From: an uncultured Alphaproteobacteria bacterium
GTDB lineage: Bacteria; Pseudomonadota; Alphaproteobacteria; HIMB59; GCA-002718135
Length of the DNA stretch: 47,974 nt
Assembly: GCA_902605135.1 (NCBI GenBank)
Contig: CACLBK010000006.1
Coordinates: 1 to 47,974 of the forward strand
Direction of reading: 5' to 3'
A model generated the notes under the pieces. That model worked only from the letters and a program-made list of their open reading frames with translations. It was not told where the DNA came from and did no database searches. Positions 1-47,974 of the stretch are shown here, in pieces; positions within the stretch are counted from its first letter, which is position 1; each line of letters begins with the position of its first letter. The translations under genes were made by a program, and so were the position numbers.

Positions 1-38
1 TTATTCATGATAAAGTTCCTAATAGTTGGTATTTATAA
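1..38 (+). CDS. ureD: Urease accessory protein UreD, extreme C-terminus (partial)
   Basis: The frame ending in TAA at 36-38 reads IHDKVPNSWYL and then stops directly before the ureA ATG. UreD proteins typically end in a short Pro-x-x-Trp tail, and ureD usually precedes ureA in alphaproteobacteria, so this is probably the last 11 residues of UreD, the scaffold that works with UreF and UreG in nickel insertion. Only this tail is visible, so the call rests on the PxxW-like ending and on synteny. Confidence 0.5.
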   Translation, partial: IHDKVPNSWYL

Positions 39-341
39 ATGAAATTAACACCAAGAGAAAAAGATAAGTTAATGGTGAGTATGGCAGCTAATGTTGCCAG
101 AAACCGCTTAGAAAGAGGAGTTAAACTTAATTATCCAGAAGCTATAGCTTTGATAACAGATTTTGTCATAGAAGGTGCAAGAGATGGAAAAATGGTATCA
201 GAATTAATGGAAACAGGCGCTCATGTTGTAAAAAAAGAAGATTGTATGGATGGAATTCAAGATATGATTCCAGAAGTACAGGTTGAAGCTACATTTCCTG
301 ATGGAACAAAATTAGTAACAGTACATAAGCCAATTAGATAA
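39..341 (+). CDS. ureA: Urease gamma subunit
   Basis: UreA is the small structural subunit of the nickel enzyme that hydrolyses urea to ammonia and carbamate in the cytoplasm. The 100-residue product has the full usual length and begins [11 protein letters not shown], the standard UreA N-terminus; the segment around [10 protein letters not shown] and the ending VTVHKPIR also fit the family. Subunits are separate (gamma, beta, alpha), as in most bacteria, rather than fused as in Helicobacter. The stop overlaps the ureB ATG by one base, indicating translational coupling. Confidence 0.97.
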
Positions 342-649
342 TGAAACCAGGAGAAGTTATAACAAGACAAAATAGTGATATTAATTTGAATGATCAAACA
401 CAAGCAATCACTTTAAAAGTTTCAAATAGTGGAGATCGTCCTATACAGGTTGGAAGTCATTATCATTTTGCTGAAACAAATGAATATTTAAAATTTGATA
501 GAGAAAAATCAAATGGTATGCGCTTAGACATACCGTCTGGTACCGCTGTTCGGTTTGAACCAGGTCAATCAAAAGATGTAGAATTAATTCCAATAAGTGG
601 AGATAGAAAGATATTTGGTTTTAATAAGAAAGTAATGGGTCAATTATAA
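341..649 (+). CDS. ureB: Urease beta subunit
   Basis: This structural beta subunit packs against UreC in the (UreABC)3 holoenzyme. The 102-residue product has the family motifs MKPGEVI at the N-terminus, then [15 protein letters not shown], and [15 protein letters not shown] in the second half. Start and stop each overlap a neighbour by one base (shared A of ATG/TAATG), so gamma, beta and alpha are probably made in equal amounts from one message. Confidence 0.97.
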
Positions 650-2355
650 TGAAAAAAATAAAAAGAGAAGCTTATGCCGATATGTATGGCCCAACAACTG
701 GAGATAAAATTAGACTTGCTGACACAGAACTTTTTATTGAAGTAGAAAAAGATTTAACAACTTACGGTGAAGAAGTAAAATTTGGTGGAGGAAAAGTCAT
801 TCGAGATGGAATGGGGCAGTCTCAAGTATCCCGACAAGATGGTGCGGTCGATACAGTTATAACAAACGCTTTAATTGTTGATGTAAAAGGAATTTATAAA
901 GCTGATATTGGTCTTAAAGATGGTTTAATTAATGAGATTGGAAAGGCTGGTAATCCAGATACACAACCAAATGTAAATATTATTATAGGACCTGGAACAG
1001 AAATTATTGCCGGTGAGGGAAAAATTATTACAGCAGGAGGCTTTGATAGTCATATTCATTTTATTTGCCCTCAACAAATTGATGATGCACTTCATTCAGG
1101 TATAACAACGATGTTAGGGGGAGGAACTGGTCCTGCTCATGGAACATTAGCAACAACTGTTACCCCGGGACCATGGCACATAGAGAGAATGATACAATCA
1201 GCTGATGCTTTTTCTATGAACTTAGCTTTTGCAGGTAAAGGAAATAGTTCATTACCAAAAGCTCTCGAAGAACAAGTAATTGCAGGAGCAAGTTCTCTCA
1301 AATTACATGAAGATTGGGGTACAACTCCAGCAGCTATCGATAATTGTTTAAATGTTGCTGATGATCATGACATACAAGTTATGATTCATACTGATACATT
1401 AAATGAAAGTGGATTTGTAGAAAGCACGATTAAGGCAATTAATGGAAGAACTATTCACGCTTTTCACACAGAGGGAGCAGGAGGAGGTCATGCGCCTGAT
1501 ATTATAAAAGTATGTGGTGAAGAATATGTTATTCCATCTTCTACTAACCCAACAAGACCTTACACTGTTAATACAGTTGAGGAGCACTTAGATATGTTAA
1601 TGGTTTGTCATCACCTTGATAAATCAATACCTGAAGATGTTGCATTTGCTGAAAGTCGAATTCGAAAAGAAACAATTGCCGCTGAAGATATACTGCATGA
1701 TATGGGTGCATTTTCAATTATTGCATCTGATAGTCAAGCAATGGGTCGTGTTGGTGAAGTTATTATAAGAACATGGCAAACAGCACATAAAATGAAAGTG
1801 CAACGTGGACAATTAAAGGAAGAGCAGGGTGATAATGATAATTTACGTGTTAAACGTTATATTGCAAAATATACAATTAATCCTGCCATTGCTCATGGTA
1901 TTTCCGATCATATTGGCAGTATTGAAAAAAATAAACGTGCCGATATAGTCATTTGGGATACTGCTTTTTTTGGTGTTAAACCTGAAATGGTTTTGCAAGG
2001 TGGAAGTATTTCTTGTTCGCAAATGGGTGATCCTAATGCTTCTATTCCAACACCTCAACCTGTGTATTCTCGGCCAATGTTTTCTTCTTTTGGAAAATCA
2101 TTAGAAAAATCTACTGCAACATTTGTAAGTAAAGCTTCTTTAGATAAAAATTCATTCAAAAATTCTGGAATTAGCAAATCTTTATTGCCAGTTAAAAATA
2201 TTAGAAAAATTTCTAAAAAAGATATGGTATTAAATGATTATTGTCCAAATATAGAAGTTAATCCAGAAACTTATGAAGTTAAGGCAGATGGAGAATTAAT
2301 TACCTGTGAACCAGCTAAAATACTACCTTTAGCTCAACGTTATTTCATGTATTAA
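649..2355 (+). CDS. ureC: Urease alpha subunit, catalytic
   Basis: UreC carries the di-nickel active site. All ligands are present, each one residue later than in the Klebsiella enzyme: His135 and His137 (SHIHF), the Lys218 that is carbamylated and His220 (KLHEDWG), His247 ([12 protein letters not shown]), His273 ([12 protein letters not shown]), the flap-region His321/His322 (MVCHHLD) and Asp361 ([10 protein letters not shown]). The 568-residue length is normal. Nothing is truncated or substituted, so an active urease is expected. It lies in the ureABC(D)EFG operon and relies on the downstream accessory genes for nickel loading. Confidence 0.98.
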
Positions 2356-2360
2356 ATTTT

Positions 2361-2807
2361 ATGCAAACAGCTTTTAAAATAACAGATCACAAAGATGCTA
2401 GTAAAAATATACAAGATGAAATTACTTTATCTTATGAAGAACGATTTATACGACGAAAAAAATTAACAACAGACAATGGTACAGAATTTTTAGTTAATCT
2501 AGAAGAAACAGTCAGTATGGATGAAGATCATTATTTTGAATTAGAAAATGGAAATTTAATTCAAGTAGTGTCAAAAGAAGAAAATTTGATTGAAATTACA
2601 GGTAATAATTTAAAACATATTATTTGGCATATTGGCAACAGGCATTTACCTTGTCAAATTGAAAAGAACAGAATTCTTATTCAAGATGATGCTGTAATTT
2701 TAGATATGATTTTAAAACTACACGGGAATGTAAAAAAAGTTTTTGAAAAATTTAAACCTGAAGGTGGAGCCTACGGTATGGGACGTACTCATAGTCATAA
2801 ACACTAA
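2361..2807 (+). CDS. ureE: Urease accessory protein UreE, nickel metallochaperone
   Basis: UreE delivers nickel to the UreDFG-apourease complex. The 148-residue product has the N-terminal beta-sandwich followed by a ferredoxin-like domain, with the metal-binding histidine in IIWHIGNRHLPCQIE. The tail GRTHSHKH is a short histidine-containing end, much shorter than the His-rich tails of some enterobacterial homologues. It starts 5 nt after ureC stops. Confidence 0.93.
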   Translation: MQTAFKITDHKDASKNIQDEITLSYEERFIRRKKLTTDNGTEFLVNLEETVSMDEDHYFELENGNLIQVVSKEENLIEITGNNLKHIIWHIGNRHLPCQIEKNRILIQDDAVILDMILKLHGNVKKVFEKFKPEGGAYGMGRTHSHKH

Positions 2808-2808
2808 A

Positions 2809-3444
2809 ATGAAAAAAATAAAAGATCCTTTACAAATATTACAAATATGGTTTTCATCATCTTTTCCTGTTGGTTCCTACGCATACTCACATGGTTTGGA
2901 AGCACTAATAGATGATGATAAAATTAAAAATAGAGATGATGTCAGAGAATATTTAAAAGCATTATTATTTTATGGCAGTCTTCGAAATGATTATATTTTT
3001 TTAAAATCTGTATATATGGGTGAAGAAATTAATGACTTAATTTTAGCAAGTGCCTCTTCAAAAGAAAGACATACAGAAATGATTGATATGGGTAATTCAT
3101 TTCGAAAAATAATGAAAGATAGTTGGGAGCTAGTATTAGAAGAAAATACATCTTTTGTTTATTGTATTAGCAAAGCAGCTCTTCATTTTAATATAAAATT
3201 TGATGACTTAATTAAATTTTATCTCCAGTCATATATTTCAAACTTAATTAATGTTTGTGTAAAGCATATTCCTATGTCACAAAAAGATGGACAAATATTA
3301 AATGTTAATTTTATTGATCAAATACAAAAATTTTTAGATCAATCATACCAATTAACTCTTAAAGATATTGGAACGAGTTTTTTTATTGGTGATATTTTTG
3401 CAATTAAACATGAAAATTTAGATTCAAGGATTTATTTAACATGA
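2809..3444 (+). CDS. ureF: Urease accessory protein UreF
   Basis: UreF acts with UreD and UreG as a gatekeeper for GTP-dependent nickel insertion. The product is about 211 residues, all-alpha, with the family signature [21 protein letters not shown] near the N-terminus. The frame stays open upstream to 2743, but that part overlaps ureE; the ATG at 2809, one base after the ureE stop, puts the family N-terminus in place and is chosen as the start. The stop overlaps the ureG ATG (ATGA). Confidence 0.93.
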
Positions 3445-4052
3445 ACAATATAAATGGTCCGTTAAAAGTTGGTATAGGTGGAGGAATAGGAACAGGAAAA
3501 ACTAGCTTAACAGAAGCTTTATGCCGTCATTTATCAAACAGAATTTCAATGGCAGTAATATCAAATGATATTTATACAACTGAAGATGCAGAATATTTAA
3601 TGAGAGCTCAAGTTCTTCCTATGGAAAGAATTAAAGGCGTTGAAACAGGTGGGTGTCCCCATACGGCTATCCGAGAAGATTGTTCAATTAATTTACTAGC
3701 CGTTGATGAAATGAAAAATAAATTTCCTGATTTAGAATTAATACTTATTGAATCAGGTGGCGATAATTTGGCAGCTACTTTTAGTCCAGAGTTAGTCGAT
3801 TTAACAATTTATATGATTGATGTTGCCCAAGGAGCTGACATTCCAAGAAAAAAAGCTCCGGCAATAAAAAAATCAGATTTGTTGGTAGTTAATAAAGTTG
3901 ATTTAGCACCTCATGTCGATGTTAATATTGATCAAATGGAAGAGGATGTAAAGGAAGCCAGAAATGGGTTACCATATGTTTTCGGTGAAATGAAAAATAA
4001 TAACGGAATAGAAAAAATTTCTGACTTCTTAATTTCTCAAGGTGGGATTTAA
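3441..4052 (+). CDS. ureG: Urease accessory GTPase UreG
   Basis: UreG is the SIMIBI-class GTPase that powers nickel transfer from UreE to urease. Visible motifs are the P-loop GGGIGTGKT (residues 13-21), the nickel-binding CPH (Cys72-Pro-His74) within [19 protein letters not shown], and the guanine-specificity motif NKVDL. At 203 residues it is of normal size. It is the last gene of the urease operon; its 3' end overlaps the convergent gene at 4049-4309 by 4 nt and no terminator is seen between them. Confidence 0.97.
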
Positions 4053-4309
4053 TATTCTTGCTTCTCTAAAGTGTACACAGTGTCTGTACTATTAAATTTT
4101 GAATCAAATTCTTTTGATTTTGGATCTTCAAATAAAGCATAAAATTTATCTTGGTCAGTAACATTTGCCATACTAATAACATGACCATCTTTTACAAAAG
4201 CCATATCAAAGCCATCTGTGTATTTAGCTATATCTTCTTTAAAGTAATTATATAATTCCATATAATCATCTTTGGTAAATGTTCCTTTCGTAACTACACA
4301 TAAGTTCAT
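4049..4309 (-). CDS. Unknown 86-residue protein behind a SAM-type riboswitch
   Basis: I do not recognise this protein by name. It is small and acidic, with no signal peptide or membrane segment, and its hydrophobic pattern suggests alternating strands and helices of about 85 residues, as in small ferredoxin-like or antibiotic-biosynthesis-monooxygenase-fold proteins; that fold guess is weak. The ATG at 4307-4309 has a GGAG-containing site about 8 nt upstream. Directly upstream lie an intrinsic terminator and a SAM-II/SAM-V-like aptamer, so expression should fall when S-adenosylmethionine is abundant. That implies a role tied to methionine, SAM or methyl-group metabolism, by inference only. 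Confidence 0.75.
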
Positions 4310-4326
4310 ATTTTCTCCATTTATTC

Positions 4327-4363
4327 AAAAAAAAATCCTCACCATTTCTCTTAATGGGAGGAT
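4327..4363 (-). terminator. Intrinsic terminator in the leader of the 86-residue gene
   Basis: Read on the minus strand, ATCCTC-CCATT pairs with AATGG-T-GAGGAT: 6 bp plus 5 bp around one bulged T, with a loop of about 6 nt, followed by nine T. It ends about 17 nt before the ATG of the downstream gene, so it is a leader attenuator rather than a gene-end terminator. The 5' arm contains CTC, the same trinucleotide that the aptamer uses in its pseudoknot. Confidence 0.85.
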
Positions 4364-4377
4364 AATTTTATACGTAT

Positions 4378-4421
4378 CTCATTTTAGCTGCTCGTGAACC
4401 GCAATAGAGTCAAATCGTTCT
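4378..4421 (-). ncRNA. SAM-II/SAM-V-like riboswitch aptamer
   Basis: On the minus strand a short P1 (GAAC 4420-4417 with GTTC 4399-4396) encloses the loop ATTTGACTCTATTGC, followed after 7 nt by GCTAAAATGAG. From memory, the SAM-II core has a loop of the form ATTTAACCGTATTGC and a tail of the form GCTAAAAAGG, with the loop CC pairing the tail GG. Here the pair is changed on both sides: loop CTC (4409-4407) pairs with tail GAG (4380-4378), which is compensatory. The position in a leader just before an intrinsic terminator supports a regulatory RNA. P1 is short; SAM-V versus SAM-II cannot be settled by eye. Confidence 0.72.
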
Positions 4422-4470
4422 AACAATTACATAATACATATTTGTTACAATTCAATTAAATCTTATAATG

Positions 4471-4500
4471 TTATCAATATTAATTAGTTCTTATTGATAA
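4471..4500. promoter_or_regulatory. Inverted repeat between two divergent small genes
   Basis: TTATCAATA (4471-4479) and TATTGATAA (4492-4500) form a perfect 9-bp inverted repeat with a 12-nt spacer. It lies in the 237-bp gap between divergently transcribed genes, upstream of both the riboswitch leader and the 94-residue gene, which fits a regulator site. It is AT-rich, so chance is possible. Confidence 0.35.
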
Positions 4501-4546
4501 AAGTTAATCTATTTGAAGTTTTGATTACAAAACCTATATTTTTATT

Positions 4547-4831
4547 ATGAAAATTTTAGATAATATAAATAACTTTTTTACTCAAAATACAAAAAAGTCA
4601 GATGAAGAGCATACTATTCCTGAAAATCTTCGAAGCAAAGAATTAGAATGGAAATTAGCTCTACTTGTAAGAAATATCGATGATGTTGAAGATATAGATC
4701 TAAAATTTGTTAGTGTTTCCAAAATAGATATGGGTACCAAAAAAGATTTATTTACATCTTATAGGTTGGATTTCAATGGAAGAGAAAAATTAAATCAATT
4801 CAAAAAAAAATACAAAAATATACTTCTGTAA
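4547..4831 (+). CDS. Hypothetical protein, 94 residues
   Basis: I do not recognise it. The product is soluble-looking and charged, with no signal peptide or membrane helix. The N-terminal half is polar (NTKKSDEEH) and the C-terminus is lysine-rich (KKKYKN). It stands alone between a divergent riboswitch-controlled gene and a convergent membrane-protein gene. The ATG at 4547 lacks a strong Shine-Dalgarno sequence. Codon use looks like the neighbours, so it is probably a real gene, but function is unknown. Confidence 0.6.
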   Translation: MKILDNINNFFTQNTKKSDEEHTIPENLRSKELEWKLALLVRNIDDVEDIDLKFVSVSKIDMGTKKDLFTSYRLDFNGREKLNQFKKKYKNILL

Positions 4832-4860
4832 AAAATATTTAATAAAATAATTTATAAATC

Positions 4861-5265
4861 TTATTCGTATTTATCAGAATACAAATAAGGTATGCCAATA
4901 ACTAAAATAATATAGAAGATCATAAAACCAGCTATTAGTGGAAAAACTTCACCGGCAGGCACTGTACTAAATGGGCCTAAAACAAATCCATAAATCACAA
5001 AAAGAATATTTAAACCTACTAAATAATACCCACCACTTCTTTTCATGCTGTACAACATATAAATTGTGTAAGCGATTGCTAACTGAAAGATGATACTTAC
5101 AATAAAATCTAGAGTTGAGAGTTGAACATTAAAATCTCCTACAGGCGGCTGAACACCTTGTCCTGAAAAATACCCATAAGATATACGGTAGGTAGTATCA
5201 ATAAAATCAAGTGAAATTAGAATTAACATAATCCAATGTAATGGCTTAAATAGTGTTTCTTTCAT
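4861..5265 (-). CDS. Hypothetical integral membrane protein, 134 residues
   Basis: Four hydrophobic segments can be seen (around residues 10-27, 48-68, 78-96 and 108-128), with a short polar loop between the first two. No family signature is recognised. It is transcribed in the same direction as the ion channel gene at 5297-6001, whose stop lies 31 nt upstream of this start, so the two may be co-transcribed. An accessory role to the channel is possible but unsupported by any motif. Confidence 0.65.
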   Translation of the reverse strand: MKETLFKPLHWIMLILISLDFIDTTYRISYGYFSGQGVQPPVGDFNVQLSTLDFIVSIIFQLAIAYTIYMLYSMKRSGGYYLVGLNILFVIYGFVLGPFSTVPAGEVFPLIAGFMIFYIILVIGIPYLYSDKYE

Positions 5266-5296
5266 ATTTACTAATTACTATTTTATTTATGATTCT

Positions 5297-6001
5297 CTAA
5301 TTATTATTTTTCTCATTATCATGCTGATGGTTAACAACATCAACAAGAATAGCTATGACAAGGTTTAAAATTGTTATTGAGCAAATAGAGATAAAAGAAA
5401 AAAAATAGATCCAAGACCACCAATATATTGCTTGCATAGGCAACATAACATTCTCCCAGCTTGATAAAGTTAAAACTTGAAAGAGTGTAATAAGCGAGAT
5501 ACCGAGATCAGCCCATCTCTCTGGATCATCATCTCCAAAAAGAATAGAACCCATTGTAGCGTAAATATAAAGTATTATAAAAAGAAGCAAACTTACAAAA
5601 AATACTCTTTTAATTGATGCAAGAATAGCTTCAATAATTTTTTTTAATTCAGGAATTACAGATATCAATCGCAAGACTCTGAATATGCGAAGAAGACGTA
5701 AAACTAGGAAACTAGAATTATTGGGTATTGGTATAAGAGAAATAGCAACAATTATTGTATCAAATACATTCCAACCATCTTTTAAAAAATTCTTCTTTTC
5801 TTTTTCACCTATAAAACGAATGAGTATCTCAATAACAAAGAACACGGTAATTGCATAATCAAGCAAGTGAATAGTATTTAAAAAAATAGGATCTAATTGA
5901 TATGTAGTGGCACCAATCAAAATAGCATTAAGAATAATAATAATAACAACAGAAAATTGAAAAATACGATTATCTTTTAATTTAGAGAAAAAATCTATCA
6001 T
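5297..6001 (-). CDS. Voltage-gated-type cation channel, single-domain (BacNav-like)
   Basis: This is a six-helix ion-transport protein of 234 residues, the layout of NaChBac-type homotetrameric channels. The voltage-sensor S4 is plain: Arg102, Arg105, Arg108 and Arg111 at every third position (RLLRIFRVLRL). A pore helix and filter follow at residues 174-184, FQVLTLSSWEN. The bacterial sodium-channel filter is TLESWAS or similar; here the filter glutamate is Ser180 and a glutamate appears at 183 after the Trp, so selectivity may differ. S6 ends in ILNLVIAILVDVV. The channel has only a short polar cytoplasmic tail, with no long coiled coil. It overlaps nothing and sits 6 nt from the alkB-like gene upstream. 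Confidence 0.85.
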   Translation of the reverse strand: MIDFFSKLKDNRIFQFSVVIIIILNAILIGATTYQLDPIFLNTIHLLDYAITVFFVIEILIRFIGEKEKKNFLKDGWNVFDTIIVAISLIPIPNNSSFLVLRLLRIFRVLRLISVIPELKKIIEAILASIKRVFFVSLLLFIILYIYATMGSILFGDDDPERWADLGISLITLFQVLTLSSWENVMLPMQAIYWWSWIYFFSFISICSITILNLVIAILVDVVNHQHDNEKNNN

Positions 6002-6007
6002 ATTTAA

Positions 6008-7027
6008 TTAAATAGTTTTTAAGTTATCAATTTTCCTATCCATCACAAAAAACCATAGAGGAGGGAGTAAAGCCATAATAAGCATGATGGAGTAATTTGC
6101 AGGCATCTCAATTGCTTTTTCTTCTTGAGATAAAAGAGGATAAGGCTTTGAAGCACTTTGATGATGTTCTGCATGAAGACCTAAATTAAATGTAGACCAA
6201 TTAGCTGAAATATGACGACTGTTCCAAGAATGTAAATCTGTAAATCTTTCATATCGTCCATTTTCTTTTGTTCTCTCTAAACCATAATGCTGAATATAAT
6301 TTACTAACTCCAATAAAATTATTGAGACAAATGAATGAGAGATCACAAAAACTAAACCATTAATACCTGAAATTAAATAAGCTAATGCTAAAAATAAAAA
6401 CTCTAATACAAAATAATGAATCATTCTATTTTGAAAACTAAAGGTATTTATTTTTTTTCTTTCGAGAATATTTTTTTCAATTTTCCATGAAGAAATTACA
6501 CTATTAATTATACAGCGAATAAAATAAAAATAAAAATTTTCTCCTCTTCTAGCAGTTGCGGGATCTTCTTTAGTTGCAACATTTAAATGATGTCCATAAA
6601 TATGTTCAATACGAAAATGCCCATAGCAACATAAAACAAGTAAAAATACTCCCATACTTCGCATAAATTTATTTTTACGATGAATAAGTTCGTGTGCAGT
6701 TGTAATTCCAATTGAACCTCCTGACATACCTACACCTGCTCCCAGAGCAGCGGCAGTTAGTAAATTAATGCTTGCAGAAGAGACAACAATTAAACCAAAA
6801 ATGATTAAAAATAATATGCAAGGAAGGATAATTAAAATAGAGAAATTGTGCAGAACATTTTCTTTTAATTCAACATCATCTTTACTTAAATAAGGTAATA
6901 CTAAATCAATTATTGGCACTAACACAAAAACCCATATAAAAGGTGAAATAGACCAAGAGGGATTAATTATTAGTCCTAAAGAGCTAGAAAAAATTAAAAT
7001 AAGTGGAGTTACAAGATAAAAAACCAT
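6008..7027 (-). CDS. alkB: AlkB-type integral-membrane non-haem di-iron hydroxylase
   Basis: A membrane hydroxylase of the fatty-acid-desaturase superfamily. The histidine boxes are HELIH (112-116), EHIYGHH (141-147) with the AlkB-like continuation VATKEDPATARRGE, the AlkB signature NYIQHYGLER (243-252), and LHAEHH (284-289). AlkB enzymes oxidise the terminal carbon of medium-chain alkanes and use rubredoxin as electron donor. At 339 residues it is shorter than well-studied AlkB proteins of about 400. No rubredoxin or rubredoxin reductase gene is in the window, so partners must be elsewhere. The real substrate could be another hydrophobic compound. Confidence 0.85.
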   Translation of the reverse strand: MVFYLVTPLILIFSSSLGLIINPSWSISPFIWVFVLVPIIDLVLPYLSKDDVELKENVLHNFSILIILPCILFLIIFGLIVVSSASINLLTAAALGAGVGMSGGSIGITTAHELIHRKNKFMRSMGVFLLVLCCYGHFRIEHIYGHHLNVATKEDPATARRGENFYFYFIRCIINSVISSWKIEKNILERKKINTFSFQNRMIHYFVLEFLFLALAYLISGINGLVFVISHSFVSIILLELVNYIQHYGLERTKENGRYERFTDLHSWNSRHISANWSTFNLGLHAEHHQSASKPYPLLSQEEKAIEMPANYSIMLIMALLPPLWFFVMDRKIDNLKTI

Positions 7028-7049
7028 TAAAATAATTATATATTATTTT

Positions 7050-7080
7050 TTTATTAAACTAATACTTAAAAAGTATAATT
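7050..7080 (+). promoter_or_regulatory. Possible promoter and small inverted repeat before the EamA gene
   Basis: A perfect -10 hexamer TATAAT lies at 7074-7079, 11 nt before the EamA ATG, with a weak TTATTA (7051-7056) 17 nt upstream of it. ATACTT (7062-7067) and AAGTAT (7071-7076) form a 6-bp inverted repeat overlapping the -10. If used, the transcript would be nearly leaderless. The AT-rich background makes this weak. Confidence 0.3.
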
Positions 7081-7090
7081 AGAAACAATA

Positions 7091-8026
7091 ATGAGTGATA
7101 ATATTAAGGGTCTTCTAATTCTCCTAGTAGGGGTTATACTTATATTCACACAAGATGTTTTAATTAAATATACCATTTTTGATGCAAGCTTAATGCAGAT
7201 ACTTGTTTTTAGAGGCTCTATAGGATTTTTATTACTAGCTGCTTATCTCGCTTATAATAAGCAATCTATTACCTTTCGTTCAGCTCATCCGTATATAGCA
7301 ATATTTAGAGGTTCAACTTTCTTTTTTGGCTTCACTATGTTTTTTATTTCTTTGAGTCAAATTACTCTTGCAGAGGCTACTAGTCTATTTTTTGTGAGTC
7401 CTTTTTTCATTACTATCTTTTCTTATTTTATATTAAAAAAAAAATTTGGAATAAATAGATTATTTTCTATTTGTATTGGGTTTAGCGGCACTATTCTAAT
7501 TATCAAGCCAGAATTTAATAATATAAATGTTTATATGTTTTTTCCTATAATCGCAGCTTGCTCTTATTCTTTGAGTATGGTTTTAGCTAAAAAAACTGCT
7601 GCCAATGATTCCTTATTTCAACAAACATTTCATGTCTATATTGGTGCCTTTATTGGCGGAAGTATAATTAGTATTTTAATTCATAATTATGATTTTAATT
7701 TATCTATTTTTTATATTTTAAGTAATCCATGGATATTTAATGATTACAGAACATTGGCATTAATAATTTTTATATCTATAGTTGGAGGTCTTGGTTTGTT
7801 TTGCCTAATTGGCGCTTATAGATTAGCTTCACCTCTTAGCTGTAGTATTTTGGAATATATTCATCTTATATTTGCGATAATTGTTGGGTATTTTATTTTT
7901 TCTGAAATTCCAGATTTATATTCATTTATTGGGATTTTTCTCATCGTCTCAAGTGGTATCTTTATTGTCTTTAGAGAAAATAAACTTGAAGAACTAGTAG
8001 TAGCTAAAACAACACTGAGAACATAA
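7091..8026 (+). CDS. EamA/DMT-family transporter
   Basis: A 311-residue protein with about ten hydrophobic segments arranged as two repeats of five, the drug/metabolite transporter fold. Family-like stretches include ITLAEATSLFFVSPFFITIF in the first repeat and LASPLSCSILEYIHLIFAIIVGYFIFSEIP in the second. Such proteins export or import small metabolites at the inner membrane; the substrate cannot be read from sequence. It is transcribed divergently from the alkB-like gene over a 63-bp gap. Confidence 0.88.
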   Translation: MSDNIKGLLILLVGVILIFTQDVLIKYTIFDASLMQILVFRGSIGFLLLAAYLAYNKQSITFRSAHPYIAIFRGSTFFFGFTMFFISLSQITLAEATSLFFVSPFFITIFSYFILKKKFGINRLFSICIGFSGTILIIKPEFNNINVYMFFPIIAACSYSLSMVLAKKTAANDSLFQQTFHVYIGAFIGGSIISILIHNYDFNLSIFYILSNPWIFNDYRTLALIIFISIVGGLGLFCLIGAYRLASPLSCSILEYIHLIFAIIVGYFIFSEIPDLYSFIGIFLIVSSGIFIVFRENKLEELVVAKTTLRT

Positions 8027-8033
8027 GGCTAAA

Positions 8034-8077
8034 TGGGGCAAAACTTCAGCAGTGGAGCTGACTTTATACCCCAAGTC
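8034..8077. other. Small stem-loop region after the EamA gene
   Basis: TGGGG (8034-8038) can pair with CCCCA (8069-8073), enclosing TCAGC/GCTGA (8046-8050 with 8057-8061); alternatively GACTT (8060-8064) pairs with AAGTC (8073-8077). The stretch is GC-richer than its surroundings. No T-tract follows, so it is not a standard terminator. Its function is unknown. Confidence 0.3.
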
Positions 8078-8134
8078 ATTATATTGTATCTTTTTACATT
8101 CTAAAACTATATTCATGCCAAAATTCAATAATAT

Positions 8135-9214
8135 ATGAGAAGATTAATTTTATTAGTTATAGTTTTAGTATTTGCTGGAGGAGGGTATTATTATTACTCT
8201 TCGAATAATTCTGAAATATCAACAACAAGTTACGAGTATATAAAAATTGAAAAGGGAAATATAAAAAAGACAGTTTCTGCTACTGGTAAAATTATACCAA
8301 CATCTACATTGATATTGTCTTCAGAGATATCTGGAAAAATAGTTGATATTAATAAAGATTTTAATGAAAAAATTAATAAAGGAGAAGTTCTTGCAATTTT
8401 TGATCAAAACCCTTTTATTCTAAGTGTAAAAGAGTCTCAAACATTAGTTGATATATCAAAATCTAAATTAAAACAAAAAAAAGCTAGTCTTGAAAAAGCA
8501 AAATCAGAATTAAACAATGCAATCTCAAACAAATCGGGTGCTGAATCAAGATTAAATGACAGCGCTTTATATTTAAGTAAGTTAGAAGAAAATCTTGAAG
8601 AGAGAAAGGCTTTATTTGATAAAAAATTTATTTCTAAAAAAGAATTTGACGATACTAATTTTGATTATGAAAGTGCAATTATTCAGAATGCTACATTAAA
8701 ATCTGAAATCTCATCATTGGATGCAGTTATTAATTCAAGAAAAGCACAAATTGAGATTATTAAAGCAGAACTTGAAGAAGTAGAAAAAATAATTCAACAA
8801 TCAGAACTTACATTAGAAAGTGAAGAGCTAGATTTAACTAAAACTAAAATAGTTTCACCCATTGATGGTTTTATTTTAGATAGACATATTAGTGTAGGTG
8901 ATGTTCTAGGAGCTTACCAAAAAGATTCTATAATGTTTACTATTGCAGAAACATTATCAAATATGAATATAGAAATTTTTATAGATGAATCTGATATAGG
9001 GAATATTCAATTAAATCAGATTGTAGAATTCTCTACTGATGCTTTTCCTGATAGAAAATTAAATGCTACAATAAGTCAAATACGTTATTCACCAATAGAT
9101 GATCAAAATGTAATTACATATGAAGTTATTGCATCATTTGATAACCCTGAAAATTTACTTTTACCTGGTATGACTGCTAATGTTGATATCACCTCTTATT
9201 TTGTGATCACTTAA
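8135..9214 (+). pseudogene. Membrane fusion protein (HlyD/MacA-type adaptor), probably truncated at the 3' end
   Basis: The 359-residue product has an N-terminal membrane anchor (residues 1-22), a lipoyl/barrel-sandwich half (GEVLAIFDQNPF), a long coiled-coil hairpin (about 95-225), then the second lipoyl half and a beta-barrel domain. It reaches GMTANVDI, a sequence that in adaptors is followed by further strands of the membrane-proximal domain, but stops eight codons later. The last 54 nt overlap an opposing gene fragment. No MacB-type or RND transporter gene follows. I infer that the 3' end was lost in a rearrangement near 9190. It could still be expressed as a shortened protein. Confidence 0.65.
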
Positions 9215-9472
9215 TTGTAACTGGATAAATGTTGCATCAACACTGTGGTGTATGGCTATTGGTCTTACAGTAACAATAGAAAACTCAGGCTTGTAATCCT
9301 CTCCCATATCAATGCGAACCCGGTTATCACCTTCACCATCTAATATATTTTCTACAGCGTCAGATAATCCAGAGGTAAATCTTTCAACTAGTCCTTGTTT
9401 AACTTTTTCTTCATCTCCGGCAAAAACATTAAAAGAAATGACAAAAGTTGTTAAGCATATCACTAAACGCAT
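9161..9472 (-). pseudogene. Inverse-autotransporter (intimin/invasin-type) beta-domain, N-terminal fragment
   Basis: The 103-residue frame starts with a signal peptide (MRLVICLTTFVISFNVFAG), then a segment resembling the start of an inverse-autotransporter beta-barrel: FTSGLSDAVENIL, a few short strands, and ATFIQLQLSDHKIRGDI. In the family this GD is followed by many more barrel strands. Here it ends seven codons later inside the tail of the opposing adaptor gene. It looks like the first strands of an outer-membrane adhesin cut off at the same point where the adaptor gene is cut. The family call is from pattern only. Confidence 0.45.
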
Positions 9473-9522
9473 AATTATTTATAATCTAATATTGAAAAAA
9501 TATAAGTATTTTTTAAAAATAT

Positions 9523-10410
9523 TTACTTCCACTCTCGAAACCAATTAGTTTCAGCATATTCTGATAACTTATATGTGCACCAATAAGAATTTTTTTTTAT
9601 TTTGTTAAACTTTTTATGATTATATCTTTCTGGCCAATCATCTTCAAAACCATAAGATCCTCCATGAGCCCTACCTGATCTTTCTGCTAAATGACAGACC
9701 ATAGGCAATGGATCATATGGATCATCAGACGTTGGCGCCATATAAACTGAGTCTTTCAAATCAGGGCAACTTTCATCACCATGTTCATAAATCATTTTAC
9801 CAAGAATATACTGATTGTTTTCATTACTGAGAACACTTGGGCCACTAACATGGCCGTTTCGATTTCCTTTCGTACATTTCCATGAAAAACCGTTACCATG
9901 AAGTAATTCGTGAATTGTAATTTTTATAATATCTTCTCTGGAGCCAGCTCTCTTCATAAATGTATAACCTGAGTGAACACCCATTTGCCCACCATCCCTA
10001 TGTGTAAAGCTATCAACAAATGAGTAATATAATTTTTTTGGATTATTAAAACCAAGATTTTGAATAAAATAATCTGGATAATTATTATTCCATCCTTTTT
10101 TTGTGCCTTTCTTATCAAGTCTTACAAAAGAAATATCTAATTTACCATCTTGCCTATAATCTAATTTATATTTCTGTTTATTGCCGGTTAGCTCAAACAT
10201 TTTCTGATTCATTTCTTCAATTATTTTTTCCAATTCACCATTAATGTCTAACTCATTGTCTTTTCCATTTATATCAAGCATATAAATAAAATGGATTTGG
10301 TAATCATTATTTGTATCTGGTTGGTCTTCAAAAAATCTACCATCTTTAAGATCTGAAGCATTTGCTGAATTAAAGATTAAAACCAGGGTAATTATAAAAA
10401 TATATTTCAT
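9523..10410 (-). CDS. Secreted HExxH zinc metallopeptidase-like protein
   Basis: The 295-residue product begins with a signal peptide (MKYIFIITLVLIFNSANAS) and contains the zinc-peptidase motif IHELLHGNGFSW, where HELLH supplies two ligands and the catalytic Glu. Cysteines in the C-terminal half (in SWKCTKG, ESCPD, MVCH and YWCTY) suggest disulfides. I cannot assign a peptidase family. It is transcribed alone, with guaB divergent upstream and the adhesin fragment co-directional downstream. The substrate is unknown; a role in secreted protein processing or degradation is inferred. Confidence 0.7.
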   Translation of the reverse strand: MKYIFIITLVLIFNSANASDLKDGRFFEDQPDTNNDYQIHFIYMLDINGKDNELDINGELEKIIEEMNQKMFELTGNKQKYKLDYRQDGKLDISFVRLDKKGTKKGWNNNYPDYFIQNLGFNNPKKLYYSFVDSFTHRDGGQMGVHSGYTFMKRAGSREDIIKITIHELLHGNGFSWKCTKGNRNGHVSGPSVLSNENNQYILGKMIYEHGDESCPDLKDSVYMAPTSDDPYDPLPMVCHLAERSGRAHGGSYGFEDDWPERYNHKKFNKIKKNSYWCTYKLSEYAETNWFREWK

Positions 10411-10528
10411 AATATAATTAAATATTAAATTTTTTATTAACTCAACTAAGTTTCAAAAAAATTCCCTTTTAATTTTAAAATATGAACTATTTACTTAACA
10501 AATCGATATAAATTAAATATTGTTGGAA

Positions 10529-11635
10529 ATGGCCTACCAGATAAATACTAATTATTCCGTTACTTTTGATGATGTTCTGCTCTCACCAGCGTATTCAGAA
10601 ATTAAACCAAAAGACGTAGATACATCTATAACGATTGGGAAAGTAAAATTACACATTCCAATACTCTCTGCTGCAATGGATACCGTGACAGAAAACAAGA
10701 TGGCTATTAATCTCGCACTAAATGGTGGTCTAGGTGTTATTCACCGTAATATGCCAATTGATAAACAAGCAAGCGAAGTTAATAAAGTTCACAGCTTTAG
10801 AGTTAACAGTAAAAAATTTCAAAATGCTGTAATTAATTCTAATGGACAGATTGCGGTGGGCGCTGCGATTGGTGTAGAAAATAATGCGTACTTACGACTA
10901 TTAGAATTATTAAAAGTTGGCGCTGATATAGTCTTTATTGATGTTGCTCATGCACACACAAAAACAACTTTACAATTTATTGAAAAAGCAAAAAAAGTTT
11001 TAAAGAAAACCCCTCTCATAGTTGGAAACATTGCTACAAAAAAAGCTGCATCAGATTTAATTAGTGCTGGTGTAGATGCTATTAAAGTAGGTATTGGACC
11101 AGGATCAATTTGTACAACAAGGGTTGTGACTGGTGTTGGTATTCCTCAACTCTCCGCTGTGATAGATACATATCAAGCTGCCAAAAAATTTAAAATTCCA
11201 GTGATTGCAGATGGAGGAATAAAAACATCTGGTGATATTGCGAAAGCTATAGCAGGCGGTGCAAGTGCTTGCATGATAGGGTCTTTGTTTGCTGGCACTG
11301 AAGAATCACCAGGAAAATTATTAACGATTAAAGGCAAAAAATATAAATCATACAGAGGTATGGGCTCAGTAGGAGCAATGCAAAAAGGGTCTTTTGATCG
11401 ATACTCGCAAGAAGAAACAAAGAATGCAAAAAAATTAGTGGCAGAAGGTGTGGAAGGGATGGTTCCATACAAAGGTAAAATAGAAGATGTAACGTATCAA
11501 CTTGTTGGTGGCTTAAGATCGTCGATGGGTTACACTGGTCATAAAACGATTAAGAAAATGCAAGGCAATTGTAAATTTGTGTTTATTTCTAAAGCAGGAG
11601 CCCGCGAAAGTAATGTCCACGATGTCATTATGTAA
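10529..11635 (+). CDS. guaB: IMP dehydrogenase lacking the CBS (Bateman) domain
   Basis: This enzyme oxidises IMP to XMP with NAD, the first committed step to GMP. The TIM barrel is intact: [32 protein letters not shown] with the catalytic Cys195, [10 protein letters not shown], the GSFDRYSQ segment and the flap [11 protein letters not shown]. Canonical IMPDH is about 490 residues, with two CBS modules inserted after strand 2; here that insert is replaced by a linker of about 12 residues (around residues 95-108), giving 368. The frame is open from a TTG at 10520, but the ATG at 10529 is preferred. IMPDH is preferred over GMP reductase because of the RY flap segment and the neighbouring pur genes. 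Confidence 0.88.
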
Positions 11636-11677
11636 TAATGTATCGAATCATCATTGAATTGATACAATAAAACATAA

Positions 11678-12169
11678 ATGAACTCAGCATCAACAAAACA
11701 TAAAGTAGCAATTGTGATGGGAAGTAAGTCTGATTATGCTACCATGAAAAATTGTGAAAAAATTTTAAGATTACTGAAAGTTAAATTTGAAACCAAAATT
11801 GTTTCTGCACACCGTACACCAGAGAGAATGTTTAAATTTGCCAAAGCAGCTGAAGATAATAATATTTCTGTTATTATTGCTGGCGCAGGAGGCTCTGCAC
11901 ATTTACCAGGAATGATTGCATCATTAACAACTATACCTGTTATCGGTGTTCCAGTAGAAAGTCGTAAATTAAAGGGATTGGATAGTTTATTATCTATAGT
12001 ACAAATGCCAAAAGGCATTCCTGTTGGCAGTGTGGCAATTGGTGAAGATGGAGCAATGAATGCTGGTTTATATGCAGCTTCCATTATTGCTCTTATGAAT
12101 AAAGAAATTAAGAAAAATTTAAAAAATTATCGAACTAAACAATCAAAAGCTGTTAAACAAAAACCATAA
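11678..12169 (+). CDS. purE: N5-carboxyaminoimidazole ribonucleotide mutase
   Basis: PurE converts N5-CAIR to CAIR in step 7 of de novo purine synthesis (class I, working with PurK). Motifs are [34 protein letters not shown], and [22 protein letters not shown]. The 163-residue length is normal. It lies 42 nt after guaB, with a weak hairpin at 11639-11666 between them, and 3 nt before purK, so purE and purK are surely co-transcribed. Confidence 0.96.
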
Positions 12170-12172
12170 GTC

Positions 12173-13216
12173 ATGAATACACCCACACTTGGCATTATCG
12201 GTGGTGGACAATTAGGAAGTCTTTTAGCAGATGCAGCAAAAAAAATAGATATACAAACCGTCATATTAAGTGATGATCCTAATGCGCCCGGGAAACACTT
12301 TGCGACTAAATTTATTTTTGGTCAGTATGATGATGATGCAATAATAAATAATTTTATTAATGAAGTTGATCTTGTTACATATGAATTTGAGAATATTCCC
12401 TTCGCAATACTAAAAAAGATTAATGAAAAGAAACAAGTTTTACCTAAACCAGAAATTAATCGACTCATTCAACACCGGGAAACAGAAAAAAAATTTCTCA
12501 ATGATAACAATATAACAACAACAAAATATGTAATTGTCAAAAATGAAAAAGATTTGAGTGAAAATGTAGACTTACTTCCTGGTTTGTTAAAAACAACAAC
12601 GTTTGGATACGATGGCAAAGGTCAGTATAAATTACATACTGTAGATGATATTAAAAACGAAATTGATTTTACAAAAGAATACATTTTAGAAAAACTCATT
12701 CATCTTAAAAAAGAAATTTCAGTAGTAATTACTCGTTATGATCAAAATAGTTATGAGATCTATGATCCTATTGAGAATGTTCATGAAGAACAAATTTTAA
12801 AATATTCAATAATACCAAGTGATATTTCTAATGATATACGAACAAAATCGATTGAGTGGGCAAAACACGTTGTAGAAAAACTAGATTATATTGGAACGTT
12901 ATGCATAGAATTTTTTATTGATACTGATGATAATTTATATGCTAACGAAATTGCTCCTCGTGTTCATAATTCTGGACATCTGACAATGAACTCTCATAAT
13001 ATTAGTCAATTTGAAAATCATGTACGAGCAGTATGCGGCTTAGAAAAGATTGAAACAAAAAAATTATATAATGCCAAAATGATTAATTTAATTGGTGATG
13101 AGATATCACCGTACCGAAATAAAAAATTTAAAGATAACGAATTTTTTTATGATTATTTAAAAACAGAAATTAAGCAAAAAAGAAAAATGGGTCATTTAAC
13201 GATTATAGAAAAATAA
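12173..13216 (+). CDS. purK: N5-CAIR synthetase
   Basis: An ATP-grasp enzyme that carboxylates AIR with bicarbonate and ATP. The N-terminus LGIIGGGQLGSLLADAAKK is the family signature; LLKTTTFGYDGKGQ is the ATP-grasp loop, and FFIDTDDNLYANEIAPRVHNSGH provides the metal-binding acid and Asn. At 347 residues it is normal. It is convergent with purC, separated by 10 nt. Confidence 0.95.
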   Translation: MNTPTLGIIGGGQLGSLLADAAKKIDIQTVILSDDPNAPGKHFATKFIFGQYDDDAIINNFINEVDLVTYEFENIPFAILKKINEKKQVLPKPEINRLIQHRETEKKFLNDNNITTTKYVIVKNEKDLSENVDLLPGLLKTTTFGYDGKGQYKLHTVDDIKNEIDFTKEYILEKLIHLKKEISVVITRYDQNSYEIYDPIENVHEEQILKYSIIPSDISNDIRTKSIEWAKHVVEKLDYIGTLCIEFFIDTDDNLYANEIAPRVHNSGHLTMNSHNISQFENHVRAVCGLEKIETKKLYNAKMINLIGDEISPYRNKKFKDNEFFYDYLKTEIKQKRKMGHLTIIEK

Positions 13217-13226
13217 ATTATTAACT

Positions 13227-14123
13227 TTAATTAAATTGATCAGTTAACTGCGTTACCAGTTGATATTTATTGGCAACATTTACTAAATCTTCTCCTTCAC
13301 GAAAAGATTGTTTATCTAACTGTTTAGTTGGATCTCCTCCAGGCCATATTCGCCAACTATCATTATCAACGACATCAGATAAAACTAACGAATTATCCGA
13401 TACTTTAAAACCAAGCTCAAACTTAATATCAACTAAATGTATAGGACCATCAATTGTCTTAATAGTTTTCCATTTGTCTTCAATAAGCTCAAAACTTGGA
13501 AGAATAATTTTGTTAATAGCTATTTCTAATTCTTGATCAGACAATAATTTTTTGGTTTTCATCAAGCTTTTGCTTGTTATAGGCTGTTTGGCAGAAAATA
13601 ACTCCCATTCTTCTCCAGTTTTTACTAAAGGATCCGTAAATACACCCTCTTCCCACTTTCCATCTTTTAAAAATTGTCTTCTCGCTTCACTCTCATCCAT
13701 TTGAACAGGTTCTGCAACATGAGGGGGGATAACAACCGCTTGTTTATGAAATATTTCCCAAACTAAGTTTTCAAATTGATGAGGATTGCTTTTATCTTTT
13801 TCAAATTGAGTGTTTCTACTTAAATAACTTCCCCATGCATAGCGTCTAACTACAAATTCTAAAGGAAGCATATTACAGTTGTAACTTAAAAGACTGTTTG
13901 GTGAATCTTGTTCAATAAATGATGTTGCAATACCTGCCTTGGTTAGCATACTAAACACATTACTTGTTTGTTTTGTCTTTTGTATTCCAATATCTTTAAT
14001 TTCCTCTTTCTTCGCTGCATCCCCACCTGTTAAAAAATCTTTTGTTACAATTCGAATGATATTTTGATCATTTGTTTTCTCAATAATTTTTGTTTTTCCT
14101 TCAACTAAAAAAGAATTACTCAT
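13227..14123 (-). CDS. purC: SAICAR synthetase
   Basis: PurC joins CAIR with aspartate (ATP-dependent) to give SAICAR. Motifs are LVEGKTKII at the N-terminus, VVRRYAWGSY, HLVDIKFELGF, and the C-terminal LSDVVDNDSWRIWPGGD...DKQSFR. At about 298 residues it is longer than the 240-residue enzymes of many bacteria and nearer the long type. The frame is open upstream to 14165 inside purD; the ATG at 14121-14123 puts the N-terminal motif in place. Its start overlaps the purD stop by 8 nt, making it the last gene of the purMNFDC operon. Confidence 0.95.
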   Translation of the reverse strand: MSNSFLVEGKTKIIEKTNDQNIIRIVTKDFLTGGDAAKKEEIKDIGIQKTKQTSNVFSMLTKAGIATSFIEQDSPNSLLSYNCNMLPLEFVVRRYAWGSYLSRNTQFEKDKSNPHQFENLVWEIFHKQAVVIPPHVAEPVQMDESEARRQFLKDGKWEEGVFTDPLVKTGEEWELFSAKQPITSKSLMKTKKLLSDQELEIAINKIILPSFELIEDKWKTIKTIDGPIHLVDIKFELGFKVSDNSLVLSDVVDNDSWRIWPGGDPTKQLDKQSFREGEDLVNVANKYQLVTQLTDQFN

Positions 14124-15393
14124 CAATATATCTCCAACCAATATCTTTTCGATAATATCCCTCATCCCAATTAATTTGATTGATTATATTGTGAATATTT
14201 TCTCTAATAGTTTTTAAGTCCTTACCCGTATTAGAGATATTTAATACGCGCCCCCCATTAGAGAGCCATTTGTTTTCTTTAAGGATTGTTCCTGCATGAA
14301 ATAGATAGTCATCTGTTGTTAAATTAAGATTTTCCAAATTATTAATTGGTGTTAATTTTTTATAATCCTCAGGATAACCTTGAGCTGCCATTACTACTGT
14401 CATGGCGTAATCATTTTTCCACTTAATTTTTTTTATTTCATTTAAGGTGCCTATCGCTGATGCATGAAGGAGTTCTAATAAATCTGTTTCTAATAGTGGA
14501 ATAATTGCTTGTGTTTCAGGATCACCGAAACGAACATTAATTTCGAGTAAATTTGGACCCTTATCTGTTAGAATTAATCCTGCATAAAACATTCCTTGAT
14601 ACTTGATGCCTTGTTCAGCAAGATGTTGAACAATAGGTTCAACAAATGTTTTGGATAATTCATTCATTTTATTTGATGAAATAGAAGGAACAGGTGTATA
14701 GGCTCCCATACCACCAGTATTTAACCCTTTTTCTCCTTCTAAGATTTTTTTATGATCTTGTGCTGTTGTAAGTGGCAAAACAAATCCATTTTTATCAACA
14801 AGTGAAAATAGGCTTACCTCTTCACCAACTAAAAATTCTTCAATAACAACAACTGAACCAGCATCACCAAAAGAATTATCTTTAAAACATTTAATCAGTG
14901 CATCTTTTGCATCTTCCATTGTTTGACAAATAATAACTCCTTTTCCTGCTGCTAAACCATCAGCTTTAATAACAAGAGGATAGGATTGGTTTTGACAAAA
15001 AATGAAGGCGTCATCATAGTTGTCAAATACCTCATAGGCAGCTGTTGCAATATTTAAATTTTTACAAATATCTTTTGTAAACTTTTTTGATTTTTCTAGT
15101 TCAGCTCCCATTTGATCAGGACCAAAAACTAATATAGCATTGTTCATTAAAAGGTTGGATAATCCTTTAGTTAAAGGTAGTTCTGGACCTATCACCACAA
15201 GATCAATTTTATTTTCTAGACAAAATTGAAGAATAGCATCATGATCATTAACATCTGTGATAATCGAAGAAGCAATCTCACTGATACTATCACTGCCAGG
15301 AATACAATATAAATTAGAACAATTAGGAGATTGTTTTATGCCATAACATAATGCGTGCTCTCTTCCGCCATTACCAATGACAAGAACGTTCAT
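14116..15393 (-). CDS. purD: Phosphoribosylamine-glycine ligase (GAR synthetase)
   Basis: PurD makes GAR from phosphoribosylamine, glycine and ATP. It is an ATP-grasp protein with the N-terminal motif VLVIGNGGREHALCY, PLVIKADGLAAGKGVIIC in the ATP-binding region, GGMGAYTPVP, and LLEINVRFGDPETQ near the active site. The 425-residue length is standard. It lies 20 nt after purF and overlaps purC. Confidence 0.97.
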   Translation of the reverse strand: MNVLVIGNGGREHALCYGIKQSPNCSNLYCIPGSDSISEIASSIITDVNDHDAILQFCLENKIDLVVIGPELPLTKGLSNLLMNNAILVFGPDQMGAELEKSKKFTKDICKNLNIATAAYEVFDNYDDAFIFCQNQSYPLVIKADGLAAGKGVIICQTMEDAKDALIKCFKDNSFGDAGSVVVIEEFLVGEEVSLFSLVDKNGFVLPLTTAQDHKKILEGEKGLNTGGMGAYTPVPSISSNKMNELSKTFVEPIVQHLAEQGIKYQGMFYAGLILTDKGPNLLEINVRFGDPETQAIIPLLETDLLELLHASAIGTLNEIKKIKWKNDYAMTVVMAAQGYPEDYKKLTPINNLENLNLTTDDYLFHAGTILKENKWLSNGGRVLNISNTGKDLKTIRENIHNIINQINWDEGYYRKDIGWRYIDE

Positions 15394-15413
15394 GAAAAAA
15401 AATAATTCATTAA

Positions 15414-16901
15414 TTAATTATTTGAAGCAAGACTTAAAAATGATAGTTTTTTTAAGCTTTCATCATTCAAGTAATCTAAAGGTCTGACTGGATACTCTCC
15501 TGTAAAATAATGATCAGTAAATTGAGGATTATCATTATCTCTCTCATCATAACCAAGAGCTTGATACAGACCATCTAATGATAAAAATTTCAATGATTTA
15601 GCTCCAATATATTTACACATTTCCTCTAAATTTTTGTTTGCAGCCAATAATTCTTCTTGGGTCGGAGTATCGACTCCATAGAAATCAGGATATTTAATTG
15701 CAGGTGAAGCAATACACATATGGACTTCTTTTGCACCAAAATCATATAGCATTTTTATTATCTTAGTGGATGTTGTTCCTCGAACCAATGAGTCATCAAT
15801 TAAAACAACTTTCTTTTTTTTAATAGAACTTTGGTTAGGATTTAGTTTTAACTTTACACCTAAACTTCTAATTTGCTGAGTTGGCTCAATAAATGTCCTC
15901 CCCACATAATGATTTCGTATTAATCCTAATTCAAAAGGAATGCCAGACTCTTGACTAAAACCAAGTGCAGCAGGAACACCAGAGTCTGGAACTGGTACAA
16001 CTACATCAGGTTTTATTTCGGTTTCTTTTGCTAAGTACGTGCCTAAATTTTTTCTATATTCATAGGCAGTTTTGTTTTTTAAAATACTATCAGGCCGCGA
16101 AAAATAAATATATTCAAATACACATGGTTTGATTTGTTTTTTTGGAAAAGGTCTTCGACTTTCAACTTTATTATCTTTAATAACTACAACTTCTCCATTT
16201 TCAATTTCGCGGATAAATTTTGCACCTATAATGTCTAGCGCGCAAGTTTCGGAGGCAAGGATAAATGCATTTTTAAATTTACCTAAAACAAGTGGTCGAA
16301 TACCTAATGGATCTCTTGCACCAATCAACGTACCATTAGCAATGATTGATAAAGCATAACCACCTTGAGTTTGCATTAAAGCATCAATAATTTTATTTAA
16401 AATATCTTTCTTTTTTGAACGAGCTACAAGTTGAACAATTGTTTCGGTATCTGATGTTGTTTGAAATATTGCACCTTCTCGTACCATTTGCTCTCTTAAA
16501 AGGAGTGCATTAGTTAAATTACCATTATGAGCAATACTAATAGCTCCACCATGAAGGTCAGCATAAAAAGGTTGTATATTCCTTATTGTTTCACCACCCG
16601 TTGTTGAATAGCGATTATGTCCTATCGCAATTTTTCCCTTTAACTTATCTAATGATTGTTTCTTCGTAAAATTATCGCCAACTAATCCAAATTTTCTTTC
16701 TGAGTGATAGGAGTTGCCATCATAACTTACAATTCCGCAACCTTCTTGACCACGATGTTGCAACGCATGCAAACCAAGAGCTGTTAAGGCTGCAGCATCT
16801 TTGGTTCCACTTATTCCAAAAACTCCACACTCCTCGTTAAATCTGGGAACATGAGATTGCCTTACCTCGAATTTTTTTAGGAATTTTTGCCGATTTTTCA
16901 T
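15414..16901 (-). CDS. purF: Amidophosphoribosyltransferase
   Basis: PurF catalyses the committed first step, PRPP plus glutamine to phosphoribosylamine. It has a 24-residue propeptide before the N-terminal nucleophile Cys25 (EECGVFGISG), then the Ntn glutaminase domain (HNRYSTTGG, HNGNLTN) and the PRTase domain with the PRPP loop VVLIDDSLVRGTTS. The cysteines that bind the Fe-S cluster in the Bacillus enzyme are mostly missing (YPDFYGVD instead of a Cys there), so a cluster is unlikely. Length is 495 residues. It lies 1 nt downstream of purN. Confidence 0.97.
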   Translation of the reverse strand: MKNRQKFLKKFEVRQSHVPRFNEECGVFGISGTKDAAALTALGLHALQHRGQEGCGIVSYDGNSYHSERKFGLVGDNFTKKQSLDKLKGKIAIGHNRYSTTGGETIRNIQPFYADLHGGAISIAHNGNLTNALLLREQMVREGAIFQTTSDTETIVQLVARSKKKDILNKIIDALMQTQGGYALSIIANGTLIGARDPLGIRPLVLGKFKNAFILASETCALDIIGAKFIREIENGEVVVIKDNKVESRRPFPKKQIKPCVFEYIYFSRPDSILKNKTAYEYRKNLGTYLAKETEIKPDVVVPVPDSGVPAALGFSQESGIPFELGLIRNHYVGRTFIEPTQQIRSLGVKLKLNPNQSSIKKKKVVLIDDSLVRGTTSTKIIKMLYDFGAKEVHMCIASPAIKYPDFYGVDTPTQEELLAANKNLEEMCKYIGAKSLKFLSLDGLYQALGYDERDNDNPQFTDHYFTGEYPVRPLDYLNDESLKKLSFLSLASNN

Positions 16902-16902
16902 C

Positions 16903-17472
16903 TTACTGTAGTCTTGTTAAAATTGTTTTTGCAACCATCTGTAATGCTCTTGGATAAACCTTATGCTCTTCTATCAATATTTTCTTTGAGAGTGATTCGG
17001 TATTATCTTTCTTCAAAATCTTTACTTTTTTTTGCAATATAATCTTTCCAGAGTCAATTTTAGCGCTTACGTAATGAACGCTACAACCAGAATAGCTCGC
17101 TTTAGCCTTTATGGCCTGATCCTGAGCATTTAAGCCTTTGAAAGCTGGAAGATAAGATGGATGAATATTGATTAATCGCGATCGCCACTGCCTTACAAAT
17201 TTTGAGTCTAAAACTTGCATAAAACCAGCTAAACAAATGATATCTATATTTTTTAGATACTTCATGACTTTGCTTTCGAAATTTTTTCTTGGAATAAAAT
17301 GTATGAATGGAATTTTATTTTTTTTGGCAATAATTAAACCTTTTGCTTTGGAATTATTAGAAACGACTAATTGAACCTCTACTAAACTTTGCTTTTTAAA
17401 TGATGTTTGTATTAGTGACTGTAAATTGGAACCTCTTCCCGATATGAAAATAGCAACTTGTAATTTTTTCAA
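16903..17472 (-). CDS. purN: GAR transformylase, folate-dependent
   Basis: PurN transfers a formyl group from 10-formyl-THF to GAR. Motifs are VAIFISGRGSNLQSLI, LAGFMQVL, and the catalytic segment LINIHPSYLPAFKGLNAQDQA with SGCSVHYVSAKIDSGKII. Length is 189 residues. The start codon is TTG at 17472-17470, overlapping the purM stop as TTGA; no nearer ATG fits the family N-terminus. A non-ATG start in a coupled overlap suggests dependence on ribosomes arriving from purM. Confidence 0.95.
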   Translation of the reverse strand: MKKLQVAIFISGRGSNLQSLIQTSFKKQSLVEVQLVVSNNSKAKGLIIAKKNKIPFIHFIPRKNFESKVMKYLKNIDIICLAGFMQVLDSKFVRQWRSRLINIHPSYLPAFKGLNAQDQAIKAKASYSGCSVHYVSAKIDSGKIILQKKVKILKKDNTESLSKKILIEEHKVYPRALQMVAKTILTRLQ

Positions 17473-18503
17473 CTAATTGTGCACCTTGATGATTTGTTAA
17501 CTTCTATTTTCCCAATTTCAAAAATATCTAAATTTTCATCTTTTATTAATTGTTCAAATTCTTTGTAATTATTTTTTGAAATAGTCATTATCAAACCTAA
17601 TCCACAATTAAAGGTCTGCAACATATCTTCATCTGAAATGTTAGCTAAACTTTGAAACCATTGGAAAATTTCTTCATCACAAATAAATTTTTTATCAATG
17701 CTTGCTGATAAATTTTCAGATAGCATTCTTGGTGCATTACCAATAATACCTCCGCCTGTTATATGAGAAATACCGTTGATAAGATTTGTTGTTAAAATCT
17801 TTTTTAAAAAAGGAAAATATAATTTTGTTGGAGCCATTAAGGCTGCTGCATTTGTTTCATAAGATGATTTAAATTCTGTTTCTTTATGCAGATTTATATT
17901 TTTATCTTTTAAAACTTTTCTAATGAGAGAATATCCATTTGAATGAAAGCCCGAAGATCTAATCCCATATAGCAGATCATCCTCTTTCATCACATCTCTT
18001 TTAGGTAGAATTTTTTTTCTCTCTACTGCACCAACACAAAATCCAGCAAAATCAAAATCGTCTTTTTTATAAAGCCCAGGCATCTCTGCTGTTTCACCAC
18101 CAATAAGAGAGCAATTATTTATCTTGCAAGCTTCAGTGATGCTTTTCATAATTTTTAAAAAAGAATTTTTATGAATCTTGGAAGAAGCATAGTAATCTAA
18201 AAAAAATAATGGCTCTGCCCCATGGCAAAGAATATCATTTAGACACATGCCAACAAGATCATGACCCAAACCATCTAAAATGTCAGTTTCAATCCCTAGT
18301 AATATTTTTGTCCCTATGCCATCTGTTCCAGAGACCAATAAAGGATCTTCATATCCACAATTTTTAAGATCAAAAATGCCGCCAAATCCACCAATTTTAT
18401 CAAAATTTCCATTTCTATTTGTTGATTTACTTAGCTCAGAAATATCTTCAACAAGGGCATCTGTATTTTCTATATCAACGCCTGCTTCTTTATATGTTGT
18501 CAT
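17469..18503 (-). CDS. purM: AIR synthetase
   Basis: PurM cyclises FGAM to AIR with ATP. Motifs are YKEAGVDIE at the N-terminus, VSGTDGIGTKILLG, DILCHGAEPLFFLDYYA, SLIGGETAEMPG, and HITGGGIIGNAPRML. The 344-residue length is normal. It is the first gene of purM-purN-purF-purD-purC and is divergent from purSL across a 73-bp gap. Confidence 0.96.
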   Translation of the reverse strand: MTTYKEAGVDIENTDALVEDISELSKSTNRNGNFDKIGGFGGIFDLKNCGYEDPLLVSGTDGIGTKILLGIETDILDGLGHDLVGMCLNDILCHGAEPLFFLDYYASSKIHKNSFLKIMKSITEACKINNCSLIGGETAEMPGLYKKDDFDFAGFCVGAVERKKILPKRDVMKEDDLLYGIRSSGFHSNGYSLIRKVLKDKNINLHKETEFKSSYETNAAALMAPTKLYFPFLKKILTTNLINGISHITGGGIIGNAPRMLSENLSASIDKKFICDEEIFQWFQSLANISDEDMLQTFNCGLGLIMTISKNNYKEFEQLIKDENLDIFEIGKIEVNKSSRCTIS

Positions 18504-18519
18504 ATTTAATTAGTTTTAA

Positions 18520-18569
18520 ACGAATCGTTAACGAGTAAACTATTAATATAGTAAATTAAGTTGATTCGT
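18520..18569. promoter_or_regulatory. Palindromes in the divergent purM/purSL control region
   Basis: The 73-bp gap holds a perfect 14-bp palindrome ACTATTAATATAGT (18539-18552) and an outer inverted repeat ACGAATC (18520-18526) / GATTCGT (18563-18569), plus CGTTAACG between them. The near-symmetrical nesting in a divergent promoter suggests one regulator controlling both arms of the purine cluster. It does not resemble the aptamer of a purine riboswitch. Confidence 0.4.
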
Positions 18570-18576
18570 ACTCATA

Positions 18577-21504
18577 ATGACAAATACAATTCAAATTCTC
18601 TCCATTGAGAAGACAGGGAAAGAAAGTTCACTACAAAAAGAACATAATAATAAATCCATCAAAATTATAGATGGATATTTCTTTTCGAGAAATCTGGATG
18701 ATCAAAAGTTTACTAAAATAAGTAAACTTATTTCTAATGACGTTTCTCAAACAATATTAACTAAAAAAAATGTAAATAAGGTTTTATCTAGTTATAGTAA
18801 TTTCAACTGGGTTGTAGAAATAAAATTTTTACCAGGTGTAACTGATAATATAGCTACAACTGTAAAAGAAATAATCAAAGATAATCTAAAAAGTAGTTTT
18901 AAAAGCTTTGAACTTGGCTCAACAAAAATTGTTTTAATAAAAGGAAGAAAAGAAGATATTACCAAAATATCTAGAAATGAAGCAAATCCGTTAATTCAAA
19001 CAATTAAGATTTATCCATTTAAAAAATATTTAAACAATTTTAAAAAAAATAAGTTCAAAATAGAAAAAGTAAAATTACCAAAAAAAAAATATAGTAAAAA
19101 AGAAATTAATTTAGATATTTCTGATTATCATCTCAGCCTCATTGGTAAACTTGGTATTGAAGAAAATGATAAACCTAGAAGAGGAACACTTGGCTTAGAT
19201 CTAGAATCTTTAAAAGCCATAAGAAATTATTTTTCCACTATAAAACGTAAACCAACAGATGTAGAAATTGAAACATTAGCACAGACTTGGTCTGAGCACT
19301 GTAAACACAAAATATTTTCAGCTAAAATTGATGATATTCAAGAAGGTATATTTAAAAAATATATTAAAGGCGCTACTGAAAAAATTATTCAATTAAGAAA
19401 AGATAATTTTTGTGTTTCTCTTTTTACGGATAATGCCGGTGGAATAGAACTCAATAAAGATTGGATTATTTGTCATAAAGTTGAAACACATAATACACCT
19501 TCAGCCTTAGATCCATTTGGCGGTGCAATCACTGGAATTGTTGGTGTTAATAGGGATTGTCTTGGATTTGGGAAAGGAGCAAAGCCTATAGCGAATACGT
19601 ATGCATATTATCTAGCAGACCCAAATAAGAAATATCAATTGTATCGTCAAAAAAATAAGGATCCGATGCTTCCAGCAAATTTTATTGCGAAGGGTATTAT
19701 AAGTGGCGTTAGAGTTGGGGGGAATTGTTCAGGTATTCCTACTCCTCAAGGTAATGTATATTTTGATGACCGGTTTGCAGGAAAGCCCCTTGTATTTTGT
19801 GGAACAGTTGGGATTATTCCAAAAAAAATTAAAGGAAAATTATCCCATAAGAAGAAAGCTAATCCAGGAGATACCATACTAATGGCTGGAGGCAGAGTAG
19901 GAAAAGATGGTATTCACGGCGCAACATTTTCTTCAGAGGAGTTAGATCCTAATAGTCCAGTTTCTGCAGTACAAATTGGTGATCCAATAACACAAAAGAA
20001 GATGTCTGATGTCATCATTAGAGAATTGCGTGATGAAAATCTTTACTCGAGCATAACAGATAATGGAGCTGGAGGATTATCATCATCAATTGGAGAAATG
20101 GCAAAAGAGAGTGGCGGTTTTATAGTTAATCTTGAAAAAGTTCCTCTCAAATATGATGGATTATATCCTTGGGAGATTTGGATTTCTGAATCGCAAGAAA
20201 GAATGACACTAGCAGTACCTCCAGCTAATGTAAAAAAAGTTATAAAGAGATTTAATGCAAGAGGTGTGGAAGCAACAATAATTGGTAAGTTTATTAAAAA
20301 AGAAAAAGCTATAGTAAAATATAATAAAACTGAAATTCTCAATTTAGATATGGAATTTCTTCACGAAGGTTATCCTAAATTAAATTTAAAAACATCTTTT
20401 CCAAAAATTAAAAAAGAAAAGAAAAAAATAATTAAAAAAAGTTCCTTGATAGATAAATTACATAAACTTCTCTCTAGTCCAAATATTGTATCAAAAGAAT
20501 TTATAGCCACGCAATATGATCACGAAGTACAAGCAACCTCAATTATAAAACCATTACAAGGCGAAGGCAGAGTTTTTGGAAATGCTACCGCTATCAAACC
20601 TCTATTTGCTGATGAAAAATCAATAGCTCTTTCTCAATCTGCTTATCCTCAGTACGCCGAAACAAATCCTTATGATATGGCTGGGTGCTCTATTGATACA
20701 GCATATAAAAATTTAATTGTAAGTGGTGCCAACTCAAAAAAAATTGCAATTCTTGATAACTTTTGTTGGTGCAGCTCGGATGAACCTGATCGCTTATATC
20801 AATTGAAAGAAGCAGCAAAAGCTTGTTATGATTATGCAGTTGCTTACCAAACACCTTTTATTTCAGGAAAAGATAGTATGTTTAATGATTTTAAAGGTTT
20901 TGATAAAACAGGAAAATCAGTAAAAATTTCAATACCTCCAACATTGCTTATTTCTTCTATTGGAGTGGTAGATAAAATTTCACACTTAACAAAAATAACA
21001 CCAGATGATGGTGATATACTTTTAGTTTTAGGAAATACCCGTAATGAATTACAGGATAGTGTTTATTCCAAAATTATAGGTTATGAAAAATCAAAAAATC
21101 CAGTTGTAAATAGCAAGGATGCACTTCTCACATATAGAAATTTTGAAAAAGCTAATAAACTCGAAATTATGAATTCTGCAATTGGAATAGATTTGGGCGG
21201 ACTTGGAATTGCAGTTACAAAGATGGCAATTGCTTCAAAGAAAGGTTTAAACATTGATTTAAAACTTAAAAATAAAATCTCAGTTGACCAATTTTTATTT
21301 TCTGAAACACAAAGCAGAATTCTTGTTTCTATAAAAAAAAATAAGTTAGCCAATTTTAAAAAAATATTTAAAGCTTCTGATTATACAATTATTGGTAAAT
21401 GTACGGGCTCAGATGTAATTGAGTTTAAAGATAACAAAAAAATTATGAGAGGTAAAATTTCAGATTTTGCTAAGTCATACAAACAAAATATTAAAGGTTT
21501 ATGA
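18577..21504 (+). CDS. purL: FGAM synthase, PurS-PurL fusion (PurSL)
   Basis: This is the synthetase subunit of FGAM synthase (step 4). At 975 residues it is far longer than the roughly 740-residue PurL that works with separate PurS. The N-terminal 200 residues include a PurS-like half (VEIKFLPGVTDNIATTVKEI) before the PurL core, whose motifs are AQTWSEHCKHK, HKVETHNTPSALDPFGG, GVNRDCLGFGKGAKPI, AGGRVGKDGIHGATFSS and ITDNGAGGLSSSIGEMA. It lacks the C-terminal glutaminase of the 1300-residue single-chain enzyme; that is the adjacent purQ, overlapping by 4 nt. This PurSL form is atypical for alphaproteobacteria as I know them. Confidence 0.93.
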   Translation: MTNTIQILSIEKTGKESSLQKEHNNKSIKIIDGYFFSRNLDDQKFTKISKLISNDVSQTILTKKNVNKVLSSYSNFNWVVEIKFLPGVTDNIATTVKEIIKDNLKSSFKSFELGSTKIVLIKGRKEDITKISRNEANPLIQTIKIYPFKKYLNNFKKNKFKIEKVKLPKKKYSKKEINLDISDYHLSLIGKLGIEENDKPRRGTLGLDLESLKAIRNYFSTIKRKPTDVEIETLAQTWSEHCKHKIFSAKIDDIQEGIFKKYIKGATEKIIQLRKDNFCVSLFTDNAGGIELNKDWIICHKVETHNTPSALDPFGGAITGIVGVNRDCLGFGKGAKPIANTYAYYLADPNKKYQLYRQKNKDPMLPANFIAKGIISGVRVGGNCSGIPTPQGNVYFDDRFAGKPLVFCGTVGIIPKKIKGKLSHKKKANPGDTILMAGGRVGKDGIHGATFSSEELDPNSPVSAVQIGDPITQKKMSDVIIRELRDENLYSSITDNGAGGLSSSIGEMAKESGGFIVNLEKVPLKYDGLYPWEIWISESQERMTLAVPPANVKKVIKRFNARGVEATIIGKFIKKEKAIVKYNKTEILNLDMEFLHEGYPKLNLKTSFPKIKKEKKKIIKKSSLIDKLHKLLSSPNIVSKEFIATQYDHEVQATSIIKPLQGEGRVFGNATAIKPLFADEKSIALSQSAYPQYAETNPYDMAGCSIDTAYKNLIVSGANSKKIAILDNFCWCSSDEPDRLYQLKEAAKACYDYAVAYQTPFISGKDSMFNDFKGFDKTGKSVKISIPPTLLISSIGVVDKISHLTKITPDDGDILLVLGNTRNELQDSVYSKIIGYEKSKNPVVNSKDALLTYRNFEKANKLEIMNSAIGIDLGGLGIAVTKMAIASKKGLNIDLKLKNKISVDQFLFSETQSRILVSIKKNKLANFKKIFKASDYTIIGKCTGSDVIEFKDNKKIMRGKISDFAKSYKQNIKGL

Positions 21505-22265
21505 ACGTATTAGTCTTGTCAGGTTATGGTATTAATTGTGAAATTGAAACACTACATGCATTTGAAGTAGTAGGATTTAAAGGAAAAATTATTCATATTA
21601 ATGATCTGATTCAAAATCCTAATCAACTTAATAACTATCAAGTATTCGCTATACCTGGTGGTTTTTCTTATGGCGATGATACAGGCTCAGGAAATGCAAT
21701 GGCGAAAAAAATTATGACCAATTTGTATGATCAACTAACAGATTTTTCATTAAAAGATAAATTAATCATAGGTATATGTAATGGATGCCAAATATTAATT
21801 AATCTTGGATTAGTTCCAAACCTAAATAAAAAAGATCCAGAAGTAGCATTGATTGAAAATAAATCTGGTAGCTATGAGTGTCGATGGGTTGATGTAAAAG
21901 TAAGTAATAATAAATCACCATGGCTAGAAAATATTAGTACGCTGAACTTGCCTGTTGCCCATCAAGAAGGGCAATTTATGATACCTATTAATCTACTAAA
22001 AAGTATCAAAGCTAATAACCTTATTGGTTTGCAATATATTGATGACGATAAAAAATTAGCAAAAGGTCAATTTCCTTTTAATCCGAATGGATCTAAAGAT
22101 GATATCGCTGCACTAACAAATCAAAATGGTAATGTTCTTGCAATGATGCCTCATCCTGAAAGAGCATTTTATCATTATCATATTCCCAATTGGCAAAGTA
22201 AAACCTTAAAAAAATTTGGGGATGGATATAAAATTTTTATGAATGCAAAAAAATTCTTTGCATAA
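21501..22265 (+). CDS. purQ: FGAM synthase glutaminase subunit
   Basis: A class I glutamine amidotransferase that feeds ammonia to PurSL. Nucleophile motif GICNGCQILINLGLVP, N-terminal IPGGFSYGDDTGSG, catalytic His/Glu in MMPHPERAF. At 254 residues it is at the long end for PurQ (usually about 225-260). ATGA overlap with purSL; its stop is 1 nt from the convergent mutY stop, with no terminator between. Confidence 0.95.
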   Translation: MNVLVLSGYGINCEIETLHAFEVVGFKGKIIHINDLIQNPNQLNNYQVFAIPGGFSYGDDTGSGNAMAKKIMTNLYDQLTDFSLKDKLIIGICNGCQILINLGLVPNLNKKDPEVALIENKSGSYECRWVDVKVSNNKSPWLENISTLNLPVAHQEGQFMIPINLLKSIKANNLIGLQYIDDDKKLAKGQFPFNPNGSKDDIAALTNQNGNVLAMMPHPERAFYHYHIPNWQSKTLKKFGDGYKIFMNAKKFFA

Positions 22266-22266
22266 A

Positions 22267-23316
22267 TTATACTGCCATTTCTACTATTTTTTTCATAACA
22301 GTTGGCATTCTGGAATTAGTATATGAAGATTTCTTTATCCAATTACTTTTTGATAATTTTGCTTTTTTAACATTGCCATAAAAAATTTCTGTTTCTAAAT
22401 CAAAATGACTAAACGAGTATTGATATGAGCCTTTAGATTGTAATTTTGTTTTTATTTTTTGTATATCTTGATCAGTGGTTAATAATTTCTTGTCTTTAAC
22501 CCAGACATCATTTGGTACTTCAAGCATGGAGGCCAACATTCCTTTATTTTGTCTACTTCGCACAAGGATTTCATTCTTTTCATTCACAATTACATAAGCT
22601 CTTGTATACTTTATAGGCTTAGTAGTTTTCTTTTTAAGTTTTAAAGGGATTTTTTGCTGTAAATTTTTTTTATATGATTGGCAAAATTTATTAATTCCAC
22701 AAATATTACATTTAGGTTTTCTCGGAAGACAGATTTCTGATCCGTAATCCATAAAAGACTGAATTAAATTTGAAGAGTATTTATCTGAGATGAATTTTTT
22801 TCCTAAATCTTTAAGTTTATTTTTGACTTTATTAATTGGTTTATCGATAGCATATAACCTAACCAAAATTCTCTCAATATTAGCATCAAGTGGCATAACT
22901 GATTGATTGAATCCTATTCCAAGAATTGCTTTTGCTGTGTAATCTCCAATGCCAGGAAGTTGGATGAGTTCATCATAAACTTGTGGTATGTTATTTTTAA
23001 AATTTTTTTTAATTATTTTTGCAGACTTTAATAAATTTCTGGCTCTTGAATAATAACCAAGGCCTGACCAGAACTTTAAAATATTTGGTTCTGAAGTTTG
23101 CGCTAATTTATTTAGTGAAGGCCATTTTAAAATAAAATCATTAAATTTATTTTTTACGGTATTTACAGTTGTTTGTTGGAGCATATACTCACTTACAAAC
23201 ACAAAGTATGGATCAGGTAAATTTAGAGTATTTTTCTTTCGCCACGGTAAATTTCTGGCATTCACGGAATACCATTGAAGCAAAAACTTTATTACTTGTG
23301 GTTCGTGTTTAAACAT
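22267..23316 (-). CDS. mutY: Adenine DNA glycosylase
   Basis: MutY removes adenine mispaired with 8-oxoguanine. The N-terminal region has RNLPWRK and YMLQQTTVNTV, the helix-hairpin-helix ELIQLPGIGDYTAKAILGI with catalytic Asp in PLDANIERILVR, and a [4Fe-4S] loop CLPRKPKCNICGINKFC with the canonical C-x6-C-x2-C-x5-C spacing. A C-terminal Nudix-like 8-oxoG recognition domain follows (RAYVIVNEKNEILVRSRQ). Length is 349. It is divergent from the dciA-like gene over 33 bp. Confidence 0.96.
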   Translation of the reverse strand: MFKHEPQVIKFLLQWYSVNARNLPWRKKNTLNLPDPYFVFVSEYMLQQTTVNTVKNKFNDFILKWPSLNKLAQTSEPNILKFWSGLGYYSRARNLLKSAKIIKKNFKNNIPQVYDELIQLPGIGDYTAKAILGIGFNQSVMPLDANIERILVRLYAIDKPINKVKNKLKDLGKKFISDKYSSNLIQSFMDYGSEICLPRKPKCNICGINKFCQSYKKNLQQKIPLKLKKKTTKPIKYTRAYVIVNEKNEILVRSRQNKGMLASMLEVPNDVWVKDKKLLTTDQDIQKIKTKLQSKGSYQYSFSHFDLETEIFYGNVKKAKLSKSNWIKKSSYTNSRMPTVMKKIVEMAV

Positions 23317-23349
23317 ATTGCTTTCATATTTAGGTACTATAAATTATTT

Positions 23350-23871
23350 ATGCATATGGACAAAAAAAATATAAAGCAAAAAAGAACATTTGTTCCACAA
23401 TCTATTGGCGATACTCTGAGGAAAGTTAATAGAAAATTTTCCTCTAAATATAATAGAACAGAATTTATAATTAATTCCAAATGGCCTGAAATTGCTGGTA
23501 GTTATTTTAAAGAATATTCAGAGCCGTTAAATGTTTCAAGGGTGCGTAATTTTGAAAATGATTTAGGTGAGACAGTATATAAGAATTATCTAAATGTGAG
23601 TGTCACGCCTGCCGCAGCCATTGAATTTCAACACTTTAAGGACACAATAATTGAAAAAATTAATACTTATTTTGGCTATAAGGCAATAATAGACTTGAGA
23701 ATTCATCAAAATTACATACCTAAACATATTCATATGAAGCAAATTCAGAAAAAACAAATCAATAAAGATGACAAAGAATTTGTTGAGCAAAATGTGAAAG
23801 GATTTCAAAATTCTGATTTAAAAAAATCACTATTAAATTTAGGTAATAAAATTTCAACTGAGGACAAATAA
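23350..23871 (+). CDS. DUF721/DciA-like protein
   Basis: DciA-family proteins load or stimulate the replicative helicase DnaB in most bacteria. The 173-residue product has the DUF721 pattern PQSIGDTLRKV, then FIINSKWPEIAGSYFKEYSEPL, a conserved strand LNVSVTPAAAIEFQHF, and INTYFGYKAIIDLRIHQ. The frame is open from 23275, but that part overlaps mutY; ATGs at 23350 and 23356 are the likely starts. Gene order mutY / DUF721 / dsbA / smc is conserved in many alphaproteobacteria, which supports the call. Confidence 0.82.
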   Translation: MHMDKKNIKQKRTFVPQSIGDTLRKVNRKFSSKYNRTEFIINSKWPEIAGSYFKEYSEPLNVSRVRNFENDLGETVYKNYLNVSVTPAAAIEFQHFKDTIIEKINTYFGYKAIIDLRIHQNYIPKHIHMKQIQKKQINKDDKEFVEQNVKGFQNSDLKKSLLNLGNKISTEDK

Positions 23872-24482
23872 TGAAAACGAAAATTTTATTTATTTCTATT
23901 ATATTATCACTACCTTTTATTAATGCAAAAGCAGTTGATAACTCAATACTGGATGTTAACGATAATGATTTTTATATTGGGGAAGAAAATGCACCAATAA
24001 CAATTATAGAATATGCTTCTATGTCCTGTAGTCACTGTGCAGATTTCCACAATGATACTTTGGCAGATTTAAAAAAAGAGTTTATTGATACTGGTAAAGT
24101 TAAATTTATTTTTCGTGATTTTCCTTTCAATTATCCTGCTCTTGCTGGAAGTATGATTTTAAGATGTGTCCCAGAAGACGTGAGATACGATTATATGAAT
24201 GGTCTTTATAAGCTTCAAAATAGTTGGGTTAATAGAGATCATTCGAAAACAAGATCTGAATTATACAAAATTATGCAAAGTGGCGGTATGCAACAAGAAG
24301 ATTTTGATGCATGTTTAAGTAATGTGGATTTAGAGAATCAATTACTTGAGGCTGTGATGGAAGCACAAAGAGAATATAAAATAGGGTCCACGCCTTCATT
24401 CATCGTTAATGGAGTGCTATATTCAGGGAATAAAAACATAAAAGAGTTTAGACAAATCATCGATAAAATATTATCACAATAG
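23871..24482 (+). CDS. DsbA-family periplasmic thiol:disulfide oxidoreductase
   Basis: The product is exported (signal peptide about 1-21, ending NAKA) and thioredoxin-like. The active site is Cys53-Ser-His-Cys56 within EYASMSCSHCADFH, and the cis-proline loop is IGSTPSFIVNG. DsbA/BdbD-like proteins oxidise cysteine pairs in exported proteins. Length is 203. A pair of extra cysteines (CVPED and DACLS) is typical of the alphaproteobacterial group. Start ATG shares a base with the upstream stop. Confidence 0.92.
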   Translation: MKTKILFISIILSLPFINAKAVDNSILDVNDNDFYIGEENAPITIIEYASMSCSHCADFHNDTLADLKKEFIDTGKVKFIFRDFPFNYPALAGSMILRCVPEDVRYDYMNGLYKLQNSWVNRDHSKTRSELYKIMQSGGMQQEDFDACLSNVDLENQLLEAVMEAQREYKIGSTPSFIVNGVLYSGNKNIKEFRQIIDKILSQ

Positions 24483-24485
24483 TTG

Positions 24486-27131
24486 ATGATTAATTTTAGG
24501 ACACTTAAAGTCAAAGGCTTTAAGTCTTTTGTTGAACCCACAGAAATTTTGATTGAAAATGGTTTAACAGGTATTGTTGGTCCAAACGGATGTGGTAAAT
24601 CCAATCTTGTAGAAGCTTTTAGATTTGTTATGGGTGAACTTTCTCCAAAACAAATGAGAGGAAGTGAATTAGATGATGTTATCTTTAATGGAACCGATGA
24701 TAGACCAGCTTGGGATATAGCTGAAGTTACTATAGATTTAGATAATAAAGCAAGAAAAGCACCAAGTATTTTCAATGAAAATGATACTATTGAAGTAACT
24801 AGAAGAATTTGGCGTGGTGAAGGATCGGAATATAGAGTGAATGGCAAAGAGGTGCGATTAAAGGATGTACAATTGCTATTTGCTGATGCAGCAACAGGTG
24901 CTCGTTCAACATCAATGGTTAGTCAAGGTAGAGTTGGTGCTATAATCGCAGCTAAGCCTGAGCAAAGAAGAACGTTGCTTGAAGAAGCCGCAGGAATTAC
25001 AGGTCTGCATTCAAGACGACACGAAGCTGAATTACGATTAAATGCTACTGAAAATAACTTAGAGCGTGTAAAGGATGTATTAAAAGCACAAGACGAACAA
25101 CTTACAATATTAAAAAAACAATCTAAACAAGCTGAAAGATATAAGTATATTCAAAAAGATATTACAAAAGCAAGAGCAAGATTATTTTATAAAAAATGGA
25201 TTGATGAAAAAGATAAATTAAAACATACTAGTGAAAAAATTAAATCTGAAACAAATTTTGTAAATGATCAAACACAAGTAGTTGCACAAATAAATATAGA
25301 GTTTGAAAAGGTACAAGAAAGCCTTCCAAACCTTAGACTTCAAGAAAGTAAGGTTGCAGCTGAACTTCAGAAATATTCTATTAGTTTAGAAAATCAAGAA
25401 AAAGAAATTGAAAGAGCTAATATTGCAGTAGATGAAACAAAAGTCCGTATAGAGCAAATCAAAAATGACATTGATAGAGAGAAGTTTTTATTTGAAGATG
25501 CAAAGCAAAATCTTGAAAGAGTACAAGAAGAAAAATCAATTCTGTTAAAACAACAAGGTGACCTTTTTATTCAAACAGATGATGATATAAATAATGAAAT
25601 TGGTTCTAATAAAAAAAATAATAATCCAATAATTGACTATCTAGACTTTGAAGATGGTCTTGAAAAAGCAATTGCTGCAGTTTTTTCAGATGAGTTAATT
25701 GCATCTATTGATGAAGAACAAAGTATTTTTTGGAGAAAATTAGATCTAGAAGATTCTTCCTTTAATTCAGAAATTACAAAATTCTCATCTCTGATTAAAG
25801 CTCCAGATAATTTAAAAAAGAAATTAGAATTTATTGGTTTAGTAGAAAATAAAGAAAATATTTTAGAAATTCAAAAAAGCTTAAAACCAGGTCAAATATT
25901 AGTAAGCAGATTAGGAGAAATTTGGAGATGGGATGGATATGTTTCTAAAGGTAAACAAAATAATTCTACTAAAGCAATATTAGACCAGCTAAAAAATAGA
26001 AGAATTAAACAATTAAGTGCTGAGGAAAAACAATGGAATGATATTTCTGTAAAAGCAAATCAAAGAATAGAAGAGTTAAATTCAAGAGAAAATTCTTTAA
26101 TTAGTGATTTATCAAATCTTCAATCTGTTCCTGAAGATGTATCAAGTGAAAAATTAAAAATACAAAAATTAATCGATGAAAACAAGAATTCTTATGAGCA
26201 AATAGCTGAGCAACTTCGTCAAACTGAACAAAATTCTAATGAGGTTAATAAAAAATTAAAGCTAGAAGAAATTAGATTAAATGAACTAAGAGAAGAAAGA
26301 ATTAGGACTGAAGGTCAAATTAATACAATTAATGAAGCAATTAAATTACTGTCTACCCAAGTAAGAGAAAGATTAAGTGTAGAGTTAGATGAACTTTATA
26401 ATATTGGAGAAATTGATCCTAACAAAATATTAGGTGATTCTGAAGATTTAGAAAAAAAATTAGAAAGACTTATTGCAGAACAAGAACGTTTAGGAGGTGT
26501 AAATCTGCTAGCTGAAAAAGAAGCAAAAGATTTAGAAGAAAAAGTAAATACAATTAAAAATGATCAAAGTGACTTGTTGAGTGCGATAGCAAAACTAAGA
26601 GAAGCTATTGACTCATTAAATACCGAAGGTAGACAAAGATTGCTAGCAGCTTATGGAATAGTAAATGAAAATTTTCAAAAATTATTTATAAGATTATTTG
26701 GAGGTGGAAAAGCTTACCTAAAATTTACTGATGAATCAGATCCTCTTCAAGCAGGTTTGGAAATATTTGCGAGCCCTCCAGGAAAAAAATTACAAAATTT
26801 GACGCTTCTGTCAGGAGGTGAACAAGCACTTACAGCTTTATCTTTATTATTTGCTGTATTTTTATCAAACCCTGCTCCAATTTGTGTTCTTGATGAGGTT
26901 GATGCACCTTTAGATGATACCAATGTTGATAGATTTTGTTCATTAGTTGAGGAAATAGCAAAAACATCCTCTACAAAATTCTTGGTAATAACTCACCATA
27001 GAATGACAATGGCTAGAGTAAATAGATTATTTGGAGTTACTATGCCTGAGAAAGGTGTATCACAATTAGTTTCCGTCGATCTTGAAAAAGCAATTGAGAT
27101 AAAAGAGCGAGATATTACAAATGAATTATAA
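24486..27131 (+). CDS. smc: Chromosome segregation ATPase SMC, with short arms
   Basis: SMC organises and segregates the chromosome. The head is intact: Walker A GPNGCGKSNLVEAF at about residue 32, LLEEAAGITGLHSRR, signature LLSGGEQALTALSLLFAVFL and Walker B PICVLDEVDAPLDD. The hinge is near the middle (about 380-490), ending in LKPGQILVSRLGEIWRWDG, an alphaproteobacterial pattern. Total length is 881 residues against about 1150-1200 for typical bacterial SMC; the missing part is coiled coil, so the arms are shorter by roughly a quarter to a third. A TTG at 24483 also opens the frame; the ATG at 24486 is preferred. The 3' end overlaps atpI by 11 nt. Confidence 0.95.
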   Translation: MINFRTLKVKGFKSFVEPTEILIENGLTGIVGPNGCGKSNLVEAFRFVMGELSPKQMRGSELDDVIFNGTDDRPAWDIAEVTIDLDNKARKAPSIFNENDTIEVTRRIWRGEGSEYRVNGKEVRLKDVQLLFADAATGARSTSMVSQGRVGAIIAAKPEQRRTLLEEAAGITGLHSRRHEAELRLNATENNLERVKDVLKAQDEQLTILKKQSKQAERYKYIQKDITKARARLFYKKWIDEKDKLKHTSEKIKSETNFVNDQTQVVAQINIEFEKVQESLPNLRLQESKVAAELQKYSISLENQEKEIERANIAVDETKVRIEQIKNDIDREKFLFEDAKQNLERVQEEKSILLKQQGDLFIQTDDDINNEIGSNKKNNNPIIDYLDFEDGLEKAIAAVFSDELIASIDEEQSIFWRKLDLEDSSFNSEITKFSSLIKAPDNLKKKLEFIGLVENKENILEIQKSLKPGQILVSRLGEIWRWDGYVSKGKQNNSTKAILDQLKNRRIKQLSAEEKQWNDISVKANQRIEELNSRENSLISDLSNLQSVPEDVSSEKLKIQKLIDENKNSYEQIAEQLRQTEQNSNEVNKKLKLEEIRLNELREERIRTEGQINTINEAIKLLSTQVRERLSVELDELYNIGEIDPNKILGDSEDLEKKLERLIAEQERLGGVNLLAEKEAKDLEEKVNTIKNDQSDLLSAIAKLREAIDSLNTEGRQRLLAAYGIVNENFQKLFIRLFGGGKAYLKFTDESDPLQAGLEIFASPPGKKLQNLTLLSGGEQALTALSLLFAVFLSNPAPICVLDEVDAPLDDTNVDRFCSLVEEIAKTSSTKFLVITHHRMTMARVNRLFGVTMPEKGVSQLVSVDLEKAIEIKERDITNEL

Positions 27132-27408
27132 AAATAAAAATTTAGAAGAATTAGCTAAAAAAATTGATAATTTAGATAACCAAAATAAAGAACCTAATAT
27201 TAAAAAAAAAGAAAGTGGTGCTGGATTTGGCTTTAAAATTAGTACCGAAATTATCGCTGCACTTGTTGTTGGAGTTGGAATTGGGCTTATTGTGGATAAT
27301 TACTTTAATACTAAACCAATAGGGCTAATTATTTTCTTCATATTTGGCGCATTGGCTGGATTTTTGAATGTTTATCGTGTAATGCGTCGCATTGAAAAGC
27401 AAAGGTAA
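27121..27408 (+). CDS. atpI: ATP synthase protein I
   Basis: AtpI aids assembly of the c-ring. The 95-residue product has a polar N-terminus and two membrane helices (about 43-60 and 66-84) with GxGxGLIVDN between, ending in a basic tail RVMRRIEKQR. It overlaps the end of smc and is followed after 21 nt by atpB, the standard position. Confidence 0.88.
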   Translation: MNYKNKNLEELAKKIDNLDNQNKEPNIKKKESGAGFGFKISTEIIAALVVGVGIGLIVDNYFNTKPIGLIIFFIFGALAGFLNVYRVMRRIEKQR

Positions 27409-27429
27409 TTTTAATATTCAGTAAATATT

Positions 27430-28164
27430 ATGGCTGCAAAAGATAGTCCACTTAAACAATTCGAAATAGATCCAATATCTAACATTGAGCTTGCTGGTTA
27501 TAATATTTCATTCACAAATTCATCTCTTTCAATGCTTATTACTGTTCTAGCAATTACCCTATTTTTGACTTTAACAGTTAATACAAGATCAATTATTCCT
27601 TCAAGAATGCAGCTTGTCTCAGAGTTAATGTATAATTTTATTGCTCAATTACTTTCAGATACAGTAGGAGATAATGGAAAGAGATATTTTCCATTTGTCT
27701 TCTCTATTTTCATGTTTGTTTTAATTGGAAATATGGTTGGTATGATACCATACCAATTTACTTTCACGAGCCATATTATTGTTACATTCGCTTTAGCAGC
27801 TGTTGTATTTATTGGTGTAACTATTCTTGGATTTGTAAATCATGGTATTAAATTTTTTACTTTCTTTTATATACCAGGTGTCCCATTTTACATGCATCCA
27901 CTTCTAATTCCTATTGAAGTAATTTCTTACTTATCAAGACCTATAAGTTTATCAGTAAGATTATTTGCAAACATGTTAGCGGGTCACACACTACTAAAAG
28001 TATTTGCGGGCTTTGTAGTTTCAATGCCATTTTTTACGGGAGTTTTTCCTTTAGCTTTCATTGTAGCTTTAACAGGATTAGAAATTTTAATTGCTTTTTT
28101 GCAAGCATATGTGTTTGCAATACTGACGTGTTTATATATTAACGATGCTTATCATTTACATTAA
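27430..28164 (+). CDS. atpB: F0F1 ATP synthase subunit a
   Basis: Subunit a forms the proton half-channels against the c-ring. The 244-residue product has five to six membrane helices and the key arginine region in SYLSRPISLSVRLFANMLAGH, with conserved Arg in SVRLFANM. The late helix ALTGLEILIAFLQAYVFAILTCLYI carries the conserved Glu and Gln. It is the second gene of the F0 operon. Confidence 0.97.
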   Translation: MAAKDSPLKQFEIDPISNIELAGYNISFTNSSLSMLITVLAITLFLTLTVNTRSIIPSRMQLVSELMYNFIAQLLSDTVGDNGKRYFPFVFSIFMFVLIGNMVGMIPYQFTFTSHIIVTFALAAVVFIGVTILGFVNHGIKFFTFFYIPGVPFYMHPLLIPIEVISYLSRPISLSVRLFANMLAGHTLLKVFAGFVVSMPFFTGVFPLAFIVALTGLEILIAFLQAYVFAILTCLYINDAYHLH

Positions 28165-28182
28165 TTTAAAATAGGAGGACTT

Positions 28183-28407
28183 ATGGAAATTGAAGCAGCA
28201 AAAGTAATCGGAGCGGGTCTAGCCGTTATCGGTGTTATTGGATCAGGTATTGGAATTGGGAATATTTTCTCATCTTTTATTCAAGCAGTTGGAAGAAATC
28301 CAGCAGCAAGAAGTGAGGTTTTCACAATGACAATGTTAGGTTTCGCATTAGTAGAAGCGATTGCACTTTTCGCACTAGTTATAGCTTTAGTTATTTTGTT
28401 TGGATAA
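28183..28407 (+). CDS. atpE: F0F1 ATP synthase subunit c
   Basis: A 74-residue hairpin of two helices, with the ion-binding carboxylate in GFALVEAIALF and the polar loop AVGRNPAARSEVF. The first helix SGIGIGNIF lacks the Gln of sodium-type rings, so proton coupling is expected. A strong Shine-Dalgarno sequence (AGGAGG, 28172-28177) precedes the ATG, matching the need for many copies of c per complex. Confidence 0.97.
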   Translation: MEIEAAKVIGAGLAVIGVIGSGIGIGNIFSSFIQAVGRNPAARSEVFTMTMLGFALVEAIALFALVIALVILFG

Positions 28408-28424
28408 AGCTTAATAGTTAATTA

Positions 28425-28916
28425 ATGCCTCAATTAAATCCTGAGTTTTTTGTTTCACAGCTCTTTTGGTTAGCTGTATTTTTTACTTTTCTATTGGTAT
28501 TTTTATGGAGAGTATCTCTTCCAAGAATAGCTACAGTTTTAGAGAAAAGACAAAATAAGATAGATGAAAATTTATCTTCAGCAAAAGAACTTCAAGAAGA
28601 GGCAATGGAAATTGAAAAAAAAATAAATGATCAAATTAATAAAGCTAAACTTGAAACAGATGAGAAAATTAAAGAAACAATCAATACTTTACAAGAAGAT
28701 GTTTCTTCACAGCTTTCTTTACTTGATAAAGATCTAGAAAAAAAAGTTTCTGATGCAGAAAAAGAAATTTTAAAAAGTAAAGATGATCAAATGAAAAATA
28801 TTAATAATGAAATAGCTAATATTACAAAACTGACTGTTGGAAAAATTACAGATATAGAATTGTCAGAAAATGAACTTAATAAAGTTATTGAAACACATAA
28901 AGGTAGTTTTAACTAA
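28425..28916 (+). CDS. atpF': F0F1 ATP synthase subunit b'
   Basis: This is one of two b-type stator subunits (163 residues): a single N-terminal membrane helix (about 12-32: FWLAVFFTFLLVFLWRV) followed by a long charged coiled coil. Start NPEFFVSQLFWLAVFF and the LPRIATVLEKRQNKI segment are typical of b' in photosynthetic and other alphaproteobacteria. Its stop overlaps the atpF ATG by one base. Confidence 0.92.
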   Translation: MPQLNPEFFVSQLFWLAVFFTFLLVFLWRVSLPRIATVLEKRQNKIDENLSSAKELQEEAMEIEKKINDQINKAKLETDEKIKETINTLQEDVSSQLSLLDKDLEKKVSDAEKEILKSKDDQMKNINNEIANITKLTVGKITDIELSENELNKVIETHKGSFN

Positions 28917-29401
28917 TGTTTTCTGATCCTCAATTTTGGGTAGCAGTTTCTTTTATTTTATTTATAGCTGCTATTTTCAATCCAGTACGAAAAATTCTTA
29001 CGTCTAGTTTAGATGCTCAAATTAATAATATAAAAAATAAATTAGATGATGTAGAGAATATAAAAAATGAAGCTCAAAAAGCTTTGGATGAACTTAAAGA
29101 GAGAGAAGCTAAAGTAGAGAAAGAAATACAAAATCTAAAGTTAGTATCTGAAAAAAAAATTGCTGCATTTAAAGATACTTCTGCTTCTAAATTAACTGAT
29201 CAAATTGAAAAAAGAAAAATATTGGCTGAAAATAAAATTGAACAATTAGTACGAGATACCAATAGCACTATAAAAAACTACATTTCAAGTGTTGCAATAG
29301 AGTCTACTAGAAATATTCTAATTCAAAATCTAACCAAGGATAAAAAATCTGATTTAATTGAAGAATCAATTACCGAATTTAACTCTGTTCTAAAGAACTA
29401 G
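28916..29401 (+). CDS. atpF: F0F1 ATP synthase subunit b
   Basis: This is the second stator subunit (161 residues), with an N-terminal membrane helix (PQFWVAVSFILFIAAIF) followed by FNPVRKIL and a long coiled coil. It is the last F0 gene; F1 genes are not adjacent, matching the split F0/F1 arrangement of alphaproteobacteria. The stop codon lies in a hexanucleotide repeat. Confidence 0.93.
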   Translation: MFSDPQFWVAVSFILFIAAIFNPVRKILTSSLDAQINNIKNKLDDVENIKNEAQKALDELKEREAKVEKEIQNLKLVSEKKIAAFKDTSASKLTDQIEKRKILAENKIEQLVRDTNSTIKNYISSVAIESTRNILIQNLTKDKKSDLIEESITEFNSVLKN

Positions 29402-29418
29402 AACTAGAACTAGAACTA
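29395..29418 (+). repeat. Hexanucleotide tandem repeat GAACTA x4 at the atpF stop
   Basis: Four perfect copies of GAACTA span 29395-29418. In the atpF frame they read AAC TAG repeatedly, so four in-frame TAG stops are stacked. The rest of the 124-bp gap to ispH holds a perfect palindrome AGATTTT-C-AAAATCT (29469-29483) without a T-tract, and AT-rich promoter-like sequence. Confidence 0.8.
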
Positions 29419-29525
29419 GATTTAGTTAATATAAAATCTGTCTACAATATTAATAAATTAATATTAAAAGATTTTCAAAATCTATAGTATTATTAACAAA
29501 CCAAAATTAATATTATTAAATTTAG

Positions 29526-30467
29526 ATGACTAAAAAACTTAATATCTTTCTTGCAGGACCTCGAGGATTTTGTGCGGGGGTAGATAGGGCAATAGAAATG
29601 GTAAAGGGTGCTTTAAAAAAATATGGTGCGCCTGTATATGTTCGTCATGAAATAGTGCATAATAAATTTGTTGTAGAAAATCTTAAGTCTCAAGGAGCTA
29701 TTTTTGTTGAAGAACTAAATGAAATTCAAGATAAAAGCAGGCCAGTTATCTTTTCTGCACACGGTGTTCCTAAAGCAGTTCCAGAAGAAGCTTTAAGTTT
29801 AAATTTAATATATTACGATGCAACATGTCCACTTGTTAGCAAAATCCATAAAGAAGTTGAAAATTTTGATAAAAAAAATCTTCCCGTCATTTTAATTGGT
29901 CATAGAAATCATCCTGAAGTTATTGGAACTATGGGTCAAACTAATAAAGAAATTTATTTAGTAGAAAAAATTGAAGACGTAAAAAAATTACCCTTTGAAC
30001 AGAATGATAAGATTGCGTATGTAACCCAAACAACTCTTTCAGTAGATGATACGAAAGATATTATAAAAGAGATAAAATTACATTTTAGTAATGTTATAGA
30101 ACCGAAAAAAAATGATATTTGTTATGCTACGACAAATAGGCAAGAGGCTGTTAAAAAAATAGCTAACCAATGTGATTATTTTTTAGTGATTGGTGCAAGT
30201 AACTCATCAAATTCTTTAAGATTAGTTGAAGTAGCAAAAAATTATGGTTCAAAAAAAGCTATTTTAGTAGAAGATGTTGATTCCTTAAATTTAAATATAT
30301 TTCAAGAATCTGAAAATATAGGAATAACAGCAAGTGCTTCTTCACCAGAAATACTTGTTAGAAAACTTCTTGATAATTTGAGAAAAAATTTCGAAGTTCA
30401 AGTAAATGAAGGACATTATCAAAAAGAAGATGTATTTTTTAAAGTTCCAGAAAAACTAAAAGTATAA
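29526..30467 (+). CDS. ispH: HMBPP reductase
   Basis: IspH is the last enzyme of the MEP isoprenoid pathway, making IPP and DMAPP. The three Fe-S cysteines are seen in GPRGFCAGVDRA, YDATCPLVSK and NDICYATTNRQ; HNKFVVENLKSQGA and GHRNHPEVIGTMGQ are also conserved. Length is 313. It is the first gene of ispH-thrB-rnhA-yceI, with spacing of 3 nt or overlaps. Confidence 0.97.
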   Translation: MTKKLNIFLAGPRGFCAGVDRAIEMVKGALKKYGAPVYVRHEIVHNKFVVENLKSQGAIFVEELNEIQDKSRPVIFSAHGVPKAVPEEALSLNLIYYDATCPLVSKIHKEVENFDKKNLPVILIGHRNHPEVIGTMGQTNKEIYLVEKIEDVKKLPFEQNDKIAYVTQTTLSVDDTKDIIKEIKLHFSNVIEPKKNDICYATTNRQEAVKKIANQCDYFLVIGASNSSNSLRLVEVAKNYGSKKAILVEDVDSLNLNIFQESENIGITASASSPEILVRKLLDNLRKNFEVQVNEGHYQKEDVFFKVPEKLKV

Positions 30468-30470
30468 AAA

Positions 30471-31421
30471 ATGGCAGTTTTTACTAAATTATGTAAAGAA
30501 GATATCGAACACTTTATATCTGACTACACAATTGGTAATTTACAGAGCTTTGAAGAAATTGTTGATGGGATAGAAAACTCAAATTTTAAAATTTTTTGTA
30601 ACAATAAACCATATATTTTAACAGTTTTTGAAAAAAGAGTAACTGAAGAAGAATTACCGTTTTTTGTAAATTTAAAAAACTTTTTAAATAAAAATAATTT
30701 TAAATGTCCTAAAGCTATCGTAGATAAAAATGGAAAGACATTAAAAAAAATAAAAAATAAAACTGCTGTTATTATTTCTTTTTTAGAAGGTAAAAGTATT
30801 GAAAAACCTAACTCTGAAATGTGTAAAGAAGTTGGAAAGATGGTTGCCAATTTACACAATCTTACTTTAAATTTTGATGAAAAAAGACCTAACAGTTTAG
30901 ACTTAAAAGATTGGAAAAATATTTACAAAAAGTGTCTTAATAAGAAATCTGAAGAATATAATGAAACAATATATTTGTTAAAAAGCGAAATAGATTATTT
31001 AGAAAATTATTGGCCAAGCAATATTCCCTGTGGTGTTATTCATGCTGATTTGTTTAGAGATAATATTTTTTTTAAAAATGAAAAAATTTCAGGAGTAATA
31101 GATTTCTATTTTGCGTGTTATTATTTTTATGTGTACGATATAGCTATTGTTATTAATGATTGGTGCTTTAGTGAAAATGGAAGACGCTTTCATAAACAGA
31201 ACTGCATGACAATTTTAGAGGAATATCAGAAACTAAGAAAATTAAGTGGTCTTGAAAAAGTATCATTAAATATTTTATTAAGAGCTGCAGCTGTTAGAAT
31301 ATTATGCACAAGATTACACGACCATATTTTTCATCCCCCTAATGCAATTGTTGTTAGAAAAGATCCATTTGAATATTTTAATATTTTAAAATGGCATCAA
31401 CAAAATAATATTTTTGAATAA
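30471..31421 (+). CDS. thrB: Homoserine kinase, APH-fold
   Basis: ThrB phosphorylates homoserine on the route to threonine. It is the choline-kinase/APH-type enzyme of alphaproteobacteria: MAVFTKLCKEDIEHFISDY and GIENSNFKIF at the N-terminus, catalytic IHADLFRDNIFF and metal-binding GVIDFYFACYY. Length is 316. The position between ispH and rnhA is conserved. The stop overlaps the rnhA ATG by one base. Confidence 0.93.
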   Translation: MAVFTKLCKEDIEHFISDYTIGNLQSFEEIVDGIENSNFKIFCNNKPYILTVFEKRVTEEELPFFVNLKNFLNKNNFKCPKAIVDKNGKTLKKIKNKTAVIISFLEGKSIEKPNSEMCKEVGKMVANLHNLTLNFDEKRPNSLDLKDWKNIYKKCLNKKSEEYNETIYLLKSEIDYLENYWPSNIPCGVIHADLFRDNIFFKNEKISGVIDFYFACYYFYVYDIAIVINDWCFSENGRRFHKQNCMTILEEYQKLRKLSGLEKVSLNILLRAAAVRILCTRLHDHIFHPPNAIVVRKDPFEYFNILKWHQQNNIFE

Positions 31422-31849
31422 TGATTAATATTTATACTGATGGTGCATGTTCTGGTAACCCTGGTATAGGTGGATGGGGAGTTGTAATTTTAGTTGATAA
31501 GCAAGAGATTTTATTAAATGGCGGAGATCAACTTACAACTAATAATAAAATGGAACTTACAGCAGCAATTAAAGCATTGGAGTATTTTGAGACAAAAAAT
31601 GATTTGACCATTTATACAGACAGTAAATATGTAAAGGATGGTATTGAAACATGGATTATAAATTGGAAAAAAAATGGATGGAAAACATCAACAAAAAAAA
31701 TAGTGAAAAATAAAGAATTATGGATGAAATTAGATAGTCTAATAAATAAACATAATATAACTTGGAAATGGGTTAAGGGTCACGCAGGTTTTGAATTTAA
31801 TGAAAAAGCTGATGGACTAGCAAGGAAATATATTGAAAGTAATATTTAG
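31421..31849 (+). CDS. rnhA: Ribonuclease HI
   Basis: RNase HI degrades RNA in RNA-DNA hybrids. All four carboxylates are present: Asp in YTDGACSGNPGIGGWG, Glu in NKMELTAA, Asp in YTDSKYV, Asp in EKADGLA, with the HAGFEFNE loop. Length is 142. It overlaps yceI by 17 nt. Confidence 0.96.
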   Translation: MINIYTDGACSGNPGIGGWGVVILVDKQEILLNGGDQLTTNNKMELTAAIKALEYFETKNDLTIYTDSKYVKDGIETWIINWKKNGWKTSTKKIVKNKELWMKLDSLINKHNITWKWVKGHAGFEFNEKADGLARKYIESNI

Positions 31850-32399
31850 TTTATTTTTTATTTTTCTGTATTGTAAACAGAGTGTTGCAAATGATTTATG
31901 GACTATAGATAAAAATATTTCTAGTATTGAATTTGAAGTTCCAGTTTTGTTTGCAAAAAATGTTAGTGGTAAATTCAATACATTTGATGGTTTTGTTTCG
32001 TTGGATTTATCTAATGAAAATAATAATAAGGCGCTAATTAATGTTAATATTGGTAGTTTAGAATTAAATTATAAAAGATATAAAGATTTAGTACTGAGTG
32101 AGGTTTTTTTTGATGCTAAAAAATTTCCATTAGGTCTTATTGATACCAATAGTTTTAAATTTAATTACGAAGATAATAAAATTAATTTAATAGGTGAATT
32201 AACAATAAAAGGTAAAAGTCAAAATATCCCTATTGATATTGAAATTATAAAATTAGCTAGCGAGTTGGTTCAAGTAAAAAGTGAGATATTTTTTTCTCGT
32301 AATGATTTTAATATAGGCACAGGTAATTGGAAAAATACTGCAATTTTAAAAGATAAAATAATAATCAATTCTAACCTATTCCTTATAAAAGAAAATTAG
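31833..32399 (+). CDS. YceI-family periplasmic protein
   Basis: YceI proteins are lipocalin-like barrels that bind polyisoprenoids or similar amphiphiles in the periplasm. The 188-residue product has a signal peptide (MKVIFSLFFIFLYCKQSVA), then WTIDKNISSIEFEV, a central VFFDAKKFPLG and LTIKGKSQNIPIDI, all family-like. The start is TTG at 31833, inside rnhA; no ATG gives a signal peptide. Placement after ispH could hint at isoprenoid lipid binding, but that is speculation. Confidence 0.85.
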   Translation: MKVIFSLFFIFLYCKQSVANDLWTIDKNISSIEFEVPVLFAKNVSGKFNTFDGFVSLDLSNENNNKALINVNIGSLELNYKRYKDLVLSEVFFDAKKFPLGLIDTNSFKFNYEDNKINLIGELTIKGKSQNIPIDIEIIKLASELVQVKSEIFFSRNDFNIGTGNWKNTAILKDKIIINSNLFLIKEN

Positions 32400-34024
32400 T
32401 TAATAGTATTAGAATTAGTTAAAAAATCACCACAACGCAATCCTAACATCATTGCAGGAGCTGATGTATTTCCAGAGTTTATATTGGGCATTGCTGACAA
32501 GTCACATACACGAAGGTTATTAATACCTCTCACTCGTAATTTAGAGTCTAATACGGACATTTTATCATTATCAGCTCCCATTTTAGCTGTACCTGATGGA
32601 TGATAATTTGTTCTGACAAATCTTCTACAGTGTTTTTCTAGATTTTCATCTGTTAAGTTATCAGTATTAGGAATAATAATTCTCTCAACTTTTTTTGATA
32701 ATGGGCCTTGCTTTAGTGCTTCAAGAAAAAAACGTTGTCCAGCCATCATCATTTTTAAATCATCCTCGTGCTTTAATAAATTTAATTCAATCTCTGGTTG
32801 GTCTTTAAAATTAGATGATTTTAGTTTTACATATCCTCTTGATTTTGGTTTTGTCATAACAGTTGTAATAGACATTCCATAATCATCATCAATTACTCCA
32901 ATTGTATCTGAGTTCATGTATATACCAGGTACAAAAAAGGCTTGAATATATGATAGGTCATTAGGATTAAGGGGATTAACAAATGCCCCTGCTTCAACAC
33001 CTGTTGAATTAACTCTTCCTGATCCAAATAATATAAATTCCAAACCATTTTTTAACATTCGCCAACCATCCCCTTGTTTATAATACCCATATTTGCCATT
33101 TGCTTTTGCAATGAGTGGACATTCAGGGTGATCCATTAAATTTTTACCAACACCAGATAAATTATTTTTACACTTGATAGAAAATTTACTTAATTCTTCT
33201 TCATCCCCAATTCCTGATAACATCAATATTTTAGGTGTAATAAAAGAACCTGATGCTAAAATTATTTCTTTATTAGCAAATATTTTTTCTTCCTTTCCCT
33301 CAGCGTTTTCAATAATTACTCCAATCGCTTTTTCATTTTCAATTATGATTTCTTTAACCGAAGTTCTAAGAAACAAACTTAAAAGTGGATTTTTCAATTC
33401 TGGTTCCAGAAAAGCATAAGCAGCTGAGGAACGTTTGCCATTACGATTCATAAACTGATATAAGCCTACTCCCCTTTGATGTTCCCCGTTGAAATCAGTA
33501 GTTTTATCAACACCAAGGGAAGCAACAGATTCTACGAAATCGTATGATAATGGGTCAACATATGGTGAATCAGAAACTTTTAATTTACCTGTGTTGTTAT
33601 GATATTTATTTTTCAAACGTGAATTGTTTTCCATCTCTTTAAAATAAGATAAAACAGTTTCCCAATCCCACTTTACATTATCATTATTAACACGCAAAAT
33701 ATCATTCCACTCATTGTAGTCTTCCTCTCTACCTCTCATATAAACTTGAGCATTAATAGAGGTGCCTCCCCCTAAAACATTACCTTGAGGGACTATATTT
33801 TCTCTATTGCCTAAATGTTTTTGAGGATTTGTTTTATGATAGGTTGCATATTTAGAGTCATTGACTAACTTAAAAAAACCAGCTGGAGCATCTAATAAAA
33901 AATTATGATGTGAGTATCCTGCTTCAATTAAAGTTACTGATTGATCTGCGTTTAGTAATTTATTTGTTAGTGCACAACCTGATGCACCACCTCCTACAAC
34001 AATATAATCTGAAGATTTCTCCAT
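32396..34024 (-). CDS. GMC-family FAD oxidoreductase (first copy)
   Basis: This is a glucose-methanol-choline family flavoenzyme of 542 residues. The FAD-binding motif DYIVVGGGASGCALTNKLL is N-terminal, followed by GGGTSINAQVYMRG, and ends with the active-site region YHPSGTAKMG and LRVCDLSAMPNINSGNTSAP. The frame is open to 34048, but the ATG at 34022-34024 lies 4 nt after the SDR stop and fits the fold. Substrate is an alcohol, probably a polyol given the neighbours; annotation as choline dehydrogenase would be unsafe. It overlaps convergent yceI by 4 nt. Confidence 0.9.
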   Translation of the reverse strand: MEKSSDYIVVGGGASGCALTNKLLNADQSVTLIEAGYSHHNFLLDAPAGFFKLVNDSKYATYHKTNPQKHLGNRENIVPQGNVLGGGTSINAQVYMRGREEDYNEWNDILRVNNDNVKWDWETVLSYFKEMENNSRLKNKYHNNTGKLKVSDSPYVDPLSYDFVESVASLGVDKTTDFNGEHQRGVGLYQFMNRNGKRSSAAYAFLEPELKNPLLSLFLRTSVKEIIIENEKAIGVIIENAEGKEEKIFANKEIILASGSFITPKILMLSGIGDEEELSKFSIKCKNNLSGVGKNLMDHPECPLIAKANGKYGYYKQGDGWRMLKNGLEFILFGSGRVNSTGVEAGAFVNPLNPNDLSYIQAFFVPGIYMNSDTIGVIDDDYGMSITTVMTKPKSRGYVKLKSSNFKDQPEIELNLLKHEDDLKMMMAGQRFFLEALKQGPLSKKVERIIIPNTDNLTDENLEKHCRRFVRTNYHPSGTAKMGADNDKMSVLDSKLRVRGINNLRVCDLSAMPNINSGNTSAPAMMLGLRCGDFLTNSNTIN

Positions 34025-34028
34025 CAAT

Positions 34029-34796
34029 TTATCTTGATGTATAACCACCGTCTATAACTAAAACTTCTCCTGTTACATAACTTGAAGCAGGGCTACATAA
34101 AAAAAGAGCTGCGGGAGCAATTTCATTTGTCTCACCCATTCTATTCAATGGTGTTTGTTTATCCCAAGTTGGATACCAATGTTCATTTTCTTTTGGTAAA
34201 CTTGTCATTTCTGTTCTAAAATAACCAGGTGCAAGTGCATTGACTCGTATGTTATCTTTAGCAAAATCACTAGCTAAACTTTTTGTCATCATATGAACAG
34301 CTGCTTTTGATGCATTATAGGCAACTTGAGGCTGAGGAATATTTGAAACTAATCCTGATATAGATCCGATATTTAAAATAACTCCACCACCTTGTTTTTT
34401 CATAGGCGTTATAGCTGATCTGCACATGCGAAATACTGAATCAACATTTATATTCATAATATTGTCTAATAATTCATCAGTGTATTCTTCCATTTCACCG
34501 TGTTTAGCAACTCCAGCATTATTAACAAGAATATCTACTCTTCCATGTTTCTCCAAAGTAAAATCTATAATTTTTTGAGGCACAGATTTATCATGCATAT
34601 CACTTTCAAAGAAAGATACATCATAGCCAGAATTTTTTAAACTATCTAATCCACCAAACTTGTCAGTTCTACTTGTAACAACTAATTTAGCACCTGCTTC
34701 TCCCAGAGCACTAGCAATAGCAAGGCCTATCCCCCTAGTTCCTCCAGTTACTATAGCAACCTTGTTATCAACTCTAAATTTTTCTAAAATCATCAT
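34029..34796 (-). CDS. SDR-family NAD(P)-dependent oxidoreductase
   Basis: A classical short-chain dehydrogenase of about 255 residues: cofactor motif TGGTRGIGLA, NNAGVA, catalytic Ser in NIGSISGL, and YNASK. The end VTGEVLVIDGGYTSR is typical. The frame is open to 34841; ATGs at 34796 and 34793 give the standard N-terminus (FRVDNKVAIVTGG) and are preferred. It is co-transcribed with the GMC gene and divergent from the SorC regulator, so a polyol or sugar-acid substrate is likely. Confidence 0.88.
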   Translation of the reverse strand: MMILEKFRVDNKVAIVTGGTRGIGLAIASALGEAGAKLVVTSRTDKFGGLDSLKNSGYDVSFFESDMHDKSVPQKIIDFTLEKHGRVDILVNNAGVAKHGEMEEYTDELLDNIMNINVDSVFRMCRSAITPMKKQGGGVILNIGSISGLVSNIPQPQVAYNASKAAVHMMTKSLASDFAKDNIRVNALAPGYFRTEMTSLPKENEHWYPTWDKQTPLNRMGETNEIAPAALFLCSPASSYVTGEVLVIDGGYTSR

Positions 34797-34825
34797 TACT
34801 ACCAATTTTTGATAGCATAAGCTCT

Positions 34826-34881
34826 TTGAAAAAATTTTCAATATCTTAATTATTTTTATAAACTATGATAATATTATTATC
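34826..34881. promoter_or_regulatory. Two palindromes between SDR and SorC-regulator genes
   Basis: TTGAAAA-AA-TTTTCAA (34826-34841) lies in front of the SDR gene, and GATAATA-T-TATTATC (34867-34881) lies immediately before the regulator ATG. The first shares the TGAAA...TTTCA outline of the palindrome at 35880-35912. These are candidate operators, weakened by AT-rich background. Confidence 0.35.
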
Positions 34882-34883
34882 TC

Positions 34884-35840
34884 ATGAATTCAAAAGAGCC
34901 AAAAATTGATGATGAATTATTTTTATGTAAAAAAGCTGCCTGGCTTTACTATGTTGCAAAACTAAATCAAAATCAAATTGCTGAAAAGATTGGTTTGAGT
35001 AAAATGAGAGTTCATAGACTTATAGCATTAGCAGAAAAAAATGGTTTCGTTAAAACATATGTTGAAGGAGATTTTGAAAGAACATCAAAATATGAAAATA
35101 TTTTAAAAGAAAAATATAAAATTAAATTTTGTGAAGTAATTCCTAATGACTTAGAATCTGATAATCCTATAAATATGCTTGGTGCTGCAGGTGGAAGATT
35201 TATTATGAATCAAATAAATAATAATATTTATGAATTTGGTATTGGAACTGGTTCAACAATGAGTGCAGTCGCAAAGTGGCTTCCAAAAATTAATAAAAAA
35301 ATTGATTTCATAAGCTTAAATGGTTCATTGACTAGAAACAATGCTGTTCAAACACAATCAGTAATATCTCAAATAGCAAATAAAACCAACGGTCAATGTT
35401 ATGCAACTGGTATACCTTTAATTACTGAGTCAGTTGAACAAAAAAAAATGATTGAAAATATTAATTATGTGAAAGAAATTTTAATTAGAGGAAATAAAAC
35501 AAAAATTAAAATTTTAAGTGTCGGAGGCCTAGATGACTCTTCACTAAATGTAAGATCTAAAATATTTAGTCAAAAATCGATTGCAAATTTAAAAAGTTCA
35601 GGTGCTGTAGGTGAGGTTGGAGGAAATTTTTTTAATATTGATGGAAAAATTATCTCTAATGAAGAAACAACTAAAATACTATCTGCAGACTACTCTTTCT
35701 TTAAAAAAGCAAAAACTATTCTAATAGCGGGAGGTAAAAATAAAATATTACAATTAAAATCAGTATTAAAAAGTGCTTATTTTTCAGGCCTGATAACAGA
35801 TTCTAATACAGCAGATAAACTTATTAATAGTAAATATTAA
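34884..35840 (+). CDS. SorC-family sugar-responsive transcriptional regulator
   Basis: The 318-residue product has an N-terminal helix-turn-helix (LNQNQIAEKIGLSKMRVHRLI, about 28-48) and a C-terminal sugar-binding domain with FGIGTGSTMSAVAKWLP, YATGIPLITES and GAVGEVGGNFFNIDG, the pattern of SorC/DeoR-type regulators that bind phosphorylated or free sugars. It sits between the divergent SDR-GMC pair and the transport/catabolic genes, so it probably controls both and responds to a polyol or its phosphate. Confidence 0.9.
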   Translation: MNSKEPKIDDELFLCKKAAWLYYVAKLNQNQIAEKIGLSKMRVHRLIALAEKNGFVKTYVEGDFERTSKYENILKEKYKIKFCEVIPNDLESDNPINMLGAAGGRFIMNQINNNIYEFGIGTGSTMSAVAKWLPKINKKIDFISLNGSLTRNNAVQTQSVISQIANKTNGQCYATGIPLITESVEQKKMIENINYVKEILIRGNKTKIKILSVGGLDDSSLNVRSKIFSQKSIANLKSSGAVGEVGGNFFNIDGKIISNEETTKILSADYSFFKKAKTILIAGGKNKILQLKSVLKSAYFSGLITDSNTADKLINSKY

Positions 35841-35879
35841 TATTATTTTTTGTTGATTTCCTATCTTTCTAAGTTAATG

Positions 35880-35912
35880 TGAAATAAATTTTACTTAGTG
35901 AAATTTATTTCA
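35880..35912. promoter_or_regulatory. 33-bp palindromic operator before the binding-protein gene
   Basis: TGAAATAAATTT (35880-35891) and AAATTTATTTCA (35901-35912) are perfect inverted 12-mers, and the 9-nt centre contains ACT-t-AGT, so only one pair in the 33 bp breaks symmetry. A possible promoter (TTTACT 35890-35895, TAATTA 35913-35918, 17-nt spacer) overlaps it, which would fit repression by the neighbouring SorC-family regulator. An AAGGAGGA ribosome site lies at 35935-35942. Confidence 0.6.
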
Positions 35913-35945
35913 TAATTAAATTTTTATTTTTTATAAGGAGGAATA

Positions 35946-37370
35946 ATGAAAAAATTAATAATAGCCGTTGTGGCATCTATTTTTTCCTTTTCAGCAATGG
36001 CTGATGGTCATGCTGATTGGTGGAAAAAAGCTGGTGCTCCTTATGCGGGAACAGTACTTCAAGGTGTTGCTGAAAACACACCTCCAGGACAGTTTGCTGG
36101 AGAAGTTATTGCAAAAGAATTTGAAGCTTTAACTGGAATTAAAGTACAATTAGAAAATACTTCTTGGGATCAGATGTATGACAAAGCAATTAAAGATATG
36201 GAAGCTAATTCTGGTATCTATGACTTTGTATATATAGAACAAGATATTGTTTATGATTATCTTAACAGAGACTTCTTAGTAAATATTACTGAAGGTCTTG
36301 CAAACAATCCAGATCTTCAAGCACCTGGTGTAAGTCTTGATGACTTTACAACCTTCATCGATTACTTCAAAGATGGATCAGGTGATGTATTTGGTATTCC
36401 AATGGAAGCGTTCATTAAAGTATATCTTTACAGAAAAGATCTATTTGGAAGAGCAGATGCAAAAGCACAATTTAGATCTCAATATGGATACGGTCTAGCT
36501 CCTGCAACTTCATTTGATCAATGGAGAGACAATGCTGAATTCTTTACTCACTTTTGTGCTGAGCAAGGAATGGAGTGTTGGGGAACAACTGTTCAAGGAC
36601 ATACTGGTCACCCAGCATCTACATATGAATTCTTAGAATCTATTGCACCATCTTTCGGTTTATATAACTGGGGTGTAAATATGGATAACTATCAATCATG
36701 TGTTGAAAATGGTGGACAGTTAAATGGTGGAAGAGCAAAAGCTGCTCTAAACTTCTGGACACAACTATTACCTTTTGCTCCACCTGAAGCACTTCAAAGT
36801 ACTTGGAGTGAAGTTGGATCATCTTTTGCTGCTGGTAGAGCTGCACAAGGATGGGTATACGGAGAAAATGCTGCATGGATTGCAACTGATGCTGAAAAAT
36901 CAGCTGTTGTAGGAAAAGTAGGTGTTATGCTTCCTCCAACTGCACCAGGTGTTATGACTCAAGCTGCATCAGGTAATGGATATATTGGATATTTTGATGG
37001 AGGTGCTTATGGTATTCCTCACTCATCAAAAAATAAAGAAGCTACAATGCTTTGGTTACAATATGTTGCATTAAATGATCACCAAGCTGATTGGGCAATA
37101 GCTGGCGGACGTATTACGCACAAAGATACATATGCGGATGCAAAAGTAATGGCTGTTGACGAACAAGCAGATGGATACTTCTCATTAATGAGAGATACTG
37201 GCTTTTTATATGCTGGTGCTCCTCCATTCCCATTCCACGGAGCGGGTAGAGGTGCAATTGATCCATTCATCTATAGTGCTTTAGCTGGAGAAATGACTCC
37301 TGAAGAAGCTCTAGATGGTGCTTGTCAAGCACTTGATCAAGTGATGGCTGACCTTGGTTATCAAGGTTAA
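35946..37370 (+). CDS. Sugar/polyol ABC transporter substrate-binding protein
   Basis: The 474-residue family-1 solute-binding protein has a signal peptide (MKKLIIAVVASIFSFSAMA) and typical segments (GIKVQLENTSWDQMYDK, FGIPMEAFIKVYLYRKDLF). Codon use looks more GC-rich and regular than in its neighbours, as in highly expressed proteins, and the start has a strong Shine-Dalgarno sequence. It captures substrate in the periplasm for the permeases downstream. The adjacent polyol dehydrogenases and xylulokinase suggest a polyol such as sorbitol, mannitol, arabinitol or xylitol. Confidence 0.93.
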   Translation: MKKLIIAVVASIFSFSAMADGHADWWKKAGAPYAGTVLQGVAENTPPGQFAGEVIAKEFEALTGIKVQLENTSWDQMYDKAIKDMEANSGIYDFVYIEQDIVYDYLNRDFLVNITEGLANNPDLQAPGVSLDDFTTFIDYFKDGSGDVFGIPMEAFIKVYLYRKDLFGRADAKAQFRSQYGYGLAPATSFDQWRDNAEFFTHFCAEQGMECWGTTVQGHTGHPASTYEFLESIAPSFGLYNWGVNMDNYQSCVENGGQLNGGRAKAALNFWTQLLPFAPPEALQSTWSEVGSSFAAGRAAQGWVYGENAAWIATDAEKSAVVGKVGVMLPPTAPGVMTQAASGNGYIGYFDGGAYGIPHSSKNKEATMLWLQYVALNDHQADWAIAGGRITHKDTYADAKVMAVDEQADGYFSLMRDTGFLYAGAPPFPFHGAGRGAIDPFIYSALAGEMTPEEALDGACQALDQVMADLGYQG

Positions 37371-37383
37371 TTAAATTTTAATT

Positions 37384-37415
37384 AGGAGGCATACATGTTA
37401 TGCCTCCTTTTTTTT
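37384..37415 (+). terminator. Terminator hairpin carrying the next gene's ribosome site and start codon
   Basis: AGGAGGCATA (37384-37393) pairs perfectly with TATGCCTCCT (37399-37408), the loop is CATGT, and eight T follow (37408-37415). This is a textbook intrinsic terminator that would reduce transcription beyond the binding-protein gene. The stem's AGGAGG is also an ideal Shine-Dalgarno sequence for the ATG at 37395, which lies in the loop and opens the permease frame. Confidence 0.9.
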
Positions 37416-38297
37416 ATGTTTTCCAATAATAGAAATGCATGGCTTCTTTTATCACCAACAATTTTAATATTAATAATAGTTGGTTTAGTTCCTTTTTTTT
37501 ATGTTCTCTATGTAGGATTTTTCAAATGGAATCCTCTCGCAGTAGACCCATCAATGCAGTTCGAGGGTTTTGGATTTAATTACAGAAGACTTATTTTTGA
37601 TGATGTCTTTTTAGCATCCATATGGCGTTCAATAAAATTTTCAGTGGTAACTTTATTTTTTGAACTTAGCCTTGGTTTTATTTTAGCTCTGTCATTGCTA
37701 AGCTCTTTCCCACTTAAATCATTTTTTAGAGGTGTTCACACATTACCATTAGTTATTGCACCAATTGTAGTTGGATCAATTTTTAAACTATTTACTGTTC
37801 AAGGCTTAGGGCCGTTACCGCACCTTTTAAAAGATTATTTTGGATATACTTTAAATTACGGATTAAATGCAGATCAAGCTTTTTGGATGATTGTTATTAT
37901 GGATATCTGGCATTGGACACCATTTGTTACATTAACACTCCTAGCTGGTTTAAGTGCGTTACCACAAGAACCTTATGAGTCGGCAAAAATAGATGGTGCA
38001 AATAATTTTCAAATATTTACATACATTACTATACCGATGATGGTCCCAGTTTTGATAGTCGTTATATTTATTCGCTTAATGGACTCATTAAAAATAGTAG
38101 ATGAGGTATGGATGTTGACAGGTGGTGGACCTGGTTATGCAACAAGGTTTACTGGAATTCATATTTGGAAAGAAGTCTTTGAAAAGAGATACTATGGACT
38201 TGGCTCAGCAATGTCTATTTTATACTTATACATTACAATTGTTATTTGTTGGTTGTTATATAGTGTCATGGTATCAAGAGGTAAAAATGAAGATTAA
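37395..38297 (+). CDS. ABC transporter permease, MalF-like
   Basis: This is an inner-membrane permease of about 293-300 residues with six helices and the cytoplasmic EAA loop [25 protein letters not shown] that docks an ATPase. Two starts are possible: the ATG at 37395 in the terminator loop, with a perfect ribosome site, or the ATG at 37416 just after the T-tract, with none ([14 protein letters not shown], a more typical N-terminus). It overlaps the next permease by 11 nt. Confidence 0.92.
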
Positions 38298-39141
38298 AAA
38301 GTTACTGGGTAAAATTGGCTCAACAATTATATGGACTATTCTAACTATCATTACTCTCTTTCCTATTTATTGGATGATATTGGTATCTACAAGAACTCCA
38401 GTAGAGTTATTTGGTAAACCAAATCTTTATCCAACATTTTTTGAAAAAATTCATTGGAAAAATTTCACTAAACCTTTCATAGATGGAATTTATGCAGATT
38501 ATCTTTTCAATTCCATAATTGTTGCTACATCAAATGCAGTGCTAGTAACTATTTTAGCATTGATGGCTACATATGCTTTATCTAGATATAAATTACCTGG
38601 TTCTGAAAGTATATTTTTTTGGACCATGACGAATAGAATGGCTCCACCAGCTGCATTTATGCTACCTTTATTTTTATTATTTTCAACAGTCTTTAAGTTT
38701 GGTGACTTTACTTTATTTGACACTAAAATTGGATTGATCTTATTGTATTGTGTTTTCAACCTACCTTTTGCCATATGGCTTTTAAAAGGTATCATTGATG
38801 GTATACCAAAAGAATTAGATGAAGCAATGGTAGTAGATGGAGCAAATTTATTTACTATTTTTTGGAAATTAATAATTCCACTAGCAGCTCCTGGTATAGC
38901 AGTTACATCTTTATTAAGTTTTCTTTTTGCTTGGAATGAGTATTTATTAGCGTCAACCTTAACAAGTGTGTACGCGAGAACTATACCGACAGGTTTGTCA
39001 GAATTTGTTACTACAACAGGAACTAATTGGGGCACAATGGCTGCTGTAGCATTAGTTTCTATGATACCTGCATTAATATTTTTATTTTTAGTACAAAGAT
39101 ATATTGTTGCTGGGCTAACATTTGGAGCTGTAAAAGGATAA
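38287..39141 (+). CDS. ABC transporter permease, MalG-like
   Basis: This is the partner permease, 284 residues, six helices, with the EAA loop [27 protein letters not shown]. The frame is open upstream to 38122 within the first permease; the ATG at 38287, giving [11 protein letters not shown], is the family-like start. It forms the membrane channel with the previous gene product. No ATP-binding subunit follows. Confidence 0.93.
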
Positions 39142-39142
39142 T

Positions 39143-39322
39143 ATGAAAAAGAGAGGTTTTATTCCAATAAACACTAATTGGTTTGATAGACTTTTTATTG
39201 GAGTTATTAGTTTTGTGGCATTACAATTATTTTGGATGCGTTTTATAGAAAATTTTATTTCTATTAATTTTGCTATTGGTATTGGGATAGCTTGGATAAT
39301 ATTTGTTATTTGGAAAGGATAA
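39143..39322 (+). CDS. Small membrane protein, 59 residues
   Basis: An ATG one base after the permease stop opens a 59-residue frame (MKKRGFIPINTNWFDRL...) with two hydrophobic segments (about 18-33 and 39-56) and ending VIWKG. It fills the gap between permease and dehydrogenase exactly, ending 2 nt before the dehydrogenase ATG. I do not recognise the family. Some polyol and glycerol ABC operons carry a small membrane protein in this position, so a transporter accessory is possible. Confidence 0.75.
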   Translation: MKKRGFIPINTNWFDRLFIGVISFVALQLFWMRFIENFISINFAIGIGIAWIIFVIWKG

Positions 39323-39324
39323 AA

Positions 39325-40368
39325 ATGAAAGCACTAGTATTGGAAAAACAATTAGAATTAAACTTGCGTGACATTGATCTTCCAACAGAAGTTGGTCCAG
39401 ATGATGTAAAAATTAAAATGCACACTGTTGGTATTTGTGGATCAGATATTCATTATTATGAGCATGGAAAAATTGGTCAATGGCATGTAGACGCTCCTAT
39501 GGTGTTAGGTCATGAAGGTTCAGGTACAGTCATTGCTGTTGGAGAAAATGAAAAAATATTAAAAGAAGGTGATAGAGTTTGTATAGAACCTCAAGTTGTA
39601 AGTAAAAAATCAAAAGAATACAAACTTGGAATGTACAACTATGATCAAAAAGTAAAATTTTGGGCTACTCCCCCTATTCATGGATGTCTTGCACCAGAAG
39701 TAGTTTTTCCAGGTGATATGGTTTTTAAAATACCTGATCATTTATCTTATGCTGAAGGTGCAATGGTTGAGCCATTAGCCGTTGGCATGCAGGGTGTAAC
39801 AAAAGCAAAAATTAAACCAGGTCAAATTGGATTAGTAATGGGTTGTGGTCCAATTGGTTTAGTAACAGGATTAGCAGCTTTAGCTGGAGGATGTTCAAAA
39901 GTTTACATTGCAGATATCTTAGCTGAAAAATTAAAAATGTGTGATCATTATCCAGATTTAATTCCAATAGATTTATCAAAAGAGAATTTAGCTGAGAGGG
40001 TTATGGATGATACAGGTGGTTGGGGAGTTGATCGCTTTTTTGAATGTAGTGGAGCAGTAAAGGCTTATGAAGCAATCTTTTCTTGTTGTTCCCCAGGTGC
40101 ACATGTAGTCCTCATTGGTAATAATGCAGAGCCGGTTCCAATGAATTGGGCAATTCTATTTGCTAAAGGTCTAGAATATCAAACTGTTCATAGATATTCA
40201 CATCAATATGAACCATCAATAAGATTATTAGGAAGTGGAAAAATTAATGTAAAACCAATGATTACTCATACTTTTAAATTTGAAGAAAGTGTTGCCGCTT
40301 TTGAAAGAGCTGCAGAACACAGACCTACAGATGTAAAACTTCAAATTAAGATAGATGAAGAAAAATGA
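39325..40368 (+). CDS. Zinc-type polyol dehydrogenase (sorbitol/xylitol dehydrogenase-like)
   Basis: This is a medium-chain dehydrogenase of 347 residues. The catalytic zinc site is present (GICGSDIHYYEHG, GHEGSGTV), as is the Rossmann motif VMGCGPIGLVTGLAAL. Sequence IEPQ...KVKFWATPPIHGCLAPEVV follows sorbitol dehydrogenases, but the four structural-zinc cysteines are replaced (SKKSKEYKLGMYNYDQ). It probably oxidises a polyol to a ketose with NAD. The ATG at 39325 is chosen over the upstream in-frame ATG at 39292, which lies inside the small membrane gene. Overlaps the next gene by 14 nt. Confidence 0.88.
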   Translation: MKALVLEKQLELNLRDIDLPTEVGPDDVKIKMHTVGICGSDIHYYEHGKIGQWHVDAPMVLGHEGSGTVIAVGENEKILKEGDRVCIEPQVVSKKSKEYKLGMYNYDQKVKFWATPPIHGCLAPEVVFPGDMVFKIPDHLSYAEGAMVEPLAVGMQGVTKAKIKPGQIGLVMGCGPIGLVTGLAALAGGCSKVYIADILAEKLKMCDHYPDLIPIDLSKENLAERVMDDTGGWGVDRFFECSGAVKAYEAIFSCCSPGAHVVLIGNNAEPVPMNWAILFAKGLEYQTVHRYSHQYEPSIRLLGSGKINVKPMITHTFKFEESVAAFERAAEHRPTDVKLQIKIDEEK

Positions 40369-41764
40369 TCTAAAAATACCTTCTTTTAATAGAGAAGACT
40401 GTAAAATTGGATTTGTTCATTTAGGCACCGGTAATTTTCACAGAGCTCATCAAGCTTTCTATATAAACAATTATCTTAACCAAACAGATGATCTTAACTG
40501 GGGAATTTGTGCTATAAATTTAAGAAAGGAAGAGCGAGAAAATTTTGATTTTTTACAGGATAGAAACGGCAAATATGTATTAAAAACTATCTCTACTTCG
40601 GGTGATAAAGAATATCATGAAATAAACTCAATACTAAACTTAATTGATTGGAGTAAAGATAAAGAAGATGCTGAAAATATCTTAAGTAATCCTGATATTG
40701 AAGTAGTAACTATTACAGTTACAGAAAGTGGTTATTATATTAGTGAAAATAATAAACTAAACCTTAGTTTAGAAATTGTAAAAAATAATATTGAAAAAAA
40801 AGAAAGCACAATCATCTTTTCATATCTTTTAAATGCATTAAAAAAAAGAATGAAGTCGATTGATAAAGAAATAACTCTTCTGTGTTGTGATAACATTAGA
40901 GAAAATGGAGTTATGCTTAAGAATGCTCTAAAAGATTATTTAGAAAATTCAAAGGAATTAGAACTTTTAGAATGGGTAAATAAAAAAGTAAGTTTTCCTT
41001 CATGTGTTGTTGATAGAATTACACCTAGACCTCCAAGTGATCTTAAAAAAGAAATAGCAGATAATTTCGATATAAATGAAAATTGTAGCGTGATGGCGGA
41101 GACTTTTATTCAATGGGTAATTGAAGATAATTTTATTGGGAAAAGGCCAGAACTTGAAAAGGTTGGTGTGCAATTTGTTCAGAATGTTTTTCCTTATGAA
41201 GAAGCTAAAATAAGAATTTTAAATGGTGCCCATGTAGCTCTAAGCTATTTCGGAGCCTTAAAAAAATATGTTACATATGATGCTGCTATTTTAGATAGAG
41301 AATTGCAACAATATTTTTTTGAACTAGAAACGAAGGAAATCATACCAGCATTAGGAAATGAAGCTCCTTTTGATCTTGAAGAATATATGATGATTATTTT
41401 TGATAGATTTAAAAATAAAAATATAGGTGATAAACTTGAAAGAATTGCTATGGATGGAGTAGGAAAATTTCCTATATTTATTTTGCCAACAATAAACAAG
41501 TGTTTTCAAAAAAATATAATTCCAGAAAATTCAATAGACGCAATAGCAAGTTGGTACGTTTTTATGTGTAAAATATTATCAAAAGATCTTATATTTAATT
41601 ATTATGAACCAAGTTGGGATTGGATTAAAAATTATTTATCTGATGACAAAGTAGAGGATTTTGCATTTTGTAAAGAATTATGGGGTGATACACCTAAAAA
41701 ATATATTAAATTTTCTAACTTGTTGATTAATAAAATTAAATTTTTACAAACTATTTACTCTTAA
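40355..41764 (+). CDS. Mannitol dehydrogenase-family oxidoreductase
   Basis: This is a long-chain polyol-specific dehydrogenase (469 residues). N-terminal GFVHLGTGNFHRAHQAFYI is the NAD-binding signature, and EEAKIRILNGAHVALSYFG holds the catalytic Lys with the Asn and His of the K-x4-N-x2-H motif. Members oxidise mannitol, arabinitol or fructuronate/mannonate; the exact substrate is not readable. It follows the zinc-type dehydrogenase with overlap, so two different polyols or a two-step route may be handled. Confidence 0.9.
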   Translation: MKKNDLKIPSFNREDCKIGFVHLGTGNFHRAHQAFYINNYLNQTDDLNWGICAINLRKEERENFDFLQDRNGKYVLKTISTSGDKEYHEINSILNLIDWSKDKEDAENILSNPDIEVVTITVTESGYYISENNKLNLSLEIVKNNIEKKESTIIFSYLLNALKKRMKSIDKEITLLCCDNIRENGVMLKNALKDYLENSKELELLEWVNKKVSFPSCVVDRITPRPPSDLKKEIADNFDINENCSVMAETFIQWVIEDNFIGKRPELEKVGVQFVQNVFPYEEAKIRILNGAHVALSYFGALKKYVTYDAAILDRELQQYFFELETKEIIPALGNEAPFDLEEYMMIIFDRFKNKNIGDKLERIAMDGVGKFPIFILPTINKCFQKNIIPENSIDAIASWYVFMCKILSKDLIFNYYEPSWDWIKNYLSDDKVEDFAFCKELWGDTPKKYIKFSNLLINKIKFLQTIYS

Positions 41765-43362
41765 TGAAAATATTTGATTTTATTATTGTTGGTGGGGGAA
41801 CTTCAGGAACAGTAACTGCTGAAAAATTAATTAAAAACGGTCACACAGTGTTAATTATTGAAGAAGGTAAAAAAAATAGCAATCCTTTTTTAAGTATGCC
41901 TGCTGGATGGATACCAATGCTTGAAGGTAGTCCTTATTTAAAATTTTATAAATCTTCTCCACAACCGCAGCTAGGTAATAGACAACATGATATAGCTCAA
42001 GCTAAAGTATTTGGAGGAGGATCAAGTGTAAATGGAATGGTTTATATGAGAGGCAAACCGTCTGATTATGAAAATTGGGTTAGAGAAACAGGAGATGAAA
42101 GATGGGGATGGGATTCTTTACTTCAAAATTACAAACAACTAGAAAATAATCAAAGACTAGGTGGAGAGTTTCATGGGAATGGAGGGCCGATAAAAGTATC
42201 AGATCCGGGATACGTAGCTGAAGGATCAAATTTATATATTAAGTCAATGCAAAATTTAGGTTTACCATACAATAGAGATTTTAATAATGGTAAACAATAT
42301 GGTGTAGGTTTAATGCAGTACACTATAGGTGATGGAAAAAGATGTGACACTATTTCATCAATTATAAAACCAATTATAAAAAATAAGAAACTTAAAATAA
42401 AACTTAATACAACAGTAACAAAAGTAATTATAGAAAATAAAAAGGCAACTGGTGTAGAAACAATATCTAATGGGATCAATGAAAAATTTTTTGGAAAAGA
42501 AATAATACTTACTGCTGGAGCTTTAATTACACCAAAAATATTGATGCATTCTGGTATTGGTGAGGAGACTCAATTAAGAAAATTTGACATTAATGTAAAA
42601 GAAAATTTACCCGGAGTTGGTAAAAACTTACAAGATCATCACGAGGTTCCTTTTGTGACAAGGGCAAAACCAGGATACGGTTATTTTAAGCAAGATAAAG
42701 GCTGGAGGATGATTAGAAATGGTATCCAATATTTATTATTTAAATCAGGACCAGTAACATCAAATGGCGTAGATTGTTGTTCATTTCTTAATCCAGAGGA
42801 TCTGCAAGACAGCACTGATCCAAAGATTAAATTGTATTGTGTTCAAATAATGTACACCGATAGAGACACTAAAGGTATTAAACCAGATCATGGTGTGACA
42901 TTAACATCTTGCATTATGAATCCAAAATCAAGAGGTGATGTTACTTTAAATTCTTCGAACCCATTGGATCTTCCAAATATCAATCCTAATTTTTTGAGTA
43001 ATCAAGATGATATTAAAACTTTATTAGAAAGTGTAAAATTGGCTAGAAAAATTATTAAAACTAAACCCTTATCAGATATTATTTTAGATGAAATACTGCC
43101 AGGTGAAAAAATTATTGATGATGATTCTTTAATTAATTACTGTAAAAAAATGATTAAAACAAATTGGCATCCCGTTGGAACTTGTAAAATGGGTAATGAT
43201 AATGATCGTTTAGCAGTTTTAAATTCAAAACTTCAAGTCAAAGGAATTGAAAATTTAAGAGTTTTTGATGTTTCAATGATGCCAAATATTGTATCAGCAA
43301 ACACAAACGCACCTGCAATGGCAATAGCAGATAACGCGACTAATATTATGTTAAAAGGCTAG
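41764..43362 (+). CDS. GMC-family FAD oxidoreductase (second copy)
   Basis: This 532-residue flavoenzyme starts with DFIIVGGGTSGTVTAEKLI, has FGGGSSVNGMVYMRGKPSDY and ends with NWHPVGTCKMGNDNDRLAVL and FDVSMMPNIVSANTNAPA. It is clearly a paralogue of the first GMC protein at 32396-34024, with matching blocks throughout. Its ATG shares a base with the preceding stop. It is expected to oxidise an alcohol of the same catabolic route at the membrane or periplasmic side via quinone or cytochrome, although no signal peptide is seen. Confidence 0.9.
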   Translation: MKIFDFIIVGGGTSGTVTAEKLIKNGHTVLIIEEGKKNSNPFLSMPAGWIPMLEGSPYLKFYKSSPQPQLGNRQHDIAQAKVFGGGSSVNGMVYMRGKPSDYENWVRETGDERWGWDSLLQNYKQLENNQRLGGEFHGNGGPIKVSDPGYVAEGSNLYIKSMQNLGLPYNRDFNNGKQYGVGLMQYTIGDGKRCDTISSIIKPIIKNKKLKIKLNTTVTKVIIENKKATGVETISNGINEKFFGKEIILTAGALITPKILMHSGIGEETQLRKFDINVKENLPGVGKNLQDHHEVPFVTRAKPGYGYFKQDKGWRMIRNGIQYLLFKSGPVTSNGVDCCSFLNPEDLQDSTDPKIKLYCVQIMYTDRDTKGIKPDHGVTLTSCIMNPKSRGDVTLNSSNPLDLPNINPNFLSNQDDIKTLLESVKLARKIIKTKPLSDIILDEILPGEKIIDDDSLINYCKKMIKTNWHPVGTCKMGNDNDRLAVLNSKLQVKGIENLRVFDVSMMPNIVSANTNAPAMAIADNATNIMLKG

Positions 43363-44830
43363 GTGCTATATCCTTATTTGAAGAGTATAAATCTTTCCAA
43401 ATAGAATATCGTTTTAAAAGTAGATCAATTTTATTGTCTATAGGATTAAAAGTTTTACTAATTTTTATTTCTTTTATTATACTAACATCACTATTAATAT
43501 TTTTATCGACATGCATTGCTAATCTAGCAACTCCAAGAGCAGCTCCAAATTCACTTTGATTACAAACACTGAGATTTCTATTTAGAAGTGAGGCTATTAA
43601 TTCAATCCAAAATTTACTTTTTGAACCTCCTCCAACCATAAAGATTTTTTCAAAGTTTTTATTTACTTTAAGTATAGAGTTTACACCGTCAAGAATTCCA
43701 AAACTTACACCTTCTATAACAGCATATTGTAAATTTGTTGAACTTGTAGTTGTTTTCATAGAGTGAAAAGAACCGCGAATATATGGATCATTGTGAGGTG
43801 TTCTTTCTCCAGATAAATATGGTAAAAAAAAAGGAGAATTTATAAGATTGTTTGTATTAGAAAAATATTTTTCTACATTAGTTAAGGTTTCTGTAATAGA
43901 TGAATTAGTTATTGAACATATCCAATCTAGACAATTACTAGCACTCAACATTACGGACATTAAGTGCCATTTATTTGGTAAACAATGACAAAATGAATGT
44001 ACAGCATCTCCAGTATTACTCAAAAAATTGTCTGTTGGAGTGAAAAAGACTCCAGATGTTCCAAGAGATATAAATGATTGATTTTCATTTGTTATGCCCA
44101 TCCCTGTAGCAGCAGCCGCATTATCTCCGGCACCACCAACGACTTTGACATTATTATTAAAATTAAATTTATCTTTTAATTCATTTTTTAGAATTCCTGT
44201 TTCCTCATTTCCTTCTACAAGACTTGGCATTTGCTTCTCTTGTAGAAACGAACATGATAACAATTCGTCAGACCATTTTCTTTTTTTTACATCCAACCAT
44301 AATGTTCCTGAGGCATCTGACATTTCAGAAAAAAATTCACCAGTTAGAACAAATCTTAAGTAATCTTTAGGTAGTAAAACTTTAAAAATTTTTTTAAAAT
44401 TATCTATTTCATTGTTTTTTATCCAATTGATTTTTGGTGCGGTAAAACCAGGCATAGTAATATTTCCTGAAATTGATCGTACATCAAAATTTTGTTTTTC
44501 AAATTCTTCACATTCTTTATATGATCTTGTATCATTCCAAAGAATACATGGTCTAATAACTTTTCCATCCTTATCTATTAACGTAGCTCCATGCATATGA
44601 CCGGATATTCCTATTGAAATAGTTTGTGAAAATTCTTTTGGTTTTTTTGACTTTAAAGCCTCCAAGCATTCCATTGTTGAATCAATCCATTCTTGAGGAT
44701 TTTGTTCACTAAAACCATCTTTAGGGGATTGAACACTAAGACTTGAATTAGCGGATGCAAGGATGCTTTGATTTTGATCAATTAAAATCATTTTAATTGA
44801 TGAAGTTCCAAGATCAATTCCAATAAACAT
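43346..44830 (-). CDS. xylB: Xylulokinase
   Basis: This is a FGGY-family sugar kinase (494 residues): MFIGIDLGTSSIKMILID at the N-terminus, GISGHMHGATLIDKDG, ILWNDTRSYKEC, and VVGGAGDNAAAATGMG with catalytic Asp, then SLGTSGVFF, YLSGERTPHND and FMVGGGSKS. Xylulose is the product expected from arabinitol or xylitol oxidation; phosphorylation feeds the pentose phosphate pathway. It converges on the GMC gene with a 17-nt overlap and is the last gene of the minus-strand run from 47936. Confidence 0.93.
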   Translation of the reverse strand: MFIGIDLGTSSIKMILIDQNQSILASANSSLSVQSPKDGFSEQNPQEWIDSTMECLEALKSKKPKEFSQTISIGISGHMHGATLIDKDGKVIRPCILWNDTRSYKECEEFEKQNFDVRSISGNITMPGFTAPKINWIKNNEIDNFKKIFKVLLPKDYLRFVLTGEFFSEMSDASGTLWLDVKKRKWSDELLSCSFLQEKQMPSLVEGNEETGILKNELKDKFNFNNNVKVVGGAGDNAAAATGMGITNENQSFISLGTSGVFFTPTDNFLSNTGDAVHSFCHCLPNKWHLMSVMLSASNCLDWICSITNSSITETLTNVEKYFSNTNNLINSPFFLPYLSGERTPHNDPYIRGSFHSMKTTTSSTNLQYAVIEGVSFGILDGVNSILKVNKNFEKIFMVGGGSKSKFWIELIASLLNRNLSVCNQSEFGAALGVARLAMHVDKNINSDVSIIKEIKISKTFNPIDNKIDLLLKRYSIWKDLYSSNKDIAPSLLT

Positions 44831-44879
44831 AAGTTAAATTTATAACATTAATATTTTAATTGATACAAAGAAATTAAAT

Positions 44880-45740
44880 CTACTTATAAGAATATCTAAA
44901 TATAAATATTCCCGATGAAACAATGATGATTGCTCCTATAATCGTAAATATATCTGGGACTTCTCCATAAACTAATAAACCAAAAATTATACCCCAAATA
45001 ATTATAGTATAATTATAGGGTGCCAAAATACTTGCAGGTGTAACACTCAACGCCTTAATTTGTAAAAATAAACCAGTGCAAAAAAAGATACCTAAAAAAA
45101 TAAAAAAAATAAAAGAAAATGAATGTAGGGGTTGCCAGAAAAAAAGTGATAGTACAAATGTAATAATAGCGCCTATAAGACCATTGTAGAATAACATAGT
45201 TTCATTATCATCGTACTTAGCATTTAATCTGGTTGCTATTTGAAAAAGTGAATAGAAAAAAGCAGCACATAATGGGATAATTAGATATGGATTAAATATA
45301 GTTAGACCAGGTCGCATGATTAGAATAACTCCACAAAAACTTACACAAATTGCTAACCAAGTGGCCGCATTTATTTTTTCTTTTAATATAAAATAAGAAA
45401 AAACCAAAACTAGAACAGGAGCTAAAGATCCTATAGTATGTGCATCTGCTAGAGCTAAATACCTAAAAGATAATACAAAAAAACAAGATTCACATACAGA
45501 TAAAATACATCTAGTAATTTGTATCTTGTAATTGTTTGAAAGATAAAATTTTTTAACTTTATTTTTTTTGGCAATAAAAAAAGAAAAAATAAAACAAAAA
45601 GTAAACTTAACGAACAACAATACAAAAACAGAATGATATTGAACTGCTGTTTTTTGAATTGTATCTAGAATACCAAAAGATAAATAAGTTAAAAGGGTTA
45701 AAATTATTCCATAGGTATAAGGATTTGATTTAAAGCTCAT
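44880..45740 (-). CDS. EamA/DMT-family transporter (second copy)
   Basis: A 286-residue protein with about ten hydrophobic segments as two EamA repeats: RYLALADAHTIGSLAPVLVLVFSYF, then LSVTPASILAPYNYTIIIWGIIFGLLVYGEVPD. Its start overlaps the serine-hydrolase stop by 4 nt, so it is in the same operon, and xylB follows after 49 nt. It may move the substrate or product of these enzymes; the substrate is unknown. Confidence 0.88.
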   Translation of the reverse strand: MSFKSNPYTYGIILTLLTYLSFGILDTIQKTAVQYHSVFVLLFVKFTFCFIFSFFIAKKNKVKKFYLSNNYKIQITRCILSVCESCFFVLSFRYLALADAHTIGSLAPVLVLVFSYFILKEKINAATWLAICVSFCGVILIMRPGLTIFNPYLIIPLCAAFFYSLFQIATRLNAKYDDNETMLFYNGLIGAIITFVLSLFFWQPLHSFSFIFFIFLGIFFCTGLFLQIKALSVTPASILAPYNYTIIIWGIIFGLLVYGEVPDIFTIIGAIIIVSSGIFIFRYSYK

Positions 45741-46930
45741 TTAAGATTTTTAAAAATATTATTGTAAAAATCTTTTTTAATATTCTTATCAGCATCTAAA
45801 ATTTGCATCATTAAAACGGCTGATAAATTATTTTTTGAATCTGCTAGAAAGTATGTAGCGGCATATCCTGACCATCCAAATTCTCCAATTGGACCAAACT
45901 TATTTTGAGAGGTATTATTCATTAAAACTCTAAATCCTAACCCCCATCCATATCCATCTAGATCATTTTCATAATCTTCATCTTTGTTTGTATTAATTGA
46001 TGTAATTTCAATTGGAAATAAATCTTTATTTAAAGAATTATTTCGCATTAATTCTAAACTTTGAGAATTTATAAGCTCTTTTCCATTTTTATTTTTACCA
46101 TTGATAAGCATTGTTGCAAATTTTTCATAATCTTCAGCTGTAGAGTACAAACCGTGACCTCCTCTGGAATAATTTTTATTATTTGTGGGATACCCATATA
46201 ATATTAATTTTCTTTTATCATAATTTAAATTAGTTAGTTTTAATTTATCACTATTATATTCAAATGTTTCTACCAATTTTTTATTATTATTTTCATCAAT
46301 ATAGAAACTTGTATTCTTCATTTCTAAGGGTACGAAGATATTTTCTGTGATAATATCTTGAATCCTATCTTTTGTTACAACTTCAATAATTCTAGCTAAA
46401 ACATCTATAGATATAGAATAATGCCATTTTAAACCAGGTTCATATAACAGAGGTAATTCAGAAATTTTACTAATCTCTTCCTCCAAGCTTGAAGATGATG
46501 AATGAAATAAATGTCTATCTTCATATTCTTGAGCTAAAAAATTATCGCAACTGTTATACGTAAAGCCTGCTGTATGTTGTAAAAGCTGTCTAATTGTAGG
46601 TATCTTTTCTACAGAACTTATATCATTTAACTTACTATCAATAGAATTTAGTTTATTTAAATTTTTAAAATCTGATAAGTATTTATCTATAGTATCGTCA
46701 AGAGATAAGAAATTTTTTTCAATTAATTGCATCACTGCAAACCCAATAATTGGTTTTGTCATAGACCAAATTCTATAATACGAATTTTTACTTAGCTTAT
46801 CTTGTAAATTTAAATCTCTGTAACCAATTACTTCATGATAAATATTGTTTTTATAATTTATTATCCACTCAGCACCATTACATTTTCCTGAATCAATGTG
46901 CTTTTGAAAATCTAATTTAATATTATCCAT
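45737..46930 (-). CDS. Serine hydrolase, beta-lactamase/class C penicillin-binding-protein fold
   Basis: The 397-residue product has the SxxK motif IWSMTKPIIGFAVMQL (Ser-Met-Thr-Lys) and a Tyr motif in WHYSISIDVLARIIE (YSI where YxN is usual), plus RGGHGLYSTAEDYEKFA. No signal peptide is visible, so it is probably cytoplasmic and more likely an esterase or amidase than an antibiotic-resistance enzyme. It lies between Ldh2 (7-nt gap) and EamA (overlap), suggesting it releases or processes the dehydrogenase substrate. Confidence 0.87.
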   Translation of the reverse strand: MDNIKLDFQKHIDSGKCNGAEWIINYKNNIYHEVIGYRDLNLQDKLSKNSYYRIWSMTKPIIGFAVMQLIEKNFLSLDDTIDKYLSDFKNLNKLNSIDSKLNDISSVEKIPTIRQLLQHTAGFTYNSCDNFLAQEYEDRHLFHSSSSSLEEEISKISELPLLYEPGLKWHYSISIDVLARIIEVVTKDRIQDIITENIFVPLEMKNTSFYIDENNNKKLVETFEYNSDKLKLTNLNYDKRKLILYGYPTNNKNYSRGGHGLYSTAEDYEKFATMLINGKNKNGKELINSQSLELMRNNSLNKDLFPIEITSINTNKDEDYENDLDGYGWGLGFRVLMNNTSQNKFGPIGEFGWSGYAATYFLADSKNNLSAVLMMQILDADKNIKKDFYNNIFKNLK

Positions 46931-46937
46931 AACTGGA

Positions 46938-47936
46938 TTAAATTAAACTCTTTATTTTTTCTATTAGCGCTGAATTAATTTGTCTTGGGCCTTTATCTTT
47001 CCTATTAGTATGTCTTCGTTGTCCTGGTAAACGCACACCCTCTAAGGATGTCATTTGTTCAAAAAATTTCTCGGCATGTTCATTCCAATTTTTTCCTGCA
47101 ATGAGCTCTGGAGATAAGGCCATAATAAATTCACCACCCCTTGCAGGACCTCCATCATTATTGTCTTCTTCTTTAGCTTCAAAACTAAATAAATCTCCTA
47201 CTAGACCTGCAGCTAATAACTCAATCATCATTGCTATTGCAGAACCTTTGTAGTCACCAAATGTTAAAAGGACTCCTCCATTTGCAATTTCAGATGGATT
47301 ATCAGTTTTTTCTCCATCTTTATTTAAGCCTGTTCCAAATGGAACTTTATGGCCATCACGTGCTGCAACCTGAACTTCCCCCATCGCCATTGTTGAAGTT
47401 GCCATATCATAGACTACTGGGGTATTATTTTTTCTAGGCCAAGCAAATGATATTGGATTTGTTCCAAATAGTGGTTTTTTTGCACCAGCCGGAGCTACGC
47501 TTGGTTTATAAGCTGTACAAGCAATCCCAACTAAGTTGTTTTCAGCCAATGCTTCAGTTTCGTGCCATAAGGCTGCAAAGTGATGAGTATTAGATATAGT
47601 TAAAACACCAACTCCATGTTTATTTGTCATTTTTATCAATTCAGGCAAACCAACTTTTATACCTACAGGAGCAAACCCATAATCACCTTCAACACGAATC
47701 GCATTTTGTGTAAGATAAGTATTTGTAGGTCTTGAGATTCCATTAACTTTTTTACTTTTAAGAGAAGCTACATAACCAGGAATTCGAAATAATCCATGAG
47801 AAACACTTCCATCTCTTTCAGCATGTGAAACTGTTGTTGCTACAGAATCAGCGTTGAAATGGTCACATCCATTAGTTGATAATGCTTTATATGCTAGATC
47901 ATATATATTTTCTAATTCTAATGGCGTGGTATTCAT
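46938..47936 (-). CDS. Ldh2/malate-lactate-type NAD(P)-dependent dehydrogenase
   Basis: This is a Ldh2-family oxidoreductase (332 residues), which includes malate, ureidoglycolate, sulfolactate, 2,3-diketogulonate and piperideine-2-carboxylate reductases. Typical motifs are HAERDGSVSHGLFRIPGYV, the catalytic His region SNTHHFAALWHETE, GTNPISFAWPR and VVYDMATSTMAMGEV. Substrate within the family cannot be decided. It is the first gene of the apparent operon with the serine hydrolase, EamA and xylB. The ATG lies 38 bases from the window edge, so its promoter is mostly outside. Confidence 0.9.
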   Translation of the reverse strand: MNTTPLELENIYDLAYKALSTNGCDHFNADSVATTVSHAERDGSVSHGLFRIPGYVASLKSKKVNGISRPTNTYLTQNAIRVEGDYGFAPVGIKVGLPELIKMTNKHGVGVLTISNTHHFAALWHETEALAENNLVGIACTAYKPSVAPAGAKKPLFGTNPISFAWPRKNNTPVVYDMATSTMAMGEVQVAARDGHKVPFGTGLNKDGEKTDNPSEIANGGVLLTFGDYKGSAIAMMIELLAAGLVGDLFSFEAKEEDNNDGGPARGGEFIMALSPELIAGKNWNEHAEKFFEQMTSLEGVRLPGQRRHTNRKDKGPRQINSALIEKIKSLI

Positions 47937-47974
47937 TTACTTTTATTAAATAATTAATATTATTGATTAATGGA

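Follow-up and report, generated by a model that had tools for sequence, protein, structure and literature searches.

The window analysed here, a stretch of 47,974 nucleotides from a contig of an uncultured alphaproteobacterium (host genome 1.16 Mb, 68% complete), carries on its reverse strand a gene for an 86-residue protein that overlaps ureG tail to tail by 4 bases and stands behind what looks, on sequence grounds, like a compact SAM-II-type aptamer and then an intrinsic terminator (Table 1). The existence of the gene is confirmed; 45 of the 48 copies in the genus are of full or nearly full length and stop-free, while the other three have an internal stop (G055), a frameshift (G041) or a truncation by the contig end (G052). 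Across 14 diverse homologues, M1, N2, C4, V6, D52, D69, D76 and Y79 are invariant. Broken copies are found in order genomes G041, G055, G120 and G139, so either the cells can do without the gene or some of the assemblies contain errors. Two other features of the window may be recorded. A 94-aa ORF of no known family (4547-4831, forward strand) lies between the leader and a membrane-protein gene and recurs at 24/47 related loci. At 798-1087 (reverse strand), antisense to the gene of the large urease subunit, Rfam 5_ureB_sRNA (RF02514) has a match of 102 bits that may simply reflect conserved coding sequence.

Table 1. Features of the locus (positions in the window) and tandem leaders elsewhere in the order (positions in their own loci).
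Feature	Position	Strand	Basis
ureG, convergent neighbour in 47/47 loci	3441..4052	+	ORF and locus comparison
Gene of 86-aa protein, predicted ferredoxin-like dimeric alpha+beta barrel kind	4049..4309	-	ORF, homologues, predicted fold
Shine-Dalgarno-like GGAG	4315..4318	-	read from sequence
Intrinsic terminator: hairpin with one bulge, then 9 T	4327..4363	-	sequence reading and folding; hairpin also in the related leaders examined
Putative compact SAM-II-type aptamer	4378..4420	-	core motif, P1 covariation, models R1 and R2
P2 pseudoknot 3' strand GAG	4378..4380	-	P2 pairing count
P1 3' strand GTTC	4396..4399	-	leader measurement and covariation
P2 pseudoknot 5' strand CTC	4407..4409	-	weaker: 65.2% of cells paired over all leader types, lowered in part by alignment shifts between types
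P1 5' strand GAAC	4417..4420	-	leader measurement and covariation
-10-like TATTAT; transcript start would fall near P1	4431..4436	-	read from sequence; inferred
Tandem leaders: compact SAM-II-type aptamer, terminator, second SAM-II/V-like aptamer by ribosome site	L157:885-1066; L158:1545-1725; L161:1017-1169 with L215

The core pattern GATTT-N6-10-TTGC-N10-22-GCTAAA occurs once in the window (4383-4416, reverse strand), against a chance expectation of 0.02, and between it and the start codon lies the terminator hairpin (-13.3 kcal/mol, z -2.9; 1/200 shuffles equally good). The leader is fixed to the gene within the genus, lying directly upstream of it in 47/47 genomes with the leader assembled, and the first 30 loci all have ACGATTT..CT.TATTGC, AGCTAAAA.GAGATACG, a terminator hairpin and the start codon. 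Among the loci of the gene that were examined there are 23 distinct leader forms; across the scanned leaders GATTT, TTGC and GCTAAA are kept while the flanks drift. When 162 genomes of the order were scanned with R1, a covariance model made for the aptamer, 48 strong matches (>80 bits) came up: 47 precede the gene by about 50-60 bases and one, in G039, precedes a broken copy; in G052, the 48th gene-bearing genome of the genus, the contig stops within the gene. R1 also gave 14 weak matches (20-25 bits), of which those in G117 and G111 precede metX and that on G005:C66 is a tandem leader; the remaining 11 lack the full core and were taken as chance. At the G039 locus (L156) aptamer and terminator are mostly retained, with one mismatch in P1 and one in P2, while the gene itself stays intact for just a few codons.

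Neither Rfam family that might have named this leader does so. SAM-II (RF00521) has no match in the window (at the gathering cut-off or at E up to 10) or in the window's own genome, and SAM-V (RF01826) likewise has none in either, in a genome scan whose search controls failed to register; across 111 genomes, RF01826 gave weak matches in four, all below cut-off. Both were therefore rejected as identifiers of the leader. The conserved parts GATTT, TTGC and GCTAAA are nonetheless present in order, with an L1 of SAM-II length, and a motif scan of 30 loci retrieved with RF00521 from other alphaproteobacteria found the core in 28, its parts arranged in the same way (P1 - GATTTG - P2 - TTGC - P1' - L3 - GCTAAA - P2'). 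For a second model, R2, we took nine leaders that precede other genes (metX in six cases, rhodanese genes in two, a homocysteine methyltransferase gene in one), all nine downstream genes having been checked, and no leader of the 86-aa gene; L140 was excluded from it. In the window, R2 places the leader first (24.5 bits, E 3.3e-4; next place 11.4 bits), and in the window's own genome the leader is the sole match at E<=0.01. At that threshold, R2 has matches in 83/102 genomes of the genus and recovers 40 of the 48 leaders of the 86-aa gene (G039 included) with 24-30 bits, eight falling short; matches of the metX kind, only some of which were inspected in place, reach 64-75 bits, tandem leaders 37-40 bits, and G005:C71 has two matches (54 and 66 bits), one of them the rhodanese leader L213. 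The window leader is thus homologous to the leaders of metX and homocysteine-methyltransferase genes. The sequence-only reading had given the gene a ligand-responsive leader of its own, and a leader of SAM-II type is indeed there, by core, by R2 match and by its presence at 47/47 genus loci.

Covariation supports the P1 helix. Over 22 sequences, 98.9% of 88 cells are paired, against 34-66% in slid controls, two-sided cells number 30 vs 10.5 in shuffles, and four of five measures exceed most or all shuffles; the fifth, a count of pairs changed on both sides, fails to rise above them (3 vs 2.7; 326/500). P2 is less secure than P1, with two-sided changes in 3/3 pairs. Leaders of the 86-aa gene mostly have a P1 of 4-6 bp (3 bp in L005 and G039), and their L3 spans 5-8 nt; the first aptamer of the tandem leaders and the G111 metX leader have a P1 of 4 bp and an L3 of 7 nt. 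The genus's own metX leaders combine a P1 of 4-6 bp with a 10-12 nt L3; a single genus thus has both L3 lengths, and a shorter L3 would suit a shorter helix.

Leaders of this kind also precede other genes in the order. The core pattern has matches in 149/162 genomes, with few in a reversed-pattern control, although chance matches inside other sequences are among the matches listed. Eight places were inspected. Four precede metX (L208 according to NCBIfam, and L209, L210 and L214, which resemble L208); L211 (by Pfam) and L213 (by resemblance) stand before rhodanese genes, L212 stands before a homocysteine S-methyltransferase gene (PF02574), and the eighth, L215, is a tandem leader's second aptamer. 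The sequence-only reading is supported in that methionine genes of the genus have the same kind of leader. In G110, genes for OsmC and an O-succinylhomoserine sulfhydrylase lie behind an RF00521 match. Rfam misses L157, L158, L160, L161 and L167 even at E up to 0.5, and two of these, L160 and L167, are metX leaders; since it overlooks the compact type in this order, these bacteria may have larger SAM regulons than have been counted. The tandem leader of G005 is divided over two contig ends (L161 and L215). Those at L157 and L158 precede an ORF of ~59 aa without a Pfam family (L158 tested), in surroundings that look mobile.

We looked for an antiterminator by two energies. In the window leader none is predicted by hairpin energy (-0.2 kcal/mol, with 331/500 shuffles equally good), the duplex energy of -2.7 is equalled by 939/1000 shuffles, and the P2-forming strand is unable to pair stably with the 5' arm of the terminator. 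Within the genus's tandem leaders the same strand can, by hairpin energy, alternatively pair with that arm as a classical antiterminator (G006 -12.8, 0/500 shuffles as good; G033 -6.6, 12/500; G005 -7.7, 14/500), and by duplex energy G006 stands out (26/1000) and G033 does not (411/1000). The shuffles used for all these leaders preserve base composition only. A minimum-energy fold of the whole window leader, by a method that cannot form pseudoknots, lacks P1 and is unexceptional (z -1.88; 10/200 shuffles as good). Before the 3' arm of the terminator exists, ACGATTT may pair with GAGATACGT (-4.9 kcal/mol), a pairing that is a possible SAM-free form and would leave the terminator untouched. As no antiterminator was found for this leader, the switching step is something that we infer. 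The available text of two papers already describes SAM-II leaders predicted to end transcription (PMC9373788; PMC5069961), and SAM-dependent termination is the likeliest reading here, though it leaves the SAM-free state unexplained.

The missing antiterminator, the failure of Rfam and the short P1 and L3 would also fit an aptamer that descends from SAM-II and has taken another ligand (SAH or a related nucleoside) or has decayed, the terminator acting constitutively, as would the P1 or P2 mismatches in a few leaders of intact genes (L005, L004). We nevertheless think this improbable, for GATTT, TTGC and GCTAAA have been retained amid drifting flanks and, in a single case, it is the genome in which the gene is most fully lost (G039) that has mismatches in both helices.

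Sequence searches gave the protein no family: Pfam (including ABM, PF03992, and related families), NCBIfam, PHROGs and the PDB returned nothing significant. AlphaFold2 predicts a b-a-b-b-a-b ferredoxin-like model (pLDDT 95.4, pTM 0.81; of the five models, two scored poorly, with 66 and 52). Foldseek ranks SnoaB and ABM-like proteins highest (E 9e-5), and VIA gives Z 9.1, with an rmsd of 2.2-2.4 over 83-85 residues in its three best rows. The ferredoxin-like fold guessed from the sequence alone is therefore one on which predicted model and structural matches agree, and we regard the protein as a predicted ferredoxin-like subunit of the ABM/SnoaB kind. Designed proteins, ribosome chains (presumably S6) and amidase domains also score Z 7.5-8.4 against the model; with such folds so common, the fold gives no function.

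The protein occurs in 49/110 genomes of the family, 48 of them from the window's genus (n=102) and the other G001. A profile search of the order found it in 67/162 genomes, the 18 added ones belonging to a second, sister family (64-71% identity among 14 full-length copies compared), and in a class-wide sample it was found in 4/289 genomes, three of the same order and G280. Named close relatives, recorded as uncultured Alphaproteobacteria or as Pelagibacteraceae AG-337-I02, we take to belong to the HIMB59/AEGEAN-169 lineage. Two Anaerolineales contigs (L083, L084) hold homologues of 33-40% identity to the window protein that resemble the G001 copy, which suggests either transfer across phyla or contigs binned into the wrong genome. 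The viral contigs, phages and plasmids searched hold no homologue.

Outside the genus, the aptamer does not accompany the protein. The sister family offers 18 leader regions, of which 16 are readable (one begins inside the gene and one lacks a clear gene), and a motif scan found the SAM-II core in none of the 16, nor at G001, G280 or either Anaerolineales locus. The sequence-only reading had proposed a SAM-cycle component and had named homologues without the aptamer as what would speak against it. Such homologues exist, and they speak against the proposal for the protein family as a whole, though not for this genus, of which the SAM link is a trait.

These aptamer-free homologues lend weight to a second account, in which the leader senses SAM and the barrel protein has no role in the methyl cycle, serving instead as an accessory (in stress, detoxification or signalling) that is useful when sulfur is short; we place its probability somewhat below even. 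One sister-family copy has ABM, ydhR and SnoaL-like small proteins as neighbours, which fits this account, and in the accessible parts of a study of Pelagibacter the gene most upregulated under sulfur limitation is osmC, not a methionine enzyme (PMC5069961). At that sister-family locus (L092:993-2410 and 3035-3629), a DUF3764-like protein, below cut-off, also stands beside the homologue, and the ABM, ydhR and DUF3764-like neighbours share its broad fold. With an hhalign probability of 26 over 29 columns, kinship of the 86-aa protein with the DUF3764-like divergent neighbour of the sister family was rejected. One observation hints at a metabolic relationship and so runs against the accessory role: in three urease genomes (G035, G036 and G057; loci L226, L230 and L229) a homocysteine S-methyltransferase gene (PF02574, E 3.5e-44 for G035; the others by likeness) occupies the same slot beside ureG, in the same orientation, as the 86-aa gene, though this may represent one event and the stretch examined at these loci lacks the SAM-II core.

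The urease neighbourhood suggests a further account, that the gene is functionally linked to urease (e.g., in nickel handling) and its SAM link incidental. Within the genus the gene is present in 48/61 ureG-positive and 0/41 ureG-negative genomes (Fisher 2e-17, relatedness ignored), its aligned 3' end lies 3-13 bases from that of ureG in 47/47 loci, and a nickel-binding ferredoxin-like protein, SCO4226, is known from what is available of PMC4186839. Of the 13 ureG-positive genomes without the gene, one (G039) has a remnant, three have the homocysteine S-methyltransferase and nine have other neighbours. Yet the genomes are related, and co-occurrence follows from physical linkage: because the two genes are neighbours in 47/47 loci, it is evidence of joint inheritance and not of joint function. 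The gene, moreover, lies on the opposite strand behind its own leader, and urease genes were not noticed at five homologue loci outside the genus (two sister-family, two Anaerolineales and one G001). We therefore consider a urease function unlikely. The earlier placement of the gene outside the urease operon stands as regards strand and leader, but has to be set beside its constant physical tie to ureG.

Taken with the homology of its leader to switches before methionine genes, from which it follows that the protein is probably made when SAM is low, the account that we favour, and think fairly probable, is that the gene is a genus-specific member of the SAM-II regulon. The transcript would probably start with the compact pseudoknot aptamer, the terminator coming right after it. 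With SAM plentiful, the aptamer would fold around SAM, P2 (CUC:GAG) would close and transcription would most likely end at the terminator; with SAM low, read-through would yield a small, presumably dimeric alpha+beta-barrel protein that would help the cell to respond when methionine or sulfur runs short. Our best guess at its role is small-molecule chemistry, on a thiol or an oxidised organosulfur compound, around the invariant Cys4. A bolder version, which we hold tentatively and think rather doubtful, is that this orphan, cysteine-bearing barrel family is a low-SAM response protein that helps to recover or spare methionine sulfur, brought in a marine lineage under a compact, Rfam-invisible SAM-II switch that governs a terminator without a classical antiterminator.

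What is new here is a probable target of a compact SAM-II-type switch, the fold of the protein being already known. Within the parts available of the literature considered (including PMC2704228, PMC6061858, PMC5069961, PMC9373788 and PMC11508383), none was found that joins SAM-II with the 86-aa protein or with ABM proteins, and in the portion available of PMC10308909, on AEGEAN-169 (= HIMB59), nothing matched on urease, riboswitch, methionine, metX or sulfur. An unnamed protein family is thereby assigned to a regulon that marine bacteria probably control through a metabolite, and its function becomes directly testable (is the protein produced when SAM falls?).

Compared with known systems, the protein shares its fold with the ABM-like dimeric barrels (SnoaB 3kg0, YgiN 1r6y, PA3566 1x7v and the marine 2od6 and 2od4; Z 7.9-9.1), but these lack a sequence match to it and have 97-108 residues vs 86. 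The leader shares with SAM-II (RF00521, SAM_alpha) the GATTT...TTGC...GCTAAA core, a P1 around L1, a pseudoknot partner after GCTAAA and, in most leaders, a single G ahead of the P1 3' strand; it differs in lying below Rfam detection and in showing no antiterminator, and six Rfam-detected examples (L129, L132, L134, L137, L139 and L140) have a P1 of 6 bp and an L3 of 11 nt. SAM-V (RF01826) is a related pseudoknot, as far as the accessible text of PMC6061858 goes, but in the window leader the aptamer is directly followed by a terminator rather than by a ribosome site. A published parallel is that of Pelagibacter, for which the available sections of PMC5069961 describe SAM-II and SAM-V switches ahead of bhmT, metX, metY and mmuM, and a rise of osmC, bhmT, metY and mmuM transcripts under sulfur limitation. 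An arrangement like that of its tandem SAM-II/SAM-V bhmT leader occurs in L157, L158 and the split leader of G005, whereas the window leader consists of the first aptamer and the terminator only.
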